Positions 1 through 64,000 of a stretch of DNA of 64,000 nucleotides are shown here, one piece after another. The translations under genes were made by a program, and so were the position numbers. Position 1 is the first letter of the stretch; each line of letters opens with the position of its first letter. Origin of the DNA: Candidatus Saccharimonadota bacterium (GTDB lineage: Bacteria; Patescibacteriota; Saccharimonadia; Saccharimonadales; Saccharimonadaceae); the NCBI GenBank assembly GCA_017510445.1, contig JAFWNF010000005.1, forward strand, positions 124,001 to 188,000. Direction: 5' to 3'. The notes below the pieces were generated by a model, which saw only the letters and a list, made by a program, of their open reading frames with translations, had not been told where the DNA came from and searched no databases.

Positions 1-921
1 TTCGGCGCGAAGATAATCTGCCGTGCCGTATTCGAGGAGTGGACCACCGTTTTGCCGACCGTAAATAGCCCGGGCAGTATGGACGCCGATTTCGTGAACG
101 GCGAGACGACGGAGCTCTTTACCAGTTCGAGAAAGATCTTTTGGGAGTTTAAGTGTATGGTCGATGACGGAATCAGTTACAACACTAACTTTATCAGAGA
201 TAGTAACGTGCCAATCAAACCCTAAATCAGACATGATTTTTTGGAATATTTCCCTAGCTTCCTCAGCGTTATAGATATGTTCGTCATCTTTTATGCGAAA
301 AAAGATCGTGGGGTAGTTCTTTAGAAGAAGTGCATGGATTTTTTCAAAAACTGCGAGAGGCTCTTCGTTTCTAAATCTCGCGGGGTAAAGCCTAAATGGC
401 ATAGATTTTAGAAGAAAAGTTTTATATTTTTTTGCCAGTTCATCTTTTGGTTCGAATTTTTCGAGATGATATTTTTTTGAAGTGATAATGCCATTAAAAA
501 GCCTCTGGTTTATATGCCCATAGAGTTGAGAATTCAAACGGTTAAATTGAGCTTTTTTGGCGGGGGTTGGATGGACTTGGATGGCGTGGGCAGTTTCGAT
601 GAGTTTAATGCGAAGAAGATTCTCTTGGTTCTTTTTTCGAAAAAGTTTCCGCTCTTCGGAGTCGAAAGTTTTTTGTTTCATCAAAAGTTCAATTTCGGTG
701 TTTGAAGCGAGAATACGTTCTTTGGTCTTTTTTAGCCGATCGATTCCCTTATTTTTTCCTTTGTTTAAATCAAAATCGTCGAGAGGAAGATTCAGACTGG
801 GGTTTTTGGTGGCTTTTTTCAAAAACTTTTGTTTGAAATGAGTACGGTTTTTTGAAGAGGCATTAAAAAACGACACTTCGGAAATTGTCGGATTAACGCG
901 TTTTTCTTCTTTGCCCACCAT
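1..921 (-). CDS. MATCAP/DUF1704-like metallopeptidase, C-terminus beyond window
   Basis: The minus-strand frame is open from 921 to the left edge (307 codons), so the C-terminus lies outside. The N-terminal part is basic and helical. Near the edge is a zinc-site motif HEIGVH (H276, E277, H281 from the ATG) followed by a NGGPLLEYGT stretch, as in DUF1704, the family that includes microtubule-associated tyrosine carboxypeptidases (MATCAP) and bacterial proteins of unknown substrate. Hydrolase activity is family inference. There is no Shine-Dalgarno; a TATAAT (926-931) lies 4 nt from the ATG and 7 nt from an in-frame GTG at 918, so GTG may be the real leaderless start. The third metal ligand is not visible because the gene is cut. 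Confidence 0.7.
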   Translation of the reverse strand, partial: MVGKEEKRVNPTISEVSFFNASSKNRTHFKQKFLKKATKNPSLNLPLDDFDLNKGKNKGIDRLKKTKERILASNTEIELLMKQKTFDSEERKLFRKKNQENLLRIKLIETAHAIQVHPTPAKKAQFNRLNSQLYGHINQRLFNGIITSKKYHLEKFEPKDELAKKYKTFLLKSMPFRLYPARFRNEEPLAVFEKIHALLLKNYPTIFFRIKDDEHIYNAEEAREIFQKIMSDLGFDWHVTISDKVSVVTDSVIDHTLKLPKDLSRTGKELRRLAVHEIGVHTARAIYGRQNGGPLLEYGTADYLRAE

Positions 922-960
922 ATATATTATATTAACACAAGAATAGCATTTTATTTATGG

Positions 961-1007
961 TTGATTTATTTTTCACGATGAGCTAAAATCGGAAAAATTT
1001 AAGGAGG
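961..1007 (+). promoter_or_regulatory. Promoter and Shine-Dalgarno of the 76-aa ORF
   Basis: TTGATT (961-966), a 17-bp spacer and TAAAAT (984-989), followed by AAGGAGG (1001-1007) three bases before the ATG. The signals are strong for such a small gene and support its being real. Confidence 0.55.
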
Positions 1008-1010
1008 TTT

Positions 1011-1241
1011 ATGGGTGTTTTGGAGGATATGTTAGTGCGCAACGGATTGATTTTAAGACAACCTGACGGCACAACATCTTATATTGAGGGGAGCATTTTA
1101 AGTAATTCCCTAGTTGTCCGCAACTCTCACGGTCTCGTCACACATCGAATCGAAAAATCAGCTAACGGTGCGGATATTATTGTTCGGAACTGCTCGACGG
1201 GATGCGTCGAAACCAGAATTTCGGGAGCAAATTTATTTTAA
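1011..1241 (+). CDS. Small hypothetical protein, 76 aa
   Basis: I do not recognise this protein. It is soluble, without signal peptide or membrane segment, and alternates short polar and beta-prone stretches (LILRQPDGTTSYIEGS, GADIIVRNC), suggesting a small beta-rich domain. It has two Cys near the C-terminus (NCSTGC). A good promoter and AAGGAGG Shine-Dalgarno precede it. It converges on dnaJ with the stop codons one base apart. It is a real gene by its signals; the function is unknown. Confidence 0.6.
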   Translation: MGVLEDMLVRNGLILRQPDGTTSYIEGSILSNSLVVRNSHGLVTHRIEKSANGADIIVRNCSTGCVETRISGANLF

Positions 1242-1242
1242 T

Positions 1243-2154
1243 TTAGCCCCAAAATGGCATTTTTCTGCCTTTGGTGCCACGGAACTCTTCAAGGAGTTCT
1301 TTTTGTTTTCTGGAAAGATTCTTTGGCGTCTCGACGATGATGTTGACGATGTGGGGGCCACGATCACCGTCGGCGCGCATGATTAGACCATGGCCGGAGA
1401 GACGAAAAGGTGTGCCAGATTGAGTGCCGGCGGGAACTCTCATGCGGACTTTGCCGTCAACGGTTTCAACATCTACTTCACAACCAAGAGCGGCATCAAC
1501 CATAGAAATGGTTTGTTCGGATAGGATGATATTCCCTTCACGAGTGAGGTGTTTGTGAGGCTTAACGTGAACGCGAACATAAAGATCGCCTCTTTCCCCG
1601 CCCTTTTCGGGAGCGTCGCCACCTTTGCCGGCAAGACGGATTGCCATGCCATCATCGATTCCAGCAGGGATTTTAACCTTCAGATTTTTGCCGTTTTTAT
1701 CTTCAATCGTAACGGTCGTGCCAAAAACAGCTTCTTTAAATTCGATTGTGACACGCGCTTCGACGTCGGCACCACGACGCGGGCGACGACTTCTTGAACC
1801 GAAGCCAAAAAGATCACTAAAAATGTCGGCAAAGCCCCCCGCGCCACCAAAGTCGAAATTGAAAGACCCGCCGTTGAAATTAAAGTTTCCGCCCTGGAAC
1901 GGGTTGCCGGATGGTCCCGCATTTCCACCAACACCAGCGTGGCCAAATTGGTCATAGCGTTTGCGTTTTTCTTTATCGGAGAGCACTTCGTGAGCCTCGG
2001 AAACTTCTTTAAATTTCTCCTCCGCTGCCTTATCACCAGGGTTTTTGTCGGGATGGTATTTGATCGCGAGTTTGCGATAAGCTTTTTTGATTTCATCATC
2101 AGATGCGTTTTTGGAAACGCCCAAAATTTCATAATAATCACGTTTTTCTGCCAT
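1243..2154 (-). CDS. dnaJ: DnaJ/CbpA-type co-chaperone without zinc finger
   Basis: Hsp40 that stimulates DnaK ATPase and delivers substrates. The N-terminal J domain (about 1-70) has the HPD motif in KYHPDKNPG and ends in YDQFGH; a Gly/Phe-rich linker follows (about 75-125), then two beta-rich C-terminal substrate-binding domains. The four CxxCxGxG zinc motifs of type I DnaJ are absent, so it is type II (CbpA-like), which fits 303 aa. It is far from dnaK but shares CIRCE control with it. TGC-TATAAT ends 7 nt before the ATG with no Shine-Dalgarno, so the mRNA is probably leaderless. Confidence 0.93.
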
Positions 2155-2161
2155 AAACTCT

Positions 2162-2203
2162 ATTATAGCACAAAATTAGCACTTTGGGGGGTTAGAGTGC
2201 TAA
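2162..2203 (-). promoter_or_regulatory. CIRCE-like operator overlapping the dnaJ promoter
   Basis: Inverted repeat TTAGCACT (2176-2183) and AGTGCTAA (2196-2203) sits directly upstream of an extended -10 TGC-TATAAT (TATAAT at 2162-2167, minus strand). The gap between half-sites is 12 nt rather than the usual 11, so the dyad is one base longer than a canonical CIRCE. HrcA binding here would block RNA polymerase. Confidence 0.8.
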
Positions 2204-2260
2204 TTTTGGAATAAGCAGGGCGCTTTCCTTCTGTTTGAAGGGGTTATGGTTAATCCATTT

Positions 2261-2294
2261 ATCAAAAAACCACCCCTAGAGGTGGCTTTTTGAT
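2261..2294. terminator. Bidirectional intrinsic terminator
   Basis: ATCAAAAAACCACC pairs with GGTGGCTTTTTGAT across a 6-nt loop, giving T-runs on both strands. It ends the minus-strand gene at 2426-3355 and separates it from dnaJ. A second GC-rich hairpin (GGGGCTC/GAGACCC, 2319-2339) lies just upstream on that strand and may reinforce termination. Nothing else is seen between 2204 and 2425. Confidence 0.75.
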
Positions 2295-2425
2295 AAAAAT
2301 TTAAGCATCAGAATCCTAGGGGCTCTTTTTTCGAGACCCTATGTTTCTATTATAGCATACTTTTTTCGAAAAGTCAAGAAAAGCACCTTTGTTTATACTT
2401 ATTCATTATTGATGCCGTCCGTATT

Positions 2426-3355
2426 TTAATTTTCTTCAAAAAGATGTCTTATTTTTTCAGAAAACTTTTTAATACCGTCATCATCAAGACGATCCTCTAG
2501 CTTATTGGACGCTCCGAATTCTTTTGTAGCATTGACGATCATATTCAATGCTTCGGCTGTCCATGCATATTCGTTTTTTTCCGCTTCGGAAGGATAATGC
2601 TCCTCTGAGCTCGAAGTCATTCTCTCCATCATATGGATAGTAGTTTCTCTTACTCTGCGTTTTGCAGCTACATCAAGTGGTTCCTGAATAAATTCCCCAT
2701 CTTCACCTCGTTGGACCTTCGACTGGTTTGCAACATCGTTAAATAATTTCATGAACTTTCTTTCTCCTTTAGGAAAAAGCTCTGGATTTTCGTCATGTTC
2801 GAATTTTATATTTTTGATTACTTCGTCAAATACGCCCGAAATATTATCGCGAGTTTGTTCAAATTTTTCAGGCGTTTGGAATCTATGGCTATCTTTGTTG
2901 GTCTTTTTCAACACTTCAATAAAGCCCTTGTCGTTCCCACCTTTTTCGTTAAGGGATTTTCTTCGCAAATCTAACTGATGGAGAATAGCATATTCGTCGG
3001 TAGGCCCATACCAATTTCCATGATAGGAAAAAATATCGTGATCAATCTCCTTTTCTAACGGAGAAGAAACGTCAATTTCTTCAGCAAGAGAAGGGTTTAT
3101 TTCTTCCCATTTTTTCTTTTGTTCTATTAAATTATTCTTCCAAACCTCCCGTTCCTTTTGCTCGGAAATCTTTCTATCATATTCGTTTAATCTTTTTTCA
3201 AAAAGTCTATTTTCAATTTCTTTACGTCTTCGATATGCAGCGTCTGGATTAAACGGCGGAACACTTTCCTTATAGCTTTCGCCAAAAGGAGTATCATCTT
3301 CTCTAGATTCTTGTTCTTCGGATCTGCTTCCGTTGTATGAGTTTGGATTAACCAT
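2426..3355 (-). CDS. Hydrophilic coiled-coil hypothetical protein
   Basis: No family recognised. About 309 aa, strongly charged, no membrane segment, no Cys. Residues about 45-95 are rich in Glu/Lys/Arg with heptad-like spacing (coiled coil), and the C-terminal half looks helical. Two ATGs are adjacent (3358 and 3355); the second is better spaced from the AAAGGAA Shine-Dalgarno, so I use it. It has its own promoter and ends at the 2261-2294 terminator, so it is monocistronic. It is probably cytoplasmic. Confidence 0.6.
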   Translation of the reverse strand: MVNPNSYNGSRSEEQESREDDTPFGESYKESVPPFNPDAAYRRRKEIENRLFEKRLNEYDRKISEQKEREVWKNNLIEQKKKWEEINPSLAEEIDVSSPLEKEIDHDIFSYHGNWYGPTDEYAILHQLDLRRKSLNEKGGNDKGFIEVLKKTNKDSHRFQTPEKFEQTRDNISGVFDEVIKNIKFEHDENPELFPKGERKFMKLFNDVANQSKVQRGEDGEFIQEPLDVAAKRRVRETTIHMMERMTSSSEEHYPSEAEKNEYAWTAEALNMIVNATKEFGASNKLEDRLDDDGIKKFSEKIRHLFEEN

Positions 3356-3380
3356 CATTTCCTTTCTATTATTCTTCTTA

Positions 3381-3410
3381 AGAATACCCTCCCCCTGACC
3401 AATATGTCAA
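3381..3410 (-). promoter_or_regulatory. Promoter TTGACA-18-TATTCT
   Basis: Minus-strand TTGACA (3405-3410) and TATTCT (3381-3386) with an 18-bp spacer, upstream of the 309-aa protein. It diverges from the leaderless tsaE promoter about 30 bp away. Confidence 0.6.
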
Positions 3411-3445
3411 CTTTTTTAATCTGTAAAAGATGGTATAATATGTGT

Positions 3446-3847
3446 ATGATTATTGAAAGCGAAGCGGAAATGCTGAGATTTGGAGAAGAGTTTGCGAAAA
3501 GCTTAGTTTTCCCTGCCGTGATTCAGTTGATTGGGGATGTGGGGGCGGGAAAAACAACGTTTACACGTGGGCTAGCAAAGGGATTAGGCGTTTCTGAACC
3601 GGTGACAAGCCCAAGTTTTGTGATTTCGAAACGTTACGCTGGAAAAAAGGTTGATTTGATACATTATGATTTTTACCGATTGGATGATCCGGGAATTATG
3701 GCAGAGGATTTGGCCGATTCCCTGTCGGAAGAAAACGCAGTTGTCGTTGTTGAGTGGGGTGGAGATGTTGAAGGGCTACTGCCGGAAAAATGTAAGAGAA
3801 TCGAAATCAAACTACTCGAAGATGGGTCGAGGGAGATTTTATTATGA
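3446..3847 (+). CDS. tsaE: tRNA threonylcarbamoyladenosine biosynthesis ATPase TsaE
   Basis: ATPase partner of TsaB/TsaD in making t6A37 on ANN-decoding tRNAs. The P-loop GDVGAGKTT lies at about residues 29-37, followed by the family's SPSFV and HYDFYRL blocks and a C-terminal VVVEWG strand. Length (133 aa) is near normal. The frame extends upstream to 3404, but the extended -10 TGG-TATAAT (3434-3439) ends 6 nt before the ATG at 3446 and no Shine-Dalgarno exists, so MIIESEAEM is the probable start. It overlaps tsaB by 4 nt (ATGA), implying coupling. The stop is TGA, showing UGA is not recoded. Confidence 0.92.
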   Translation: MIIESEAEMLRFGEEFAKSLVFPAVIQLIGDVGAGKTTFTRGLAKGLGVSEPVTSPSFVISKRYAGKKVDLIHYDFYRLDDPGIMAEDLADSLSEENAVVVVEWGGDVEGLLPEKCKRIEIKLLEDGSREILL

Positions 3848-4176
3848 AAATGTATCTAGACACTTCGAACATGGTCGCAATTCTTCGACTCGATGAAAAG
3901 GAATATCAGTGGGAGGGTGGAAGAGAGATGGCAGAAGGGCTGCACCGCTTCATTTTCGAGAAACTCAAGGAAAATGGAAAAGATTGGAAAGATATTTCCG
4001 AGATTACTTTCTTTTCGGGACCTGGGTCATTTACAGGGTTAAGAATCGGGGCCTCAGTCGTCAATACTCTCGCACATGAACTAAAAATTCCGCTTTTTGA
4101 CCATCATGGTAAAGAACACGAGATTATTTTGCCAGATTATGGGCGGGCGGCGAATATTTCAAAACCACGAAAATAG
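3844..4176 (+). CDS. tsaB: Short TsaB (YeaZ-like), N-terminal half only
   Basis: TsaB scaffolds the t6A complex by dimerising with TsaD. The protein begins MKMYLDTSN (the ASKHA first strand, normally LALDTS) and has the diagnostic SGPGSFTGLRIG motif at about 58-69, but stops at 110 aa; usual TsaB is about 220-230 aa. There is no downstream remnant, because the rny promoter begins 6 nt after the stop, so this is a compact form rather than a recent frameshift. tsaD is not in the window. Confidence 0.82.
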   Translation: MKMYLDTSNMVAILRLDEKEYQWEGGREMAEGLHRFIFEKLKENGKDWKDISEITFFSGPGSFTGLRIGASVVNTLAHELKIPLFDHHGKEHEIILPDYGRAANISKPRK

Positions 4177-4179
4177 TGT

Positions 4180-4255
4180 GGTATAATTGAACGTGGAAAA
4201 TTATTAATTTATATTATTTGTTACCCCGCTGATATAGAGAAAAATATCGGCAAAA
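4180..4255 (+). promoter_or_regulatory. rny promoter and 5' leader hairpin
   Basis: Extended -10 TGG-TATAAT (TATAAT 4182-4187) directly after the tsaB stop, then a leader of about 80 nt. The leader contains a hairpin GCTGATAT/ATATCGGC at about 4233-4255 before the GAAAGAGG Shine-Dalgarno. A structured leader could allow RNase Y autoregulation; that is inference. Confidence 0.5.
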
Positions 4256-4272
4256 CAATTAGAAAGAGGAAT

Positions 4273-5790
4273 ATGGAAATAGCAGGAATTATTATCGCCG
4301 CTGTGCTTGGTGTAGGCCTTGGCGCGGGCGGAATTTTCGCTTATAACAAAAAAAATGAAAAAGGCGGAAAAAATAAGGCGGAAGATCTCGTTCGCAAAGC
4401 AAAACACGAAGCATCAGAAATTGTTCTTAAAGCGAAGAAAGAAGCTTCCGAGATTGCAAGCAAGTCGCAAAATGAAGAAAATGAGCGTCGTAAAGAATGG
4501 CGCAGAACCGAAAATCGTCTGGCGGAGCGAGAGACGACGCTTGATGGGAAACTTGACCAACTTGAGAAAAAATCCGAAAAACTTAACAAAGAAGAAAAAG
4601 AAATTGAGGAACTCAAAAACGAGATTCGCGATATTCGCGTTAAACAACACGAGAAACTGGAAAAAATCGCGGGACTTTCAAAAGCTGATGCTCGTGAAAA
4701 GTTGATGACAATGACTCAAAATGACATTAAACAAGACCTCGTTAATCTTGTCACAAAAGAACAAAAAGAAGCGCAACACGATATCGACGAAACTGTGCAA
4801 GCGATGCTTGTTACGGCGATGGAAAGAATGTCGAGCGAAGTGACAGCTGACCGCACTATCACCGCACTTAAACTTCCTGATGACGAAATGAAAGGAAGGA
4901 TTATTGGTAAGGAAGGCCGCAACATTCAAGCAATTCAGCGCGCGACTGGTGTTGATGTTTTAGTTGACGACACGCCTGGTATGGTTGTTCTTTCTTCGTT
5001 TGATCCAATTCGTCGTCAAGTTGCTAGATATGCGATGGAGCGACTCATGAAAGACGGGAGAATTAATCCTTCTTCGATTGAAGATGCTGTCGCAAAAGCT
5101 GAAAAAGAAATTGAAAAAGAAGTTGTTCGCGCCGGCGAAGATGCGGCACGCGAAGTTGGTGTTGTTGGTATTCCACGAGAACTTCTTCACCTTCTTGGCG
5201 AGCTTAAATTCAGAACTTCTTATGGGCAAAATGTGCTTCTTCATTCGGTTGAAATGGCGCACATGGCTGGCATGATTGCAGAGGAAATTGGTGCTGATAA
5301 ACGTATCGCAAAAACCGCGACTCTGCTTCATGATATTGGTAAAGCTGTTACCCATAAAATTGAAGGGAAACACGCAGAGATTGGCGCAGAACTGGCAAAG
5401 AAATATGGTATGCCAGATGAGATTGTTCACGCGATGGCGGCGCATCACAATGATATTGAGCCGACAACTACTGAAGCAATCATTGTGAAAATTATGGACG
5501 CAATTTCAGCGGCCCGTCCTGGTGCACGTAATATTTCTGCAGAAAACTTCGCTGAGAGAATGAAAGATCTCGAGAATATTGCAACATCGTTCCCTGGTAT
5601 TGATAAGGCTTATGCAATTTCCGCTGGTCGTGAAATCCGCGTAATTGTTGAACCAAAACAAATTGACGATCTTTCCGCCCTTAAACTCGCTCGTGATATT
5701 GCTAACAAAATCGAAGCAACAATGAGCTATCCTGGAGTCATTAAAGTCAATGTGATTCGCGAAACTCGTGCAGTTGAATATGCAAAATAG
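4273..5790 (+). CDS. rny: Ribonuclease Y
   Basis: Membrane-anchored endoribonuclease that initiates mRNA decay. Order: an N-terminal transmembrane segment (about 5-22), a long Glu/Lys-rich coiled coil (about 30-150), a KH domain with GRIIGKEGRNIQAI (about 210-225), then an HD phosphohydrolase domain with LLHSVEMAH and the metal-binding LLHDIGKA (about 350-358), followed by AHHND. Length 505 aa is normal. The start is set by GAAAGAGG. Its last codons overlap the start of the DUF1653 gene, suggesting a two-gene unit. Confidence 0.96.
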   Translation: MEIAGIIIAAVLGVGLGAGGIFAYNKKNEKGGKNKAEDLVRKAKHEASEIVLKAKKEASEIASKSQNEENERRKEWRRTENRLAERETTLDGKLDQLEKKSEKLNKEEKEIEELKNEIRDIRVKQHEKLEKIAGLSKADAREKLMTMTQNDIKQDLVNLVTKEQKEAQHDIDETVQAMLVTAMERMSSEVTADRTITALKLPDDEMKGRIIGKEGRNIQAIQRATGVDVLVDDTPGMVVLSSFDPIRRQVARYAMERLMKDGRINPSSIEDAVAKAEKEIEKEVVRAGEDAAREVGVVGIPRELLHLLGELKFRTSYGQNVLLHSVEMAHMAGMIAEEIGADKRIAKTATLLHDIGKAVTHKIEGKHAEIGAELAKKYGMPDEIVHAMAAHHNDIEPTTTEAIIVKIMDAISAARPGARNISAENFAERMKDLENIATSFPGIDKAYAISAGREIRVIVEPKQIDDLSALKLARDIANKIEATMSYPGVIKVNVIRETRAVEYAK

Positions 5791-6016
5791 AATCAAAATT
5801 GGGCACGTTTATCAGCATTTCAAAGGCAATAAATATATTGTCCTTGATATTGTGAATTATTCTGAAGATGAAAATGAAAAAATGGTGATTTACCAAGGTC
5901 TTTATGAACCATATCCGAAATGGGCGAGACCACTTTCAATGTTTTCTAGCGAAGTTGATCGAAAAAAATATCCTGAAGCAAAACAAAAGTTTCGATTTCA
6001 AGAAATAGAAATATAG
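5780..6016 (+). CDS. DUF1653 family protein
   Basis: Small protein (78 aa) with the family signature GHVYQHFKGNKYIVLDI, then VIYQGLYEP and RPLSMFSSEV. DUF1653 proteins are beta-rich single domains with unknown role, often beside nucleic-acid or repair genes. A longer version could begin at a GTG (5768) inside rny; the ATG at 5780 fits the family N-terminus better. It overlaps rny by 11 nt, so translation is probably coupled. Confidence 0.85.
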   Translation: MQNRIKIGHVYQHFKGNKYIVLDIVNYSEDENEKMVIYQGLYEPYPKWARPLSMFSSEVDRKKYPEAKQKFRFQEIEI

Positions 6017-6104
6017 TTTTTGTTGTTTAGTGCTTGTGTTTTTTGAAAAAATCTATTAGAATAAGCTTATATTTATATTTTCAATAAAAGAAGGTCAAAA
6101 AAAT

Positions 6105-9100
6105 ATGAAAATAAGCGAACAAAATAATTTGCGTGTTTTGCTTTTGGCAATCGCGTTAACGATTCTTGGTGGGGCGACTGGGATAATGTTTTATGCCAGC
6201 CAACAAAACGAGGCTGTACTGGCTTCAGAATCAGAGCTTTTGGCTCTTAAAACTTATTGCCCAAAAGGGCAACATAGAGAAAATGGTAAATGTGTGCCTG
6301 ATTTTGTTGAGCCAACTGATGAGGAAAAATGTAATGCGCAAGAAGGAAAGTATTGGAACAAAGAAACTGGTACTTGCGACGATATTAAACGAGAACCTGT
6401 CTGCACAGATACTCAAGAAAAAGTCAATGGAGACTGTGTTGAAAAGAGTACTATTTGTAAAAACGATGGTGGCTTCTGGAACGAAAAGACAAAAGAATGC
6501 GTTCATTGTAGTGATAACGAAACCTATGTCAATGGCGTCTGCATCAAAAAGGACAAGTTAGCATGTGAAGAAAATAAAGGGAGATGGGATGAGACAACAA
6601 ACAAATGTCTTCCAGTCTGTGCTGACGACGAAACGCTAGTTGGTGAAACTTGTGTTCTAAAAAAACAAATTTCGTGTGAAGAACAAGGTTGGATTTGGAA
6701 AGACGGGGAGTGCAACCCGCCAGAATGTAAGGAAGGTGAAACTCTCGAAGGCGGTAAATGTATTCCTGTTGTTGAAAAAGACCCGAGAGAGGAGGAACGA
6801 GAAAAATGTCTGGCGGATGGACGACTCTGGGATGACCAACTTGGATGTTATGATAAGCCAGTTTCTGGAGATGTTGATGGTGATGGGATCCCGGATGACA
6901 AAGATGACGATATTGACGGAGATGGCTATCTGAATGATGATGATTTAGACGCTTGGCACTATAACGTTGGTGATCGAGATATTTTAATGTTCGCAACTCT
7001 TGCTTACGAGCCAGTAAGTGCAAGCCAAGATAAAATCTATGGCGATACAATGACCGAAAACGGAAAAACCGTGAAAGAAAATTACTACGAAAATTACGAG
7101 ACAGAGCCTGCAGATACTGCAGAGACTGGATATCCTGACTACTTTAACTATGTCTGTAACGGCCCACGTGCTGTAGCTCAAACGGCATGGAACAATGCAA
7201 AAGACGGTCCAAATCCATGCATGATTAACGAAGACCAGATGATTGGTATGCAACCACAAAGTTACAATTCAGAGCTGAAGACTCTTATTGACGCCTGGAA
7301 AACTTCTGGCAAAGACTTTTATTTTGGTGATGATGGACACATCGATGGAGGTGCAGATTTGTATAAGAGTAATTACGAAGCACGTGGATTGGGAGAAGAA
7401 GCCTACAAAGGTTATGCTAGTATTGATGAAGTTAATCAATGGATTATAGTAGATCACACAGCAGACCATATTCAATATCTAGATAGTTATTTACCAAATC
7501 TCTCGAAACATGAAGGCATAATGCAGGCAACAGTATTCCGCTTAAACAACAACTTTGTTATTGCTTATCGCGGAACAGACTTCCCTGATATTTTTGACTG
7601 GTTCTCTGATGCTACATATGCAACTAACAGCATCAAGGGATACGAAGACGCAGCTAAGGATTATGCTAAATATATTGTTGAAACTTTTTCAAAAGAGTAT
7701 TTCGATAATCCTGAAGAGTATCTTAAAGAATTTGGCGGTGAGCCAAACTTCTATATCACTGGCCACAGTCTTGCCGGATATCTTGCTCCAGTCAGCGCAT
7801 TAGGCGTTATAGATAGTAACGTACAAGGCAAAGAATTCCTGAGAGAAGTAGTCTATTTTAATGGTATGGGCGTTGGTCTCTGGGGCGGTAACGTTTTCAC
7901 TGGCGGAGAGCGAGATGGCGACTTCAATAAGTTATTGGCTTGGGCGCAAGAGACCGATGAGGCCGGTGCACTAATCCACAAAGTGATGTGTTATAACATT
8001 TATGGTGATCCAGTTTCGGCATTAGGCCGTCATGTCAACCAAACCGGCTATTATTCTGCAGAAGGCGCTATTAAATATCATTCGACTGAGCACGTAGCAT
8101 TTCTGCAATCCGCTACGCGAACAAAGATATCGGAAAGTTTTTTGAATACTTTTCTTTGGGGTAATCCATTGTTTAAAGTACAGGGAGATTTAGGCTGGAT
8201 GTATAATCGTCTAAATTCCGCTAAAGACTATATGGAGTATTACAGTGATGTCTATGGTGATTCGTTTGAATCATTGTTTAAGACCACTGGTGGCATTTCC
8301 ATGTTTGATATATTCTTCTTCTGTCACGAGCCATCAGCATCTCTCTTTTATAACATTAGCCAAGGAACCAGAGGGTACGAAGAGCAAGTTCATATTACAA
8401 CTGCCCATTCTGGCAAAACGACAACTTTAACGGCCGAGGTTAATAGTGATGTAGAGTCTTTCGCATGGTATAAGGATGGAGTACTAATTAGTAATGACGA
8501 ACATATCAGTTTTGTACCTAGCGAATTATCAAACGGTTCTTACAGTGTGTCGGTCATTGCGAAAACGAGAAATAGCAATAAAGAAATCAGAAAAGAAACT
8601 ATTGACGGAAGCGTTGATATTGATGAATCTGCGCCGAAGATTACGGTTAGAACAGAAAACGACATAAGGAATCTGAGGTCTGGAGAAACTATAAAGTTTA
8701 TTGTCAGGGCAGAAGATGATAGTGGCTTTAGTGATGATTCTTTATCTTTGAATGATATAAGCATTTCTGGCACTATTTTGAATAAATATTTGAAGATTGA
8801 GGCCCCAGTATTGCTGGATGAGTCTACAGATAAATCAAAAGCTTGGAGCGTTTCCGTAACGAGCTCGGTAGCTGGGACATTTGTCTTGAAGGTGAAAGAT
8901 GGCGCTTTCAGCGATTCGTCTAAATTAAAAAGCAAAGAAGCACAAAGTAGTCTTGTTACGTATACAATTTTTGAGCATAAACAAGACGACAGAACAAAAC
9001 CAACCGTAAAAATTACCCCTGCGACTGTCTGGGATACAACGAAGGGCAGTACTCTTAATTTTAGAATCGAAGGTTATGATGAAAATGGCTTTAAGAATGT

Positions 9101-10784
9101 TAATCTAAAGGATAACGTAAAACTAGTATGCACCCTCGGAAAACCTTCCATTGAGTTTTCTGAAATTAGTTATAGCGATCAACGAACTGCCTACGCAACA
9201 GCTACAGTAGGATGTAACAATGATTTGTCCCTAGTCCCATCCTACGGTTATATCAACGTAAACTCTGGAGCATTCGTTGATTCAAACGACAATAAAAACT
9301 TACTTAAGGTGAATACTACCCCTATCAAGTTTACTGCTCCTGCAGATAAAACTGCGCCATTTATCAAGATTACATCGATTGATGGGTGGAAGGGTTCTTA
9401 TGGAGGATCGTTACAATACACCGTTACGGCGAACGACGAAAGTGGCATTTCTGATGAATCAACTCTTGAAGGAAACATCGAAGTATTAGATGGTTTGAGA
9501 GACAAAATTTCAATAAAAGTAAGTGAGCCGTCATATAATGACAATAAGACTGTCGTTTCGTATGTTGTAACGGTCTCTACTAATGAAAACTGTTCTAAAA
9601 CATTAGGTTGTGGAGGAACATTCAAAATTAAGGCTGGCGCTTTCAAGGACGCTAACGGAAATGCTTCACTGATGAAAATTAGTGGGAATATAGTTTTTGC
9701 GTCAGAACTAGATATAGTCCCTCCGACTGTTCAAATCATTCCTGAAGGGTCAAGAAGCGCAGAAATTGGTGATTCCCTAAGATTCAGAGTTATCGCTAAA
9801 GACGCAGGCGGGATTGATCCTAACAGGGTTCTTAGCACAGAAGACTTCGTGATTGTTGGTAAGGGTAATGCAAATATTTACGTAGAAAATGTTTCTGAGC
9901 CGAAACCTAATAGTTCGTATACACAGGTAGAATATTATGTAACGGTAAAAGGCGAAGACGTGTCTTCAAATGTTCAGCTTAAATTGGTAAACGGAGCTAT
10001 AAAGGACAATGCGGGAAACTCTAGTTCAAGTTTATTGAGTGAAATAATTATGTTTATCAAGCGTCGAGATTTACTTCCCCCAACTGTTACGATCACGCCA
10101 GTGACTGCCTGGAATGCGATAAAAGGTAACGAGCTCAAATTTATAGTAAAGGCAAAAGACGAAGGAGGATTATCGAAAAATAAAACTCTTCAAAGTTCTG
10201 ATCTTTACATGACAAAACTCATAACGAACGATGTCGTGATAAAAGATGTTACCCCGAACCAGCCTTTGTATAACGGTGATGGAACTGAGGCCTCATATAT
10301 AGTAACGGTTTATGCAACAAAAACCGGTAAATCTAGTTTGAGCGTTAAGCAAGGTGCATTTAAAGATGTTTCTGGAAACCAGAACCTAGTAAAACTTAGC
10401 AACACTATCACATATGAGAATTCGAAGGACTCTACCCCTCCAAGCGTGACCATCACAAACTCTTCACAGTTAACAGCTAAACAAGATGGAACAATTCTAC
10501 TCACTATCACGGTTTCGGATAGCGAGCTAGCAACCTTTGATCTTAAAAAAGATCAGTTGAAGATTATCGGAAATGATGATATTTACGTGGATGATGTTTA
10601 TCGTACTGTAAAAACAAATACTCAGGCAACATGGCGCGTAACAATAAAAAATAAAGGTAAATTTGGGTTTGGACAGCTTGTAAAAGACGCTACTTTGGTA
10701 GTTGGGAAAGGTCTATTCAAAGACGGGAACAACAACCAAAGCCCAAGAATAGTAAGTAATCTTTTAAGATTTACAAAGTATTAA
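6105..10784 (+). CDS. Giant secreted protein: Cys-rich repeats, class 3 lipase-like domain, Ig-like repeats
   Basis: 1559 aa. An N-terminal hydrophobic segment (about 10-32) acts as signal or anchor. Residues about 50-250 hold repeated Cys units (C-x-x-G-x-W/Y...G-x-C, for example CPKGQHRENGKC); 256-285 is an Asp-rich calcium-binding DGDGIPDD/DGDGYLND segment like thrombospondin type 3. Residues about 300-720 resemble a class 3 (fungal-type) lipase: RGTDFPDI, then the nucleophile elbow GHSLAG with Ser555. From about 840, six Ig/cadherin-like repeats of about 120 aa start with motifs such as PPTVTITP and end at the C-terminus. No C-terminal membrane anchor is seen. The start is supported by AAGAAGG. 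Substrate unknown; lipid hydrolysis is family inference. Confidence 0.8.
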   Translation: MKISEQNNLRVLLLAIALTILGGATGIMFYASQQNEAVLASESELLALKTYCPKGQHRENGKCVPDFVEPTDEEKCNAQEGKYWNKETGTCDDIKREPVCTDTQEKVNGDCVEKSTICKNDGGFWNEKTKECVHCSDNETYVNGVCIKKDKLACEENKGRWDETTNKCLPVCADDETLVGETCVLKKQISCEEQGWIWKDGECNPPECKEGETLEGGKCIPVVEKDPREEEREKCLADGRLWDDQLGCYDKPVSGDVDGDGIPDDKDDDIDGDGYLNDDDLDAWHYNVGDRDILMFATLAYEPVSASQDKIYGDTMTENGKTVKENYYENYETEPADTAETGYPDYFNYVCNGPRAVAQTAWNNAKDGPNPCMINEDQMIGMQPQSYNSELKTLIDAWKTSGKDFYFGDDGHIDGGADLYKSNYEARGLGEEAYKGYASIDEVNQWIIVDHTADHIQYLDSYLPNLSKHEGIMQATVFRLNNNFVIAYRGTDFPDIFDWFSDATYATNSIKGYEDAAKDYAKYIVETFSKEYFDNPEEYLKEFGGEPNFYITGHSLAGYLAPVSALGVIDSNVQGKEFLREVVYFNGMGVGLWGGNVFTGGERDGDFNKLLAWAQETDEAGALIHKVMCYNIYGDPVSALGRHVNQTGYYSAEGAIKYHSTEHVAFLQSATRTKISESFLNTFLWGNPLFKVQGDLGWMYNRLNSAKDYMEYYSDVYGDSFESLFKTTGGISMFDIFFFCHEPSASLFYNISQGTRGYEEQVHITTAHSGKTTTLTAEVNSDVESFAWYKDGVLISNDEHISFVPSELSNGSYSVSVIAKTRNSNKEIRKETIDGSVDIDESAPKITVRTENDIRNLRSGETIKFIVRAEDDSGFSDDSLSLNDISISGTILNKYLKIEAPVLLDESTDKSKAWSVSVTSSVAGTFVLKVKDGAFSDSSKLKSKEAQSSLVTYTIFEHKQDDRTKPTVKITPATVWDTTKGSTLNFRIEGYDENGFKNVNLKDNVKLVCTLGKPSIEFSEISYSDQRTAYATATVGCNNDLSLVPSYGYINVNSGAFVDSNDNKNLLKVNTTPIKFTAPADKTAPFIKITSIDGWKGSYGGSLQYTVTANDESGISDESTLEGNIEVLDGLRDKISIKVSEPSYNDNKTVVSYVVTVSTNENCSKTLGCGGTFKIKAGAFKDANGNASLMKISGNIVFASELDIVPPTVQIIPEGSRSAEIGDSLRFRVIAKDAGGIDPNRVLSTEDFVIVGKGNANIYVENVSEPKPNSSYTQVEYYVTVKGEDVSSNVQLKLVNGAIKDNAGNSSSSLLSEIIMFIKRRDLLPPTVTITPVTAWNAIKGNELKFIVKAKDEGGLSKNKTLQSSDLYMTKLITNDVVIKDVTPNQPLYNGDGTEASYIVTVYATKTGKSSLSVKQGAFKDVSGNQNLVKLSNTITYENSKDSTPPSVTITNSSQLTAKQDGTILLTITVSDSELATFDLKKDQLKIIGNDDIYVDDVYRTVKTNTQATWRVTIKNKGKFGFGQLVKDATLVVGKGLFKDGNNNQSPRIVSNLLRFTKY

Positions 10785-10811
10785 AAAGAGAGCCTTCGGG
10801 CTCTTTTTTTT
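10783..10811. terminator. Intrinsic terminator
   Basis: AGAGCC-TTCG-GGCTCT followed by T8. It ends the giant lipase-like gene; the A-run on the other side also lets it serve the minus-strand tRNA-Pro. Confidence 0.85.
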
Positions 10812-10820
10812 GTTTGAATA

Positions 10821-10895
10821 TGGTCGGGGCTAGCAGGATCGAACTGCCGACCTCACGCCCCCCAGACGTGCGCGCTACCACTGCGCCAAGCCCCG
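10821..10895 (-). tRNA. tRNA-Pro(GGG)
   Basis: Complete cloverleaf on the minus strand: acceptor CGGGGCT/AGCCCCG, D-arm GCGC...GCGC, anticodon loop CTGGGGG (anticodon GGG), T-loop TTCGATC, discriminator A and an encoded CCA (10821-10823). Confidence 0.93.
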
Positions 10896-10980
10896 ATTAG
10901 CCTTATTTTAGCACACTCTGCATTTTTTCTTTAAAATAAGAATTTATGCTAAAATATGGATATACTATCAAAGGAGGAAA

Positions 10981-11367
10981 ATGGCTGAGGAAAAAAAAGA
11001 AACTAAAAAAGAGGAAGGGAAAGCTAATCCTGGAATTATTGTCGCAATATGCGCAGCAGTCATATGTGTTGCCTGTGTGATTGTTGCAATTCTGCTCACT
11101 AATGTAGGAGCACCAAAGAAACCAATTGTGGGTTCATGGAAATACTCGAGTATGGATGCTATGTACACATTCAATGAAGACGGGACTTGTACTTATAAAT
11201 TCTATGACAGTGAACGTAAATGCACTTATACCGACGCGGATGAGTCTCTCGAAATTCTCTTTGATGGCGATACACTGGCAAGTACTTTCAGGTATCATAT
11301 CGAAAATGAAAAAATTCTTCATATGGAAGATAGTTTTGGTCAGGACGTCATTTACGAAAAACAATAA
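10981..11367 (+). CDS. Membrane-anchored lipocalin-like small protein
   Basis: 128 aa. A charged Lys/Glu N-terminus (1-15), one transmembrane segment (about 18-41), then a beta-rich extracytoplasmic domain beginning VGSWKYSSMDAMYTFNEDGT. The GSWK...YTFNEDGTCTY pattern resembles small lipocalin-like/DUF5640-type domains; the match is weak and no function is assigned. A strong Shine-Dalgarno (AAAGGAGG) precedes the ATG. It is monocistronic, closed by a terminator. Confidence 0.7.
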   Translation: MAEEKKETKKEEGKANPGIIVAICAAVICVACVIVAILLTNVGAPKKPIVGSWKYSSMDAMYTFNEDGTCTYKFYDSERKCTYTDADESLEILFDGDTLASTFRYHIENEKILHMEDSFGQDVIYEKQ

Positions 11368-11373
11368 AAGAAG

Positions 11374-11396
11374 AAATCTCCGAAAGGAGATTTTTT
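11374..11396 (+). terminator. Intrinsic terminator
   Basis: AAATCTCC-GAAA-GGAGATTT followed by a T-run, just after the 128-aa membrane protein. Confidence 0.85.
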
Positions 11397-11413
11397 GATG
11401 GTAAAATATAAGC

Positions 11414-11740
11414 ATGAGAAAAATTTTTTCTGTTGTTTTTCCGATTGCCGTTGGCGTCGCTCTGGTATTTTTTGCACTTCCGGTTTATGGTGGTGATTTG
11501 GATTTTTTGGTACAGAGGGTTTCTTCAGATTGGGAAGTGCCAGTTCTCGCTGTTCGGATTTTGTTGTCCGTAGCATCGGCTTTGGTACTTACGATTCTCT
11601 TCCAGCTTTTAAAACGTTTAGCAATTTGGCTAGCGGTTTTAGTTGTTCTGGCTGCGCTTTTCGCGCCAGCACTCTTATCGGATCTGCCTGGAGTAGCTGA
11701 AAACGCAAAAACCGTAGTGGAAGAAAAACTAAATTTATGA
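11414..11740 (+). CDS. Small polytopic membrane protein
   Basis: 108 aa with about three hydrophobic segments (about 5-25, 42-65, 68-90) and a short amphipathic tail. No family recognised. TGG-TAAAAT (TAAAAT 11402-11407) ends exactly 6 nt before the ATG and there is no Shine-Dalgarno, so it is a leaderless gene. It lies 27 nt upstream of ackA and may be cotranscribed with it. Confidence 0.65.
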   Translation: MRKIFSVVFPIAVGVALVFFALPVYGGDLDFLVQRVSSDWEVPVLAVRILLSVASALVLTILFQLLKRLAIWLAVLVVLAALFAPALLSDLPGVAENAKTVVEEKLNL

Positions 11741-11767
11741 TATAGTTTATAAAAAATAAGGAGTTAT

Positions 11768-12958
11768 ATGGCAAAAGAAAAATTAATTTTGATTACCAAC
11801 CCAGGAAGTGCTTCGAGAAAATATGCGCTTTATCGCGGGAAAGAATTTCTTTGTTCACTTCATTATGAGTTTGAACGTGGAAAAGTAATCTGCACTTTGA
11901 AGCGTGCTGATGATACAAAGGAAAAGATTACAACTGATCTTTCTGACCTGAGCCGTACGGTATCTCATCTGAAAAAAATTCTGGATGAGAAAGGTTTTAT
12001 CTCTGAAGAAGTAAGTTTGGACGCAATCCTCGCTCGCGTTGTTGCTACTGGTGATTATTTTACGGCTGACCACATTGTTGATGAAGATTGTCTAAGACAA
12101 CTTGAGGTTGCGAAACGCCGCACTCCGCTTCACGTTCCAGTCGTTGCGAATGAAATTGAGAAGTTTGTTCGTATTTTCGAAGGAACACCAGTTTTAACAA
12201 TTTCTGACTCCGCCTTCCATAACGACCGACCAAAAATTGCAAAGTATTATGCGATTGATATGGACCTTGCTGATAAACACGAAATTAAAAAATACGGCGC
12301 GCATGGTCTTTCCGTTGGTTCTATTGTCGAATATATGAAGTCAGTTGATATTTTGCCAGAGAAACTGATTGTTTGTCATATCGGTTCTGGTTCGTCCGTC
12401 ACGGCTGTTTTCCAGGGCAAATCCTATGACACAACCATGGGATATACTCCGCTCGAAGGCGTAATGATGTCGACTCGTTCTGGTTCGATAGACCCAGCCG
12501 CGGCACTCGCTATTGCGCGCGCAAAGCACTTTACTGAACATGAAGATCTGGAAGAATATCTCAATAAAAAATGTGGGCTTCTTGGTGTTTCCGGAAAAAC
12601 TGATGACATGCGCGAAATCATCCGCCTCCGCAATGATGGCGACGAGCGTGCAACTTTCGCACAAGATATGTATGCTTACCGCATTCGTGCTGAAATCGGG
12701 CGCATGGCGGCCGCAATGAACGGCGTCGATGCGATCGTGATGACTGCGACAATTGGCGAACGCTCAAAAGAGGATCGCGAACTTATCTGCAACGAGCTCG
12801 AATATCTTGGTTTTACAATGGATGATGCGAAAAATAAAGGCGACTTTTCTGAACGCCACACCAACATCGCGGCTGACGGCTCAAAACCAATCTGGGTAAT
12901 TCGCACTGACGAATTTGAAGAAATGATTCGTAGAGCAAACGAGCTTTTGGAAAAATAA
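11768..12958 (+). CDS. ackA: Acetate kinase
   Basis: Interconverts acetyl phosphate plus ADP with acetate plus ATP, a substrate-level ATP source in fermentative CPR bacteria. N-terminal phosphate-binding motif is NPGSASRKYAL (family usual N-x-GSSSLK), with HIGSGSSVTA and the block MGYTPLEGVMMSTRSGSIDP at about 225-245. Length 396 aa is typical. The start has AAGGAG 5 nt upstream. Its TAA overlaps the next ATG (TAATG). Pta is not in the window. Substitutions in the first motif make it somewhat divergent. Confidence 0.9.
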   Translation: MAKEKLILITNPGSASRKYALYRGKEFLCSLHYEFERGKVICTLKRADDTKEKITTDLSDLSRTVSHLKKILDEKGFISEEVSLDAILARVVATGDYFTADHIVDEDCLRQLEVAKRRTPLHVPVVANEIEKFVRIFEGTPVLTISDSAFHNDRPKIAKYYAIDMDLADKHEIKKYGAHGLSVGSIVEYMKSVDILPEKLIVCHIGSGSSVTAVFQGKSYDTTMGYTPLEGVMMSTRSGSIDPAAALAIARAKHFTEHEDLEEYLNKKCGLLGVSGKTDDMREIIRLRNDGDERATFAQDMYAYRIRAEIGRMAAAMNGVDAIVMTATIGERSKEDRELICNELEYLGFTMDDAKNKGDFSERHTNIAADGSKPIWVIRTDEFEEMIRRANELLEK

Positions 12959-13533
12959 TGAAACAGGTATCTGACAAAGAGACCATGACAATCCTCCAAC
13001 TCGCGGAGGATTGTCTTTCTTCGGAAGGCGATTTTGTCGAACTTGGATGCTTTGAAGGTGATACTTCCCTACTCCTTGCTGAAGTTTTGAAGAACAATAA
13101 CTCAAAGAAGCGCCTTTGGATTTATGACTCATTTGAAGGGCTGCCAGAAAAAACAGAAAATGATTTTTCTGAACTAGGAAGGGATTTTAAAAAAGGTGAG
13201 CTTTTTACGACGAAAAGGTTCGTCAAACAGCGTTTTCTGCGTGCGAATTTGCCTGTACCGAGAATTAAAAAGGCGTGGTTTTCCGAGTTGAAAAATGATG
13301 ATTTACCGGAAAAAATTGCATTTGCGTTTTTAGACGGAGATTTATATGACTCAATTAGAGATTCTTTAAATCTCGTCTTTCCTAAACTAAACGAAAACGG
13401 GAAAATTGTTGTCCATGATTATAATAATCCTCAACTTCCTGGCGTTTCTAAGGCGGTAGATGAGTTTTTAGAAAAATCAGATTGGAATCTAAAAACAACT
13501 TTAAGCCTTGCAATTCTTTCGAAGAGGTCTTGA
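12958..13533 (+). CDS. Class I SAM-dependent methyltransferase, TylF-like
   Basis: 191 aa. SAM-binding motif I is FVELGCFEGDTSLLLAE (about 22-38); motif II region WIYDSFEGLPE; DGDLYDSI and VVHDYNNPQLPGVSKAVDEF match the TylF/Methyltransf_24 group, which O-methylates sugars or small molecules. The substrate cannot be told. Translational coupling to ackA through TAATG suggests one operon, though no metabolic link is obvious. About 30 nt downstream is tRNA-Asp. Confidence 0.8.
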   Translation: MKQVSDKETMTILQLAEDCLSSEGDFVELGCFEGDTSLLLAEVLKNNNSKKRLWIYDSFEGLPEKTENDFSELGRDFKKGELFTTKRFVKQRFLRANLPVPRIKKAWFSELKNDDLPEKIAFAFLDGDLYDSIRDSLNLVFPKLNENGKIVVHDYNNPQLPGVSKAVDEFLEKSDWNLKTTLSLAILSKRS

Positions 13534-13567
13534 TAAAAATCTAGAGATAATATATAATATCTTTATT

Positions 13568-13644
13568 GGACCCGTAGCTCAGTTGGTTAGAGCGCTGCCC
13601 TGTCACGGCAGAGGTCGCGAGTTCGAGTCTCGTCGAGTCCGCCA
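13568..13644 (+). tRNA. tRNA-Asp(GTC)
   Basis: Anticodon loop CTGTCAC, T-loop TTCGAGT, encoded CCA. The acceptor GGACCCG/CGAGTCC contains one C-A mismatch (5-68). A TATAAT about 9 nt upstream gives it its own promoter. Confidence 0.92.
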
Positions 13645-13667
13645 AATAACCGAAAGGTTATTTTTTT
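13645..13667 (+). terminator. tRNA-Asp terminator
   Basis: AATAACC-GAAA-GGTTATT then T-run, immediately after the CCA. Confidence 0.85.
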
Positions 13668-13700
13668 ATTGTTCACTTCCTCTCATAATTTCTATGCTTT

Positions 13701-13932
13701 TGTCGTTCCAATACCATACTTTTCTTAATGGATTAATCCGGCTAAGCCATTCTCAACTCATTTTTCTTCACTAGTCCTCGTCTCGCGAAGTCAAAATTAT
13801 CAATCTTCAGTCTCGTTCGTACTCGATTGTCGGGTAGAAACGCCTTGACTACTCGTACTCACGAGTGAAGATTGATAATTTTCACTGTCGGCGACTGCGG
13901 AACCGTTCAGAAAAAGAGTTGAGAAAACGACA
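13701..13932. repeat. Nested long inverted repeats in a gene-free stretch
   Basis: No gene is seen from 13668 to 14025. Three nested pairs of arms share one centre: TGTCGTT (13701-13707) with AACGACA (13926-13932); 13750-13767 with 13909-13925 (TTCTCAACTC core, one bulge); and a perfect 17-bp pair, 13793-13809 with 13866-13882. The loop between the inner arms is about 56 nt and has further short repeats (ACTCG/CGAGT). The stretch could form a cruciform or a structured RNA; no conserved RNase P, tmRNA, 6S or SRP signature is visible. Confidence 0.75.
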
Positions 13933-13966
13933 GCTCGCGGCGAAACTACTTATGAGTGAAATTCAA

Positions 13967-13988
13967 ATCCCCCTCTTTCGAGGGGGAT
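13967..13988 (-). terminator. Hairpin downstream of the 1382-aa gene
   Basis: ATCCCCCTC-TTTC-GAGGGGGAT, 9-bp perfect stem, about 40 nt after the stop of the minus-strand surface-protein gene. The following T-tract is broken (ATTTGAATTT), so termination may be partial. Confidence 0.65.
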
Positions 13989-14025
13989 GTGTGTCCTTTC
14001 TGCACGTTAGGGTTTATGTTCTTTT

Positions 14026-17000
14026 TTAGAATTCGTCCTCGTCGTCTTCTCTATTTCTCTTCTCGATGAAGTAGATTGCGAGTGCGCCAGTGATGACCAG
14101 AGCGATAGAAGTACCGATGACAATGATGAGAGCAGTATCAGTGTATTCAACTCTAGCTCTGTTGATAACACCGAGAGGTCCAGTAGGTTCTTCTGTGGAG
14201 TTAGGCGAAGTGGTGCCGGTACTTGGTTCGGTCGTGCCTGGCTCGGTTGTCGTATCTGGTTCTCCGCTACTGGTGCCATAGTATTCATAGGTATCTTCAG
14301 GCTCGTATTCTTCGATGGTGGCGTATGGATCGGTGAATAGACCTGGAGTTGCCGAATTTGGACCGCCATCTGGGCGGGCGGAAGCAATCGTTCTGTAGTA
14401 ACTGCCATTCTTGTTTGTTGTACCGTTACTGCCAACGAGATTATCACTGTATTTGAAGATTTCTGTAGTGCTGGCCGATGTTGAAGACCAGTCGCGATTG
14501 GCGTAGATAGTGGTGTAGTCGCCTTCATAGAACATTCTGTCCATTGTTTCGACTTTTCTGATATCCCAACCAGTCTTATAGAATTTCCCGTTAATTGGCT
14601 TGATAACGCTAGTAAGGTTAAGCTCGTCAACGTGGGAGCCGCTACCTCTTGCAAGTTGATCTGGGTTTGTACCATCGCCAAACATACCCGACATATTAGT
14701 GACATTAGAAGTATTCCATCCGGAGAGGTTTAAGGTCGTTGTTTTACCTTCGGGTTTCTCAGCATGGAGATTAGCGAACATGCCGTGCATATTAGTGACC
14801 TTCGAGGTATCCCAGGCGGATAGGTCGAGAGAATCATAAGCAAGGTAACTGCCACGGAACGTTGAATCCATGTTGGTGACACTAGAAGTATTCCAGTTTG
14901 AAACGCCACTAATCATAAGACTAATAGCATCAGCTTCGTTTCCTAGGCCACCCGTACCGTAGAATGTCTCAGCCATATTTTCTACTTTTGATGTATTCCA
15001 CTTGGATAAGTCAATCTTGAGAGGTTCAGGTTGCTCTATCTGATCATTCTTCAGACCACGGGTATACTCGAACATACCATACATATTGGTAACATTAGAA
15101 ACATCGAGATCTTCTATACCTTTGAGTTCCCTGTAAATATTCGTAGCTAAGAAGCCGGCGAACATAATGGACATGTTTTCGACTTTAGAAGTATCCCAAC
15201 CTGTAAAGTCAAGACTCATTGATGATGTGATACCTTCAGTATCGATTTCTTTTTTGCCAGTCTCAGGATCGACTTTAAACTCAGCATTCATATCCCACAT
15301 GAACATACCGAGCATGTTTTTAACTTCACTGACGTTGATGTTAGTCGTATTACTATAATCGGCAGTCCAGTTAAGCGCAAACCAAAACTGAGTGCTCTCT
15401 GGTTTATAGTCCTTAAATGAGGCTTCGAAATCGATTTGGTCATAACGTGCGACTTCTTCACCCAGTATTTCTATCTTGCCATCGCCATCTGAGTCTTGAC
15501 CGAAATGTATTGCAGACCAGCCTGGGAAATATTGTTCGGCTGTACTAGTATCTTCAAGTATATTCCCCATGTTATTCAAATCAAAAGCAGTTGCGATAGG
15601 TGTATATTTAAAGGCGTCTTCGTGGAAGACTTCGGTAATTTTCGAAGATCCAGCATCTGTTCTGAATTTTGATCCAATAGTATATCCTTTTTTATCATAC
15701 ACGAAGGTCAGATAACGGTTTTCGGTATAGATGGCTTTCGGTGTTTTATAAGGAGCTTCTATATTCCAGACGGCATAAAGGGTAACCATGCCATAAACCG
15801 TAATTTCGTCACCTGGTTGGTAGCTAGCAATGAAGTTCGCGGCATTTGCTTTTGAGGTTGCCCAACCCATGAATTCGACGCCATCAGCGCGGGTCGGGAC
15901 GGTATCTGGAATGGTAAAGGTTACACCCGTTTCTTCGTTTTCTCCAGTCTTCTTTTCTTTTTTGGCTTCTGGAAGGTTGGAGACATCCGAGTCGGAATTG
16001 CCATCAAAGCTAAGTGAGAATTCAGAGTCAGCAACACAGCGAACGGAAAGACCGTTTCTGAACATCGAACCGTAATTGCTTAGAGACTGAACCTGGGAAC
16101 CACCTCCTGCTACATCCATTTCTATGTAATAACCAATGTTAGATAGTGACTCAATAGTTGCGTGAGACAGTCCGATTTGTTCAACATACTCGTCAGGGAT
16201 GGAAATTTCTTTATGGACTCCTGGGGCAGGAAGTATGTCACTAAGATTCTCAAAGAACTCGTCGTCATCTACGGCAAGATAGAAGCCGTTGTTTGTAAGA
16301 AAATTTGAGCTGGCACTAAGTTTTTTGTCGTACACGGTCATGCCGTCGCCTTCATCAATAGCTTGGACCTTGTTGGCGGACATGATATGTTTGAAATCAG
16401 TTTTGGTCGCAAGGTGCCAGTTTGCAGGACAAATTGAACCGCTTGTCGTATAGTATGCACTGCTGTCATAATTGTTCTCTGCTGATGGAGTATTGTAGTG
16501 AATTTCAAATGTGCCAGCCGTAGCAGAAAGGAGATTATAATAGTTCCCGTCAGCTTGATTTGTGGCATCGAGCGAATAATGAGGAAAATCTTTATATTCG
16601 CCAGATTTAAATGCCCCATCGTAAAGGAGCGTCGTATAGCGGTCTACCTGTTCTCTGCACCATGATTTATAGTTGTCAGCGTCAGCAAACTCATCCCCCG
16701 CGGTAATCGCGTTACAGTCTCCTTGCCAAAATTCATCCCATTTATGTATTAATACATTTTGAGCTGAGTTGTTAATTACATCATTGAAACTATTGTTCCA
16801 TTGCTTTTCCTTCTCGGTAAGTTCTTCTACACCGAAGAAGTTAAGGAGCTTTTCACGAAGAAATGCAATGTCCTCTTCCGTGAGGGGGAACCATGAGTCA
16901 GGGGTATAGTTTTTGTCCCAAACGTATGGATAGTTGCCAGTGATGAGATCGGAGATATAGTTTTTTGTTGACATCCACTCATCATAGCCTTCCTCTCCTT

Positions 17001-18174
17001 CTTCTTTACACCATCTTTCATTGTCCTCATTACATTCTGCACTTATGAGATTTAGTCTCAATCTGGTATATTCCATTAATTTCGGTTTATATTCATCGGA
17101 GAAGGGGTTGGCATACTCCCATATTTCTATGTTAGTTGTAGTGTTGGTATTCGGGGTGTATGTAGTGCCTTCGGGAAGGTTAGTGTCAGCGCTAGTAAGA
17201 GTTGTCCCTGTAGAGAGGTCGAGATCAAGGGTGCTAACCATCCAACAGTTGCCGTCTTCATAGCGGGCGACACCATAAACCTTGCCATCACGAGAGTCGT
17301 ACATCTCGTATAAATCGTAGATGCCTTGTTCAAAAGAAGCACATAGCTCAGGGGTCATCTCTTGAAGAGCATAACGCCCAACATTCAAAGCTTCGACGGT
17401 TAGATTTGTCTCATAAGTTGCTGCTTTGTTCGATTTTGAACGAACGCCATACCAAATATCGACAGTTGTCTCTTTGGTGGTATCAGCTTGAAAGATAGAA
17501 TAAATGCCTTTGTCATCAGAATAAACAGGATAAAATTCTGAGTTCGCGGATGGCTTATCTTTACCAACATAGATACCATATGTGTTGTCTTGAAGTGTGC
17601 CCTTTTCAGTAATTGAAGGAATCTTGTGGGCTGGATTATGAATATCGACAAGATCTGAAGACGTGGAAGTAATATAAAGCTTTGTGTTATCTCCTGAACC
17701 AGCAGGAATTTTCACGGTAGAATGGACGACGGCGATATCGTTAGTATCGAGAATCGGGGCGTCAATTGTTACTTTTTTCGCAGCGTCTATAGGAAGGTTG
17801 TCGACCTTCTGAGGGACATAGCCCATCGCAGTGGAGACAAGTCCAATTAGCAGGGAGAAAGATGCTAAAATCGTTGAGAGAAAACGAAAGTTTCTGAATC
17901 CTTTAGAATTCAGGTCGTAGCGCTCTGAGTCTTTTCTATGAATCTTCTTTATTAGCTTTGGAAGAACAAAAGCAACTACAATTAAAAGCACAAATGCCGT
18001 GAAAGCGATTGGTGCAATATCAATATTAGTTCCGTCTTGACCGTTTGTTACGTCTAAAACGGTAAAGAGACCGGTATCTGGATCGCCAGTATCTGGAATA
18101 TCTGGGTTAACAGGGTTAATAGGCTCTTCTTGGGTGGAGTATAGATTCACCCGAAGATTTGTTATTTTTGACAT
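14026..18174 (-). CDS. Giant surface protein: FISUMP, InlB-type and BspA/DUF285 repeats
   Basis: 1382 aa, probably an adhesin. Two N-terminal hydrophobic segments (about 46-70 and 97-118); a FISUMP-like region (about 275-715) marked by DGKVYGVARYEDGNCWM, CPANWHLAT and LSVRCVAD; an InlB/Listeria-Bacteroides-type repeat (about 720-800, ending TLYAVW); then BspA-like DUF285 repeats (about 950-1240) with recurring W-[DN]-T-S-[KN]-V-x-N-M-x-x-[MT]-F; a Thr/Glu/Pro-rich stalk; a C-terminal membrane helix (about 1350-1372) and acidic tail. No LPxTG. A strong Shine-Dalgarno (GGGAGGAAAA) and a consensus promoter with about 135-nt leader precede it. The ligand is unknown. Confidence 0.85.
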   Translation of the reverse strand: MSKITNLRVNLYSTQEEPINPVNPDIPDTGDPDTGLFTVLDVTNGQDGTNIDIAPIAFTAFVLLIVVAFVLPKLIKKIHRKDSERYDLNSKGFRNFRFLSTILASFSLLIGLVSTAMGYVPQKVDNLPIDAAKKVTIDAPILDTNDIAVVHSTVKIPAGSGDNTKLYITSTSSDLVDIHNPAHKIPSITEKGTLQDNTYGIYVGKDKPSANSEFYPVYSDDKGIYSIFQADTTKETTVDIWYGVRSKSNKAATYETNLTVEALNVGRYALQEMTPELCASFEQGIYDLYEMYDSRDGKVYGVARYEDGNCWMVSTLDLDLSTGTTLTSADTNLPEGTTYTPNTNTTTNIEIWEYANPFSDEYKPKLMEYTRLRLNLISAECNEDNERWCKEEGEEGYDEWMSTKNYISDLITGNYPYVWDKNYTPDSWFPLTEEDIAFLREKLLNFFGVEELTEKEKQWNNSFNDVINNSAQNVLIHKWDEFWQGDCNAITAGDEFADADNYKSWCREQVDRYTTLLYDGAFKSGEYKDFPHYSLDATNQADGNYYNLLSATAGTFEIHYNTPSAENNYDSSAYYTTSGSICPANWHLATKTDFKHIMSANKVQAIDEGDGMTVYDKKLSASSNFLTNNGFYLAVDDDEFFENLSDILPAPGVHKEISIPDEYVEQIGLSHATIESLSNIGYYIEMDVAGGGSQVQSLSNYGSMFRNGLSVRCVADSEFSLSFDGNSDSDVSNLPEAKKEKKTGENEETGVTFTIPDTVPTRADGVEFMGWATSKANAANFIASYQPGDEITVYGMVTLYAVWNIEAPYKTPKAIYTENRYLTFVYDKKGYTIGSKFRTDAGSSKITEVFHEDAFKYTPIATAFDLNNMGNILEDTSTAEQYFPGWSAIHFGQDSDGDGKIEILGEEVARYDQIDFEASFKDYKPESTQFWFALNWTADYSNTTNINVSEVKNMLGMFMWDMNAEFKVDPETGKKEIDTEGITSSMSLDFTGWDTSKVENMSIMFAGFLATNIYRELKGIEDLDVSNVTNMYGMFEYTRGLKNDQIEQPEPLKIDLSKWNTSKVENMAETFYGTGGLGNEADAISLMISGVSNWNTSSVTNMDSTFRGSYLAYDSLDLSAWDTSKVTNMHGMFANLHAEKPEGKTTTLNLSGWNTSNVTNMSGMFGDGTNPDQLARGSGSHVDELNLTSVIKPINGKFYKTGWDIRKVETMDRMFYEGDYTTIYANRDWSSTSASTTEIFKYSDNLVGSNGTTNKNGSYYRTIASARPDGGPNSATPGLFTDPYATIEEYEPEDTYEYYGTSSGEPDTTTEPGTTEPSTGTTSPNSTEEPTGPLGVINRARVEYTDTALIIVIGTSIALVITGALAIYFIEKRNREDDEDEF

Positions 18175-18317
18175 TTATTTTTTCCTCCCAGAGTTATCTC
18201 ATTTTTCTTGGTACCTGCGAAATATCAAAAGAAGAGAAAAACTCTATTTTTATTTGCTTTTTCTGCGATTATTTTTATTGACCTATAAAACTCCCAATAA
18301 AGAGTTATACAGGTTAA

Positions 18318-18346
18318 TCATAAATGGTTTGGAAAATATTGTCAAC
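18318..18346 (-). promoter_or_regulatory. Promoter of the giant BspA-like gene
   Basis: Minus-strand TTGACA (18341-18346), 17-bp spacer, TATGAT (18318-18323). It leaves a leader of about 135 nt before the ATG at 18174, in contrast with the leaderless housekeeping genes. Confidence 0.75.
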
Positions 18347-18403
18347 AAAATTGTGAATGTTTTTTCTAAAAAAGCAACTTTTCCACAGGATTTACAGAGA
18401 AGA

Positions 18404-18430
18404 AAAAATGTTGTAATTTTTACAACATTT
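18404..18430. repeat. Palindrome copy 1 (AAAATGTTGTAA arms)
   Basis: Perfect 12-bp arms AAAATGTTGTAA and TTACAACATTTT around a 3-nt centre. The grpE stop codon touches its edge and a T-run follows on the minus strand, so here it can act as the grpE terminator. Same sequence as 31204-31230 and nearly that at 44277-44303. Confidence 0.85.
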
Positions 18431-18933
18431 TAGACTCTTTTTACTTTCACCATCGCTGGGCGGACAACTTGACCGTCATAAAGATAACCTGGGCGGAGTG
18501 TTTCGGCGATAATCTCTTTTTCTCCATCGCCTTCCTCGACCATCACGGCTTCGTGTAAATCTGGATTAAAGTCGGTTCCTTCATGTGAATCGATTTTCTC
18601 GAGAAGAAGCTCGGATTTCAGTTTATCAATCGACTTCTGAAGAGGAGAAAGTTGTTCTGGATATGTTTGAACTGCACGATCAATGTCATCAAGAAGCGGC
18701 AAAAACCTTAAAATAGTCGCGAGTTTTTCGATTTGTTTAGCTTGGTTTTTTTGAGCTTCCGTTTGTTTACGAAAATTTTCAAAATCTGCTCTGGTTCTTT
18801 GTAGGTCGTTCGTGAGTTCTTCGACTTGGTTTTTTAGAATATCGATTTCGGAGTTTTCCACAGAGTTTTCCACAGGCTCTACATGGGTGTTTTCCTTTTT
18901 TTCTTCGTCTTCTATAACTTTTTTATTTTTCAT
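18430..18933 (-). CDS. grpE: Nucleotide exchange factor GrpE
   Basis: Releases ADP from DnaK. 167 aa: an acidic disordered N-terminus, a long helix with RTRADFENFRKQTE (about 46-60), then the beta-domain with HEAVMVEEGDGEKEIIAETLRPGYLYDGQVVRPAMVKV, the family C-terminal signature. It follows hrcA by 9 nt with a good Shine-Dalgarno (AAGGAGG), so hrcA-grpE is an operon under the CIRCE at 19689-19715. Confidence 0.95.
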   Translation of the reverse strand: MKNKKVIEDEEKKENTHVEPVENSVENSEIDILKNQVEELTNDLQRTRADFENFRKQTEAQKNQAKQIEKLATILRFLPLLDDIDRAVQTYPEQLSPLQKSIDKLKSELLLEKIDSHEGTDFNPDLHEAVMVEEGDGEKEIIAETLRPGYLYDGQVVRPAMVKVKRV

Positions 18934-18942
18934 CTTTCCTCC

Positions 18943-19671
18943 TTAAATTGTTTTTTCTAGCATAATCCCAGCTCGGCGAACGAGCGACATAACTTTCGAA
19001 TAATTCTGGCGGGTTGGACCAAGAACCCCAATATAGCTGTTATCAGAAAATGGCGAACGAAATTTTGAAATAATTAGAGAGACGCCGCTGGATTTGCCGA
19101 TTGGGTTTTCCTGGCCAATGAAAATGTTCAAGGGTTCTCCTGGGGAGGCTTCCCTGAGCCAAGGCTCAAGATTGTCGAGCAGTTTCGCGACTGCACGAAC
19201 ACGGTTATTATCAGAGAATTCAGGTTGAGTAAAAAGCTTCGAAATGCCAGCAAGATAAAGTTGATCACCGATGGTCGCAAGGCCTAGGTTCCCTGTTAAT
19301 TCGACTAAAGAATCAACGGCGGCACGAATTGTCGCGTCGGCTCGAGACTGGGAAGAAACGCGAACTTCTAAAGCATGAAAACCGCGCTCTGGTAAAGCAG
19401 TGAAATTTTGAGAGTCAATTTCTTTATCAGTTTCTTCAGTAAGACAGTTTACATAATAACGATAGCCTGCATCGGTCGGGATGCGACCGGCAGAAGTATG
19501 AGGCTGAGCAATAAGACCTAACTCCTCAAGTCTCGACATTTCGGCACGAATTGTTGCAGAGGAGACATCAAAAACTTTCGCAAGAGTAACGCTTCCAACT
19601 GGCGAAGCCATTTCGGCGTATTCTTCAATGATTGCGAAAAGAATTTCCTTTTGTCTCTCGGTTAAAACCAT
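18943..19671 (-). CDS. hrcA: Heat-inducible transcription repressor HrcA, short form
   Basis: Represses chaperone genes at CIRCE. The N-terminal winged helix has LTERQKEILFAIIEEY, SPVGSVTLAK, SSATIRAEMSRLEELGLI and HTSAGRIPTDAGYRYYV. The C-terminal GAF-like part ends with SLIISKF...YIGVLGPTRQNYSKVMSLVRR. At 243 aa it is about 100 aa shorter than typical HrcA, the loss being in the middle. TATAAT (19678-19683) ends 6 nt before the ATG at 19671; upstream in-frame ATGs lie in the promoter and are rejected. Confidence 0.93.
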   Translation of the reverse strand: MVLTERQKEILFAIIEEYAEMASPVGSVTLAKVFDVSSATIRAEMSRLEELGLIAQPHTSAGRIPTDAGYRYYVNCLTEETDKEIDSQNFTALPERGFHALEVRVSSQSRADATIRAAVDSLVELTGNLGLATIGDQLYLAGISKLFTQPEFSDNNRVRAVAKLLDNLEPWLREASPGEPLNIFIGQENPIGKSSGVSLIISKFRSPFSDNSYIGVLGPTRQNYSKVMSLVRRAGIMLEKTI

Positions 19672-19677
19672 ACTTAT

Positions 19678-19715
19678 ATTATACAAAATTAGCACTTAAA
19701 AGGCAAGACTGCTAA
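19678..19715 (-). promoter_or_regulatory. hrcA promoter with CIRCE operator
   Basis: TTAGCACTT (19689-19697), 9-nt gap, GACTGCTAA (19707-19715): CIRCE with a mismatch in each arm. On the minus strand TTGCCT inside the operator, 17 nt and TATAAT (19678-19683) form the promoter, so HrcA would shut off its own gene. Confidence 0.85.
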
Positions 19716-19717
19716 TT

Positions 19718-21499
19718 TTAGTCGTGTTTGAGCATCACGGTGAAAGCATCGGACGGAATGTCGATCTTGCCGAAGCGTTTCATGCGGGCTTTACCGCGTT
19801 TTTGTTTGTCTAGTAGTTTAGCTTTGCGGTCGCGATCACCAGTATGAATTTTAACGGTGACGTCTTTTCTGTAAGCGCCAATGGTTTCGCGGGCGATAAT
19901 GCGGGCGCCGATGGCAGCCTGGAGAGCCACTTCGAAGTTTTGACGTGGGATGATGGATTTTAATTTTTTGGTTATTTCTCTACCGATTTTATCAGCCTCA
20001 GAACGATGGCACATAATAGATAGGGCGTCGTTTTTGTTACCAGCGATAAGAAAATCGACACGTACGAGATCCTCAGCACGATAATCGGCAAGCTCGTAGT
20101 TGAATGAGGCATAGCCTGAGGTTAATGACTTTAGCTGATCATAAAAATCAGTAAGAAGATTGGCCATTGGAGCTTCAAAATCGATAATGGCGCGGTCTTC
20201 TAGGTAGCTTAGGTTTTTTTGGATGCCACGTTTTTCAACAATAAGATTTAAGACGTTGCCAATCATGGATTTTGGCAAAATAATTTCGCCTTTTACCCAT
20301 GGCTCACGGATTTCTTTAACTTCGGAAATGTCGGGAAGATCGGAGGCGGATTTAATTTCGATTTCTCCACCAGAATTTAAGACGACTTCGTAGTTGGTGG
20401 AAGGGTTGGTAACGACGAGGTCGAGACCAAATTCGCGCTCTAATCTTTCGCGGATAATGTCCATGTGGAGAAGGCCAAGAAAACCGATGCGAAGACCAAA
20501 GCCGAGAATCGGCGAGTTTTCTGGCTCGAATTTTAAGGCAGAATCAGAGAGCGAAAGCTTTTCGACGGCTTCTTTTAGGGTTTTATAATCTTCATTTGAG
20601 ACTGGGAAAAAGCCAGCGTAAACGAACGGGAGAACATTTTTATAGCCTGGAAGTGGAGCAGTTGCCGGAGTTTTTGCGAGCGTAACCGTATCACCAACTT
20701 TAGCGTCGCTGGTGGTTTTCAAGTTTGTAACGATGTAACCAATTTCACCTTCTTTTAGTTCTGATTTCGGCGACATACCTGGATTCAAAATGCCAACTTC
20801 AAGAGCGATGCCAGTTTTTTCGGCGGCCATCATTTTTATTTCGGAGTTTTTCGGAAGTGAACCCTCAAAAACGCGGACGTAGAGGATTACTCCACGATAG
20901 TCGTCAAAATAAGAATCAAAGATGAGAGACTTAGTTTGTTTTTCTTCGCTGAGTTTTTTTGGTCTAGGCGCTCTTTCGACAATGGCGTCAAGAACTTGTT
21001 CAACATTTAAACCAGTTTTGGCGGAGACACCGATAATTTCGTCTTCTTTACAGCCTAAGAGATTGACGATTTCTTTTTTCACTTTTTCGACATCAGCGGC
21101 GGGAAGGTCGATTTTGTTAATTACGGGGATAATATAAAGACCCTGTTCGAGGGCAAGGTAGACGTTGGCCAGAGTTTGAGCCTGAATGCCCTGAGTAGCA
21201 TCAACGACGAGCACAGCAGTTTCGACAGCTTGGAGTGAACGGCTTACTTCATAGGAAAAGTCAACGTGGCCTGGGGTGTCGATTAAATTTAGCTCAAAAC
21301 CCTTGTAGTGCATTTGAACTGGAGTGAGTTTTATTGTAATGCCCTTTTCGCGTTCAAGTTCCATGGAATCAAGAAGCTGGGCCTTCATCTCGCGTTTTTC
21401 AACGGTGCCAGTGATTTCCATCATGCGATCGGCAAGAGTAGATTTGCCATGGTCGATGTGGGCGATAATGCAGAAATTACGGATTTTGTCGGTGTTCAT
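19718..21499 (-). CDS. lepA: Elongation factor 4 (LepA)
   Basis: Ribosome-associated GTPase of the EF-G group. G1 AHIDHGKSTLADRMM, G2 region REKGITIK, G3 DTPGHVDF, G4 NKIDLP, then the EF4 C-terminal domain with IPRQNFEVALQAAIG, IARETIGAYRKDVTVK and KLLDKQKRGKARMK. 593 aa from the ATG at 21499, which matches the family start MNTDKIRNF; the 7 extra upstream codons lie in the promoter. It diverges from tilS across about 20 bp; the two -10 boxes overlap on opposite strands. The stop is 2 nt from the CIRCE of hrcA. Confidence 0.97.
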   Translation of the reverse strand: MNTDKIRNFCIIAHIDHGKSTLADRMMEITGTVEKREMKAQLLDSMELEREKGITIKLTPVQMHYKGFELNLIDTPGHVDFSYEVSRSLQAVETAVLVVDATQGIQAQTLANVYLALEQGLYIIPVINKIDLPAADVEKVKKEIVNLLGCKEDEIIGVSAKTGLNVEQVLDAIVERAPRPKKLSEEKQTKSLIFDSYFDDYRGVILYVRVFEGSLPKNSEIKMMAAEKTGIALEVGILNPGMSPKSELKEGEIGYIVTNLKTTSDAKVGDTVTLAKTPATAPLPGYKNVLPFVYAGFFPVSNEDYKTLKEAVEKLSLSDSALKFEPENSPILGFGLRIGFLGLLHMDIIRERLEREFGLDLVVTNPSTNYEVVLNSGGEIEIKSASDLPDISEVKEIREPWVKGEIILPKSMIGNVLNLIVEKRGIQKNLSYLEDRAIIDFEAPMANLLTDFYDQLKSLTSGYASFNYELADYRAEDLVRVDFLIAGNKNDALSIMCHRSEADKIGREITKKLKSIIPRQNFEVALQAAIGARIIARETIGAYRKDVTVKIHTGDRDRKAKLLDKQKRGKARMKRFGKIDIPSDAFTVMLKHD

Positions 21500-21518
21500 T
21501 GTGGTATAATTATAAAAC

Positions 21519-22373
21519 ATGAAGCGTGTTTTGGCAATTTCTGGCGGGGTGGACTCGATGGCTCTGCTTGATTTTTGTGTGAAAAAATATCCGCTTAAAG
21601 ACCTCGCTGTGGCGCATTTCGACCACGGAACCAGGCCGTCTGCAAAAGAAGATTATTTATTTGTTGAAAAAAAATGCAAAGAACTTGGCATACAGTTTTT
21701 TGGTAAACATGCCGAGCTCGGTGAAGGCGTTTCGGAAGAAAAAGCACGCAACGCAAGATATGAGTTTTTTTATAGTTTGCTTGAACCAGAAGATAAACTT
21801 ATCGTCGCGCATCATTTAGATGATTTAGTAGAGTCGGTCGTAATTAATCTTTTGCGCGGAACGGGATGGCGCGGGCTGGCAGTAATGAATTCGGAGAAAA
21901 TCGAACGACCGTTTCTTAGCTGGACAAAAAGAGATATTTTAAAATATGCCTTTGAAAATAATATCGTTTTTCGAGAAGACCCAACAAATTCCTCGGACGA
22001 ATATTTAAGAAATCGCGTGAGATTATCGGTAAGAAACTTGGACCGAAAAACAAAAGAGAAAATACTCAACTTAAGGAACAACCAGGTAGAAATTAGTAAA
22101 AGAATTGAAGAGATTGTAAACGAGATTATTGCAAAAAATAAAACTGAAATTCAGAATGAAAAAAAACTGATTCCAAGAAAGCTTTTCAAAGAAATGGATG
22201 AAAAAACCGCCGTTGAAATTTTAAAAGAATTACTTGATGAAAAAAATATATTTTGCACGCGTCCTCAACTTATGAACTTTTACCGCGCGATCTTAGAATA
22301 CAAGGCTGGAAAGTTTTTTAATCTTCCAAATGACAAACTGGTGCGGATTGATAAAAACACTTTTGTGATATAA
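21519..22373 (+). CDS. tilS: tRNA(Ile)-lysidine synthase TilS
   Basis: Adds lysine to C34 of the CAU-anticodon tRNA-Ile so that it reads AUA. PP-loop SGGVDSMALLDF is at residues 8-19, with HFDHGTRPSAKEDYLFVE, HHLDDLVES and the DPTNSSDEYLRNRVR block. 284 aa, shorter than E. coli TilS (432 aa), as in compact bacterial forms. TGG-TATAAT ends 8 nt upstream of the ATG. A candidate substrate tRNA lies at 58384-58459. Confidence 0.94.
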   Translation: MKRVLAISGGVDSMALLDFCVKKYPLKDLAVAHFDHGTRPSAKEDYLFVEKKCKELGIQFFGKHAELGEGVSEEKARNARYEFFYSLLEPEDKLIVAHHLDDLVESVVINLLRGTGWRGLAVMNSEKIERPFLSWTKRDILKYAFENNIVFREDPTNSSDEYLRNRVRLSVRNLDRKTKEKILNLRNNQVEISKRIEEIVNEIIAKNKTEIQNEKKLIPRKLFKEMDEKTAVEILKELLDEKNIFCTRPQLMNFYRAILEYKAGKFFNLPNDKLVRIDKNTFVI

Positions 22374-22380
22374 TTAGTTT

Positions 22381-22986
22381 ATGTTAATTAATGGGTCAAG
22401 GCTAAAAAACTATCCTGTGCTTTCGCTCCATATTGGCGGAAAGACGGCACATACAACAGAACCAATTATTGACCCACGAAAATTCCAGATTGTCGGGTTT
22501 TATGTTGATGGACCGCTCGTTAATTATGAAGAAAACGGAAATATTCTAGAAACAAAAATGATTCGCGAGTTTTCAAATCTCGGCATGGTGATTGACTCGG
22601 TAGATGATTTTACGGAAGAAGGAGAAGTCGTAAAGCTCGACGAAGTAATAAACCTGCACTTCAAACTCGAAGGAATGAAAGTCGTAACGAAGAAGAAAAC
22701 AAAACTCGGAAAAGTTATCGACTATACGGTCGATCCGAAAGATTATATGATTTTGCAGTTGATCGTTCAGCGCCCGCCAGTAAAGGCCTTTTTAGATCCT
22801 GAACTTGTGATTTCAAGGAAAGAGATTGTCGAAGTAACGGACGAGAAAATTATTGTAAAAGACGAAGAAGAAAAGATAAAAAAGAAGGCAGTAAAAGAAG
22901 ATTTTGTGCCGAATTTTGTTAATCCGTTTCGCGAACCAAACTTTGCGAAAGCTGATAGTCGAACCCCTGACGAACGAGATAACTAA
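22381..22986 (+). CDS. PRC-barrel domain protein
   Basis: 201 aa with two PRC-barrel-like halves: about 1-80 (LSLHIGGKTAHTTEPIIDPRKFQIVGFYV) and 85-150 (KTKLGKVIDYTVDPKDYMILQLIVQ), then a charged tail. PRC barrels are small beta-barrels that bind RNA or proteins (for example in RimM) or regulate photosynthesis; the role here is unknown. TGA-TATAAT (22369-22374) ends 6 nt before the ATG, so the gene is leaderless; it begins 7 nt after tilS. The 3' end overlaps recX on the opposite strand by 68 nt. Confidence 0.78.
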   Translation: MLINGSRLKNYPVLSLHIGGKTAHTTEPIIDPRKFQIVGFYVDGPLVNYEENGNILETKMIREFSNLGMVIDSVDDFTEEGEVVKLDEVINLHFKLEGMKVVTKKKTKLGKVIDYTVDPKDYMILQLIVQRPPVKAFLDPELVISRKEIVEVTDEKIIVKDEEEKIKKKAVKEDFVPNFVNPFREPNFAKADSRTPDERDN

Positions 22987-23623
22987 CTAGTTTTTCATCT
23001 GTGTATTTTTTTCTTTTTTTAGTAATTATCTTTTTGATTTCTTCTGCTTCGTCACGTGGATTTTCGGAAAAAACTTTTTCGATTATTTCGGCACTAATTC
23101 CCTTGTTTTTTAATTCAAGCTCTAGCCGACGACGGCTAATTCCCTTTTTCTGGTTTTTGTTTTCAACGAAAAACTTTGCAAATTTTTCATCATCAACATA
23201 GCCTCTTTCTTTGAGCCGTGCAATAACTTTTTTGATGTTTTCACCGGTGATTTCAGGAAGGGCTTTAGTTCTAATTTTTAATTCTTTCTGGCGTTTTTTT
23301 AGCTCTGGGTCTTTTTTGAGTTTTTCTTTGTTTAATTCCCGTTTTCGATTCTCTAAAGTACGTTTAAATTGTTTTTCTTTTAAGTGGTCACGTAACTCTT
23401 TTTCGGAATGTGGACGCAAAAGAAACCACTCTAATGTTGATTGATAGAGTTTGCCGAATTCAGAAGCATTTTTCATTTCGGCAATTTCTTTAGCAGTGAA
23501 AACTTTACCGATTTTTACACCAAAATCGACAACTTGGGAAATATCAAGCGAAAACTCAAATTCGCCTTCGATATAGATGTTAACGCGATTTTCGTTTTTG
23601 AGAGCTTGCCTGATGTCGGTCAC
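22919..23623 (-). CDS. recX: Regulatory protein RecX
   Basis: Modulator of RecA filaments. VTDIRQ...RVNIYIEGEFEFSLD at the N-terminus is the usual RecX opening; three-helix repeats follow (SALEW-like STLEWFLLRPHSEKELRDHL; IARLKERGYVDDEKFAKFFVENK; KGISRRRLELELKNKGI). A charged Lys/Glu insert lies at about 80-115. A consensus promoter lies inside the first codons of the longest frame, so I choose the GTG at 23623 (234 aa); no Shine-Dalgarno is visible there. It follows the recA-Nudix-Nudix genes. Confidence 0.85.
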   Translation of the reverse strand: MTDIRQALKNENRVNIYIEGEFEFSLDISQVVDFGVKIGKVFTAKEIAEMKNASEFGKLYQSTLEWFLLRPHSEKELRDHLKEKQFKRTLENRKRELNKEKLKKDPELKKRQKELKIRTKALPEITGENIKKVIARLKERGYVDDEKFAKFFVENKNQKKGISRRRLELELKNKGISAEIIEKVFSENPRDEAEEIKKIITKKRKKYTDEKLVSYLVRQGFDYQLSQSLVRETD

Positions 23624-23660
23624 TCGAAAAGAATCGGCTACGCCAGTAGCGCTTGTTTTG

Positions 23661-23689
23661 ATTATATCACACTTATGGCTATTTGTCAA
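23661..23689 (-). promoter_or_regulatory. recX promoter, TTGACA-17-TATAAT
   Basis: Minus-strand TTGACA (23684-23689) and TATAAT (23661-23666), 17-bp spacer. The -35 box is within the last codons of the Nudix gene. It gives recX expression independent of recA. Confidence 0.75.
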
Positions 23690-24233
23690 GATTTCCATTT
23701 TGCTCTAGCATGAAGGTAATCAGTTCAAAGAAAAATTTGTTAACGAGAAGTGGTTCTTTTAGACCAATTTCTTCTTTTCTGTATTTGAAGGTTTCAAAAT
23801 CTACCCACTTTGTTGCCTGAGCTTCACCGTCGACAAAATGCATTTCTTGATTTTCGTCCGTGATATCGTAAAGATAATAGCTACAGATTTCATTGATTTG
23901 TTTCAAGCGAAATGCAAATTGAAGCTTCTCTGGATTTAAATCGAGGTCGAGCTCTTCCTTTACTTCACGTAGAACTGTATCGATTGGGGTTTCGCCGAGA
24001 TTTATGTATCCACCATGGATATCCCATTTGCCTGGGTTTGTAAGCATTTTTTCTGAACGTTGTTGAAAGAGGAGCTCAATTTTTCCCTCGTTTCTTCGAT
24101 AAATCACGGTAGATGAACCGCCGAGAATATGGATGCCTTTTCCTTCTTTGTGTAATTCTTCAAACGAGATGCCAGCATTAGGAATTGGCGTGCCGTTTAT
24201 ATTAAATTTTTGCATGATGTCTTGCGGATGCAT
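23679..24233 (-). CDS. Nudix hydrolase (second of tandem pair)
   Basis: Hydrolyses nucleoside diphosphates linked to another moiety. The Nudix box reads GYINLGETPIDTVLREVKEELDL: the catalytic REVKEE core is intact but the usual Gly near the end is Asp. Also KWDIHGG before the box. 184 aa from the ATG at 24233, chosen because GGAGGAG lies 8 nt upstream; a GTG at 24248 is in frame but sits in that Shine-Dalgarno. The start overlaps the preceding Nudix gene, and the two look like an old duplication. Substrate unknown. Confidence 0.88.
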   Translation of the reverse strand: MHPQDIMQKFNINGTPIPNAGISFEELHKEGKGIHILGGSSTVIYRRNEGKIELLFQQRSEKMLTNPGKWDIHGGYINLGETPIDTVLREVKEELDLDLNPEKLQFAFRLKQINEICSYYLYDITDENQEMHFVDGEAQATKWVDFETFKYRKEEIGLKEPLLVNKFFFELITFMLEQNGNLDK

Positions 24234-24792
24234 TTTTTTCTCCTCCACCGATTTTTTCAGTTTTGATTTTGTTTGCCCAAATATTCAAATATGTAGTAAA
24301 AACTTTGTCTTCTTTAAGTTTGGTTTTTAACATATCGCGAAATTTTTCAAACTCTTCGTATTTTACCCATTTGACTTCTTCGACTTCATTATCGTCGAAA
24401 GAAAAGTCGTCTTTGTCGAAAGTAAAATCATAAAAATATAGACACACATAGTTATTCTCACGGACATAGCAAGCGGCGAGTTCTAAGTTTTGTTTCTCTA
24501 AATCAACGCCGATCTCTTCCTTCGCTTCGCGAATTGCTGAGTCGATTTTTGCTTCGTTGTAATTAATATGTCCGCCGGTCGAAACGTCCCATTTGTCGGG
24601 ATTGCCACGAAGGAGTTTGGAGCGATGTTGAAAAAGAAATTCGACATTTCCGTCTTTTACGCGATAGAGCATCACGGCCGTACCGCCATAAAGATTCCCT
24701 TCCTGCACGGGATTTCCTGGCATGAGCCCGCCATTCATGATGCGTTCGCCACGGGCGTCATACTCCTGCCAAATTTCACCTGCGTGTTCCAT
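24202..24792 (-). CDS. Nudix hydrolase (first of tandem pair)
   Basis: 196 aa. A complete Nudix box, GHINYNEAKIDSAIREAKEEIGVD, is preceded by DKWDVSTGG; the N-terminus LFQHRSKLLRGNP and the C-terminal EVKWVKYEEFEKF resemble IPP-isomerase-like Nudix proteins. The ATG overlaps the recA stop (TAATG), so translation is coupled to recA. Coupling to recA might point to nucleotide-pool sanitising during repair, but that is inference. Confidence 0.88.
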   Translation of the reverse strand: MEHAGEIWQEYDARGERIMNGGLMPGNPVQEGNLYGGTAVMLYRVKDGNVEFLFQHRSKLLRGNPDKWDVSTGGHINYNEAKIDSAIREAKEEIGVDLEKQNLELAACYVRENNYVCLYFYDFTFDKDDFSFDDNEVEEVKWVKYEEFEKFRDMLKTKLKEDKVFTTYLNIWANKIKTEKIGGGEKNASARHHAKI

Positions 24793-25820
24793 TATTCGGT
24801 TTCCTTAGCTTTTTCGCGGACTTTCGCTTCAAGCTCGGCCATAAGTTCTGGTTTTTCTTTCAAAAGTTTCTTTGCGGCTTCACGTCCTTGGGCAATAGTT
24901 TCGCCGTTATATTTTACGAAAGCGCCGGCCTTTTCGAGAATGCCATATTGAATCGCAAGATCAAGAACGTCGCCGGTTTTAGAGATACCCTCGTTATACA
25001 TAATGTCAAACTCTGCAGTGCGGAATGGAGCGGCGATTTTGTTTTTGACAATCTTAACTTTTGTGCGGTTACCGGAAATATTCTCGCCTTCTTTAATTTG
25101 ACCAATTCTTCTGATATCGAGACGGACTGAGGCATAAAACTTCAGAGCGTTACCGCCAGTGGTAGTTTCTGGGTTGCCAAACATAACGCCAATTTTCATG
25201 CGGATTTGATTGATGAAAATAACTGTAGCTTTGGATTTTGAAATAATGCCAGTAAGTTTACGCATGGCTTGGGACATAAGTCTGGCTTGAAGACCCATTT
25301 GAGCATCGCCCATATCGCCGTCGATTTCAGCTTGGGGGACAAGGGCGGCGACAGAGTCGACAACAATAAGATCGACTGCATTCGAGCGGACAAGAGCGTC
25401 GCAAATTTCAAGCGCCTGTTCGCCGTTGTCGGGTTGAGAAATCAAGAGGTTGTCGGTGTCAACGCCGATGCGTTTGGCGTAGGCTGGGTCAAGGGCATGC
25501 TCAGCGTCGATAAAGGCAGCTTGACCGCCTTGTTTTTGGATTTCGGCAATGGCATGGAGGGTCAAAGTTGTTTTTCCGGAAGATTCTGGGCCATAAATTT
25601 CGATAATACGGCCTTTCGGAAAACCGCCACCAAGTGCGAGGTCGAGAGAAAGGGACCCGGATGAAAAGAGTTCGACATCGATTTTTTTGGCGTCGCCGAG
25701 TTTCATAATTGAACCGTCGCCAAACTGCTTGGTAATTTGAGAAATGGCTAATTTTAAAGCCTCATTTTTCCCGTCGTTCTTATCTGTTTTTTCCACCGTT
25801 TTTTCTGCTTTCTTAGCCAT
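24792..25820 (-). CDS. recA: Recombinase RecA
   Basis: Strand exchange ATPase. Walker [11 protein letters not shown], Walker [11 protein letters not shown], loop 1 [22 protein letters not shown], loop 2 [23 protein letters not shown]. 342 aa is typical. The start has GAGG 8 nt upstream of the ATG, and TGC-TATAAT about 45 nt upstream is the promoter. No LexA-type box is obvious. First gene of the recA-Nudix-Nudix unit. Confidence 0.98.
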
Positions 25821-25886
25821 AGTATTACCTCTTTTAAGTTTATTGTTTCCATTATAGCATAACTTTGAGTGCTTAAAAGTTTCGAC

Positions 25887-25916
25887 AAAAAAAGACCGCA
25901 GGTGCGGCCTTTTTTG
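25887..25916. terminator. Intrinsic terminator
   Basis: A-run, ACCGCA-GG-TGCGGc and T6. It lies upstream of recA and downstream of whatever transcribes on the plus strand; it also insulates recA from the surface gene convergent at the A/T-rich edge. Confidence 0.7.
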
Positions 25917-25925
25917 AGCTCTAGA

Positions 25926-26966
25926 TTAGTAATAGTTAATTTCTTTTTTGGATTTTTTCTTCAAAAGAGCAAGTAGCAGAGTAGAAACCGTCACAATCGC
26001 CACGGTGCCAAAAATTGAAGCGAGGGTGGCAGAGAATTCTTTTTCAAAGTGGCCAGTGTTAGGCGTTTTTTCTGTTGATTTTTTTGTTTTTGCGGACTCA
26101 GCAACGGTCCCAGCTTCTGTTTTAGCTTTGTTCTCGACAGGGAGAATTTCAGTTTGTTTCTTTTCTTTTGGACCAATCTTAACTTTGTTAGCAAGTTTAA
26201 AAGATATATCTTCTGAATTATCTTTCTCGGTTGTACTATTGTAAGCAAAATATTCTCGATAAACTGTTATTCTACTATCCAGCTCATGATTACGTTGGTC
26301 ATGGGCAATTTTAAGATTATTATCTTTGATTTCTTCATTATCGCCAATAATAATTCTTTTTTCTATTTTTTCATTACCGACAAAGCTTAATTCAGCCATG
26401 ACTGGACTAGAGAAATGGCTAAGGTCATAATTTCCATTTTTAAACGTTATCGTGCCTCCATAAGATGCAATACAAGCGGTCGAATTGATATCCATTTCTG
26501 CAGAGATTGAGCACGTCATCCCATCTCCGTCTAAGGTAAGATTTGTGCCGTGAGCAAGAATACCAAGATTATTTTCTCCAACAAAGTCAATTGTCAAATC
26601 GTCCAGATAAGATATTTCTAATCTAATCGTTTCCTCGGCGCCTTTATCGGCACTAACATTTTTCAGAGTCAAAGTGTTCTTTTCTGCGTCATAGGCAACT
26701 TTGCCTTGACAAATATCATACCGGTTTTCGTGGCAAGCAATAGATAGTGGCGGCGTACCTGCTTCATTGCGAAGAATACTATATAGAGGCGTGCTTGAGC
26801 CAGAACCGTATTCTAATGCTGATATATTTATCTGACTTGGGCCGCCTGAACCAATGCCAATACCAATAGATGATAATGATTCAGCATTAGCCGTTAATGG
26901 TTTGAGTTGCCCTGCAAAAAATGAAATACCAACTGCTAGACAGGATAACAAAAGCTTTTTGTTCAT
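25926..26966 (-). CDS. Surface protein with C-terminal TPNTG anchor motif
   Basis: 346 aa. The signal peptide is MNKKLLLSCLAVGISFFAG...ANAES (about 1-30). The middle is beta-rich with Asn/Asp/Gly turns (LTLKNVSA, LTIDFVGENNLGI, NLTLDGDGM, GTITFKNGNYDL), like a small parallel beta-helix, with three or four Cys. The C-terminus has TPNTG, then a hydrophobic span (about 312-333) and LLKKKSKK, which is the layout of a sortase signal with a non-LPxTG motif. AAGG precedes the ATG. The promoter contains a 10-G spacer tract, so expression may switch on and off. Confidence 0.8.
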   Translation of the reverse strand: MNKKLLLSCLAVGISFFAGQLKPLTANAESLSSIGIGIGSGGPSQINISALEYGSGSSTPLYSILRNEAGTPPLSIACHENRYDICQGKVAYDAEKNTLTLKNVSADKGAEETIRLEISYLDDLTIDFVGENNLGILAHGTNLTLDGDGMTCSISAEMDINSTACIASYGGTITFKNGNYDLSHFSSPVMAELSFVGNEKIEKRIIIGDNEEIKDNNLKIAHDQRNHELDSRITVYREYFAYNSTTEKDNSEDISFKLANKVKIGPKEKKQTEILPVENKAKTEAGTVAESAKTKKSTEKTPNTGHFEKEFSATLASIFGTVAIVTVSTLLLALLKKKSKKEINYY

Positions 26967-27002
26967 AATGTTGACCTTTTTATGTTTATAATTAATAGTT
27001 AA

Positions 27003-27031
27003 ATGGTATCACCCCCCCCCCAGGTTGTCAA
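27003..27031 (-). promoter_or_regulatory. Poly-G spacer promoter, candidate phase-variable switch
   Basis: Minus-strand TTGACA (27026-27031), 17-bp spacer that contains ten consecutive G (C-run at 27012-27021 on the plus strand), and TACCAT (27003-27008) with an extended TG. The spacer is exactly 17 bp in this assembly, the optimal length. Gain or loss of one G by slippage would change promoter strength, as known for Neisseria porA. Confidence 0.75.
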
Positions 27032-27098
27032 TATTAATTTTTATGTTTTTTGTAACTAGTGAAACAAGGAGGTTCAATCCCAGGGTACATACCAAAAA

Positions 27099-27122
27099 AA
27101 TAAACCCTTCGGGTTTATATTT
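27099..27122 (-). terminator. tRNA-Met terminator
   Basis: ATAAACCC-GAA-GGGTTTAT then T7 on the minus strand, directly after the tRNA 3' end. Confidence 0.8.
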
Positions 27123-27199
27123 TGGTAGTACCGACTGGGATCGAACCAGTGACCTTGGGCTTATGAGTCCCACGCTCTAACCATCTGAGCTACGGTACC
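27123..27199 (-). tRNA. tRNA-Met(CAT), probably elongator
   Basis: Acceptor GGTACCG/CGGTACT with a G-U first pair, D-arm TAGCTCAGATGGTTAGAGC, anticodon loop CTCATAA, T-loop TTCGATC, encoded CCA. It lacks the C1-A72 mismatch of an initiator and resembles elongator Met more than Ile2. Confidence 0.88.
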
Positions 27200-27237
27200 A
27201 AGTTATTTTATTATAGCATAGATTCAGAAAAAGCGAA

Positions 27238-27255
27238 AGGCGCCATGCGGCGCCT
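27238..27255 (-). terminator. Hairpin terminator of the AbrB-like gene
   Basis: AGGCGCC-ATGC-GGCGCCT, 7-bp perfect stem, followed on the minus strand by TTTCGCTTTTTC. Confidence 0.75.
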
Positions 27256-27269
27256 GGAATAGACAAGTA

Positions 27270-27566
27270 TCAGAGAACTTTGCCAGTTTTTGCGGACAAA
27301 TAAAGCTTGTTGTCGTTTTCTTCGTCGATAAGAACGAGGATGTCCTTACTCTCGAGCTCATCACGAAACTGCTTTGGAATTGTAATCCTGGTTCTTTGGT
27401 CAGGTATTATGACTTTTCCGAAATTAGATTTTTTGCTATCGACTATCTCTATCATCTCTTTACCAAGGTCGATAGAAAAACGCACACCTTCCATGTTTTC
27501 GAGCCCAACGTTATCAAGCGTAACTCTCCCTGCATCGTCCATTTTTACAATGTCTATGATTTTCAC
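27270..27566 (-). CDS. AbrB/SpoVT-like (possibly MraZ-like) protein
   Basis: 98 aa with two similar halves: KMDDAGRVTLDNV...MIEIVDSKK and DQRTRITIPKQFRDELESKDILVLIDE. The second is a good SpoVT/AbrB swapped-hairpin (R-[IV]-T-I-P-x-x-[FL]-R). Two tandem hairpins recall MraZ, but the length is short. Probably a DNA-binding regulator, targets unknown. The GTG at 27566 lies 6 nt after AGGAGG, better than the GTG at 27575 that sits inside it. It has its own strong promoter and terminator. Confidence 0.7.
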   Translation of the reverse strand: MKIIDIVKMDDAGRVTLDNVGLENMEGVRFSIDLGKEMIEIVDSKKSNFGKVIIPDQRTRITIPKQFRDELESKDILVLIDEENDNKLYLSAKTGKVL

Positions 27567-27596
27567 ACATTTCACCTCCTAAAATAGTGCGCGTTT

Positions 27597-27625
27597 ATTA
27601 TATCACTTATTATGAAAAAAGTCAA
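27597..27625 (-). promoter_or_regulatory. Promoter TTGACT-17-TATAAT
   Basis: Minus-strand TTGACT (27620-27625) and extended -10 TGA-TATAAT (27597-27602), 17-bp spacer, driving the AbrB-like gene. Confidence 0.75.
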
Positions 27626-27678
27626 GATTTGAGTGTTTAAGGGTTGAAAAAAACCTGTTTTCTGATAAAATAAACCTC

Positions 27679-27765
27679 GGAAGGGTGGCCGAGTGGTTGA
27701 TGGCACTGGTCTTGAAAACCAGCAAGTTAATAGCTTCGCAGGTTCGAATCCTGTCCCTTCCGCCA
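27679..27765 (+). tRNA. tRNA-Ser(TGA)
   Basis: Class II tRNA with long variable arm; acceptor GGAAGGG/CCCTTCC, anticodon loop CTTGAAA (anticodon TGA), T-loop TTCGAAT, encoded CCA. TGA-TAAAAT 7 nt upstream is its promoter. Confidence 0.94.
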
Positions 27766-27827
27766 GGAAGACAAGAAAAATGGCCCAAGGGGCTATTTTT
27801 GTTGGCTTCTTCGATAGTAAGAAGCAG

Positions 27828-28030
27828 GATTCGAGCCAGGTTCGTTATTCGGAGCGAAGTGACGAATCTCGCCATCCTATCCCTTCCGCCATTTTGGGAT
27901 GATAAAGCTCGCTATCTTAGCGGCTTTTTTCGTTCGCTCATCCAATAGATGCGCTTCACTCAAAGAATCCACTGATCTAGCGAGTTTTATCTACCCCAAA
28001 ACCGTTATTATTAGATTCGAGCCAGGTTCG
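27828..28030. mobile_element. Inverted-repeat element beside tRNA-Ser, with duplicated tRNA 3' end
   Basis: No gene lies between 27766 and 28054. The stretch holds: a 17-bp perfect direct repeat (27828-27844 and 28014-28030, GATTCGAGCCAGGTTCG); a copy of the last 18 nt of tRNA-Ser including CCA (27874-27891, one mismatch to 27748-27765); and imperfect inverted repeats 27892-27914 and 27978-28001 (TTTTGGG...CTCGCTA) between them. It looks like a decayed small mobile element or an integration scar; no transposase or integrase is present. A weak hairpin terminator for the tRNA is at about 27777-27805. Confidence 0.55.
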
Positions 28031-28054
28031 CATCGAAAAAAGTTTTTCGATACC

Positions 28055-28315
28055 TTACCTTGTCTTTTTATTCTTTTTCTTTTTAGGTGATTTTTTTAAT
28101 TTGATGATTGAAACTATTGCAATTAATGCCCAAACGATTTGAAGAGTGAAGGAAAACCATGCGTTTTTTGGATATAAACCAATCGCCATTAGAATACCAG
28201 CAAAAAGATTTAGTAGTTGGTAAGGTATTCCGTTGTTAATTTTGTTACTCGAAAGAAGTCCGTAGGCAAGGAGGACCATGGCCATTCCGATCCAACCAAT
28301 AATATCAAAAAACAT
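28055..28315 (-). CDS. CBU_0592-like small membrane protein
   Basis: 86 aa, three hydrophobic segments: GWIGMAMVLLAYGLLSSN, LLNLFAGILMAIGL, and SFTLQIVWALIAIVSII, ending in a Lys-rich tail. The pattern G-W-x-G...L-x-A-Y-x-L-L-S...Y-Q-L-L-N-L matches the CBU_0592 family of unknown function. A longer frame begins at 28333, but TGC-TATAAT (28322-28327) ends 6 nt before the ATG at 28315, which is therefore the start. Confidence 0.8.
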   Translation of the reverse strand: MFFDIIGWIGMAMVLLAYGLLSSNKINNGIPYQLLNLFAGILMAIGLYPKNAWFSFTLQIVWALIAIVSIIKLKKSPKKKKNKKTR

Positions 28316-28364
28316 AAGCTTATTATAGCACATAGTCTGGAGTGAAACGTGTTATAATATCTTT

Positions 28365-28754
28365 ATGAAAATGAGAAAAGGATTTACTTTGCCAGAATTA
28401 ATTGTCGTCACGGCAGTTGCTGGATTGATTTTTATTGTATTTTTTATACAAAAAGCAAATGTTGATGCGATGAACCGAGATGACACGAGAAAAACAGCAA
28501 TAAACGCCATGTATTATGCGCTTGAGGAAGGATTTTATGCGGAAAATGGCTATTATCCAGAATCAATCTCCGAAGACAATTTGAAAGCTATGGATCCTGC
28601 GCTTTTCACTGATCCAAACGGAATAAACCTTGGAAAAGATGGTTCTAATTATTCCTATGAACCGGGAAACTGTAAAGACGGAAAATGTAAAGAATATATT
28701 TTGCGCGCAACGCTTGAAAAAGAAGACATTTACATTAAACGCAACAGAAATTAA
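28365..28754 (+). CDS. Type IV pilin-like protein
   Basis: 129 aa. Prepilin motif RKGFTLPELIVVTAV: cleavage after Gly, Phe+1, Glu+5, then a hydrophobic helix. The C-terminal globular part has Cys in NCKDGKCKEY, a pilin-like loop. It stands apart from the pilin cluster at 51.6-54.8 kb, so it may be a separate major or minor pilin. TGT-TATAAT (28353-28358) ends 6 nt before the ATG: leaderless. The 3' end overlaps the convergent PH-domain gene by 4 nt. Confidence 0.85.
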   Translation: MKMRKGFTLPELIVVTAVAGLIFIVFFIQKANVDAMNRDDTRKTAINAMYYALEEGFYAENGYYPESISEDNLKAMDPALFTDPNGINLGKDGSNYSYEPGNCKDGKCKEYILRATLEKEDIYIKRNRN

Positions 28755-29332
28755 TCTTCGTTTTTATTTTTGATAACGTGAACTAGATGCGAGATGGTTT
28801 GAATCTCGTCGGTTGGAGTATCAACGTAAGGGAAGGTGTAGGTTGTTTCGTCACCGACGGTGGACATGCGAATAGTTCCGTAATGGAAAATAGACTGAAC
28901 AATTCCCTCTTGTTTAAAACTGACATCTTCGATACGGGAAAGCTCAACGACATTGGTTGAATGATGAAAAAGGCCCGACATAAGGGTTTGGATTGCGCGT
29001 TTGTTGGTAATATAAAGTTTGTTACCAAAGTGAATTTTTGTTGCGACAATTGCAACTAGAGCTATCAGGATAATCATAAGTGGAACAACAAAAACAAGGG
29101 TAGGGATAAGATTAATCGCTGGCAAAAGCGTCTCGCCAGTTGTCGTGTTTGCGATAAGAATTGCGCAAATGATTACAAGCAAGCTTGAGACAATGGCCAT
29201 GAACCAAATAGAAATAAGCGCGAAGCTCGAACGCGTAATAACTAATTCAACATATTCTTCTGGCTCGAGCGAAAGAAAAGGAAAGTCTTTTTGGCTACGA
29301 GCGTGACGAAGTTCTTCGAGAGATTTTTTCAT
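28751..29332 (-). CDS. Membrane protein with bacterial PH domain (bPH2)
   Basis: 193 aa. Two transmembrane segments (about 35-60 and 75-97), then a bPH2/DUF304 domain: LYITNKRAIQTLMSGLFHHSTNVVELSRIEDVSFKQ, with FHYGTIRMST and TYTFPYVDTP. This is the usual YdbS-like layout. The role is unknown. TGA-TAAAAT lies 9 nt before the ATG with AAAGGT in between, a mixed leader. Confidence 0.83.
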   Translation of the reverse strand: MKKSLEELRHARSQKDFPFLSLEPEEYVELVITRSSFALISIWFMAIVSSLLVIICAILIANTTTGETLLPAINLIPTLVFVVPLMIILIALVAIVATKIHFGNKLYITNKRAIQTLMSGLFHHSTNVVELSRIEDVSFKQEGIVQSIFHYGTIRMSTVGDETTYTFPYVDTPTDEIQTISHLVHVIKNKNED

Positions 29333-29347
29333 ATTACCTTTATTTTA

Positions 29348-30361
29348 TCATATTTTGAGAGAATTAAGATGGTCCTTGGCCTTTTTCGTCACCATTCGAC
29401 CTCTCGGCGTGCGTTCGATTAGACCAAGTTGAAGGAGATAAGGTTCGTAATAGTCTTCAATTGTCGAAGCTTCGTCGCCAGTTAAAGCGGAAATTGTTGT
29501 CAAACCTACTGGGCGGTCGCCGTAATTTTCTAGCATGAGGCTTAACATGTTACGATCGGCGGGGTCAAGACCGAGATCATCAATTTCCATAAGATGGAGA
29601 GATTTTTCGGCAACTACTTTGTCGATAATTCCGTCACCGTTGACGTCGGCAAAATCTCGAACTCGTTTCACAAGACGATTAGCAATTCTCGGGGTTAGAC
29701 GAGAGCGGGTAGCAAGGAGTTTTGTTGCTTCAGGTTTTATTTCGGTATTAAGAATTTTTGCAGTACGAGAAATGATTTTTTCAATTTCGGGCAGTTTATA
29801 ATATTCAAGACGATGGATAATGCCAAAACGGTCACGAAGTGGACCAGCGAGCGAGCCGGTTCGAGTCGTGGCGCCAATAACTGTAAAATGAGGAAGATCA
29901 AGGCGGACACTACGAGCAGCTGGACCTTTGCCGATAACAATATCGAGTTTATAGTCTTCCATCGCAGAATAGAGAACTTCCTCAACGGCCCGACGGAGAC
30001 GATGAATTTCGTCAATAAAAAGCACATCGCCGTCTTGGAGATTAGTTAGAATGCTAGCAAGATCGCCTGCCCGTTCAATGGCTGGGCCAGAAGTTACGCG
30101 CAAACTTGAACCGAGTTCATGAGCAATGACGTTTGCCATTGTGGTTTTCCCTAATCCTGGAGGACCATAAAGAAGAACGTGGTCTAAAGTCGTCCCGTCG
30201 TCGCGTTTTTTTACAGCATCGATGGCAAGTTTTAAGTTGTTTTTTAGTCTTTCCTGGCCAATATACTCGGAAAAAGTAGTCGGACGAAGCGAAATTTCGA
30301 TTTTTTGCTCTTCAGAATCATCTTCGTTTAAGGCGGTGTCAATAACTCGGTTAATTCCCAT
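29348..30361 (-). CDS. ruvB: Holliday junction helicase ATPase RuvB
   Basis: Drives branch migration with RuvA. Walker [13 protein letters not shown], Walker [11 protein letters not shown], sensor [17 protein letters not shown], arginine-finger region, and a C-terminal winged helix with [34 protein letters not shown]. 337 aa is typical. TGT-TAAAAT (30368-30373) ends 6 nt before the ATG: leaderless. The next gene upstream is yebC, often a ruv neighbour in bacteria; a terminator separates them here. Confidence 0.98.
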
Positions 30362-30382
30362 GTCACTATTTTAACAGATAAC

Positions 30383-30410
30383 AAAAAAAGCGCCACTTTT
30401 GGCGCTTTTT
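30383..30410. terminator. yebC terminator
   Basis: AAAAAGCGCC-ACTTTT-GGCGCTTTTT, symmetric A/T flanks, 2 nt after the yebC stop. Confidence 0.85.
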
Positions 30411-30412
30411 AA

Positions 30413-31114
30413 TTATTCTGCATTCGTATAGACAGCAGTGACGTCGTCGAGATCATCGATTGCGTCGAGAAGTTTTTCAAGTTTTTCAGAATTATCGCCT
30501 TCGACTGGAACGGTGGAAGTCGGAACGTATTTTAGTTCGGCCTCAGTGACTGTCATACCAGCCTCGATTAAACTCGCACGGACTTTCATGAGATCAGAAC
30601 TAGGTGTAAAGATTTCAATACCATCTTCAACTTCTTCAGCATCTTCTGCGCCAGCTTCTAGCGCTGTCATTAAAGCATCTTCGCCTTTATCAGAAATAAC
30701 AATCACGCCTTTGCGAGAAAACTGGAACATGACGGATCCTGGGTCGGCCATGCGTCCACCATTTTTTTCAAGAGTGTGGCGAACTTCAGGTAGAGTGCGG
30801 TTTTTGTTATCGGTAGCAACTTCGATAATAATGCCAGCACCAGCAGGACCATAGGCTTCATAAGTCTCTTCAATAAGGGCGGCGGCAGATTTATCGGCGA
30901 CACGAGCAATAGCGCGTTCGATGTTGGCTTTTGGCATATTCGCGAGACGGGCTTTTTCAAGTACCATAGCAAGAGAAGGATTCATGTTCGGGTCAGTTCC
31001 ATGACGGGCTGCGATAGCGATTTGGTTACCAATTTTTGTAAAAAGTGCGCCACGCTTCGCATCAACAACGGCTTTTTGACGTTTTGTAGTGGCCCATTTT
31101 GAGTGTCCGGACAT
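30413..31114 (-). CDS. yebC: YebC/TACO1 family protein
   Basis: MSGHSKWATTKRQKAVVDAKRG is the family opening; also MPKANIERAI, YEAYGPAGAGIIIE and NGGRMADPGSVMFQF. Long annotated as a transcription regulator; members are now known to help ribosomes at polyproline stretches. That would suit this genome's Pro-rich surface proteins, though the link is inference. 233 aa. AGGAGAG Shine-Dalgarno. Confidence 0.96.
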   Translation of the reverse strand: MSGHSKWATTKRQKAVVDAKRGALFTKIGNQIAIAARHGTDPNMNPSLAMVLEKARLANMPKANIERAIARVADKSAAALIEETYEAYGPAGAGIIIEVATDNKNRTLPEVRHTLEKNGGRMADPGSVMFQFSRKGVIVISDKGEDALMTALEAGAEDAEEVEDGIEIFTPSSDLMKVRASLIEAGMTVTEAELKYVPTSTVPVEGDNSEKLEKLLDAIDDLDDVTAVYTNAE

Positions 31115-31203
31115 GTTCTCTCCTAGATTTTAATAATATTATATATTTCTATTATTTTAACACTATTTTCTTAATTTTGCAATTTCAGGCTAACAGGGGT
31201 GGA

Positions 31204-31230
31204 AAAATGTTGTAATTTTTACAACATTTT
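31204..31230. repeat. Palindrome copy 2 (AAAATGTTGTAA arms)
   Basis: Identical to 18404-18430. Here it lies between divergent yebC and tRNA-Gly, where a terminator has no clear job, so an operator or other protein-binding role is possible. Confidence 0.85.
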
Positions 31231-31295
31231 GTATTTTACAGGGATCCCTTTTAAGTTTCGAGAAAAACGACAAAATATGATAAAATAGACTAGTC

Positions 31296-31370
31296 GCGGG
31301 TATCGTATAGCGGCTATTATGTATCCTTCCCAAGAATAAGATCAGGGTCCGACTCCCTGTACCCGCACCA
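31296..31370 (+). tRNA. tRNA-Gly(CCC), atypical
   Basis: Acceptor GCGGGTA/TACCCGC, anticodon loop TTCCCAA (CCC), encoded CCA. The T-loop is TCCGACT, with C where U55 is nearly universal, and the anticodon stem has a C-A mismatch. TGA-TAAAAT is about 9 nt upstream. Confidence 0.82.
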
Positions 31371-31373
31371 AGT

Positions 31374-31397
31374 GAGCTCCATTTTGGAGTTTTTTTG
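31374..31397 (+). terminator. tRNA-Gly terminator
   Basis: GCTCC-ATTTT-GGAGT followed by T7. Confidence 0.75.
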
Positions 31398-31461
31398 TTT
31401 ATGCTAAAAAGTATGGTACAATTAGAAAAACATAATTAATATTAAAGGAGAAAAATAAATT

Positions 31462-32127
31462 ATGTACGATTATGATTATTACTACCCAACTACATCGGGC
31501 TCAGGTGCTGCCGCAGCTGGTCTTGGTGCTGGGTTATTATTAGTGGTTTTACTCATTTCCTTGATTCCTACCATCATTATGATTATTTCCATGTGGAAGA
31601 TTTTCAAGAAAGCTGGAAAGAACGGTTGGGAAGCAATTGTACCAGTTTATAACATTATAACTTTGCTTCAAATAGTTGATATTAATCCACTTTTTATTTT
31701 GGTTAGTTTAATCCCATTTGTTGGTGGTATCGCCGACGTCGTCTTAATGATTGTCGCTTACATCCGTCTTACCCAAGGTTTTAGTAAAAGTGGTGGCTAC
31801 GTAGCCGGATTAATTCTCTTGCCAATAGTATTCTTCCCAATGTTAGCATTTGGAAAAAATGATTGGGACGCTAGTAAAATCGACCGCAACATGATGTCGT
31901 TTTTGAACAATAAGTCTGCTTCAACTGCCGGACCAGCTCCTGCAGATGCTCCAGCCGAACCTACAACAGCTCCAGAAACAACACCTGCTGATCCTGTCGC
32001 ACCTGCGGAACCAGTAGCTCCAGCAGAACCAGTTGCTCCAGCTGCACCGGCCGAACCTGTTGCTCCTGCAGAACCAGTAGCGCCTGAAACACCAGCCGAC
32101 CCAACAACTCCACCTCAAACTTTATAA
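31462..32127 (+). CDS. DUF5684-like membrane protein with Pro-rich tail
   Basis: 221 aa. A Tyr-rich start (MYDYDYYYP), four hydrophobic segments (about 18-45, 68-85, 84-100, 110-132) with KAGKNGWEAIVPVYNI, the signature of the DUF5684/signal-peptidase-associated membrane family, then a tail (about 152-221) of repeated AEPVAP units. The tail is encoded by near-perfect 18-bp repeats and may vary in length. AAAGGAG supports the start. Terminated directly after the stop. Confidence 0.8.
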   Translation: MYDYDYYYPTTSGSGAAAAGLGAGLLLVVLLISLIPTIIMIISMWKIFKKAGKNGWEAIVPVYNIITLLQIVDINPLFILVSLIPFVGGIADVVLMIVAYIRLTQGFSKSGGYVAGLILLPIVFFPMLAFGKNDWDASKIDRNMMSFLNNKSASTAGPAPADAPAEPTTAPETTPADPVAPAEPVAPAEPVAPAAPAEPVAPAEPVAPETPADPTTPPQTL

Positions 32128-32136
32128 GATGGAAAT

Positions 32137-32167
32137 AAAAAATCTAGCCGAGAGGCTAGATTTTTTT
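32137..32167. terminator. Bidirectional terminator
   Basis: AAAAAATCTAGCC-GAGA-GGCTAGATTTTTTT between convergent genes. Confidence 0.9.
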
Positions 32168-32175
32168 GTTTAGTT

Positions 32176-33195
32176 TTATTCGTTTGATCTTATTTCGATA
32201 TACTCGGTAATCTTTTGGCTGTTTTTTATCTCTTCAAAACGTTTTTCAAATTCTGTGAAAGAAATCTTGATGGAAATGTAATTTACTTGAGTTTCGTTTT
32301 TCGAAATGAGTTTTAGGAAATAAATGCCGTCGCCGTTGTTAGAAACAAAACGTCCGCTTTGCTCTCCTTCTTTTAATCTCGATGCGACGTTGGCGCGACC
32401 ACCGTCAATGTTCTTATTATCGACGAGTCCACCAGTCTCTTCAATAATAATTCGATCGCCAAATTGTTCGGCAACTTGCATATAATCACCGCCGTTTTCA
32501 GTGAGTGCTTTTTCGATTTCGTCGGCAAGTTTGGTGGCATTTTCGTCAATTCTCTCTTCAACTTTTTCACGGATGAGGGAAAGATAAAGGAGACGAGTAT
32601 ATTCATCTTTAGAAAAACCAAAATTATCGTTAATGACTTTCAGAAACGCTTCTTCGCTTCTCTCGGCACCGCCAACTTTTCTGTGGCTATCAAAAGCTTC
32701 GTTAACTTCTTCGTCGGAGACCTCAATACCGTTTTCTTTAGCAAGTTTCAAAGCAAACGTATACTTTTCGGCACTGTCTAAGGCGGTTTGTTTATATTCG
32801 TCGCGGACTGAATCAGCATCGGTGTCGTTGCCAAGTTTACCAGATTGTTGCTCGACGGCCTTAAGACTACTACGATAAATCATTAAGTAATCGGAAAAGC
32901 GCACTTTTTCGTCATCGACATCTGCCACATAAAGCGGAAGGAAGCGAGAAATTCGGTAGGCAATATCGCCAGAATCTTGGAATTTATAGAAATCTAGCCA
33001 GCCAAACAAAACTAGAAGCGCTACAGCGATAACTGAAACAACAATCGTAATGATAACGACATTGTGTTTTGCGTATTGAATTGGATATTTAAATTTTCTG
33101 CCTTGGGCAAGAACTTCTTTTTTGCGTTCTTCAACTTTCTCTTTTTCGGTTTTTGGTTGTTGGTCTGCTTTTTTCCTTAGGCTAAGCTTTTTCAT
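32176..33195 (-). CDS. Membrane-anchored SurA/PpiC-like foldase
   Basis: 339 aa. A basic cytoplasmic N-terminus (1-48), one transmembrane segment (about 49-70), a helical SurA-N-like domain (about 75-225), then a parvulin-like C-terminus (EQFGDRIIIEETGG, NVASRLKEGEQSGRFVSNNGDGIYFLKLI). Such proteins fold secreted proteins and would serve the many exported proteins here. Whether the rotamase site is active is not clear. TGT-TATAAT (33202-33207) ends 6 nt before the ATG: leaderless. Confidence 0.82.
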   Translation of the reverse strand: MKKLSLRKKADQQPKTEKEKVEERKKEVLAQGRKFKYPIQYAKHNVVIITIVVSVIAVALLVLFGWLDFYKFQDSGDIAYRISRFLPLYVADVDDEKVRFSDYLMIYRSSLKAVEQQSGKLGNDTDADSVRDEYKQTALDSAEKYTFALKLAKENGIEVSDEEVNEAFDSHRKVGGAERSEEAFLKVINDNFGFSKDEYTRLLYLSLIREKVEERIDENATKLADEIEKALTENGGDYMQVAEQFGDRIIIEETGGLVDNKNIDGGRANVASRLKEGEQSGRFVSNNGDGIYFLKLISKNETQVNYISIKISFTEFEKRFEEIKNSQKITEYIEIRSNE

Positions 33196-33243
33196 ATGCT
33201 AATTATAACATCATTCGTCTCTTTGTGCTATAATTGAGGCGCT

Positions 33244-33319
33244 GGCCCGGTGGCTCAATGGATAGAGCAATTCCGTCCTAAGGAAGAGGTTGTGCGTTCG
33301 ACTCGCACCCGGGTCACCA
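33244..33319 (+). tRNA. tRNA-Arg(CCT)
   Basis: Acceptor GGCCCGG/CCGGGTC, anticodon loop GTCCTAA (CCT), T-loop TTCGACT, encoded CCA. TGC-TATAAT (33229-33234) is its promoter, back to back with that of the foldase gene. Confidence 0.92.
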
Positions 33320-33329
33320 CTTCTTGTTA

Positions 33330-33353
33330 AAATCACCCGATAGGGTGTTTTTT
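33330..33353 (+). terminator. tRNA-Arg terminator
   Basis: AAATCACCC-GATA-GGGTGTTTTTT. A diverged inverted copy of this hairpin arm lies at about 33393-33416; nothing else is identified in the rest of 33354-33519 apart from a small ATCACA/TGTGAT hairpin. Confidence 0.75.
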
Positions 33354-33519
33354 CTGACTTGCTCTATCAATAATAGCGCTTCGCCAGAAGAAAACACCCT
33401 CTCGAGCGATTTTTCCAAAGAAGATACTGTTATCACACATCTATGTGATCCTATTTTCGAAATCCAAGTATTCCGTCTGTTTGAGAAAGTTGTCTGATCC
33501 TCAAAGAACTAGCTCGAAA

Positions 33520-33550
33520 TAAAAATCAGGCACATGTCCTGAATTTTTAT
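33520..33550 (-). terminator. Terminator of the OB-fold gene
   Basis: CAGG-N7-CCTG stem inside A- and T-runs, about 25 nt past the stop of the gene at 33574. Confidence 0.65.
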
Positions 33551-33573
33551 TTTGTCACTTAGATTATATAGAA

Positions 33574-34062
33574 TTATTTTGCAATTATCTCATCGATATT
33601 CAACGAATAACCCATCACTTCTCCCACGCTCGTAATTTGCCCTTTTACTATTATTGTTTGGTCTTTGCTTAGCGTTTTTATTACGTCTTTTGTCTCCTGA
33701 TTTTTTACCGTGCAATGAACGCCGATTATATCCCATTTGTCTGTGGTGGATAAAAGGCTTATATATTTTATATCTGAATCTATCGTACCAAGTCTGCCCG
33801 TAATCTCTAAATATTTACCATTGTACGTTTCGTTGGCTAGAGCCGCATTATTGTCTAGAACATTCTCTAGCTCATCGATGTCGACCTTGATATATTCTCT
33901 TTTTGTTTCTCGAGATTGATTTTGAGCTTCTCTCCTTTCTTCTGAATTCTCTTTTTTGTTTCCAGCACTGCCTATACCTAATATAATAACGACCACTATT
34001 ACCCAAAACCACCATTTTTTGTAGACTGGTTTCTTTTCTTTTGATGATGTTTTTTCTGTCAT
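33574..34062 (-). CDS. Membrane-anchored OB-fold (tRNA_anti-like) protein
   Basis: 162 aa from the ATG at 34062, set by AAGGAGAC. A Lys/Ser-rich N-terminus, one transmembrane segment WWFWVIVVVIILGIG (about 16-31), a charged linker, then an OB-fold-like domain: NETYNGKYLEITGRLGTIDSDIKYISLL...IGVHCTVKN...IVKGQITSVGEVMGYSLNIDEI. This is the pattern of the tRNA_anti-like (PF12869) extracytoplasmic OB fold; ligand unknown. The leader is highly structured with a terminator, so expression may be RNA-controlled. Confidence 0.78.
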   Translation of the reverse strand: MTEKTSSKEKKPVYKKWWFWVIVVVIILGIGSAGNKKENSEERREAQNQSRETKREYIKVDIDELENVLDNNAALANETYNGKYLEITGRLGTIDSDIKYISLLSTTDKWDIIGVHCTVKNQETKDVIKTLSKDQTIIVKGQITSVGEVMGYSLNIDEIIAK

Positions 34063-34088
34063 ATTGTCTCCTTTTTTATTGGTGCCAT

Positions 34089-34225
34089 AAAAAACGACAA
34101 CCGTTCTAGGTTGTCTACACCAAACAATCAATGCCAAGATCGATGTTTTTCAAACGGTTGCCGTTTAATAAACTTGGCAAAAGTTTGAAAACTGATTGTT
34201 TAGTGTAGACAGTTTTATTATAACA
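34089..34225 (-). promoter_or_regulatory. Candidate riboswitch/attenuator leader with terminator
   Basis: TGT-TATAAT (34217-34225, minus strand) would start transcription near 34210. The RNA then has: a 19-position closing helix, 34193-34211 with 34112-34130 (one mismatch); an inner helix 34173-34179 with 34132-34138; a hairpin 34161-34166 with 34152-34157; and a competing pairing 34183-34191 with 34147-34155 that would form a pseudoknot. A perfect 7-bp terminator stem (34096-34115) with T6 (34089-34094) follows and shares 34112-34115 with the closing helix. The gene starts 26 nt later. Confidence 0.65.
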
Positions 34226-34313
34226 TGATTGCTTTATAAAAAATATGTTTGTTCTTCAGATTTAATATACACTCAACAAGAATTCCGCACAGTGGTCGTC
34301 CGGTTATATTTTC

Positions 34314-34342
34314 ATTATAGCACAAGCGGGATTATTTGTCAA
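34314..34342 (-). promoter_or_regulatory. Consensus promoter upstream of the structured leader
   Basis: TTGACA (34337-34342), 17 bp, TATAAT (34314-34319) on the minus strand; the -35 is inside the end of the DUF998-like gene. Nearly identical to 38928-38956, including the GCTTGTGC spacer end. Confidence 0.75.
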
Positions 34343-34964
34343 GGTATCTAGAATCAGATTCGCTTTTTCCCTTTTCCAACGGGCTAGGAACAAGAAGCAT
34401 GATAATGTAAAAGAATGTCAAAAACAGCGCTTCGAAAATCAAGATGTGATCGAAAAAGAAAGAAAAGTTCGATGCATAGCAAACAACAAAAGCGAGAGTG
34501 TAAATAATGTAGAAAATACTCGGAATGAGAAAGGATTTTTGAGTTTTAAATTTTAGCGCAGTAAGAAAAACCATCAAAATCGAGAGGCAGAACATCGTGT
34601 TAGAAAAAAGACGATGCAAATGGCTAACAACGCCAAAGTTTCCATAAACTTCGTCAAAATAACCAATCGGACAAAGACCAACTCCGATCAGTGAAACCAC
34701 CGTTATCACGGAAATGACCCACCAAAGACGACTCATCTGATAAGTTTTCTTAAGATATAAGATGTATTTAAAGACAAGAGCAAAAATGATTAGACTGATA
34801 ACTAAAAAGAACAAAGCGCTCCAAGTCGTAAGGCCGATATAGCGGCTGATTGTGTAGTCAAAATGAAAGCCAAAACTCTCCAAAAAACTATGGCCGAAGA
34901 CAATGATGAAAGTAGCGAGAAGATAAATTGAGAGCGCGAGGCGGATAAGGGACTTCGGTTTCAT
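34332..34964 (-). CDS. DUF998-like polytopic membrane protein
   Basis: 210 aa with six or seven hydrophobic segments. The motif GLCPIGYFDEVYGNFGVVSHLHRLFS resembles the DUF998/Frag1-type families in which a Pro-Gly and a His pair lie in a loop. Function unknown. The ATG overlaps the aspS stop (TAATG), so it is cotranslated with aspS, though no functional link is evident. Confidence 0.72.
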   Translation of the reverse strand: MKPKSLIRLALSIYLLATFIIVFGHSFLESFGFHFDYTISRYIGLTTWSALFFLVISLIIFALVFKYILYLKKTYQMSRLWWVISVITVVSLIGVGLCPIGYFDEVYGNFGVVSHLHRLFSNTMFCLSILMVFLTALKFKTQKSFLIPSIFYIIYTLAFVVCYASNFSFFFDHILIFEALFLTFFYIIMLLVPSPLEKGKSESDSRYLDK

Positions 34965-36763
34965 TAATCTTCTTCCGGAATGATAGCGAGGTGAGACTCG
35001 TCAAGCTGAGACTGATCGACAACAGACGGAGAATCCATCATGAGATCAACGCCGTTGCCGTTCTTCGGGAAAGCGACAATGTCGCGAATGTTTTCAATTC
35101 CCTCAAGGACCATGAAAATACGGTCTAAGCCTGGAGCACAACCAGCGTGAGGTGGTGCACCGAATTTAAAAGCGTTTAACATTCCGCCAAAACGAGCTTC
35201 GACGTATTCGTTGTTATAACCGAGAATGTTAAAGACTTTATACATGATTTCGGGGTTATAGTTTCGGACAGCGCCAGAAGCAACTTCATAGCCGTTCATC
35301 ACCATATCATATTGGTCGGCGACAATAGCGAGTTTTTCTTCGTCGGTTTTAGCATTTTTCAATGCTTCGAGACCACCTTTTGGCATTGAAAATGGGTTGT
35401 GGCCAAAGTCGAGTTTTTTATTCTTTTCGTCCCATTCATAAAATGGAAAATCAACGACCCAACAATAGGCAATTTCGTTTTCGTCTTTTAATTCAAAGTG
35501 GTCGGCGAAAGCGATGCGGAGCTGACCAAGAACTTTATTAACGAGTTTGCGGTCGTCAGCACCAAAGAAAACTGCGTCGCCATCAGTTGCACCTGTGAGT
35601 TTTTTGACGCCTTCAATTTCCTGCTTAGACATGAATTTCAGAATTGGAGATTTTGCTTCGCCATCTTCATAAAGAATGTAAGCAAGACCGCCAGCACCTA
35701 GTTTTTTGGCTTTTTCGGTAAAGGCGTCGATTTGGGAACGCGAAAGAGTTGCACCGCCTTTAACGCAAATTGCTTTTATGCATGGTGCTTTGAAAACTTT
35801 AAAATCGGTGTTTTTGAAAACTTCGGTCAGTTCGACAAGTTCCATGCCGTAACGAAGATCAGGTTTATCGACACCATAGGTTTCCATAGCAAAATTAAAT
35901 GGCAGACGCGGAACGGAACTTCCAGATTCAATAAACTTTTTCGCTGGTTCAGAACGAAGAACGAGTTTTTTCTTTGCGAAATCAGTAGCAAGCGAAAGAT
36001 AAAGTGGCTCAATTTCCTTGCGGATTATTTCGCCGTCATCAACGAACGACATTTCCATGTCGAGTTGGTAAAAGTCGCCATAAAGACGATCGGCGCGTGG
36101 GTCTTCGTCGCGGAAACATGGAGCAATTTGGAAATATTTATCGACGCCACCAACCATAAGAAGCTGTTTGAATTGTTGGGGGGCTTGGGGGAGTGCGTAG
36201 AATTTTCCAGGATGAAGTCGAGATGGAACGAGAAAATCGCGCGCACCTTCAGGCGAAGAATTCGCGAGAATTGGAGTTTGGATTTCGGTAAAATCGCGCG
36301 AGTACATATAGTCACGAATGTATTTCAAAAACTCAGAGCGGCGCTTTAAAATCTTTTGCATTTTTGGACGGCGAAGATCAAGGTAGCGATATTTGAGACG
36401 CAATTCCTCGCCAGTTTCTTGACCATCATCATGAGTATTTACAGGAAGAGGTTCAGAGCGGTTTAAGAGTTCAAGTTCATCAACAACAAGTTCAATATCA
36501 CCAGTTTCGATATTTGGGTTCTTTAGTTCGGGCGCACGTTCACGGATTTTTCCAGTAGCTTTTAGCACAAATTCATCACGGACAGTTTCGGCAAGTTTAA
36601 AGGATTCTTCGGTTTCGGGAACGACAACAAGTTGGATAATGCCTCGATGGTCGCGAAGATCAATGAAAATCAAACCACCATGGTCACGGCGGGAATTTAC
36701 CCAGCCTTCAACAGTAACGGTTTTTTTCAGATGGTTTTTTAGTTCGCTTGATAAAATTCTCAT
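34964..36763 (-). CDS. aspS: Aspartyl-tRNA synthetase
   Basis: Class II synthetase. OB domain (GWVNSRRDHGGLIFIDLRDHRG), motif 2 region FRDEDPRADRLYGDFYQLDMEMSF, a GAD insertion (about 290-410), and motif 3 GCAPGLDRIFMVLEG. 599 aa, bacterial type. Whether it discriminates Asp from Asn cannot be told. TGA-TATAAT (36770-36775) ends 6 nt before the ATG: leaderless. Confidence 0.97.
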   Translation of the reverse strand: MRILSSELKNHLKKTVTVEGWVNSRRDHGGLIFIDLRDHRGIIQLVVVPETEESFKLAETVRDEFVLKATGKIRERAPELKNPNIETGDIELVVDELELLNRSEPLPVNTHDDGQETGEELRLKYRYLDLRRPKMQKILKRRSEFLKYIRDYMYSRDFTEIQTPILANSSPEGARDFLVPSRLHPGKFYALPQAPQQFKQLLMVGGVDKYFQIAPCFRDEDPRADRLYGDFYQLDMEMSFVDDGEIIRKEIEPLYLSLATDFAKKKLVLRSEPAKKFIESGSSVPRLPFNFAMETYGVDKPDLRYGMELVELTEVFKNTDFKVFKAPCIKAICVKGGATLSRSQIDAFTEKAKKLGAGGLAYILYEDGEAKSPILKFMSKQEIEGVKKLTGATDGDAVFFGADDRKLVNKVLGQLRIAFADHFELKDENEIAYCWVVDFPFYEWDEKNKKLDFGHNPFSMPKGGLEALKNAKTDEEKLAIVADQYDMVMNGYEVASGAVRNYNPEIMYKVFNILGYNNEYVEARFGGMLNAFKFGAPPHAGCAPGLDRIFMVLEGIENIRDIVAFPKNGNGVDLMMDSPSVVDQSQLDESHLAIIPEED

Positions 36764-36794
36764 GAGAGAATTATATCATATTTCTCTGTAAAAG

Positions 36795-38837
36795 CTAGTT
36801 CCCTTGCTTCTCGGGTGGGGTTTGAGGCTGAGCAGGTTGGGCGGGAGCTTGTGAAGTTTTCGTTTCGGTTTTTTCAGGGAGCTTCGAAGCTTGTTCTTTT
36901 TGTAATGAAAGAAGACGCCAAATCACAAAAGTGATAAGCGCAACACCTATGATGATGAACCAAATCCATCTCATGTCGCTTGTGAGGCTTAAGGTAATCA
37001 AAATAATGGTCGGAGTAGAAATCCAGAAAACTGCTTTCTTCCGCCTTGCGGCTCCAATAACCGCAATACAAACTTCCTCAACTAAGAAAAGTAGCTGGGT
37101 GATTAATTCAATATTTTTTTCTAACTCGGTTTTTTCTCCGTACCAATAATAGTATGTATACCTACTGGATGCTGTGCTGATGGCAGCGACTGTCGTGAGA
37201 GCAACCCAAGAAAAAATCGATGTGGCAGTAATCGCGCGACCATAACTTTTTCGATAGAAACTTGTAATACCTAAAGAAAGAAGAATTATGTTCGAAACTA
37301 TTAGTTGAGTAATATAAGATATGCTTGATGAGGATTCGATAGATGGAAGAATAGCATGGAGCGCGGTGATACCGATGCTACTCACGAAGAAATAAGTTGC
37401 TACTTCGATTCTGTTTTTATTATCGTCCCTCAAACCGAAAATAAGCCAAGCAAAAGCAGGGACAACGAGCGCAATCATGTTGAACATGATTGACTCGGCG
37501 GGAGTGGCCATCATGAAAAAAGTTTCCTTCGAACATGCCATGCGAGTAATGCAAAGAAGAATCGAAAAAGCGACTAGATTGAAAATTTCCAAGTTTTTGT
37601 TTTTCTCTTTTTGGAAATAGTAATAAATTGAGAAACAAATAAACTCAAGGGCGTAAATTATGAGAATAATTTTTGCGTTGTTCGCGCCCATGTCGATATA
37701 AAGTGGAGTAATCACAGCAAAGAAATAGGAAGCAACTAGCCAACCTTTGTTTTTCCAGAAGACAGCAAATAGAATCGACAAGATGAAATTAAGGCTAGAA
37801 ATCACAATACCAATAGTGTTTGGTGAGATAGAAACGTTTGGTTTGAAGGCTGCGAAAAGTGGGCAAAATAGTGAGAGGATAAAAGACACTACAACAAATG
37901 GAATCTCTCGGTCTTTATCTTTAGGTCTGAGAAGAGAGGAAAAGAGCGAGTAAACAATTTGGGCGATACAAACTAAACCAGCAATAATTGCAAATTCTGA
38001 AGAGTTAGCTGGAAAAACATTCCAGAAAAGTGAAAGAATGAACGGGACAGCAACAGCACGAGCTAAAACTTCATCGCTGTAATCTTTTCCAGTGATATAG
38101 GAAATAATAAATTGGACAAGACAAATTGCGAAAATGATTGAGTAGTCGAAGCCCGAAAGTGAAAATTGGCCAAAGAGTGTAGCAACGGCAACACCGGCTG
38201 CAAGCCAACGGCCAGTGTGAGTAAGAATATCTCGATAGGCAGTAGGAATTTTTTCCTTAAACAAAATGCCTGCCATGTTAGATATGATACTAACTAGAAT
38301 GACGGCGAGATAATTCCAAAGCGCAGCCATATGGAGATTGGTTGGCGCTGAACAGGCGAGCGAGACGATAAAGCCCATCGAAAAGAATGCGATGACCCGG
38401 CTTTTAATTACGAGCGCGGCGATAATATAGGCAATAGTGCCAATCAAGCTAGTCAAAAGCCAAGAAAGTTCAGGGCTGACGCTGGTGAATTCGGAAAAGG
38501 CAAAGCCGAGAAAAGGCATCACGGCAAGCGAAGTACAGGTGAAAGCGGTGCCGGCAAGAATCAGAATTTTTACCTTACGGATAAGAAGACCAGCAATATA
38601 GAAAACTACTGTAATAATTAGCAATATGGCAAGTTTAAGCATGTCGGAAACAGCGGACATGAGAAGGCTACAAGAGCCAACTACAATGAGAAAGCTCCCG
38701 ATAAAGAGAAGTGCGTTCAACCCACCGTTTTTGGTCGAATTTGGATCTTCTGGTTGTTTTTGTGTTGGTGTTGATACTTTTGGAGATGTGGTTTTGTCCA
38801 CTTCCATAGTTATGATTTTTTCTTCATTATCGCTCAT
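36795..38837 (-). CDS. Large polytopic membrane protein (DUF2157/DUF2339-like)
   Basis: 680 aa. A polar N-terminus (1-40), then about eighteen to twenty hydrophobic helices, and a Pro/Gln/Lys-rich cytoplasmic tail (about 650-680). The paired-helix pattern (LLFIGSFLIVVGSCSLL, LILAGTAFTCTSLAVMPFLGFAF) is like the DUF2157/DUF2339 membrane families, with no known activity. TGA-TAAAAT (38844-38849) ends 6 nt before the ATG: leaderless, with a second, stronger promoter about 90 nt upstream. Confidence 0.7.
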   Translation of the reverse strand: MSDNEEKIITMEVDKTTSPKVSTPTQKQPEDPNSTKNGGLNALLFIGSFLIVVGSCSLLMSAVSDMLKLAILLIITVVFYIAGLLIRKVKILILAGTAFTCTSLAVMPFLGFAFSEFTSVSPELSWLLTSLIGTIAYIIAALVIKSRVIAFFSMGFIVSLACSAPTNLHMAALWNYLAVILVSIISNMAGILFKEKIPTAYRDILTHTGRWLAAGVAVATLFGQFSLSGFDYSIIFAICLVQFIISYITGKDYSDEVLARAVAVPFILSLFWNVFPANSSEFAIIAGLVCIAQIVYSLFSSLLRPKDKDREIPFVVVSFILSLFCPLFAAFKPNVSISPNTIGIVISSLNFILSILFAVFWKNKGWLVASYFFAVITPLYIDMGANNAKIILIIYALEFICFSIYYYFQKEKNKNLEIFNLVAFSILLCITRMACSKETFFMMATPAESIMFNMIALVVPAFAWLIFGLRDDNKNRIEVATYFFVSSIGITALHAILPSIESSSSISYITQLIVSNIILLSLGITSFYRKSYGRAITATSIFSWVALTTVAAISTASSRYTYYYWYGEKTELEKNIELITQLLFLVEEVCIAVIGAARRKKAVFWISTPTIILITLSLTSDMRWIWFIIIGVALITFVIWRLLSLQKEQASKLPEKTETKTSQAPAQPAQPQTPPEKQGN

Positions 38838-38927
38838 GGTTATATTTTATCACATGAATAAAATTTTGGCTGGAGCAAAAGAAGGCATCGGAAAAGAATC
38901 CACAAATTTCTTTGTAGTTATTTTTCC

Positions 38928-38956
38928 ATTATAGCACAAGCGTATTATTTTGTCAA
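38928..38956 (-). promoter_or_regulatory. Consensus promoter TTGACA-17-TATAAT
   Basis: TTGACA (38951-38956) and TATAAT (38928-38933) on the minus strand. It reads toward the large membrane protein, whose leaderless promoter is 84 nt further on. Spacer ends GCTTGTGC as at 34314-34342. Confidence 0.75.
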
Positions 38957-38975
38957 GTTTTCCCTGTTTTGAGAA

Positions 38976-39749
38976 TTATTTTTCGGTCTCTGTTTTCTTT
39001 TCTGTGTCTTTTTTTACTTCAGGTTCTAGGCCAAGTTTTTCATCGATAATATTAGAAAAATAATCTACGATCGGAACGTTATCTTTGTTGTCGTAAGCCC
39101 AATCAACAAACTCGTCATTAATAAAGAAGGCTGGAGTGTATTGAATTTTGTCTTTAACTTGTTTAGCGAGAGAGATGTCGAAATTAACCTTTGCTTTAGT
39201 ATTTTCGGCGGACATGTCAGCGATGAATTTATCTACATCGCCTTTCCCTTCGGTGACAATGTTGAAGTAACTCACGAATTGATCGGTACGCTTCGAGGCA
39301 TCAGAATAGAACCAATCGCTTTGATTCTCAAAAAGATAGTCACCATATTTCTTCCAATAGCCTTGAAGGCCAGCAGATTCAACGGCGATTGCGGCGGCGG
39401 TGCCGTTATCGTGGTAAGAAAGGACATAAGTACGGTGAACGATAGCGATTTTGTCGCCATACTTTTCTACTAGTTGCTCGACATCATCAACAACTGAGGC
39501 GCAGCCGGAGCATTGATAATCTGAGTATTCGACGATAACCAAGTCAGCGTTCGGATTGCCTTCAACGTGTTCTTCGATATTGCCAGAATTCTCGCTCGCT
39601 GGGATTATTTTTGTTCTGTCGTAGTCGCCGATAATTTCGGTAGTTGAAGCTTGGTTGCGGACTATAGCCCAGGTTAGAAATCCTCCGAACACGATGATGG
39701 CAACGGCAAGAATAATTACGGTACTGGAGAAACCAGATTTGTTTTTCAT
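38976..39749 (-). CDS. DsbA-family thioredoxin-like protein
   Basis: 257 aa, N-terminal membrane anchor (about 8-30) and an extracytoplasmic thioredoxin fold. Active site CSGC in YSDYQCSGCASV (about 78-81) and the cis-Pro loop YTPAFFIND (about 213) are intact, so it can catalyse or transfer disulfides (BdbD/Thioredoxin_4 type). A Lys/Glu-rich tail follows. It suits the Cys-rich exported proteins here. The start has AAGGAGTG. It diverges from the CBS-domain gene. Confidence 0.88.
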   Translation of the reverse strand: MKNKSGFSSTVIILAVAIIVFGGFLTWAIVRNQASTTEIIGDYDRTKIIPASENSGNIEEHVEGNPNADLVIVEYSDYQCSGCASVVDDVEQLVEKYGDKIAIVHRTYVLSYHDNGTAAAIAVESAGLQGYWKKYGDYLFENQSDWFYSDASKRTDQFVSYFNIVTEGKGDVDKFIADMSAENTKAKVNFDISLAKQVKDKIQYTPAFFINDEFVDWAYDNKDNVPIVDYFSNIIDEKLGLEPEVKKDTEKKTETEK

Positions 39750-39784
39750 TTCACACTCCTTTTCTTAGGTGTTATAATTATAGC

Positions 39785-40363
39785 ATGAAATTCAAGAATA
39801 TAATGAAAAAAATCGTTGGGTGGTTTGATGCTAAATTTGAGAGGTTTCGTGAAGAAAAACCGGTTGAAGAGTTTGTCCCGAAAACGCAGTTAGAACTGAT
39901 CGAAGTTCTAAAAAGAACGCCAAAAAATGTACTTTCTTCCCAAGAAAAAAATATTATCGCGTCGATTATGAATCTGGAAAATCGCAGAGTGTCAGATCTT
40001 ATGATTGAAAAGGACGACATGATTTTTGTCAAAGACGACGAAATGCTTGGACCACTTAATTTAGACAAGCTTTATAAGTCGGGCTATTCAATTTTTCCAG
40101 TAATCGATAAAAACGAAAAGATAATTGGCATTATCAAAACTGCATCTCTTAATAGCCTAGAAATAAAAGAAGCGAAGAAGGCGAAAAAGTTTTTGGAGAA
40201 AGATAAAATAATTTTTCTTAAAGAAAGCGATTCAATCAAAAAAGTCATTGATGAATTTTTGAAATCAAATTCTTTATTCTTCGTCGTAAAAAACAAAGAT
40301 GATGAAATTACTGGAATGCTAACTTTTGATATTGTTGTTTATTATTTACTCGGAAAAATCTAA
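39785..40363 (+). CDS. CBS-domain protein (CorC/HlyC-like without membrane domain)
   Basis: 192 aa. After an amphipathic N-terminus come two CBS motifs: RRVSDLMIEKDDMIFVKDDE...YSIFPVIDKNEKIIGIIKT and IIFLKESDSIKKVIDEFLKSNSLFFVVKNKDDEITGMLTFDIVV. The order and LE-N-RRVSDLM opening match CNNM/HlyC-type transporters, but the DUF21 membrane domain and CorC C-terminal domain are missing. Adenosine-nucleotide sensing is possible. TGT-TATAAT (39773-39778) ends 6 nt before the ATG: leaderless. Confidence 0.82.
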   Translation: MKFKNIMKKIVGWFDAKFERFREEKPVEEFVPKTQLELIEVLKRTPKNVLSSQEKNIIASIMNLENRRVSDLMIEKDDMIFVKDDEMLGPLNLDKLYKSGYSIFPVIDKNEKIIGIIKTASLNSLEIKEAKKAKKFLEKDKIIFLKESDSIKKVIDEFLKSNSLFFVVKNKDDEITGMLTFDIVVYYLLGKI

Positions 40364-40392
40364 CAAAAAAACAAACCCCTGATTGGGGTTTG
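40364..40392. terminator. Bidirectional terminator
   Basis: CAAACCCC-TGATT-GGGGTTTG with an A-run on the left; gives T7 for the minus-strand small ORF and closes the CBS gene on the plus strand. Confidence 0.85.
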
Positions 40393-40415
40393 ACGCAGGT
40401 TTTACTATCGATTGC

Positions 40416-40514
40416 TTAGTATTCGATAAACTCTTGCCATGGGGCAGGAGGAATTTGCGACTTTTTGCGTGTGTGAGAACGCTTAAGTCTGATACGCATT
40501 AATTGCGACTCCAT
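40416..40514 (-). CDS. Candidate 32-aa basic protein
   Basis: A short frame in an otherwise unexplained 200-nt gap: MESQLMRIRLKRSHTRKKSQ then IPPAPWQEFIEY. It is strongly basic in the middle and has an amphipathic, aromatic end. An extended -10-like TGC-TATTAT (about 40560) and a CCGCTC/GAGCGG hairpin precede it, and a perfect terminator follows 24 nt after the stop, so a short transcript is likely. The Shine-Dalgarno is weak (GGGAAAA). It may equally be a small RNA. No family recognised. Confidence 0.45.
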   Translation of the reverse strand: MESQLMRIRLKRSHTRKKSQIPPAPWQEFIEY

Positions 40515-40570
40515 TAGTTTTCCCGCTCAAAACGACTATAAAGAAAGAGCGGTTTTTCTATAATAGCACA

Positions 40571-42202
40571 CTATTTTATATTGCGGAAGAGAATTTTTTT
40601 GATTTTTTCAAAGACTGGCTGAACTTCGGCGAGGCCGAGAAAATAGCTTGCAAGCAAATAGGCGACGATACTTGTAAGGCTAATAACACAAAACTTTGGA
40701 AAGGTTTGGAAGAATGAGTTATCGGTCGCCATAAGAGGAAGGAATTTAGTCATTGAATATGCAACACACGAGGAAATTAAAGTTGCAAACAACATTTTTG
40801 CGAAACTAATAAAGAAGGCTTTGTTCAGAAGTTTATTTTTTGAGCGAGCTTGAAGAATATAGATTAGGATAATAATTTCGACAATGGCACCGATGGACTG
40901 GGCCCAACCTAATCCTTCAACATTAAAATTAAGAAGGTAGAAGATAATCGAAAGAAGAATTGTAAGACCAATAGCGACAACTGAAACAACGAACGGGGTT
41001 TTCGTGTCCTGGGAAGCGTAAAATCCGCGCGATGCAATGTGAAAAATACTACGAGCAAAAATCGCGACAATCATAGTCGCAAGAATCGAGGAAATTAATG
41101 GATCACCACCGTTTTTAATAAAATTAACAACGTAGCCACGGGCGAAAAACGCAATAGCTGAAACTGGCAAGGAAATCCAAATAATGGTTCTGAGTGCGCT
41201 ACGAAAAGTTTCATGAAATTTTTCTTTGTCGCCTTTACCAAGTTCTTCGGTTAGTTGTGGGAAAAACGCGGTAGAAATTGCTACGCCAACGAGATTAACT
41301 GGCATATTATAAAGAGAAGTGGCTTGATTAAAGCTACGGAGTGCACCAGCTCCCATGCGAGAAGAAAGATTGGTACTAACAATACCGTTAACATAATCAA
41401 TTCCTTGGTCAAGTGAACGAGCAGGAAGGAGATGAAGGACATCGCGAAAACCGCGATTTTTCCAATGAATCTTAAATTCATAGTCAAAGCCAAGGCCGAA
41501 AACGCCAATAAGGCCAACGATGACTTGAAGAATTGCGCCGAAAACAACACCAAGCGCGACGCCCATAATTCCCCCTTCGAAAACTTGCCAACCGAAGAGA
41601 TTAATGCCGTCTGTGAAACAAGTAATACCAACCAGAATGCCGATATTATAAACAGCAGGAGCGAGAGCAAAAAAGACGAAACGCCCGACAGCTTGTTGGA
41701 TGGACGAAAGAACGGTTGCGATTGACATGAGAAATGGATTGATCGCGATTACGCGCATCATACTAATAGCAAGAATCGTACCAGATTCATCAAGCCCTGG
41801 GCCAACAACATAACGGACTAATGGTTCCGCAAAAATCATAATCACGACACTCAAAATTAACGTCGTAAGAGCAAGAAGATTCAAAATACTGGAAGAGAGT
41901 TTCCAAGCTGAATCTTTGTTACCATTGATGAGACGTTGATTAAAAACTGGAATGAAAGAAACGGCGAGCGCACCAGAAGTGACAATGAAAAACATAAAAT
42001 CAGGGATTGTGAAAGCGGCCGTATAGGCATCAATACCAGTTTTATAGGTGTCGAGATAGTATGTGTTTAAAAGACGGTCGCGAAAGATACCTAGTAAAGC
42101 CGAAATGAGAGTTGAACCAGCAAGAATAATAGTCGCGGATTTGACGGACAGTTTCATGTTTGCGAGCGCAACAACTGATTTAAACTGAAAACGTTTTTTC
42201 AT
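40571..42202 (-). CDS. murJ: Lipid II flippase MurJ
   Basis: Exports lipid II for peptidoglycan synthesis. 543 aa, about fourteen transmembrane segments of the MviN/MOP fold: SATIILAGSTLISALLGIFRDRLL at the start, AFTIPDFMFFIVTSGALAVSFIPVF, and RSFNQATSLYNMPVNLVGVAISTAFFPQL. TGA-TATAAT lies 7 nt before the ATG with no Shine-Dalgarno. Together with the MurC-like ligase this implies a peptidoglycan wall. Confidence 0.95.
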   Translation of the reverse strand: MKKRFQFKSVVALANMKLSVKSATIILAGSTLISALLGIFRDRLLNTYYLDTYKTGIDAYTAAFTIPDFMFFIVTSGALAVSFIPVFNQRLINGNKDSAWKLSSSILNLLALTTLILSVVIMIFAEPLVRYVVGPGLDESGTILAISMMRVIAINPFLMSIATVLSSIQQAVGRFVFFALAPAVYNIGILVGITCFTDGINLFGWQVFEGGIMGVALGVVFGAILQVIVGLIGVFGLGFDYEFKIHWKNRGFRDVLHLLPARSLDQGIDYVNGIVSTNLSSRMGAGALRSFNQATSLYNMPVNLVGVAISTAFFPQLTEELGKGDKEKFHETFRSALRTIIWISLPVSAIAFFARGYVVNFIKNGGDPLISSILATMIVAIFARSIFHIASRGFYASQDTKTPFVVSVVAIGLTILLSIIFYLLNFNVEGLGWAQSIGAIVEIIILIYILQARSKNKLLNKAFFISFAKMLFATLISSCVAYSMTKFLPLMATDNSFFQTFPKFCVISLTSIVAYLLASYFLGLAEVQPVFEKIKKILFRNIK

Positions 42203-42223
42203 CTTTTTTATTATATCATTTTA

Positions 42224-42256
42224 TAAAAAAATCACCCCGTTTTGGGGCGATTTTTT
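42224..42256. terminator. dnaK terminator
   Basis: AAAAAAATCACCCC-GTTTT-GGGGCGATTTTTT, 11 nt past the dnaK stop. Confidence 0.9.
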
Positions 42257-42266
42257 GTGCTTGTTT

Positions 42267-44159
42267 TTATTTCTTGTCGTCGACGACTTCGCCTTCAACG
42301 GCGTCAGAATCATCTTCTTTTTTCTCGTCGGTTTTTGATCCTTCCGAGCTGGAAGCTTGTTGATACATCTTTGCACCGATTGGCATAATTTTGTCGCTGA
42401 GTTCTTTAGAAGCTTTTTCGAGTTCGTCTTTGTCGGCATCTTCTTTTTTCAAAACTTCTTTAGCTTCTTCGACAGCTTTTTTAATCGTTTCTTTGTCCTC
42501 GTCGGAAATTTTATCTTTATATTCATCAGGCATTTTTTCGGCTTGGTAAATTTGATTTTCTAGGTGGTTTTTAGCATCAATGGCTTCACGTTTTTTCTTA
42601 TCTTCGTCGGCGTGGAGTTCGGCCTCTTTTTGGGCTTTTTCGATATCTTCTTTACTCATATTGCCAGAGTTCTGGATAGTGATTGATTGCTCTTTGCCAG
42701 TGCCCTTGTCTTTCGCGGTAACGTTCAAAATACCGTTTGCGTCGAGGCTAAAGGTAACCTCGATTTGTGGAATGCCACGAGGAGCAGGGGCAATACCGTC
42801 AAGGATGAAACTACCAAGGGATTTGTTATCGGATGCAAATTCGCGTTCGCCTTGGAGAACATGGATTTCAACTTGAGGCTGGTTATCAGAAGCGGTAGAA
42901 AAGATTTGGGACTTTGAAGTTGGGATAGTAGTATTGCGGTCGATGAGTGGAGTGGAAACACCGCCCATAGTTTCGATACCAAGGGTAAGTGGGGTAACAT
43001 CAAGAAGAAGAATGTCTTTCACATCACCTTGGAGGACGCCACCTTGGATTGCGGCACCAACAGCAACGACTTCGTCCGGATTAACACCTTGCATTGGATC
43101 CTTGCCGAAAATCTTCTTTACTTTTTCGACGACGGCCGGCATACGAGTCATACCACCGACCATGACGATTTCGTCAATATCTTTGGCGGTGAGTTTAGCA
43201 TCTTTTAAAGCCTTTTCAACTGGACCATCGAGACGATCGATAAGATCGGCGACAAGCTCTTCAAGTTTTGCACGGGTCAAAGTATGTTCGAAGTGTTTTG
43301 GACCATCAGCATCAGCAGTCAAGAATGGAAGATTGATATCAGTCGAAGTAGCGCTTGATAATTCCTTCTTTGCCTTTTCTGCTTCGTCTTTGACACGTTG
43401 CATGGCAGCAGCGTCGTTTCTGATGTCGACACCAGATTCTTTTTTGAATTCATCGAGAAGATAATTGACGATTATGTTATCGAAATCTTCACCACCGAGG
43501 TGGGTGTCGCCATTTGTGGACATAACTTCGAAAACACCATCGCCAAGTTCAAGAATGGAGACATCGAAAGTGCCACCACCAAGGTCGAAGACGGCAATTT
43601 TTTCATCTTTTTTCGATTCGAGACCATAGGCAAGAGCGGCGGCAGTAGGTTCGTTAATGATACGGCGAACTTCGAGGCCGGCGATTTTACCAGCGTCTTT
43701 AGTGGCTTGGCGTTGGGAGTCGTCGAAATAAGCAGGGACGGTAATAATAGCTTCGGTGACTTTTTCGCCAAGAAAAGCTTCAGCATCAGCCTTGATTTTT
43801 GCGAGAGTCATGGCTGAAATTTCTTCTGGCGTGTATTCTTTACCATCCATTTCAACACCAACACCATTGCCTTTTTTAATAATTTTATAAGGCATAATAT
43901 CGAGATCGTGTTTTACTTCATCGTCTTCGTATTTTCTACCGATAAGGCGTTTAATACCGTAAATTGTGTTTTTTGGATTAGTAACGCGTTGGCGTTGAGC
44001 GACTTTGCCAACGAGGCGTTCACCTTTTTTTGTAACGGCAACAACGGAAGGGGTTGTGCGGTCTCCTTCAGCGTTAGTAATAACTTCAGGTTTTCCAGCG
44101 ACCATATAAGCGAAAGCAGAGTTCGTTGTTCCAAGGTCGATTCCAATGATTTTTGACAT
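42267..44159 (-). CDS. dnaK: Chaperone DnaK (Hsp70)
   Basis: 630 aa. Nucleotide-binding domain: [57 protein letters not shown] and VGGMTRMP; linker [11 protein letters not shown]; substrate-binding domain; C-terminal lid and an acidic end EGEVVDDKK. The ATG at 44159 gives the family start [10 protein letters not shown] and has AAGGAGAA upstream. Two CIRCE operators precede it, so HrcA controls it. dnaJ and grpE are elsewhere. Confidence 0.98.
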
Positions 44160-44176
44160 ATTGTTTTCTCCTTTTT

Positions 44177-44203
44177 CTAGCACTCATTTATTGCGAGTGC
44201 TAA
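44177..44203 (-). promoter_or_regulatory. CIRCE operator A of dnaK
   Basis: CTAGCACTC-N9-GAGTGCTAA, one mismatch to the consensus, in the dnaK leader just downstream of the -10 (TATCAT, about 44214-44219). Confidence 0.9.
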
Positions 44204-44224
44204 TCTACCTCTTATGATAGCAAA

Positions 44225-44251
44225 TTAGCACTCTCATGTCAAGAGTGCTAA
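44225..44251 (-). promoter_or_regulatory. CIRCE operator B of dnaK, overlapping -35
   Basis: TTAGCACTC-N9-GAGTGCTAA, perfect consensus. On the minus strand TTGACA within it, 17 nt and TATCAT make the dnaK promoter, so binding would cover the -35 and spacer. Confidence 0.93.
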
Positions 44252-44276
44252 TTGTCCGAATTACAGAGGTAGCTTA

Positions 44277-44303
44277 AAAATGTTGTAAAAATTACAACAT
44301 TTT
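44277..44303. repeat. Palindrome copy 3 (AAATGTTGTAA arms)
   Basis: AAATGTTGTAA-N3-TTACAACATTT. The stop codon of the oxidoreductase gene lies in its right half, and T5 follows on the minus strand, so it can act as that gene's terminator. Confidence 0.85.
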
Positions 44304-45674
44304 ATTTTGACTTAGAGCTTTTTCAGAGGCGAGATGAATAAGTTCAGAGAAACTGGAGGCGACGTGGGGAGTAGAAACGACTAGTTCTAGAGGAATTTTT
44401 AAACGAATAATAAGCGCGAGTTCGCCAGCAAGAGCTTCAGCTTCTTTCGACATTACAGTCGCACCAAGAAGAATATTCTTTTTATTAAAGATTAATTTCA
44501 AAAAACCTACGCGAAAGTCAGAGGTGTTCGAAGCAGATATCTCTGAGAGAGGGACGAAGACTTTTTTATACTTTTCTTTCTGCTTTTTCAATTCAGCTTC
44601 TGTTTTTCCGAGTGAGACGATTTCGGGATTGATTTTTACGACGCGTGGAAAAGAATCATAATCCATTTTCAAATTTGTTTTATTAATGAGATTTCCGACA
44701 GCCATAATCCCCTCTGCAGTAGCACGTTCGGACGAGCTTTCCCCACCTAGACAATCGCCACAAGCGAAAATATGTTTCATCGATGTTTTGAGATGTTTAT
44801 CGACGATGATACCGTTTTTATTAAAACGAACACCAGCGTTTTCTAGACCGAGGTCGAGAGCAGGACGTGAACCAGTTGCGAGTAAAACAACGTTGGTTTT
44901 GAGTTTTTTCTCGCTAGCGCCACGAAGATAGGTAATTTCTGTGTCTGTGCTAATGTTTGCTAAAGAAATAACTCGAGATTCGGTTAAGGTTTTGACTTTA
45001 AATTCTTCCTCGAGATATTTTTCGAGTACTGCGCCAACTTCTTCATCTTCTTTCGGGAGTAAGCGCGATGAAAGTTCGAGAATTTGAACTTTCACGCCAA
45101 GCGAAGCAAAGAATACGGCAAATTCACAACCTGTTGAGCCACCGCCAATAATCGTGAGAGATTTCGGGAGACGAGGAAGATCAAGTGCAGTTTCGGGAGT
45201 GAGGCATTTTACTGATTCGGTGCCGATAATTCCGCCAGTCTCAAGCACTGAGCCAGAAGCGATAATGAATCTTTCGGCGGAATAAGTTTTTTCACCGACT
45301 GAAAGTTCGAAAGGTGAGAGAAAATGAGCGATTCCCTTTAGACATGTGGTTCCGGCAGTCTCAAAAGCTTTTTTTGAGTTGGCGCCAGAACGAGTTTTCG
45401 AGAGTCTTAGCCATTTTTTGAAAACTGGATAGTTGAAACGTAAAGTTTTCGAGGAGAGGCCAAAGCGAGTACCATTTTTCGCATCATGAAAGAGATTTGA
45501 GAAACTAGTGGCAGAACAAAAAGGTAAGTCGCGATAATTCACGCCCGAACCACCCCAAAGAGAATTTTCAACAATAGCGACGGAAAGACCAGCTTTTTTA
45601 GCCGAAAAAGCGGAGGCTGAGCCGGCGGGACCGGAACCTATTACAATTAAATCAAAATCAAATTTCTTTGCCAT
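44292..45674 (-). CDS. FAD-dependent pyridine nucleotide oxidoreductase lacking the redox disulfide
   Basis: 460 aa of the dihydrolipoamide dehydrogenase/mercuric reductase fold: FAD motif VIGSGPAGSASAFSAKKAG, NAD(P) motif IIGGGSTGCEFAVFFASLG, second FAD motif IFACGDCLGG, and a dimerisation domain ending HVASSFSELIHLASEKAL. Where active members have GG-T-C-x-N-x-G-C-x-P, this has GGSGVNYRDLP: both catalytic Cys are absent. It therefore cannot be a normal disulfide reductase; a transhydrogenase or other FAD reaction is possible. TGA-TAAAAT lies 7 nt before the ATG. Confidence 0.88.
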   Translation of the reverse strand: MAKKFDFDLIVIGSGPAGSASAFSAKKAGLSVAIVENSLWGGSGVNYRDLPFCSATSFSNLFHDAKNGTRFGLSSKTLRFNYPVFKKWLRLSKTRSGANSKKAFETAGTTCLKGIAHFLSPFELSVGEKTYSAERFIIASGSVLETGGIIGTESVKCLTPETALDLPRLPKSLTIIGGGSTGCEFAVFFASLGVKVQILELSSRLLPKEDEEVGAVLEKYLEEEFKVKTLTESRVISLANISTDTEITYLRGASEKKLKTNVVLLATGSRPALDLGLENAGVRFNKNGIIVDKHLKTSMKHIFACGDCLGGESSSERATAEGIMAVGNLINKTNLKMDYDSFPRVVKINPEIVSLGKTEAELKKQKEKYKKVFVPLSEISASNTSDFRVGFLKLIFNKKNILLGATVMSKEAEALAGELALIIRLKIPLELVVSTPHVASSFSELIHLASEKALSQNKML

Positions 45675-45782
45675 TTTAACTATTTTATCACGGTTGTGGT
45701 AAATTTATATACCTTTTCTAATAGAAATATTATATAAACAAATTTTAGAACTATGTTATACGTATTTATCAAAGGCTAGTGG

Positions 45783-48227
45783 CTAGAACGGTATGGACGT
45801 ATCAACCCAATTACCAGCAGCACAGGTATTTGAGGAGTCCTTATTTGACAAAGTATTTTTAATGTAAAGAGCACCGGTTGAAGGTTTTAGCGCAAGGATA
45901 TTCCAGCAAACACGATCATTTGCGTTGCCTGGGTTTAGCGACATACTTTTTGTGGCTCCGCTCTTTAACCTATAATTTATAGTCTCTGAAGTTGTATTGT
46001 TGTAATTTATTTTGTATTCACTTTGGTTATTTAGAGAAAGAACATCCAAATAAAGCGTATCTGCACTATTTGTAGGATCAATATTTAGTTCATACGTCAA
46101 ATCGTAGTCTGAAACTTTCCAGCTATCTGTTTTATATATACGATGGTCGCCATCATAGGTAATACCTTCGGCCTCGCCAGTGTCGTCTTTGGCTTCAATT
46201 TTGATATAGCCATAATCACCGTTCGAAAACATATCTTTCGTGCAAAACCCAAAAACCTTTTTTGTACATTGGTTTTTAACTAGAACCGTATCATTTCTTC
46301 TAACGTGCGATAAAAAGACCACTTTGGGTTTAAAAGTAACCGTGTGGCTATCATGTTTATCATATTTTATGACAATGTGAAGAGCGCAGGAAGAATCGTT
46401 GTTGTTGCGACAACTATCGTCGCTATCGCCGTCAATATCAATATTTGCGCGCCACTGAGGGTAGAAGTTTATGTATCTTACTGATAAATACTCTCCAAAG
46501 TCACTAATTCCCATATCGTTGTTTTTGTCTTTGATCCATTCCGTCATTGCAGAAAATGTTCTATCACCATAGCTAACGCCTTCAGTTCGTGTTACTAGGC
46601 TTGGATTATAATAATAGGCATCACTTACGCTGTTACAATCAGCATTTGCGCCGTCACTAGCCTTGCAAGGATGGGAAATGTTTCCAGTCCATTGGGGGCG
46701 ATAATCATAGCACCCTTGGTCCGGATCGCAAGATTGGTACGTGTTTGCATGCCATCCAAATTGGCTAAAATCTTGTGAACTAATTTCCGCTTTTATGTCT
46801 GGAATGTGTATTGTCACCGTATGGCCAGAGCATGTGTCGGTTTGTGAACAATCAACGCCGCCGACTAGTTTATCTCTATAATTAGAATAATCTTCAACAC
46901 AATAAATGAATTTTTGATTTGTCGTATCATAGACTTTGTAGCCTGCTTTGTTATATTCTTTCGTAGTTTCATCGTAATTATCTTGTTTTGTACCAAAAGG
47001 TATGGGTGCTGTTGGACTAAGTTTTATAGTGCTACTTCCATAACCTTCTGGCTTTTTACCAGTCCTGAACCAAACACAGTTCAAGCCTTTGGCAGGGGTT
47101 GTTTGTTTTTCTTCCCAGTGAGCGTAGAGATGGACGGTAGAGATGTCGGGTGTCATATTATAATATTCAGTTGTAGCAGTAACAGTGCCATTATTCCATG
47201 CGCAATTGTACGCATTTTCAATTAAATCACAAGTATACGATAGCTGTTCTACTTTACTACCATTCTCTTTGGCATTATAAAACCCAAGGAATTCGTATTT
47301 GTTGCCATCAAAGGCGTTTGAGTTGATTGTAATTCCGTTATTTTTGCCTATATCACTAATAGTCGTCGTTTCTGAAAGCTGGTAGTTGGTGATATTTTGA
47401 GTTATTAGCCCACGAAATGTATCGCCGAGGCTGCCGGTGTACCGAGGAGTACCCTGGAAATTAGTAACCCACGAACCATTTTTACGTTGTACCGTCGGAC
47501 TATTCCAATGAAGCACGAGCTGGACTTTGCCAGGAGTAGGAGCAGCGGGGCCGGGATCTTTATGCTCTTCGGTTACGAAAGCTGGATTTTGGATACGGAT
47601 GGTAGTCGAAAGTTTTGTTGGTACGGGCGAACCTGGTTCGTTCCAGCACGTATTGATATAAAAATCGTAGTATTCTGGTCTTCCTTTAGAATCTTCGTTC
47701 GGACTTTTTACAGGGACGACAAAAAGTCCACCTGTGACGACGCCTGGAATAGCGGAAGAATCGGAATGCGAACTTTGTCTAGTAATAAAGGAGTTGTTAG
47801 GACCAAGTACAAATGCGTGGTAATTCGTGCCCTCTTCTGAATTACCATCTTTAATGACGCCAGAGCAACTTGATAGGCCGGCTTGCTTTTTATAACTTTC
47901 GATAAAATCTTTGTAGTTGCCATCGTCTGGGTCGAGAGCATCGTTAGTCATTTTTTGCCATATTCCGCTGTTACTGTTTTCATTACTGGGATCTCCTGGG
48001 TCAGAGGAAATTGAGTCGGCAAGAAAACGGATTTTTTCGGCTTGGGCATCCATTTCGGTGCGGGCAATGGTTGTTTCTAGAGAAGATTGAGCGTTTTCGA
48101 GACCTTTATTCATAATCCCGAGAGCAGCGACAGCGATAGCGGAAAAAATCGCGACCGCAATCAAGACTTCAATAATCGAATCACCAGATAAGTGTTTTTT
48201 TGCCCACGAAAAATTTTGTTTGACCAT
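45783..48227 (-). CDS. Pilin-like N-terminus fused to a large adhesin-like region
   Basis: 814 aa. Near the start is GDSIIEVLIAVAIFSAIAVA, a type IV prepilin-like helix with Glu at +5 but Asp instead of Phe at +1. An extracellular part follows with an InlB-type repeat (about 235-375, ending TVHLYAHW), a Cys-rich region (about 385-620), and a beta-rich end. It may be a pilus-tip minor pilin carrying an adhesin, like PilY1 or long PilV proteins; inference. TAAAAT (48235-48240) lies 7 nt before the ATG. About 110 nt of A/T-rich sequence without gene follows the stop. Confidence 0.75.
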   Translation of the reverse strand: MVKQNFSWAKKHLSGDSIIEVLIAVAIFSAIAVAALGIMNKGLENAQSSLETTIARTEMDAQAEKIRFLADSISSDPGDPSNENSNSGIWQKMTNDALDPDDGNYKDFIESYKKQAGLSSCSGVIKDGNSEEGTNYHAFVLGPNNSFITRQSSHSDSSAIPGVVTGGLFVVPVKSPNEDSKGRPEYYDFYINTCWNEPGSPVPTKLSTTIRIQNPAFVTEEHKDPGPAAPTPGKVQLVLHWNSPTVQRKNGSWVTNFQGTPRYTGSLGDTFRGLITQNITNYQLSETTTISDIGKNNGITINSNAFDGNKYEFLGFYNAKENGSKVEQLSYTCDLIENAYNCAWNNGTVTATTEYYNMTPDISTVHLYAHWEEKQTTPAKGLNCVWFRTGKKPEGYGSSTIKLSPTAPIPFGTKQDNYDETTKEYNKAGYKVYDTTNQKFIYCVEDYSNYRDKLVGGVDCSQTDTCSGHTVTIHIPDIKAEISSQDFSQFGWHANTYQSCDPDQGCYDYRPQWTGNISHPCKASDGANADCNSVSDAYYYNPSLVTRTEGVSYGDRTFSAMTEWIKDKNNDMGISDFGEYLSVRYINFYPQWRANIDIDGDSDDSCRNNNDSSCALHIVIKYDKHDSHTVTFKPKVVFLSHVRRNDTVLVKNQCTKKVFGFCTKDMFSNGDYGYIKIEAKDDTGEAEGITYDGDHRIYKTDSWKVSDYDLTYELNIDPTNSADTLYLDVLSLNNQSEYKINYNNTTSETINYRLKSGATKSMSLNPGNANDRVCWNILALKPSTGALYIKNTLSNKDSSNTCAAGNWVDTSIPF

Positions 48228-48287
48228 TTCTATTATTTTATTATGTTTATGGTAAAAGTGTCAAGATTTTTAAGATTCCTCGAGAAC

Positions 48288-48316
48288 TTGACAAAATAAA
48301 ATGCTTATGCTATAAT
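48288..48316 (+). promoter_or_regulatory. Consensus promoter facing into a minus-strand operon
   Basis: Plus-strand TTGACA (48288-48293), 17 bp, TGC-TATAAT (48311-48316). The nearest plus-strand gene begins only at 49382, so the transcript would be a small RNA or antisense to the genes at 48358-49322. It resembles the promoters at 34314 and 38928. Confidence 0.65.
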
Positions 48317-48323
48317 GGAAGGA

Positions 48324-48345
48324 TAAACCCCTAAATATCTAGGGG
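48324..48345 (-). terminator. Hairpin downstream of the ATP-cone-like gene
   Basis: CCCCTA-N6-TAGGGG with AAACCC/GGGTTT extensions; T3 follows on the minus strand. Confidence 0.55.
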
Positions 48346-48357
48346 ATGGGTTTCTGA

Positions 48358-48618
48358 TTAAATAATTTTTTCTCGGTTACGGTAAATAAAGGCTAAGTCT
48401 TTATGGTATTTCTTTAGTTCTGAATAGACTAAACTTTCGATGTCTTTTTCGGTCACTACTGGATGAGATTTTTTATATGCTTCAACTTTTAAAATGACTT
48501 TTTCGATGATTATCTCGGCGAACCCAGTGTGGATACGGAGAGCGCGAGCCTCCCGACGAAGGTCGTTTTTAATATCTTCAGCTGAAAAAGAATAGGAGTT
48601 GTGCGAGGCTTTTTTCAT
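48358..48618 (-). CDS. Small helical protein, weak ATP-cone-like C-terminus
   Basis: 86 aa. The end IIIEKVILKVEAYKK...VVTEKDIESLVYSELKKYHKDLAFIYRNREK loosely follows the second half of an ATP-cone (as in NrdR and ribonucleotide reductases: I-x-x-x-V...E-I-x-x-x-V-x-x-x-L...A-Y-x-R-x-x-x-V-Y), but the N-terminal nucleotide-binding half is not evident. Treat the assignment as tentative. The ATG overlaps the preceding membrane-protein stop (TAATG). Confidence 0.6.
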   Translation of the reverse strand: MKKASHNSYSFSAEDIKNDLRREARALRIHTGFAEIIIEKVILKVEAYKKSHPVVTEKDIESLVYSELKKYHKDLAFIYRNREKII

Positions 48619-49322
48619 TAGAATAATTCTCCGTAAATTTTAAAAGCGAAGATAAATAATGCTAGAACGATAAAGCCGATTCCGCCGAGAATACGGAGAA
48701 AGGTTTTATTCTTTAAACGCCAGCGCTGAATGTCGGCGATAGTCTTTCCCTGACGAACACAGACGCGAATAGAGAGGAGAGGGAGGATTGCAATAAAAAT
48801 GTAGAGGAAAATCGCGATGAGCTGTGACTTCAAAGAAAGCGATAAAAGTGAGTTTGAAGCGAGAACAAGCAGAACGAGAGAAAAAGGGATTTCCGCGAAG
48901 GAGGTCATCATGCCAAGAGAAAAGGCTTCAACGCGAGAAGAAGTTTCTTTAGCACGTTGGCTAATAAAGCGGGTGACGGCTTTCGGAAGCCAAAGTTCGG
49001 TTGAACGGCCAGTACGATAATAGATTGTAAAAATAATCAAAGACACTGCGACTAAAATGCCAACGAGAAGCGAAAGTGTACTGATTGATAATTCTCCGCT
49101 AAAGAAAATAAGAAGAATAAAAGACGAAGCAGAAAGGCAGAGCGTTAAAAAGAAAGCTACACCGAGCAAAAAATTCGATGCGAGAATACGAGTTTTTTTC
49201 GGGACATGTTTGCCAAGGCTAGAATGGTAAAGAAGAAGTAGTCCACCTGCGTCGAGTTGGAAAAAGGCGTGCGAAAAGGCGCAGAGAAGAATTATCGAAA
49301 GGTTGACTAGACTTTCACTCAT
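48618..49322 (-). CDS. Polytopic membrane protein
   Basis: 234 aa with six hydrophobic segments, an AFSHAFFQLDAGGLLLLYHSSLG loop near the start, and FAEIPFSLVLLVLASN in the middle; layout like small exporters of the LysE/TerC or DsbD type, but no family is certain. A longer frame starts at 49340; TGC-TATAAT (49329-49334) ends 6 nt before the ATG at 49322, so that is the start. It is translationally coupled to the 86-aa protein. Confidence 0.68.
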   Translation of the reverse strand: MSESLVNLSIILLCAFSHAFFQLDAGGLLLLYHSSLGKHVPKKTRILASNFLLGVAFFLTLCLSASSFILLIFFSGELSISTLSLLVGILVAVSLIIFTIYYRTGRSTELWLPKAVTRFISQRAKETSSRVEAFSLGMMTSFAEIPFSLVLLVLASNSLLSLSLKSQLIAIFLYIFIAILPLLSIRVCVRQGKTIADIQRWRLKNKTFLRILGGIGFIVLALFIFAFKIYGELF

Positions 49323-49381
49323 ACTCAAATTATAGCACAACCGTATTGCGCCGAAAATAATTCTTGTGGTAAGATTTTTTT

Positions 49382-51334
49382 ATGAAAAAGGTCAATGTAT
49401 TTATATGTATTATTTGTATTTTAATCGGAACGGCTGGGTTTCGGCCGGTATTCGCTGAGACGACTACAGAGCTAGATGAAGAAACTGTAACTACAGATTC
49501 TGAAAACGATGAGGATGCAGAGGATGAGGAACCTGAGGAAGATGAAACGGAAAATGAAAAAATTCTGGTGATCTTGGCGGTTTCAGCAGGCGGAGAGGAG
49601 ATGATTGAACTTTTTAGAAATTGGCCAGAAAAACTTCCGCTTTCGGGAGTTTCTTTAAACTATGAGAACGCGACTGGGTCGGTTAATAAACCGATTTATG
49701 AATTTCCGGAGGGGTCAGAAATGGTTGGCGAAAAAATATTGTTTAGATATAAATCTACTGATGATGCAGACAAGGCAGACCTAACCTATACAACAAATAT
49801 GTCGCAGGCGGGTGGGCGCGTTTATCTTACTGCCGATGGTGAGGAAATAGACTCGGTGTGTTGGGGAAACTATCCTGATTGCGAAAATACTGGGAAACTG
49901 GATACAAAGTTTTTAGTGCGAGATTTAGAGACTTTTTTGTTTTCCCTGCTTGATTCTTATATACCGGATTGGGTTTTAGAACGAGAGGTTCTGACAATAC
50001 CAGAAGACGGTGGAGAAACTGGCGAGGGAAATGGTGGTGAAACTAATGGAGGAGATGATGACAAGCCTAACGTCGATCCGAAACCTGATGATGAAGATGA
50101 AGAAATTAAAACTCCAGTTTGTAAGGGGCTAAAGTTTTCAGAAATATTCACATACTTTATTAACGACCGAGGCGAACAGTTCGTTGAGCTCTTTAACCCT
50201 TCGAGCCGAAACATTGCTTTAGATGAATGCGTTTTAAGGTATAAAAATAAAAATTACGAGCTGAGCGGAACTGTGCCTGCGAAAAAGTACTTCGTTATCT
50301 ACCCTGAAGAAATTGAATTGTCTCTGACAAAGAATCCAACGAAATCGAATTTGATTGAGCTCGTTGACGCCGATGAGAGTGTGGCTGATTCGCTCGAATA
50401 TTTTAATGGTCAGAAAAAAGGATTCGCTCTAGCAAAATTTGATGACGAAAAGGAGGTATGGGAACTAACAAAGGTTTTAACGCCTGGGTCAGAAAACAAA
50501 CGTGCGGAAGACGATAAACAAGTTGTCGATGAAACCGAAACGGCTGAGCCAGTTTGTAGAGGAATCCAGTTCTCAGAAATATTGAGTTATTATGAAAGTG
50601 AAAAGTCTGAGCAATTTATTGAACTATTTAATCCAACCGCAACAAAAATTCGACTTGATGGGTGTTTTTTGCGCTATAAGAATAAACTACACGCGTTATC
50701 TGGATTAATTCAGCCAGAGGGATATTTTGTGTTTTTCCCTGCCGATTTTACGTTAACAAAAAATCCGGTGAATTCAAATCTCATCGAAATTATTGATGCG
50801 GACGGGAGTATCGTTGATAGTTTGACGTATTTTAACGGACAAAAGAAAGCAGTGGCTTTGGCGCAGTTTGGTTATAATGATGACGGTTCTGAACAGTGGC
50901 TTCAAACTTATAGTCCAACACCTAGTGAAGAAAACAATTATCAAAAATATAAAACTTGTCCTGCTGGAAAAGTGATAAACGAGGAGACTGGAAATTGTGT
51001 AAAAATTCTTTCTCTTTCTACCGAATTAGCTCCATGCCCAGAAGGTTATTATCGAAACCCTTTAACAAATCGCTGTCGAAAATATGCGACAACTACCACA
51101 TCAACTCTGAAGGAATGTGCGGAAGGGTATGAAAGAAATCCCTTAACAAATCGCTGTCGAAAAATTGTGAAAAACGATGGAGCGAACTATGAAGTCAAAG
51201 AAGAAAAGTTTGAAGAAAAATCATCGTTTGTCGCGGTTTGGGCAATTGTCGCGGTAGGTGTAATCGGCGCGATTTATGTCTTATTTGAATATCGTAAAGA
51301 GTTGTTCGGGCTAATGAGAAGACGAAAAAGCTGA
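49382..51334 (+). CDS. Surface protein with two lamin-tail domains and C-terminal anchor
   Basis: 650 aa. Signal peptide (1-25, ending VFAET), an acidic stretch (about 35-60), a domain of unknown type (60-210), a Gly/Asp-rich linker, then two lamin-tail domains (about 246-375 and 390-520) with SEI...EQFVELFNPS and ILxxD...L-x-Y-K-N-K. Next are three Cys repeats (CPAGKVINEETGNC; CPEGYYRNPLTNRC; CAEGYERNPLTNRC), a transmembrane helix (about 618-637) and RRRKS. Lamin-tail domains often accompany extracellular nucleases or adhesins. TGG-TAAGAT ends 6 nt before the ATG. Confidence 0.85.
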   Translation: MKKVNVFICIICILIGTAGFRPVFAETTTELDEETVTTDSENDEDAEDEEPEEDETENEKILVILAVSAGGEEMIELFRNWPEKLPLSGVSLNYENATGSVNKPIYEFPEGSEMVGEKILFRYKSTDDADKADLTYTTNMSQAGGRVYLTADGEEIDSVCWGNYPDCENTGKLDTKFLVRDLETFLFSLLDSYIPDWVLEREVLTIPEDGGETGEGNGGETNGGDDDKPNVDPKPDDEDEEIKTPVCKGLKFSEIFTYFINDRGEQFVELFNPSSRNIALDECVLRYKNKNYELSGTVPAKKYFVIYPEEIELSLTKNPTKSNLIELVDADESVADSLEYFNGQKKGFALAKFDDEKEVWELTKVLTPGSENKRAEDDKQVVDETETAEPVCRGIQFSEILSYYESEKSEQFIELFNPTATKIRLDGCFLRYKNKLHALSGLIQPEGYFVFFPADFTLTKNPVNSNLIEIIDADGSIVDSLTYFNGQKKAVALAQFGYNDDGSEQWLQTYSPTPSEENNYQKYKTCPAGKVINEETGNCVKILSLSTELAPCPEGYYRNPLTNRCRKYATTTTSTLKECAEGYERNPLTNRCRKIVKNDGANYEVKEEKFEEKSSFVAVWAIVAVGVIGAIYVLFEYRKELFGLMRRRKS

Positions 51335-51344
51335 ACAACAAAAC

Positions 51345-51380
51345 GGCGCCGGAATCGGGGGGGCGATTCTGACGCCATTT
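51345..51380. terminator. Terminator between the lamin-tail gene and tRNA-fMet
   Basis: GGCG...GGAATCG paired with CGATTC...CGCC around a G-rich loop holding a 7-G run (51357-51363). It can serve both converging transcripts. Confidence 0.7.
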
Positions 51381-51457
51381 TGGTTGCGGGGGTTGGATTT
51401 GAACCAACGACCTTTTGGTTATGAGCCAAACGAGCTACCAGGCTGCTCTACCCCGCG
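51381..51457 (-). tRNA. Initiator tRNA-fMet(CAT)
   Basis: C1-A72 mismatch in CGCGGGG/CCCCGCA, D-arm GAGCAGCCTGGTAGCTC, anticodon CAT, T-loop TTCAAAT and encoded CCA: all initiator features. The anticodon stem is TTTGG/CCAAA, so only two of the three usual G-C pairs (30-40, 31-39) are kept; 29-41 is T-A. Confidence 0.93.
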
Positions 51458-51494
51458 ATGTTCCTGGATCTATAAAGTTCAACTATTAATAAAC

Positions 51495-51555
51495 TTCTGG
51501 TTCATTATGAGCCGTTAAACGCAGAATGGAGCTACCAGGTTGCTCTACCCCGCGA
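51495..51555 (-). pseudogene. Broken copy of the initiator tRNA gene
   Basis: 51529-51555 repeats the 5' acceptor and D-arm of tRNA-fMet (26 of 27 bases as at 51432-51457). Downstream the anticodon-loop part GGCTCATAA is recognisable after about 15 foreign bases, but the rest is unrelated, so no cloverleaf can form. It is about 70 bp upstream of the intact gene. Confidence 0.75.
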
Positions 51556-51563
51556 CATTTTAC

Positions 51564-51600
51564 CACCGCAAGGGATACCAAGGTATCACGCCTTGCGGTG
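51564..51600. terminator. Long hairpin after the pilin operon
   Basis: CACCGCAAGG/CCTTGCGGTG outer stem with inner GATACC/GGTATC. Located 28 nt past the stop at 51628. T-rich sequence follows on the plus strand; on the minus strand there is only TAAAAT. Confidence 0.7.
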
Positions 51601-51627
51601 TTATTATATACCTTTTGTTAAAGAAAA

Positions 51628-53046
51628 TCAAGGGCATGGATTCTCTATGGGAGATTCATCTTCAATAGAATAGTTTTTACAGCCCGAATCGGATGAAATA
51701 ATAAAATTCTTCCAAAGTGATGTGCCTTCGCCATCACCTTGACCAAGCGTAAGCGTATAGTCTGGGAATGGAAAATCTGAGTTAAACGTCTCAATACGGC
51801 TTTCGACACGTTGGTAGACATCGTTGGCACGACCAGTAGAATCAATAATGGTTTGTACTTTATCAAAGGAGTCCCCAATATATGAGCCATCACTTTCCCA
51901 TGTTTCACTAATATTCTTAGATGACATTTCTACACGTATGTCGGTTGTTGGTTGGCCATAAGGCATGGTGAGAGACAGCAAGAAAGTGCCGGGCACGTTG
52001 GAACGAGATCCGTTTACAGGGTTTGGGAGTTCTATGACGACCGAGCAAAGATAATCAAGGTTCCCTGGGGCATTTGCGCAACTGACTGGATAGCCAGTAT
52101 GTGTTATCTTCTGTCCGCTTGAATCTTGTTCTCTGTGGTCATTTGAATTAAGAAACGCATTGTTGGATAGGATGGTTGAACGATCGCTTGGTTTTGTTTT
52201 CGTTGGGTCTCCCCATTGTTCATAATGTACGTTCCCAGAAAGAACCGCCGGATAAGAGTTAGTGTTAGCAGGAACAAGCCATAAAGTCCCGCGGTCAGTA
52301 GCCGTCGGATTATTCTTGTCTGGTCCAGAAGTAGAAAAACTATCATAGTTAAAATTGGTAGAGGTTTGGTAAAGCTGAGCGACGAGAACTGGCGGATTCG
52401 ATGCGTCGTCTGAGAAACTAATGATTGCCGCGTCGTCCGTGTTCGCGAAATTGGCTGTTCCCTGGCCAGCAAGATTATCGGGAGAATACCAGCTGATACG
52501 AACGTTCTTAATTTTGTCATTTTCATCATTACGGGTCTGAAGAGGAATAATGCGAGTTGGGCTCTCGCTACTCAAGGTCGAGAGATAATCCTTTGGGTAA
52601 AAATCAATCATTATACATGTGTAGGATTGGACAGTGATTCCTTTTTCATCGGTTTCCTGGACGAGAACACCTCCATCATAGTCTTGTGCATACCCTAACT
52701 CAGCAAAATTAATACATTGGCTTTCGTTTTCTTCAGTTGCTAAAGAGTCATCTACGGCATCGACAATATCCTTTGCATTCACTATATTATCTGGGTATGC
52801 GCCGCCGTGCTGGGCCATATAATCTTTTATTTCGTTGTATTTTTTGAGCAGGATTTTTGTGTCTTCAATTCCGACAACGGCTGAGTCGTAAGCGCTTTGA
52901 GAAAGGTTGTTTTCTGAGCTTTTGCTCATCTCATTGACCATTAATGTAATAAAGCCGGCGGCAATTACGCCGAACAGAAGCGCTGACACTATGATCATAT
53001 AGTACGACGTAGCGCCTTGTTTTTTTTGGTTGTTTTTAGTTCCCAC
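51628..53046 (-). CDS. PilX-like pilus assembly protein
   Basis: 472 aa. After a short polar N-terminus (GTKNNQKKQGATSYY) a hydrophobic helix MIIVSALLFGVIAAGFITLMV (about 16-36) and NEMSKSSENNLSQSAYDSAVVGIEDTK follow, like PilX, which lacks the standard prepilin Phe. A large beta-rich exported domain with a few Cys (QCINF, CANAPG, CKNY) completes it. The longer frame up to 53151 runs inside the previous gene; GTG at 53046 has GGGAGGAA 3 nt upstream and overlaps that gene's stop. Confidence 0.75.
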   Translation of the reverse strand: MGTKNNQKKQGATSYYMIIVSALLFGVIAAGFITLMVNEMSKSSENNLSQSAYDSAVVGIEDTKILLKKYNEIKDYMAQHGGAYPDNIVNAKDIVDAVDDSLATEENESQCINFAELGYAQDYDGGVLVQETDEKGITVQSYTCIMIDFYPKDYLSTLSSESPTRIIPLQTRNDENDKIKNVRISWYSPDNLAGQGTANFANTDDAAIISFSDDASNPPVLVAQLYQTSTNFNYDSFSTSGPDKNNPTATDRGTLWLVPANTNSYPAVLSGNVHYEQWGDPTKTKPSDRSTILSNNAFLNSNDHREQDSSGQKITHTGYPVSCANAPGNLDYLCSVVIELPNPVNGSRSNVPGTFLLSLTMPYGQPTTDIRVEMSSKNISETWESDGSYIGDSFDKVQTIIDSTGRANDVYQRVESRIETFNSDFPFPDYTLTLGQGDGEGTSLWKNFIISSDSGCKNYSIEDESPIENPCP

Positions 53047-54001
53047 TGTTTCCTCCCATCGCCCGCATGGCGAAATTAAATTTATTTGTTGCGCAATATT
53101 CAACATCGAAAGAAGATGACCCTTCGATTTTGCATCTTGAATCTCCATCATTTAATTCAATATCCCCTGTGATAGAACCAAGGATGAAGGAGCCAGTATA
53201 GAGTGAGCGACCTGACATTTTGTTAATAGAAGGTGTTTCTATCACCACTGAGTAGAGAGCGATGTCAGACGTGCTGATTAGTTCGGCGGAAAGCGGAGTC
53301 TGCGAAGAGAGCAAATTGTTTATATTATTATTTAGTTGTTCTGTCATTGCTGAATCTCCAACTGCGTTAGTACTAATATACTTAATTCCACTGTCTGGTA
53401 TTAAAGGATAAACAGTTACGCTACTGCCATCTTTAGGAAAATTGTTGCGACAGAAATTACGACCTGGATCAGCATACTTGCTGAGGCGAAAATTGCCGGA
53501 AAGGCTCGTCCCTCCGGAATAAAATCCAGAAGACATCGTATGGCTGTCGGCTGGCAGTACGTAGCCAGTATTCCAAACATAGGAATATTTTCCAGTACAG
53601 AAAACCCCAGATGTCGGCAAAGGAAGCTTATTTTCGACGCCATTTTTGGTAACTTTTATCTCTTGGAAATATTGTTGATAGATAAACTGTTTTGCATCGT
53701 CATTCATGCAGTCATCAGCGCCGTTAGTACCATTTCCAAATCTATTATCTGCACCTTTAGTACCGATATCACCGAGAGTCTTACAGAGAGATTCGGCATC
53801 AAAAACTGGTGATTCTGCCACTGCAGAGGAAAACTCGTCAATTAAGGCAAGTCCGTCAGTATTCATGGCTTTCATTGTCAGCCCTTTATGGTAGTTGTTC
53901 ACCATGTTCATCGTAACGACAGCAATCGTGAGAAGCAGAATCGAAATAAAGGCGATTGCAACGGTAAGTTCAGTAAGAGTAAAGCCACGTTTATTCCTCA
54001 C
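53036..54001 (-). CDS. Type IV pilin-like minor pilin (PilW-like)
   Basis: 321 aa. [20 protein letters not shown] is a classic prepilin start (cleavage G^F, Glu+5). A large C-terminal beta domain with Cys pairs (ESLCKTLG, DDCMND, SRCKIEG, VEYCATN) follows. Size and position after the GspH-like gene suggest PilW. It overlaps the genes on both sides by about 11 nt, so the cluster is tightly coupled. SD from GAGGTTTTTG of the previous gene end. Confidence 0.85.
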   Translation of the reverse strand: MRNKRGFTLTELTVAIAFISILLLTIAVVTMNMVNNYHKGLTMKAMNTDGLALIDEFSSAVAESPVFDAESLCKTLGDIGTKGADNRFGNGTNGADDCMNDDAKQFIYQQYFQEIKVTKNGVENKLPLPTSGVFCTGKYSYVWNTGYVLPADSHTMSSGFYSGGTSLSGNFRLSKYADPGRNFCRNNFPKDGSSVTVYPLIPDSGIKYISTNAVGDSAMTEQLNNNINNLLSSQTPLSAELISTSDIALYSVVIETPSINKMSGRSLYTGSFILGSITGDIELNDGDSRCKIEGSSSFDVEYCATNKFNFAMRAMGGNSGN

Positions 54002-54782
54002 AAAAACCTCCTTTTTCTAGATTGCTTATTAGTTCAACTCCAGAAGCATTGTTAGCTTTTTTGTGAATTTTTACTAGACGACGCTCGCCACCGCCCGCCC
54101 AACGATCATCGGAATCAACACAGAAGTTTGCGTCTTGATCCCCAGAAGAATTTTGGCTAATAAACTTTTCGAGTAGGCTATTTTCGGAAATGTCTGGATT
54201 ATACAATTCGTTTGGATTTGTCGGAATCGTTTCCTTCGCACTAGGATAATAAACATATGTAAATGTCATGCCATTTTTAGGATGGCGAATAAGAAGTAGC
54301 ATGATTTGGCTGATTGTTTCGGTACCATCTGAAATATCTTCTATGTAAAGTCCAGTCGAAGGGTCTTGGTGTGTTGATTTTATTTCTCCGCCCCAAACTG
54401 GTCTGTATTCTTCTATATCGTCGTCATCAAGAATCTCTGGGCTAAGCGCTGTTAACATTTCAAGGGCATCATTGCCGTTTAAGTTTCTTGTATTTGCTGA
54501 CCCAAGAATTGTATAGGAAGAAAAGGTGGTTTTTTTGTTTTTTGTTTCCATATTAACGAGTTTACCATAAACTGCTTGAGAGGATTGACCATTATTACTA
54601 TGGCGCGTATAGTTGACGCTCGCATAAAGATCTTGGAGATAACTAACAAAACTATTCACTGTGTCGTTAAAACGTTTTTCGGCAATTGAGTAAGATGTAC
54701 CGCTGACTACTATCAAAATAAGTACACCAGATAAAGCTAGGAAAAGTACCACTTCAAGAAGTGTAAAGCCTTTTTTACGCAT
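53991..54782 (-). CDS. Type IV pilin-like protein (GspH/FimT-like)
   Basis: 263 aa. [20 protein letters not shown] is a classic prepilin start. The globular domain is beta-rich with [24 protein letters not shown] near the end. It overlaps the TM/Pro-Glu gene upstream (8 nt) and the PilW-like gene downstream (11 nt). Prepilin peptidase and PilB/PilC-type genes are not in the window. Confidence 0.86.
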
Positions 54783-55341
54783 TTATTTCTCCTCCTCCAC
54801 CACGGTACGGTTCGGGTTCAGGTTCAGGCTCAGGCTCAGGCTCTGGTTCCGGAGTTGGTTCGGGTTCGGGCTCAGGTTCTGGTTCTGGCTCAGGTTCTGG
54901 TTCTGGAGTCGGTTCTGGATTTGGTTCGGGTTCCGGTTCTGGTCCAACCTGTACGTAGACGGTTTTTGTCTCCACTTTTTTCTCGCCAAAGAAATTTAAA
55001 TAGGCGAGCACTCCAGCAGTAATCAAGAGAATAACTGCACAAACACCAAGCAAAATGAATGGCGTTTTGTATTTTTGGGAATCACGACGAAGACGCTCGG
55101 TTGTTAAGCGGATAGTAGTGCGACACTGAGGGGATTTCGGCTTTTCTTCTGGTTTCTCTGGCGCAGGAGCTGGAGTTTCGAATTCTTGCTTAACTTTTAC
55201 TTTGGCAGGTTTTTTTCTCAGTAACCATTGTTGGAAAGGATCGTTAATAACATTCACAAAATATTCTTTATCAGAATTAGCCTTCGACGATTTTATATCG
55301 TCGCTGTGAAAAACAGGAGAATTATTTCGTTCGCCTTCCAT
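54775..55341 (-). CDS. Single-pass protein with Pro-Glu repeat stalk
   Basis: 188 aa. A polar cytoplasmic part (1-95), one transmembrane helix [22 protein letters not shown] (about 97-118), then VYVQVG and a stalk of about 45 residues of repeated Pro-Glu, ending [10 protein letters not shown]. Pro-Glu stalks span cell walls in TonB-like and pilus-associated proteins. First gene of the pilin operon, so perhaps an anchor or assembly factor; inference. TATAAT is 10 nt upstream of the ATG. Confidence 0.72.
54809..54946. repeat. In-frame hexanucleotide tandem repeat (Pro-Glu codons)
   Basis: About 23 near-repeats of a 6-bp unit (GGTTCN/GGCTCN variants on the plus strand), coding for Pro-Glu. Changes by whole units keep frame and alter stalk length. 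Confidence 0.85.
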
Positions 55342-55380
55342 ACTGGTTATGATTATACAGTATTTTCCTGTTTTTGAAAA

Positions 55381-55803
55381 CTAAATTCCTAGTAAAAACG
55401 CCGTCCATTCAGATAAATTGTTTTTTTCTGGGCCAGTCAATTTTTCTGGAATTTCATGTTTTTTCTTTGCCTCTTCTGAATTTTCAGCAAGATAAATTAG
55501 GGTTTCTCCTGGAAGCTTTTTGTTGAGTTTTTTTCGAGCAGAAAGTTCTTGGTATTCTTCAGAGGAATAGTAGGCGTTTTCTAGACCGAGGCTTTCGATT
55601 TCTAACTCAAGAATTTTTTCTTCATACTGTTTTTCGACTAAAACACGTGAAAGTTGCCAGTTTCTCGTCATGGAAGAAATTGCTCCATAAGTCCAGCCGA
55701 GGCACAAGATGATTGCGATAAAAAGGACGGTGTTTTCAACTGTAAAAAATCTATTTTTTAGGTTGTAGAAAAAACGTCGAGCACTCGTCTTTATTTTTGG
55801 CAT
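55381..55803 (-). CDS. FtsB/DivIC-like septum protein
   Basis: 140 aa. A basic cytoplasmic N-terminus (KTSARRFFYNLKNRFF), one transmembrane segment (about 23-41), a coiled coil (about 50-85, LVEKQYEEKILELEIESLGLENAYY), then ELSARKKLNKKLPGETLIYL, the FtsB/DivIC pattern. It stabilises the divisome. A frame from 55869 exists, but TGT-TATAAT (55810-55815) ends 6 nt before the ATG at 55803. Confidence 0.82.
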   Translation of the reverse strand: MPKIKTSARRFFYNLKNRFFTVENTVLFIAIILCLGWTYGAISSMTRNWQLSRVLVEKQYEEKILELEIESLGLENAYYSSEEYQELSARKKLNKKLPGETLIYLAENSEEAKKKHEIPEKLTGPEKNNLSEWTAFLLGI

Positions 55804-55870
55804 AAGCAAATTATAACATATTTCGCTTTTGCTTGCATCTTTTCCTTTTGTTCTGTATGTTAGTTCCAAT

Positions 55871-58009
55871 ATGCGAAGATTTATTGGGATATTATTAGTT
55901 TTTTTATTAACTTTTTTTCAGGTTCAAACTTTATTTAATTTTCTACCGACTGTAGCATCTTCCGACGTGAATTATACATGTAAAGATGTCCGTGTAGTCT
56001 TCGCAGATGGTTCGGGCGCAACAATAGATGGGACAAACAATGATTATCTCGATTTTAAAGAAGCGTTAAGTGAACAGTTGGAAAAAACTGGGCTGAGTTA
56101 CGATTTTTATGAGCTAGGTAGTCAGGTTCAAGGCGCCTATCAGTATCCGGCAACAAGCATTGGGATTGAAAGTGCAGAAGCATTTATCACCACAATTGGT
56201 GCAAAAATTTCAGCGGGAAAATCTTATACTTATGGCGAGAGTTTTAAACAAGGAATCGGAGAGCTTAAAACATATCTAACGCGCGTTTCGGAAGAATGCC
56301 CGAACACAAAATTTGTGTTGGCTGGTTTTTCGCAAGGTGCCGGAGTTTTGTCAATGGGAATGCCACAGCTTGAAAAATTCAAAGATAAGATTATTTATAT
56401 TGCGACTTTCGGCGATGCGAAGCTTTTTCTTCCTGAAGGAAGTGGAATTCTTCCTCCTGCTTGCCGTGGAGAAAATTTTTCGGAATATCGAGAATACGTA
56501 CCTGATTGCGACGTCGTTCAGGGGATTTTAGACGGACAGGTGCCGTATGTGGCTGACGGTTTTAGTGGAAAAGTTGGAGTTTGGTGTAACCATTTTGATA
56601 TGATTTGTACTTCGAGAATCAACTGGTTGAATTTAAGCGAGTCAATGGATCCGCATGGTTCGTATGGCAATTCAAGATATGCGCTGAGAACTTTTTATCT
56701 TGCTTCAAATAAGATTTATGAAAAAGTGCTCGATGCATTTAATATGGAAAAGCCAAAAGAAGAAAGAGAAATCAAAGTACATAACGTAGCAATTTTGATT
56801 GATACAACTGGCTCGATGAAAAATTTGATTGATCAGTATAAAAAAGAGGCTTTGAGGCTCTCTAGTTTAGTTTTGAATGCGCCTGGTGGAAAAGTAGCAA
56901 TTTACGAATATCGCGATCTGAAAGAAGATAATTTCCAACCAATTTTGCATTGTGATTTTGAGACTTGCACGCTCGAAAAAATTCAAAACATTTTAGATTC
57001 TTTGGAAGTTGAGGGTGGAAGTGATGAGCCAGAATCTTTACTTTCTACATCTTTACAAGCGATGAATGAATTACATTGGGAAAAGGGTGCAACAAAATCA
57101 ATTGTAGCGCTTACGGATGCTGGTTATCATAAAACCGAAATAGTAGGAGGAAGACAAATTGGATTAGAAGAAGTAAAACTTAGGAGTCTAGAGATTGATC
57201 CTGTAAATATTTATACGATTACGCCAGAGAATATTATGGATGAATATTTGGAATTAACGAGCGAAACTGGTGGAAAAAGTTTTTCCGCTACGGGAGAGCT
57301 TAACTTCTCGACGGATTATATTGTTAATCGACCAGACGTGAAGCTTCAATACGAGAATTATTATGGAATAAGCGGGCAAAAAATGATTTTCGACGCTTCG
57401 AAAACAATTGCGGACGGAAAAATTGTTAAGTATGAGTGGGATCTTGATTTTGACGGAGTTTTTGAAACGGAAACAAATGGGCCAATCGTTTCAAAAATAT
57501 TTGAAACCCCTGTGACGGGATTCGTCCAGGTCAAAGTGACTGACGAAAATGGGCTGTCCGGAAATATGTCGGCAAAAGTGGAGATTTCTGAGACCATTGA
57601 GAGAAAATCGACAGAGCTCGAAATCGAGAATTTTGGAATAAAAGAAGGTGAGGGCGTGGCAGAGATTGAGTTTTCGACAGACGGTTTTAGGACGCTTGTG
57701 TATATTAATGACGTGCTAGTCGGCGTCACAGATAAAGAAAAAATAACTATTTCTGATTTGGATTTTTCAATAGATAATAAAATTTCCCTAGTTCCGTATA
57801 GTAACGGGGTTAGTTTTGCAGGCAAAAGTGCCTTTGTGGTTCTAAAAGCAAAAGAAGAAAACCCCAATAACTCTGGCTCTAACTCTGGGGAATCTAAAAA
57901 TAATGAGGCTAAGGGTTTTGATTTTGATGAAAAAGAAGAACTAACAGAAACCGAGAAAAAGAATTATTTTATCTATCCGAAGAATCCAGATTGTGGGATT
58001 GTAAAATAA
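55871..58009 (+). CDS. Secreted cutinase-like hydrolase fused to VWA and PKD domains
   Basis: 712 aa. Signal peptide (about 1-30). Cutinase-like domain (35-285): nucleophile GFSQGAG (Ser154), CNHFDMIC (Asp243) and DPHGSYG (His262), the order and spacing of the cutinase triad, with several Cys. VWA domain (about 303-480) with MIDAS DTTGS (311-315) and TDAGYH. PKD-like domain (about 510-590), a further beta domain, then an acidic Ser/Asn tail; no C-terminal helix. Ester hydrolysis is a family inference; substrate unknown. The ATG is preceded by TATGTT at 9 nt, and it diverges from the FtsB-like gene. Confidence 0.85.
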   Translation: MRRFIGILLVFLLTFFQVQTLFNFLPTVASSDVNYTCKDVRVVFADGSGATIDGTNNDYLDFKEALSEQLEKTGLSYDFYELGSQVQGAYQYPATSIGIESAEAFITTIGAKISAGKSYTYGESFKQGIGELKTYLTRVSEECPNTKFVLAGFSQGAGVLSMGMPQLEKFKDKIIYIATFGDAKLFLPEGSGILPPACRGENFSEYREYVPDCDVVQGILDGQVPYVADGFSGKVGVWCNHFDMICTSRINWLNLSESMDPHGSYGNSRYALRTFYLASNKIYEKVLDAFNMEKPKEEREIKVHNVAILIDTTGSMKNLIDQYKKEALRLSSLVLNAPGGKVAIYEYRDLKEDNFQPILHCDFETCTLEKIQNILDSLEVEGGSDEPESLLSTSLQAMNELHWEKGATKSIVALTDAGYHKTEIVGGRQIGLEEVKLRSLEIDPVNIYTITPENIMDEYLELTSETGGKSFSATGELNFSTDYIVNRPDVKLQYENYYGISGQKMIFDASKTIADGKIVKYEWDLDFDGVFETETNGPIVSKIFETPVTGFVQVKVTDENGLSGNMSAKVEISETIERKSTELEIENFGIKEGEGVAEIEFSTDGFRTLVYINDVLVGVTDKEKITISDLDFSIDNKISLVPYSNGVSFAGKSAFVVLKAKEENPNNSGSNSGESKNNEAKGFDFDEKEELTETEKKNYFIYPKNPDCGIVK

Positions 58010-58032
58010 AAAATGACCGTTTGGTCGATTTT
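58008..58032. terminator. Bidirectional terminator
   Basis: AAAAATGACC-GTTT-GGTCGATTTTT directly after the cutinase-fusion stop; also able to end a minus-strand transcript from 58074. Confidence 0.85.
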
Positions 58033-58102
58033 TAACTACTCAGAAGAAATGCCGGTCTAGCCCGCTTGTGTCTATTCTAGCACAAAAGTCAGAAAAAAGC
58101 AA
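58033..58102 (-). ncRNA. Candidate small RNA
   Basis: Minus-strand TTGCTT (58097-58102), 17 bp, TGC-TAGAAT (58074-58079) would start near 58067 and run to the 58008-58032 terminator, about 58 nt. There is no ORF of use. Its spacer end (TTTTGTGC) is like that of the promoters at 34314 and 38928. Only the signals support it. Confidence 0.35.
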
Positions 58103-58137
58103 TAGTAAAATCAGGTTTTTCAGGGGTAGTTTTGGGT

Positions 58138-58166
58138 TTCAGTATGTGCACAGTGCACATACTGAA
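58138..58166. repeat. Perfect 29-bp palindrome
   Basis: Arms TTCAGTATGTGCAC and GTGCACATACTGAA around a single A. No T-run on either side, so it is not an intrinsic terminator. It may be an operator for a dimeric regulator or the tip of a structured RNA. Confidence 0.85.
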
Positions 58167-58182
58167 GAAATATATTATCCAA

Positions 58183-58210
58183 AAAAAATAGACCCTTCGG
58201 GCTATTTTTT
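58183..58210. terminator. Bidirectional terminator
   Basis: AAAAAATAG-CCC-TTC-GGG-CTATTTTTT (one mismatch). It lies downstream, on the minus strand, of the structured stretch 58219-58346. Confidence 0.8.
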
Positions 58211-58218
58211 AGAATTTT

Positions 58219-58346
58219 TGGTGGGGGCGGTTGGGTCGGAAGCTTCGCTTCCTAAACATTTTCTGCACTTCTTCGGAAAATTTTGCAAGCAAATTTTCAC
58301 TCAGAAGCTTGAAAATGGCGCACTTGGTTCTCACCCAACTATCAAA
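58219..58346 (-). repeat. Duplicated tRNA 3' end and hairpin-rich stretch
   Basis: 58219-58236 repeats exactly the last 18 nt, CCA included, of the tRNA at 58384-58459. From there to 58346 are the hairpins GGAAGC/GCTTCC and GAAAATTTTGC/GCAAATTTTC, enclosed by ACCCAAC/GTTGGGT. No gene was found. It is either an integration scar or part of a structured RNA downstream of the tRNA. Confidence 0.65.
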
Positions 58347-58383
58347 ATAGAAAGAAGGCGACCAAAAAGTCACCTTCTTTCTA
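58347..58383 (-). terminator. Terminator of tRNA-Ile2
   Basis: AGAAAGAAGG-GAC paired with GTC-CCTTCTTTCT around a 6-nt loop, immediately after the tRNA. Confidence 0.85.
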
Positions 58384-58459
58384 TGGTGGGGGCGGTTGGG
58401 TTCGAACCAACGACCAATCGGTTATGAGCCGACTGCTCTAACCCCTGAGCTACGCCCCC
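58384..58459 (-). tRNA. tRNA with CAT anticodon, probably tRNA-Ile2
   Basis: Acceptor GGGGGCG/CGCCCCC, anticodon loop CTCATAA, variable region TTGGTCG and T-loop TTCGAAC, encoded CCA. The body resembles bacterial tRNA-Ile(k2C-AU) more than elongator Met; with tilS present, lysidine modification is expected. Met is the alternative. Confidence 0.85.
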
Positions 58460-58479
58460 ACTCTGGTTATTATAGCATA

Positions 58480-59427
58480 TCAGGAGAGAGTGACGAATAA
58501 AATTGTCATTACGGACGGCATTGTCACTACCGACATCAACGTCGAGATGACGACAATTTGACTAGCTTCGGCGACATCACCGCCATATTTCTCGGCAAAA
58601 AGGCTAAGAGAAGTGGCGGTCGGGAGAGCTTGGATAAGAGTACAGATTAAAACGACTTCGTCTGGGAATCTAAAAAGGATTTTTGTTACAAAAAAAGTAA
58701 TCACGGGAGCGAAGATAAGTTGAATGGCGGCAACAATAAAGAGACGCCATTTTTTTATTAATTTTTTAAGATCTGCAGTGGAAAGCATGTAACCGACACA
58801 AAGAAGAGAAATTGGAGTAGTCGCACCTGAAATGTATTTTATGGCGTCGTGAAGAATAGGAACTTCTGTGCTGATGTTAACGCGCCCAATGAAGAAGATC
58901 ATACCTAAGATGACGGCAATGATGTTAGGGTTAATAATTGTTTTTAAGATGAATTTTGGAGTGATTTTTCGCTCAAAAAGCCAGACGCCGTAGGAAAAGA
59001 GGGCTAGGTTAAAAGCGATAATGAAGCCACAATAAGGCACGATTCCCCGTTCGCCGAAAGCCATACTGATTAGAGGATAACCGAGAAAAGTGGCGTTATT
59101 AAAGGCGAAGGAAAACTGAGCTTCGTAAGTTAATTCGCCTGGAAAGAATTTTTTATTATAAACGAGTTTTGCGGCGATGATGACGAGGAGCATAGTAACG
59201 ACTCCGCCAACTAGGCCCATAAAAAACAAGCTGGAAAATTCTTCTGAAAATTCGCCTGGGAAGGCGTTAAAAAGTGAGGCTGGCATGAAAACCATGAGGA
59301 GGAGATTGACAAATTTTTTGTTGGTGGATTTATCGATCCATTTGATTTTGCCGAGGAAAAATCCAAAAGCAATAATAACAACAATAACGATAAGACTTGT
59401 ATAAAATCTGTTGAAATCAATGTTCAT
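58480..59427 (-). CDS. AEC-family (auxin efflux carrier-like) transporter
   Basis: 315 aa, about ten transmembrane segments in two five-helix halves: LLLMVFMPASLFNAF, FNNATFLGYPLI (a typical AEC N-x-x-x-x-G-x-P), TPISLLCVGYMLS and LICTLIQALPTATSLSLFAEKYGG. Family members export organic acids or other small anions; the substrate is not clear. TGG-TAAAAT (59434-59439) ends 6 nt before the ATG: leaderless. Confidence 0.9.
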   Translation of the reverse strand: MNIDFNRFYTSLIVIVVIIAFGFFLGKIKWIDKSTNKKFVNLLLMVFMPASLFNAFPGEFSEEFSSLFFMGLVGGVVTMLLVIIAAKLVYNKKFFPGELTYEAQFSFAFNNATFLGYPLISMAFGERGIVPYCGFIIAFNLALFSYGVWLFERKITPKFILKTIINPNIIAVILGMIFFIGRVNISTEVPILHDAIKYISGATTPISLLCVGYMLSTADLKKLIKKWRLFIVAAIQLIFAPVITFFVTKILFRFPDEVVLICTLIQALPTATSLSLFAEKYGGDVAEASQIVVISTLMSVVTMPSVMTILFVTLS

Positions 59428-59446
59428 ATGCTTATTTTACCATAAA

Positions 59447-59471
59447 AATAAACCCCGAATGGGGTTTATTT
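59447..59471. terminator. Bidirectional terminator
   Basis: AATAAACCCC-GAAT-GGGGTTTATT with A/T flanks, downstream of the 67-aa gene on the minus strand. Confidence 0.85.
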
Positions 59472-59491
59472 CTCAATAATCTGTTAGCAAA

Positions 59492-59695
59492 TTATTTCTT
59501 TTTGAGTGTCAAGAAACCATTGCGTGGGTTTTCGACAACAACACGATCGGCTGGAAGGTCACAAGGAGTTCCTTTACCACCTTTTTCGTCTTTTGTGAAG
59601 AAATAAATTGTTTGTGGCTTGCCACCGCGAAGGGTAACTTCAGATTTGTGAAGATAATATTTTACACCTTTGCCGTTGGTATGTTCGTAAGCCAT
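59492..59695 (-). CDS. Small conserved-looking protein, 67 aa
   Basis: MAYEHTNGKGVKYYLHKSE then VTLRGGKPQTIYFFTK and NPRNGFLTLKKK. The composition and the aromatic YYLHK/IYFF blocks are like a short protein I recall as frequent in Saccharibacteria, of unknown function; treat that as recollection, not search. Compact, Lys-rich, no signal. AAAGGAGG Shine-Dalgarno and a terminator show a monocistronic, probably well-expressed gene. Confidence 0.75.
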   Translation of the reverse strand: MAYEHTNGKGVKYYLHKSEVTLRGGKPQTIYFFTKDEKGGKGTPCDLPADRVVVENPRNGFLTLKKK

Positions 59696-59779
59696 TTAGC
59701 CTCCTTTAGATTAATGATAATCTTATCTTATGACCCTTGTCGATTGATGTCAAGAGAAAAAACAGAGATTTTTTGATAA

Positions 59780-60469
59780 TTATAAGAATAACAGGGATAG
59801 ACGAATGATAATCCAGATGATGAAACGGATAAAAATTACAACAATCAAAATGAGACATATTAAAATCATAAAACCCGAGAAAGTTGGTGCCCAGATGCGT
59901 GATGAGAATTCTCGTCGGTAGAGTTCGGTCGAAGGGACGTCGGCTGTAATTTTCGAAAATAGATTTTCTGAAGACGGATATTTGTTGATTTCGCCGGTCA
60001 TACAATCGATATAGCTTTGGTCGCTCCAAGTCCAACCATTTGCGATAGCTTGGGGTTTACAGATGTTCATTGCTTCAGCAAAAATGTTACCGTAAGGGTT
60101 AGAATCTCCAGTTAGGTTCGCTTGAGCTTCTTCTATGGCCTGATTAGCGGCGCGATTATAGGACTCTTTAAGATAAAATGGTCCTGTCCCAAAAGAAACC
60201 TTTAAACTACCATTTTCTTCAACAATATTAATAACGATATTATTTCGAACAAACGCTGAAAGTTCTTCGAGCGAGGCGGATATTTCTTCGATATTACCAA
60301 GCTTATCTGCTTCATCAACCTTTTTTCTGAGTTCAGTCATTTTGATGTGATCGAAGCGCATAAGAGTGGCCGTCAAAAATAAAAGCGGAATTAGAATTAA
60401 AATTAATTGCCAGGTGTGGAGACGGCGGAATTTAATTTTTTTGAGATGCGATTTGAATTTGCCACCCAT
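59780..60469 (-). CDS. Two-pass membrane protein of unknown function
   Basis: 229 aa. A basic N-terminus, helix 1 (about 21-37), a helical then globular extracytoplasmic domain (about 45-195; EEISASLEELSAFV, IVINIVEENGSLKVSFGTGPFYL, CKPQAIANGWTWSDQSYIDCMTGEI with two Cys), and a hydrophobic C-terminal end (about 200-229). No family recognised. TGA-TATAAT overlaps the divergent Mur-ligase promoter and is 10 nt from the ATG. Confidence 0.65.
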   Translation of the reverse strand: MGGKFKSHLKKIKFRRLHTWQLILILIPLLFLTATLMRFDHIKMTELRKKVDEADKLGNIEEISASLEELSAFVRNNIVINIVEENGSLKVSFGTGPFYLKESYNRAANQAIEEAQANLTGDSNPYGNIFAEAMNICKPQAIANGWTWSDQSYIDCMTGEINKYPSSENLFSKITADVPSTELYRREFSSRIWAPTFSGFMILICLILIVVIFIRFIIWIIIRLSLLFL

Positions 60470-60487
60470 AACTTGTATAATTATATC

Positions 60488-61726
60488 ATGAAAGTTTATA
60501 TTTCTGGTATTTCAGGAACAGCGATGGGAGCTTTAGCTCTATTTATAAAACAAGCAGGATTCGAAGTCTCTGGCTCTGATATGCGACCTGGAGCGATTAC
60601 CCCGGCGCTAAAAAAGGCAGGTATTGATGTTTTCATTGGCGAACAAGATGGCTCGTTTCTCCAGAAAAAATTTGATGCTGGTGAAGTTGAATGGTTTTTG
60701 TATACTTCTGCACTTCGTGACGACCACAAAGAGCTTGTCCTGGCAAAAAAACTAGGACTAAAAATATCAAAGCGTGATGAGATGATTAATTTAGTCCTTC
60801 GAGAAACTGGAATGAAAATGGTAGGAGTTGCAGGGACACATGGCAAATCAACCACGACCGCGATGATTATTTGGGCTTGTCTTAAGCTTGGCGTGCCAAT
60901 TTCTTGGCTTGAAGGGACTACGCTAGGATTTGCTCCTGCTGGTAATTTCGATAAAAAGTCTAGGTTTTTGATCTATGAGGCAGATGAGTTTGATCGAAAT
61001 TTTTTGCATTTTCACCCATGGTTAGCGGTTATTACTGTAGTAGATTATGACCACAAAGAGATTTATCCGACAAAAGAAAACTACGACGAAGCGTTTGAAC
61101 AATTTCGACGACAGAGCGAAAATGTTGTCGAAAATGTAAGTTCTGAAAATCTTTTTAGTTTAGCTGGATTGGTTAGAAAAAAGGATGCTGCTTTGGCATT
61201 AGAGGCTGTGAAGAAAATTCAGGCTGAAGTGGGAATAGAAAACTCGGAAGAGAAAATTATTGACGTTTTAAACCAATTCCCTGGTGCTGGTCGCCGTTTC
61301 GAGAGAGTTGGGGAAAATGTATATTCTGATTATGCACATCTACCTGAGGAAATTAAGGCAACAATGGATATTGCGAAAGAAGAAATTGAGCGACTGGGCT
61401 TAAAAGGATTGGTTGTTTTATATGAACCGTTACAGAATAGAAGACAGTATAATATTCGTGATCAATACGGCGATTGTTTTTTGGAGGCTGCCAAATTGTT
61501 TTGGCTACCGTCTTTTTTGCTTCGTGAAGAACCAGGCCAAAGGGTAATCCCGCCAGCCGAGTTGATTGAATATATGGATAATAAAGAAATTGCCGAACCA
61601 GCAGAAATGAATAATGAGTTAGTTGAAAAAGTTAAAAAATATCAAGAAGAAGGATACTTAATTTTACTCATGTCGGGTGGTGATGCGGACGTTTGGCTTA
61701 GAAAATCATTCGGCAGGGATGCCTAG
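60488..61726 (+). CDS. Mur ligase (MurC/Mpl-like)
   Basis: ATP-dependent ligase adding L-Ala (MurC) or a peptide (Mpl) to UDP-MurNAc. N-terminal Rossmann motif ISGISGTAMGALALF and SGSDMRPG; P-loop GVAGTHGKSTTTAMI (about 118-132); YEADEFDRNFLHF and VVDYDHKEIYPT; C-terminal QFPGAGRRFERVGENVYSDYAHLPEEI. 412 aa, a little shorter than usual MurC. TATAAT (60476-60481) ends 6 nt before the ATG at 60488; the longer frame from 60407 is rejected. The stop overlaps the convergent gene. Confidence 0.87.
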   Translation: MKVYISGISGTAMGALALFIKQAGFEVSGSDMRPGAITPALKKAGIDVFIGEQDGSFLQKKFDAGEVEWFLYTSALRDDHKELVLAKKLGLKISKRDEMINLVLRETGMKMVGVAGTHGKSTTTAMIIWACLKLGVPISWLEGTTLGFAPAGNFDKKSRFLIYEADEFDRNFLHFHPWLAVITVVDYDHKEIYPTKENYDEAFEQFRRQSENVVENVSSENLFSLAGLVRKKDAALALEAVKKIQAEVGIENSEEKIIDVLNQFPGAGRRFERVGENVYSDYAHLPEEIKATMDIAKEEIERLGLKGLVVLYEPLQNRRQYNIRDQYGDCFLEAAKLFWLPSFLLREEPGQRVIPPAELIEYMDNKEIAEPAEMNNELVEKVKKYQEEGYLILLMSGGDADVWLRKSFGRDA

Positions 61727-62044
61727 GGCATCGTCGGAAATTGACGTCGGAGAATATGGATCAGGAATTGCTTCAAGATTTTTTTGAAGCTCTTCTAGTT
61801 CGAGGAGATATTCATCAAATTCTTCTTCCGAAATATCGCCTTTTTCGTCTGAAAATTTATAATTATTTTCCGGCTTTGTTCTGCTCTCGATTTCTTCTTT
61901 GTCCGGCAAAAAACCTGGTCTAGAGCGATCGATATAAATGTCTCCAGAATTATGGTAGACGATAAGACTTGCTGTCGTCGTGGCAACTGCAATGATTGTT
62001 GCTGAAACACCTAGAATAACTAAGTTTTTACCGCCCTTCGTCAT
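61706..62044 (-). CDS. Small single-pass protein with acidic tail
   Basis: 112 aa. One transmembrane segment (about 7-29), then a Glu-rich stretch (SDEKGDISEEEFDEYLLELEEL) and a Pro/Ser end. No family recognised. It overlaps the upstream gene by 4 nt (ATGA), so the two are an operon and probably act together at the membrane; the 3' end overlaps the Mur ligase by 21 nt. Confidence 0.62.
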   Translation of the reverse strand: MTKGGKNLVILGVSATIIAVATTTASLIVYHNSGDIYIDRSRPGFLPDKEEIESRTKPENNYKFSDEKGDISEEEFDEYLLELEELQKNLEAIPDPYSPTSISDDALGIPAE

Positions 62045-62547
62045 AGTGATTCCTTCAGTGTCTCAACATATGTTTTTTGTTTGTCGATAATCTGACTCAT
62101 CTTTTTAGTATCAAGGTTCACATATTCACGATCGGTGCGAACAATCTCGAGCGCCGAATAAAACTCTTTCGGATTATCTTCACAATTTATACTCAGAAGT
62201 TTTTCCATTGACCGACTATATGTCACAAAGTCAGCTTTAAACTCGCTATAAGTTTCAGCAAAATCTTCTTGGTTTTTTATGAGTAGATCGCTGGTCTGAT
62301 CATTTTTCAAAAGTCTTGAATTCATTGGAATAATAAAGCTACCAAGCATTTCGTCATAGATAGAAGGAAGATAGTCGGTACGAGCTGATGTGTCTGCTCT
62401 TTGAATTCCCTTTAATGTTTCACGAATCCTTTTGCAGTTTTTAACAACAGCTTTTTGTTGTGTTTCTGAGATTGCAAAAACATTGACACTGGAAAATAGC
62501 ACTAATAGTAGTGCGATGAAAAAATAACTTCTTTTCATCTTTAACAT
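62041..62547 (-). CDS. Secreted helical protein of unknown function
   Basis: 168 aa. Signal peptide (MKRSYFFIALLLVLFSSVNVFA, about 4-25), then an all-helical domain with two Cys (KNCKRI, INCEDN) and a coiled-coil C-terminus. Not recognised. TGC-TATAAT (62554-62559) ends 6 nt before the ATG at 62547, so MLKMKRSYF rather than the inner Met is the probable start. Two-gene operon with the 112-aa protein. Confidence 0.65.
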   Translation of the reverse strand: MLKMKRSYFFIALLLVLFSSVNVFAISETQQKAVVKNCKRIRETLKGIQRADTSARTDYLPSIYDEMLGSFIIPMNSRLLKNDQTSDLLIKNQEDFAETYSEFKADFVTYSRSMEKLLSINCEDNPKEFYSALEIVRTDREYVNLDTKKMSQIIDKQKTYVETLKESL

Positions 62548-62579
62548 GAAATAATTATAGCATATGATAAAATTGAAGA

Positions 62580-63056
62580 ATGGAAAAGAAAGAAAAAAAA
62601 TCAGGAGTAAAAAAATTCGGCGGATTTTTTATCCTGGGCGTTATTACTACTTTAATCGAACTAGTTTTTTATACAATTTCAGCTAGGATAATTAATAATA
62701 ACGACATTCTTTGGATTTCTGCATTAATTGGTGGATTAATCGGCACGGTTTTTGCGTTTATTCTGAATAGCCGGTTGATTTGGAAAAATTCAAAAGTAGC
62801 AAAACGAGAAATAATTATTTTCTTTGTCTATAATATTGGCAAGACCTTCACGTTAAAAACATTTTTTACATGGGTTTTCGGCTTTTTAAAACCAGTCTAT
62901 GAGTTCGCTTTTTCATTTTCTTCGAATATCGGTCTTCCGTTTGATTATGAATTTATTGAAAGTACTGGTGTTTTTGCCTTTACAGCATTAGTTTGTATGA
63001 TGATCACATACTTTACCTATGATCGCATTGTTTTTAAGAATAAAAAAGATGATTAA
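62580..63056 (+). CDS. GtrA-like membrane protein
   Basis: 158 aa, four transmembrane segments, GVITTLIELVFYTISARI and GGLIGTVFAFILNSRLIWKN (the GtrA N-x-x-W/F-x-F pattern). GtrA proteins flip or hold polyprenyl-linked glucose during surface glycosylation. With the O-antigen-ligase-like gene next to it this marks a cell-surface glycan locus. TGA-TAAAAT (62568-62573) ends 6 nt before the ATG. It overlaps the convergent gene by 4 nt. Confidence 0.9.
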   Translation: MEKKEKKSGVKKFGGFFILGVITTLIELVFYTISARIINNNDILWISALIGGLIGTVFAFILNSRLIWKNSKVAKREIIIFFVYNIGKTFTLKTFFTWVFGFLKPVYEFAFSFSSNIGLPFDYEFIESTGVFAFTALVCMMITYFTYDRIVFKNKKDD

Positions 63057-64000
63057 GATTTTTTATTTGCGCTAATAGAAGCAAGCAGTGGAATAATTAA
63101 ATAAATATGTAGGGCATTTGGTAAACCGGAAGAGAAAACTACGCTCACGCCAAAACTTAGAATGATAGAGTATAAAAGAACGCTTTCTTTTTTGTCTTTT
63201 ATGTTTTTAATTAGGAAAAGAATTATCGCACAAACTAACAAAAAACCAATAATCCCAAACTCTAATAATATTTCAACGTATTCGTTTTGGATGATTTTTT
63301 TAGGCGAAGTAAGAGTCCCTTCATTAATGCCTTCTTTTTCCAAAAACTCATTCGTATAAAAGCCTTCTATATAAGCTTGGTTAACTGACGATCCAGCACT
63401 TCCTATGCCAACACCAAAAATGGCGATCAATGGATTCGACGACCACAGTTTTAATGATGCGATAGTCAAAGTCATTCTCTCGTTAGTCGATGCTTCTATA
63501 TAGCCATCGTGGATAGAAGAAATTTCATCTGTCTCAGGATTGTCCTTTTTTTCTTCTTTTTCTACAGGAAGATCAATGATACCGAGAGAAAGTTGATTAA
63601 GCGATTTTCTGATACCGGAATAAAATGTATCGTTCGTATAAGACAATTCCGAGAAAATACCCTGCGCTAGAACCGCAAGGATAAATGATACAAAAACAGT
63701 TAGCACCGAGAACAAGATTCGTTTTACTTTAATTCTTTCTTTTATGATGAGCCATAAAGCCATAAATAGATACGCTAAACAAAAGGCATAGATTGCGCCA
63801 CGTGAAAGCGTCAGAAATAGAGTGCTGACAACAACTACTGCGAAAAATGTGCTAAGTTTTTTTGAAAAAATGGGTGTAGAAGAAAAATATTGATAAAGAA
63901 GAATAAATGCTGGTATAAGTAAAAGGTTGCCCATGTATTGTGGTTCCGCAGTAAAGCCGTTCGGATGCGGAAAACCGAAGGTGATAGTCTTGCAACCGTC
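63053..64000 (-). CDS. O-antigen ligase/polymerase-like protein, N-terminus beyond window
   Basis: The frame is open to the right edge (315 codons visible); an internal Met at 63934 is not the start, because GFPHPNGFTAEPQYMGN, the family signature (G-x-x-x-x-P-N-x-x-A), extends over it. Several transmembrane segments follow, with an extracytoplasmic loop LSRGAIYAF...and FGVGIGSAGS...NEYVEILLEFGIIG, typical Wzy_C/WaaL motifs. It ligates or polymerises lipid-linked glycans; the acceptor is unknown. Confidence 0.85.
   Translation of the reverse strand, partial: DGCKTITFGFPHPNGFTAEPQYMGNLLLIPAFILLYQYFSSTPIFSKKLSTFFAVVVVSTLFLTLSRGAIYAFCLAYLFMALWLIIKERIKVKRILFSVLTVFVSFILAVLAQGIFSELSYTNDTFYSGIRKSLNQLSLGIIDLPVEKEEKKDNPETDEISSIHDGYIEASTNERMTLTIASLKLWSSNPLIAIFGVGIGSAGSSVNQAYIEGFYTNEFLEKEGINEGTLTSPKKIIQNEYVEILLEFGIIGFLLVCAIILFLIKNIKDKKESVLLYSIILSFGVSVVFSSGLPNALHIYLIIPLLASISANKKS

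Follow-up and report, generated by a model that had tools for sequence, protein, structure and literature searches.

In the SAM-I, fluoride and cobalamin riboswitches, the 3' strand of the closing helix overlaps an intrinsic terminator, and an antiterminator is mutually exclusive with that terminator; cobalamin leaders add a loop-to-platform contact. Attenuators of the trp type and those of plasmids (pT181 and pIP501) decide termination through several mutually exclusive strand pairings. Phage P4 CI RNA and C4 antisense RNA are phage-borne, with pairings tied to termination or immunity, and phage moron genes carry a promoter and a terminator of their own.

We analyzed a leader RNA encoded on the minus strand of a 64,000-nucleotide stretch of DNA from a Candidatus Saccharimonadota bacterium (contig JAFWNF010000005.1, positions 124,001 to 188,000), which we call the window. 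Like the terminator-controlling riboswitches, it is a 5' leader whose closing helix overlaps a terminator and whose antiterminator excludes that terminator. It differs from them in that an internal loop would capture the 3' half of the terminator together with the U-tract, in that it has no Rfam match, and in that it serves mobile cargo and not one pathway. The mutually exclusive pairing of several strands is shared with the trp-type, pT181 and pIP501 attenuators, from which the leader is set apart by having neither a leader peptide nor an identified antisense RNA gene. As with P4 CI and C4 RNA, phage-borne pairings are linked to termination, but here the complementary strands lie in cis within one leader, and there is no Rfam match to C4. 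The unit also resembles phage morons and superinfection exclusion genes: it, too, consists of an accessory gene that has a promoter and a terminator of its own and is inserted within phage operons or next to an integrase, and it shares protein families with them. Unlike in morons, the terminator stands before the gene as part of a conserved RNA switch. The EAR (epsC) and put antitermination RNAs are likewise structured leaders that promote readthrough, whereas the present terminator would be disarmed by base pairing and the leader matches no Rfam model. For EAR, an action on the elongation complex has been reported (PMC2864571).

We read the leader, with a probability of about 75%, as a cis-acting attenuator of an undescribed RNA family that travels with accessory (moron-type) genes of prophages and serine-recombinase elements. 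The preliminary description of this locus, drawn from the window's sequence, had proposed an undescribed riboswitch or attenuator, and that proposal holds as an attenuator given the homologous leaders, the compensated base changes and the lack of an Rfam match. All of the elements that it listed are present (Table 1), but the decisive pairing, the B:E antiterminator, had been overlooked. The extended -10 promoter (34225-34217), the 7-bp helix (34179-34173/34138-34132), the perfect 7-bp terminator stem with T6 (34115-34089) and the ORF with a good Shine-Dalgarno sequence, whose ATG lies 26 nt past the U-run, are all found as described. The closing helix, P1, had been given as 19 positions with one mismatch; it comprises 18 bases (34210-34193/34113-34130), one more pair is possible at either end, and the supposed mismatch is a G.U pair in the RNA. 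The described 9-bp pairing of TTTTCAAAC (34191-34183) with GTTTGAAAA (34155-34147) is also present, but it is one part of a longer hairpin, and because this hairpin and the 7-bp helix both use TTGCC, the two are mutually exclusive and do not coexist. The 6-bp hairpin, AAACGGcaaCCGTTT, can be found in the window leader but shows no conservation among relatives, and we rejected it as a functional element for that reason.

Table 1. Elements of the window leader and the gene behind it.
Feature	Position	Strand	Remarks
Extended -10, TG-T-TATAAT, TGTTATAAT	34225-34217	-	read from the sequence
P1 5' strand, GUCUACACUAAACAAUCA, and putative RNA 5' end at ~34210	34193..34210	-	pairs with 34113-34130
P1 3' strand	34113..34130	-	GAC at 34113-34115 doubles as start of the terminator
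Strand A, UUUUCAAACUUUUGCC	34176..34191	-	partner is B (sequestering hairpin) or, through its GCC end, C (P2)
P2 5' strand, UGCCAAG	34173..34179	-	pairs with 34132-34138
Strand B, putative antiterminator, AAACGGCAACCGUU	34153..34166	-	pairs with 34092-34105
Strand C, P2 3' strand, CUUGGCA	34132..34138	-	changes together with strand A in relatives
Intrinsic terminator D:E, GACAACC-UAGAAC-GGUUGUC	34096..34115	-	followed by G and U6
Strand E in antiterminator use, AACGGUUGUCGUUU	34092..34105	-	terminator loop, 3' arm and first Us
Terminator U6 run	34089..34094	-	read from the sequence
Shine-Dalgarno, AAGGAG	34068..34073	-	read from the sequence
Controlled gene, 162 aa, start ATG 34062	33574..34062	-	N-terminal membrane segment and OB-fold (PF12869)

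A terminator scan returned 1 terminator-like site against 0.2 expected. The leader folds at -45.7 kcal/mol, compared with -23.1 kcal/mol for shuffled sequences (z -6.4), and does so better than 200 of 200 dinucleotide shuffles. About 100 nt upstream, at 34342-34314 on the minus strand, lies a second promoter, a perfect TTGACA-17-TATAAT with a TG extension; it extends over the end of the gene before it, and transcripts from it could run into the leader, which would then carry about 100 nt more at the 5' end. The genome has comparable promoter sequences at other places.

As had been surmised, the leader matches no riboswitch class in Rfam. A search with all 4227 Rfam models, riboswitches and T-box included, gave no minus-strand match in the window leader at E values up to 10, the same search of 20 homologous loci gave no match at any leader, and no description of the RNA was found in the openly accessible literature. 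Homologous leaders were found by a DNA search of 100 genomes, and a pattern search added leaders in Saccharibacteria, in two viral contigs and in one contig labeled Oscillospiraceae. The last of these (L026:789-5780) has the leader beside a mobilization-like gene, a cytosine methyltransferase and a probable restriction enzyme; the RNA may occur in Bacillota as well, or the contig may be misbinned. Covariance models restricted to P1 and part of the terminator identified members in 16 of 60 relatives (at E up to 1, where the weakest are chance matches), in 23 of 380 genomes across the phylum under strict filters, and in 73 of 247 genomes of the order, with one to three copies each. Broader terminator patterns applied to viral contigs gave mostly false matches and one more true member, L215. 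Searches of phage collections with leader DNA returned nothing beyond short matches to E. coli jumbo phages, which we put down to chance, and plasmid collections gave no match. Altogether 109 leaders were compiled, mostly from Saccharibacteria and also from other Patescibacteria, of which about 107 are credible; two weak matches (L147 and L146), judged false or degenerate, were excluded, and L020 is a false pattern match. The preliminary description had suggested a covariance search of Patescibacteria as a check, and in the roughly 107 homologous leaders obtained the paired bases do change with compensation. By sequence comparison, then, the leader is a real, uncatalogued and previously undescribed RNA family.

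In 97 homologs, P1 is 100% paired over the 8 pairs counted, in an alignment that was fitted to P1, and all 8 pairs show changes on both sides; 98.6% of the counted cells of the terminator are paired, and a terminator is present throughout the family. Of the two promoters, it is the -10 box beside P1 that the relatives conserve. In 104 of 107 homologs its distance to the first G is 6-7 nt; it has at least 5 of 6 matches in 99 and carries the TG extension in 60, and the predicted start of transcription is at or beside the first base of P1.

The pairing B:E was first recognized in relatives of the window leader. In the window, the inner strand AAACGGCAACCGTT (34153-34166) is complementary to 34092-34105, that is, to the 3' half of the terminator, its loop and the first Us, with 14 contiguous pairs and 17 in the full duplex. 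Since the covariance models contained no B:E pairs, this pairing provides independent support. For B:E in the first 15 sequences, 92.5% of cells are paired and 33 changes affect both sides, against 11.9 in shuffles (0 of 500 reached that number); when the partner is shifted by 1-3 columns, pairing falls to 34-68%. Among 83 non-redundant leaders, aligned by an anchor in the sequence alone, seven consecutive positions (0-6) are paired in 99-100%, and both-sided changes number 317 against 118 in shuffles. Position -1, the base that follows the terminator stem on its 3' side, is paired in 81 of the 83 (GC 50, CG 22, TA 7, AT 1), and positions 7-8, in the terminator loop, are paired in 76 and 80 of them with five or six pair types. 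The terminator hairpin itself has no need of this covariation, either at position -1 or in the loop. The duplex averages -24.5 kcal/mol, compared with -14.5 kcal/mol when partners are swapped between leaders, 44 leaders having also been compared with shuffles, and B:E is present in every credible leader. Among copies within one genome the B and E sequences differ while their complementarity is retained. B keeps GGC, a G.U wobble against the GUC of E, in 76 of 83 leaders, for which the simplest reason is that the GGC must also pair with the GCC of A; in L148 (GCU..AGC) the shared triplet is changed jointly in P1, the terminator and B. These comparisons indicate that B:E is the antiterminator, predicted to cross P1 as a pseudoknot. 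In 36 of 109 leaders, compared with about 14 in shuffles, the segment between P1 and B contains a U-rich run, which might join the A:U part of B:E in a triplex.

The leader thus has five strands with exclusive pairings, in which A takes B or C, B takes A or E, and E takes B or D. The preliminary description had noted that the closing helix and the terminator share bases, and GAC is indeed common to P1 and the terminator in nearly every lineage: the GAC of D pairs either with the GUC at the 5' end of the RNA, as part of P1, or with E. Its suspicion that most inner helices are alternative states was also right, A:B and A:C being exclusive. In the window, A:B (UUUUCAAAC..UUGCC with GGCAA..GUUUGAAAA), which includes the 9-bp pairing, is worth -16.1 kcal/mol and A:C -10.9 kcal/mol. 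Across 97 leaders, matched strands average -13.7 against -9.5 kcal/mol mismatched for A:B, and -16.2 against -9.1 kcal/mol for A:C. The terminator lies between promoter and gene, and the conserved antiterminator is exclusive with D:E, as expected of an attenuator. In the OFF state, A would sequester B in a hairpin and E would pair with D, so that RNA polymerase terminates. In the ON state, A would pair with C to form P2, P1 would hold GAC, and B would be set free to capture the 3' half of the terminator and the first Us as a pseudoknot, allowing the gene to be transcribed. Some members, in which A:B is weak or missing, count against this switch. A nearest-neighbor estimate puts ON below OFF by 15 kcal/mol on average before any pseudoknot penalty, which makes ON a possible default; with the penalty allowed for, the two energies are comparable. 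That attenuation is regulated, together with its direction, folding order, default state and signal, is what we infer from the pairing pattern.

The gene behind the window leader had been described as encoding an OB-fold membrane protein. The product does match Pfam tRNA_anti-like (PF12869, E 1.9e-14) as well as PHROG 8545, 'superinfection exclusion Sie-like' (E 3.7e-16), and phage homologs of its OB domain are 44-46% identical. The gene itself is incidental, however, as the same RNA precedes other genes elsewhere: the downstream gene differs almost everywhere while the RNA stays, and autoregulation through nucleic acid binding by the OB-fold was rejected on that ground. Among 99 downstream proteins scanned, DUF4352 (10), DUF5067 (8), DUF805 (3), DUF2726 (2) and DUF4190 (2) recur, and single cases include EcoRI-type and N6/N4 methyltransferases, TM2, SHOCT, exo/endonuclease and others. 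No shared pathway was found among these diverse families. PHROGs assigned 11 members to superinfection-exclusion families, the window protein with the best match. A membrane segment is predicted for 79 of 102 downstream genes compared with 10 of 51 size-matched neighbors (p 6e-12). When 198 genomes of the order were searched with the window protein, six other proteins matched, five of them directly behind leaders of the same family and mainly through the N-terminal membrane segment; leader and membrane anchor apparently make up a module whose outer domains can be exchanged. Phages with homologs of the OB domain have no leader in the stretches searched. In one of these (L217, Dulem virus 35), a protein joins a window-like OB domain to DUF4352 beside repressor and integrase genes, without a leader. 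In another locus (L139:2501-4078), the leader precedes an N6/N4 methyltransferase, and the second ORF after it possibly encodes the matching restriction enzyme. Direct anti-phage defense by the downstream product was rejected, PADLOC having given mainly methyltransferases and isolated weak matches. A type III toxin-antitoxin system (ToxIN) was likewise dismissed, the unit being single without tandem repeats and no ToxN family being listed among the 99 downstream proteins.

The neighbors of the leaders include eight serine recombinases, three IS1595 transposases, terminases, OLD/Gabija-like ATPases and restriction-modification genes, along with ordinary housekeeping genes. In the genomes searched for PF07508, a recombinase of this family lies within 6 kb of 15 of 24 leaders, where fewer than 1 would be expected by chance as estimated from the 47 recombinases in leader genomes. 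In the two viral contigs, the unit sits in reverse orientation within the structural operon, with the tape-measure gene on one side and the next head-tail genes on the other, the classical moron position. Two loci (L227 in G064 and L231 in G070) are compact units of a serine recombinase, the leader gene and an OLD/RecF-like ATPase, and they resemble small integrative defense elements of Saccharibacteria. Another (L233, G080:C14:2928-6381) combines a serine recombinase, a terminase-small-like gene and leader genes, and resembles a phage satellite. The family as a whole thus combines its own promoter, an accessory gene and a phage or integrase context. The window copy is not in a mobile element; its neighbors are housekeeping genes, although its protein family is phage-like, and PF07508 has no match in its genome. 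It may therefore be a settled relic. Several copies, including that of the window, have housekeeping surroundings without a recombinase, which counts against the mobile-cargo reading.

Inverted repeats could arise by chance around an ordinary terminator in AT-rich sequence, and one genome alone would leave that question open, but compensatory changes throughout the homologs refute this explanation, which the fold z-score also contradicts, and its probability is negligible. Ribosome-mediated attenuation through a leader peptide might draw on the short reading frame of some kind found in 97 of 107 leaders. Such a frame is preceded by an SD-like sequence in only 4 of 107, however, and no conserved peptide was seen, which nearly excludes the mechanism and makes it extremely unlikely. 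The terminated leader might instead act in trans, through B and E, on nascent leaders of its own type, as a self-specific RNA immunity or copy-number control. The location in phages and mobile elements would suit such a role, as would a B/E specificity that differs strongly between elements, even in one genome, while complementarity is kept; the identical pattern would be produced by helix drift with compensation, though, and neither a separate antisense RNA promoter nor a second target site was found. We consider trans control very unlikely.

A true metabolite or ion riboswitch, in which the three-way junction of P1, hairpin and P2 with its A-rich flanks is an aptamer and a ligand stabilizes the antiterminated state, is possible but doubtful. 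The junction architecture and the exclusive states are what such an RNA would have, the A-rich flanks and a frequent CGAAA after B are visible by eye, and a wide spread through one phylum with diverse genes recalls second-messenger riboswitches. On the other hand, base pairing explains most of the conservation, the junction nucleotides look weakly conserved, no Rfam riboswitch matches, and the downstream genes have no common pathway; a coherent downstream pathway is usual for riboswitches but not strictly required. The leader could also sense nothing, its competing folds passing a constant small fraction of transcripts so that costly cargo stays low, and the mRNA being shielded by its structured 5' end. 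A gene set that implies no shared signal fits this, as do states of comparable energy once a pseudoknot penalty is added, and moron genes elsewhere are generally known to have their own promoter and terminator. A weak terminator by itself would be enough for that purpose, however, and the deep conservation of B:E and the recurrence of A:B suggest switching, so that we think a fixed-ratio element rather improbable.

For the cis-acting attenuator that we favor, the best guess for a trigger is a general physiological signal, a ligand, ion or RNA-binding protein, acting at the P1/P2 junction or on B. A general signal is favored because the B/E specificity differs between copies in one genome, so that a single partner RNA is unlikely to drive them all. 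The switch probably serves to silence or hold down the membrane, modification or exclusion genes that mobile elements carry as cargo until they are required. More tentatively, and with less than even confidence, we suggest that the family could be a new class of signal-sensing RNAs, dispersed through the Patescibacteria by phages and serine-recombinase elements and switching on mobile cargo (exclusion, modification and surface genes) when a common cellular state arises, for instance infection, starvation or attachment to a host. The mechanisms that govern differentiation in Patescibacteria have been called 'completely unknown', and inducible systems are lacking (PMC11665869). Gene regulation in this phylum is almost unexplored, and the leader represents a large, strongly supported family of RNA regulators there. 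It can be used as a sequence marker to find the cargo of phages and integrative elements, and the combination of one conserved RNA switch with ever-changing cargo genes suggests how mobile elements control their accessory genes.
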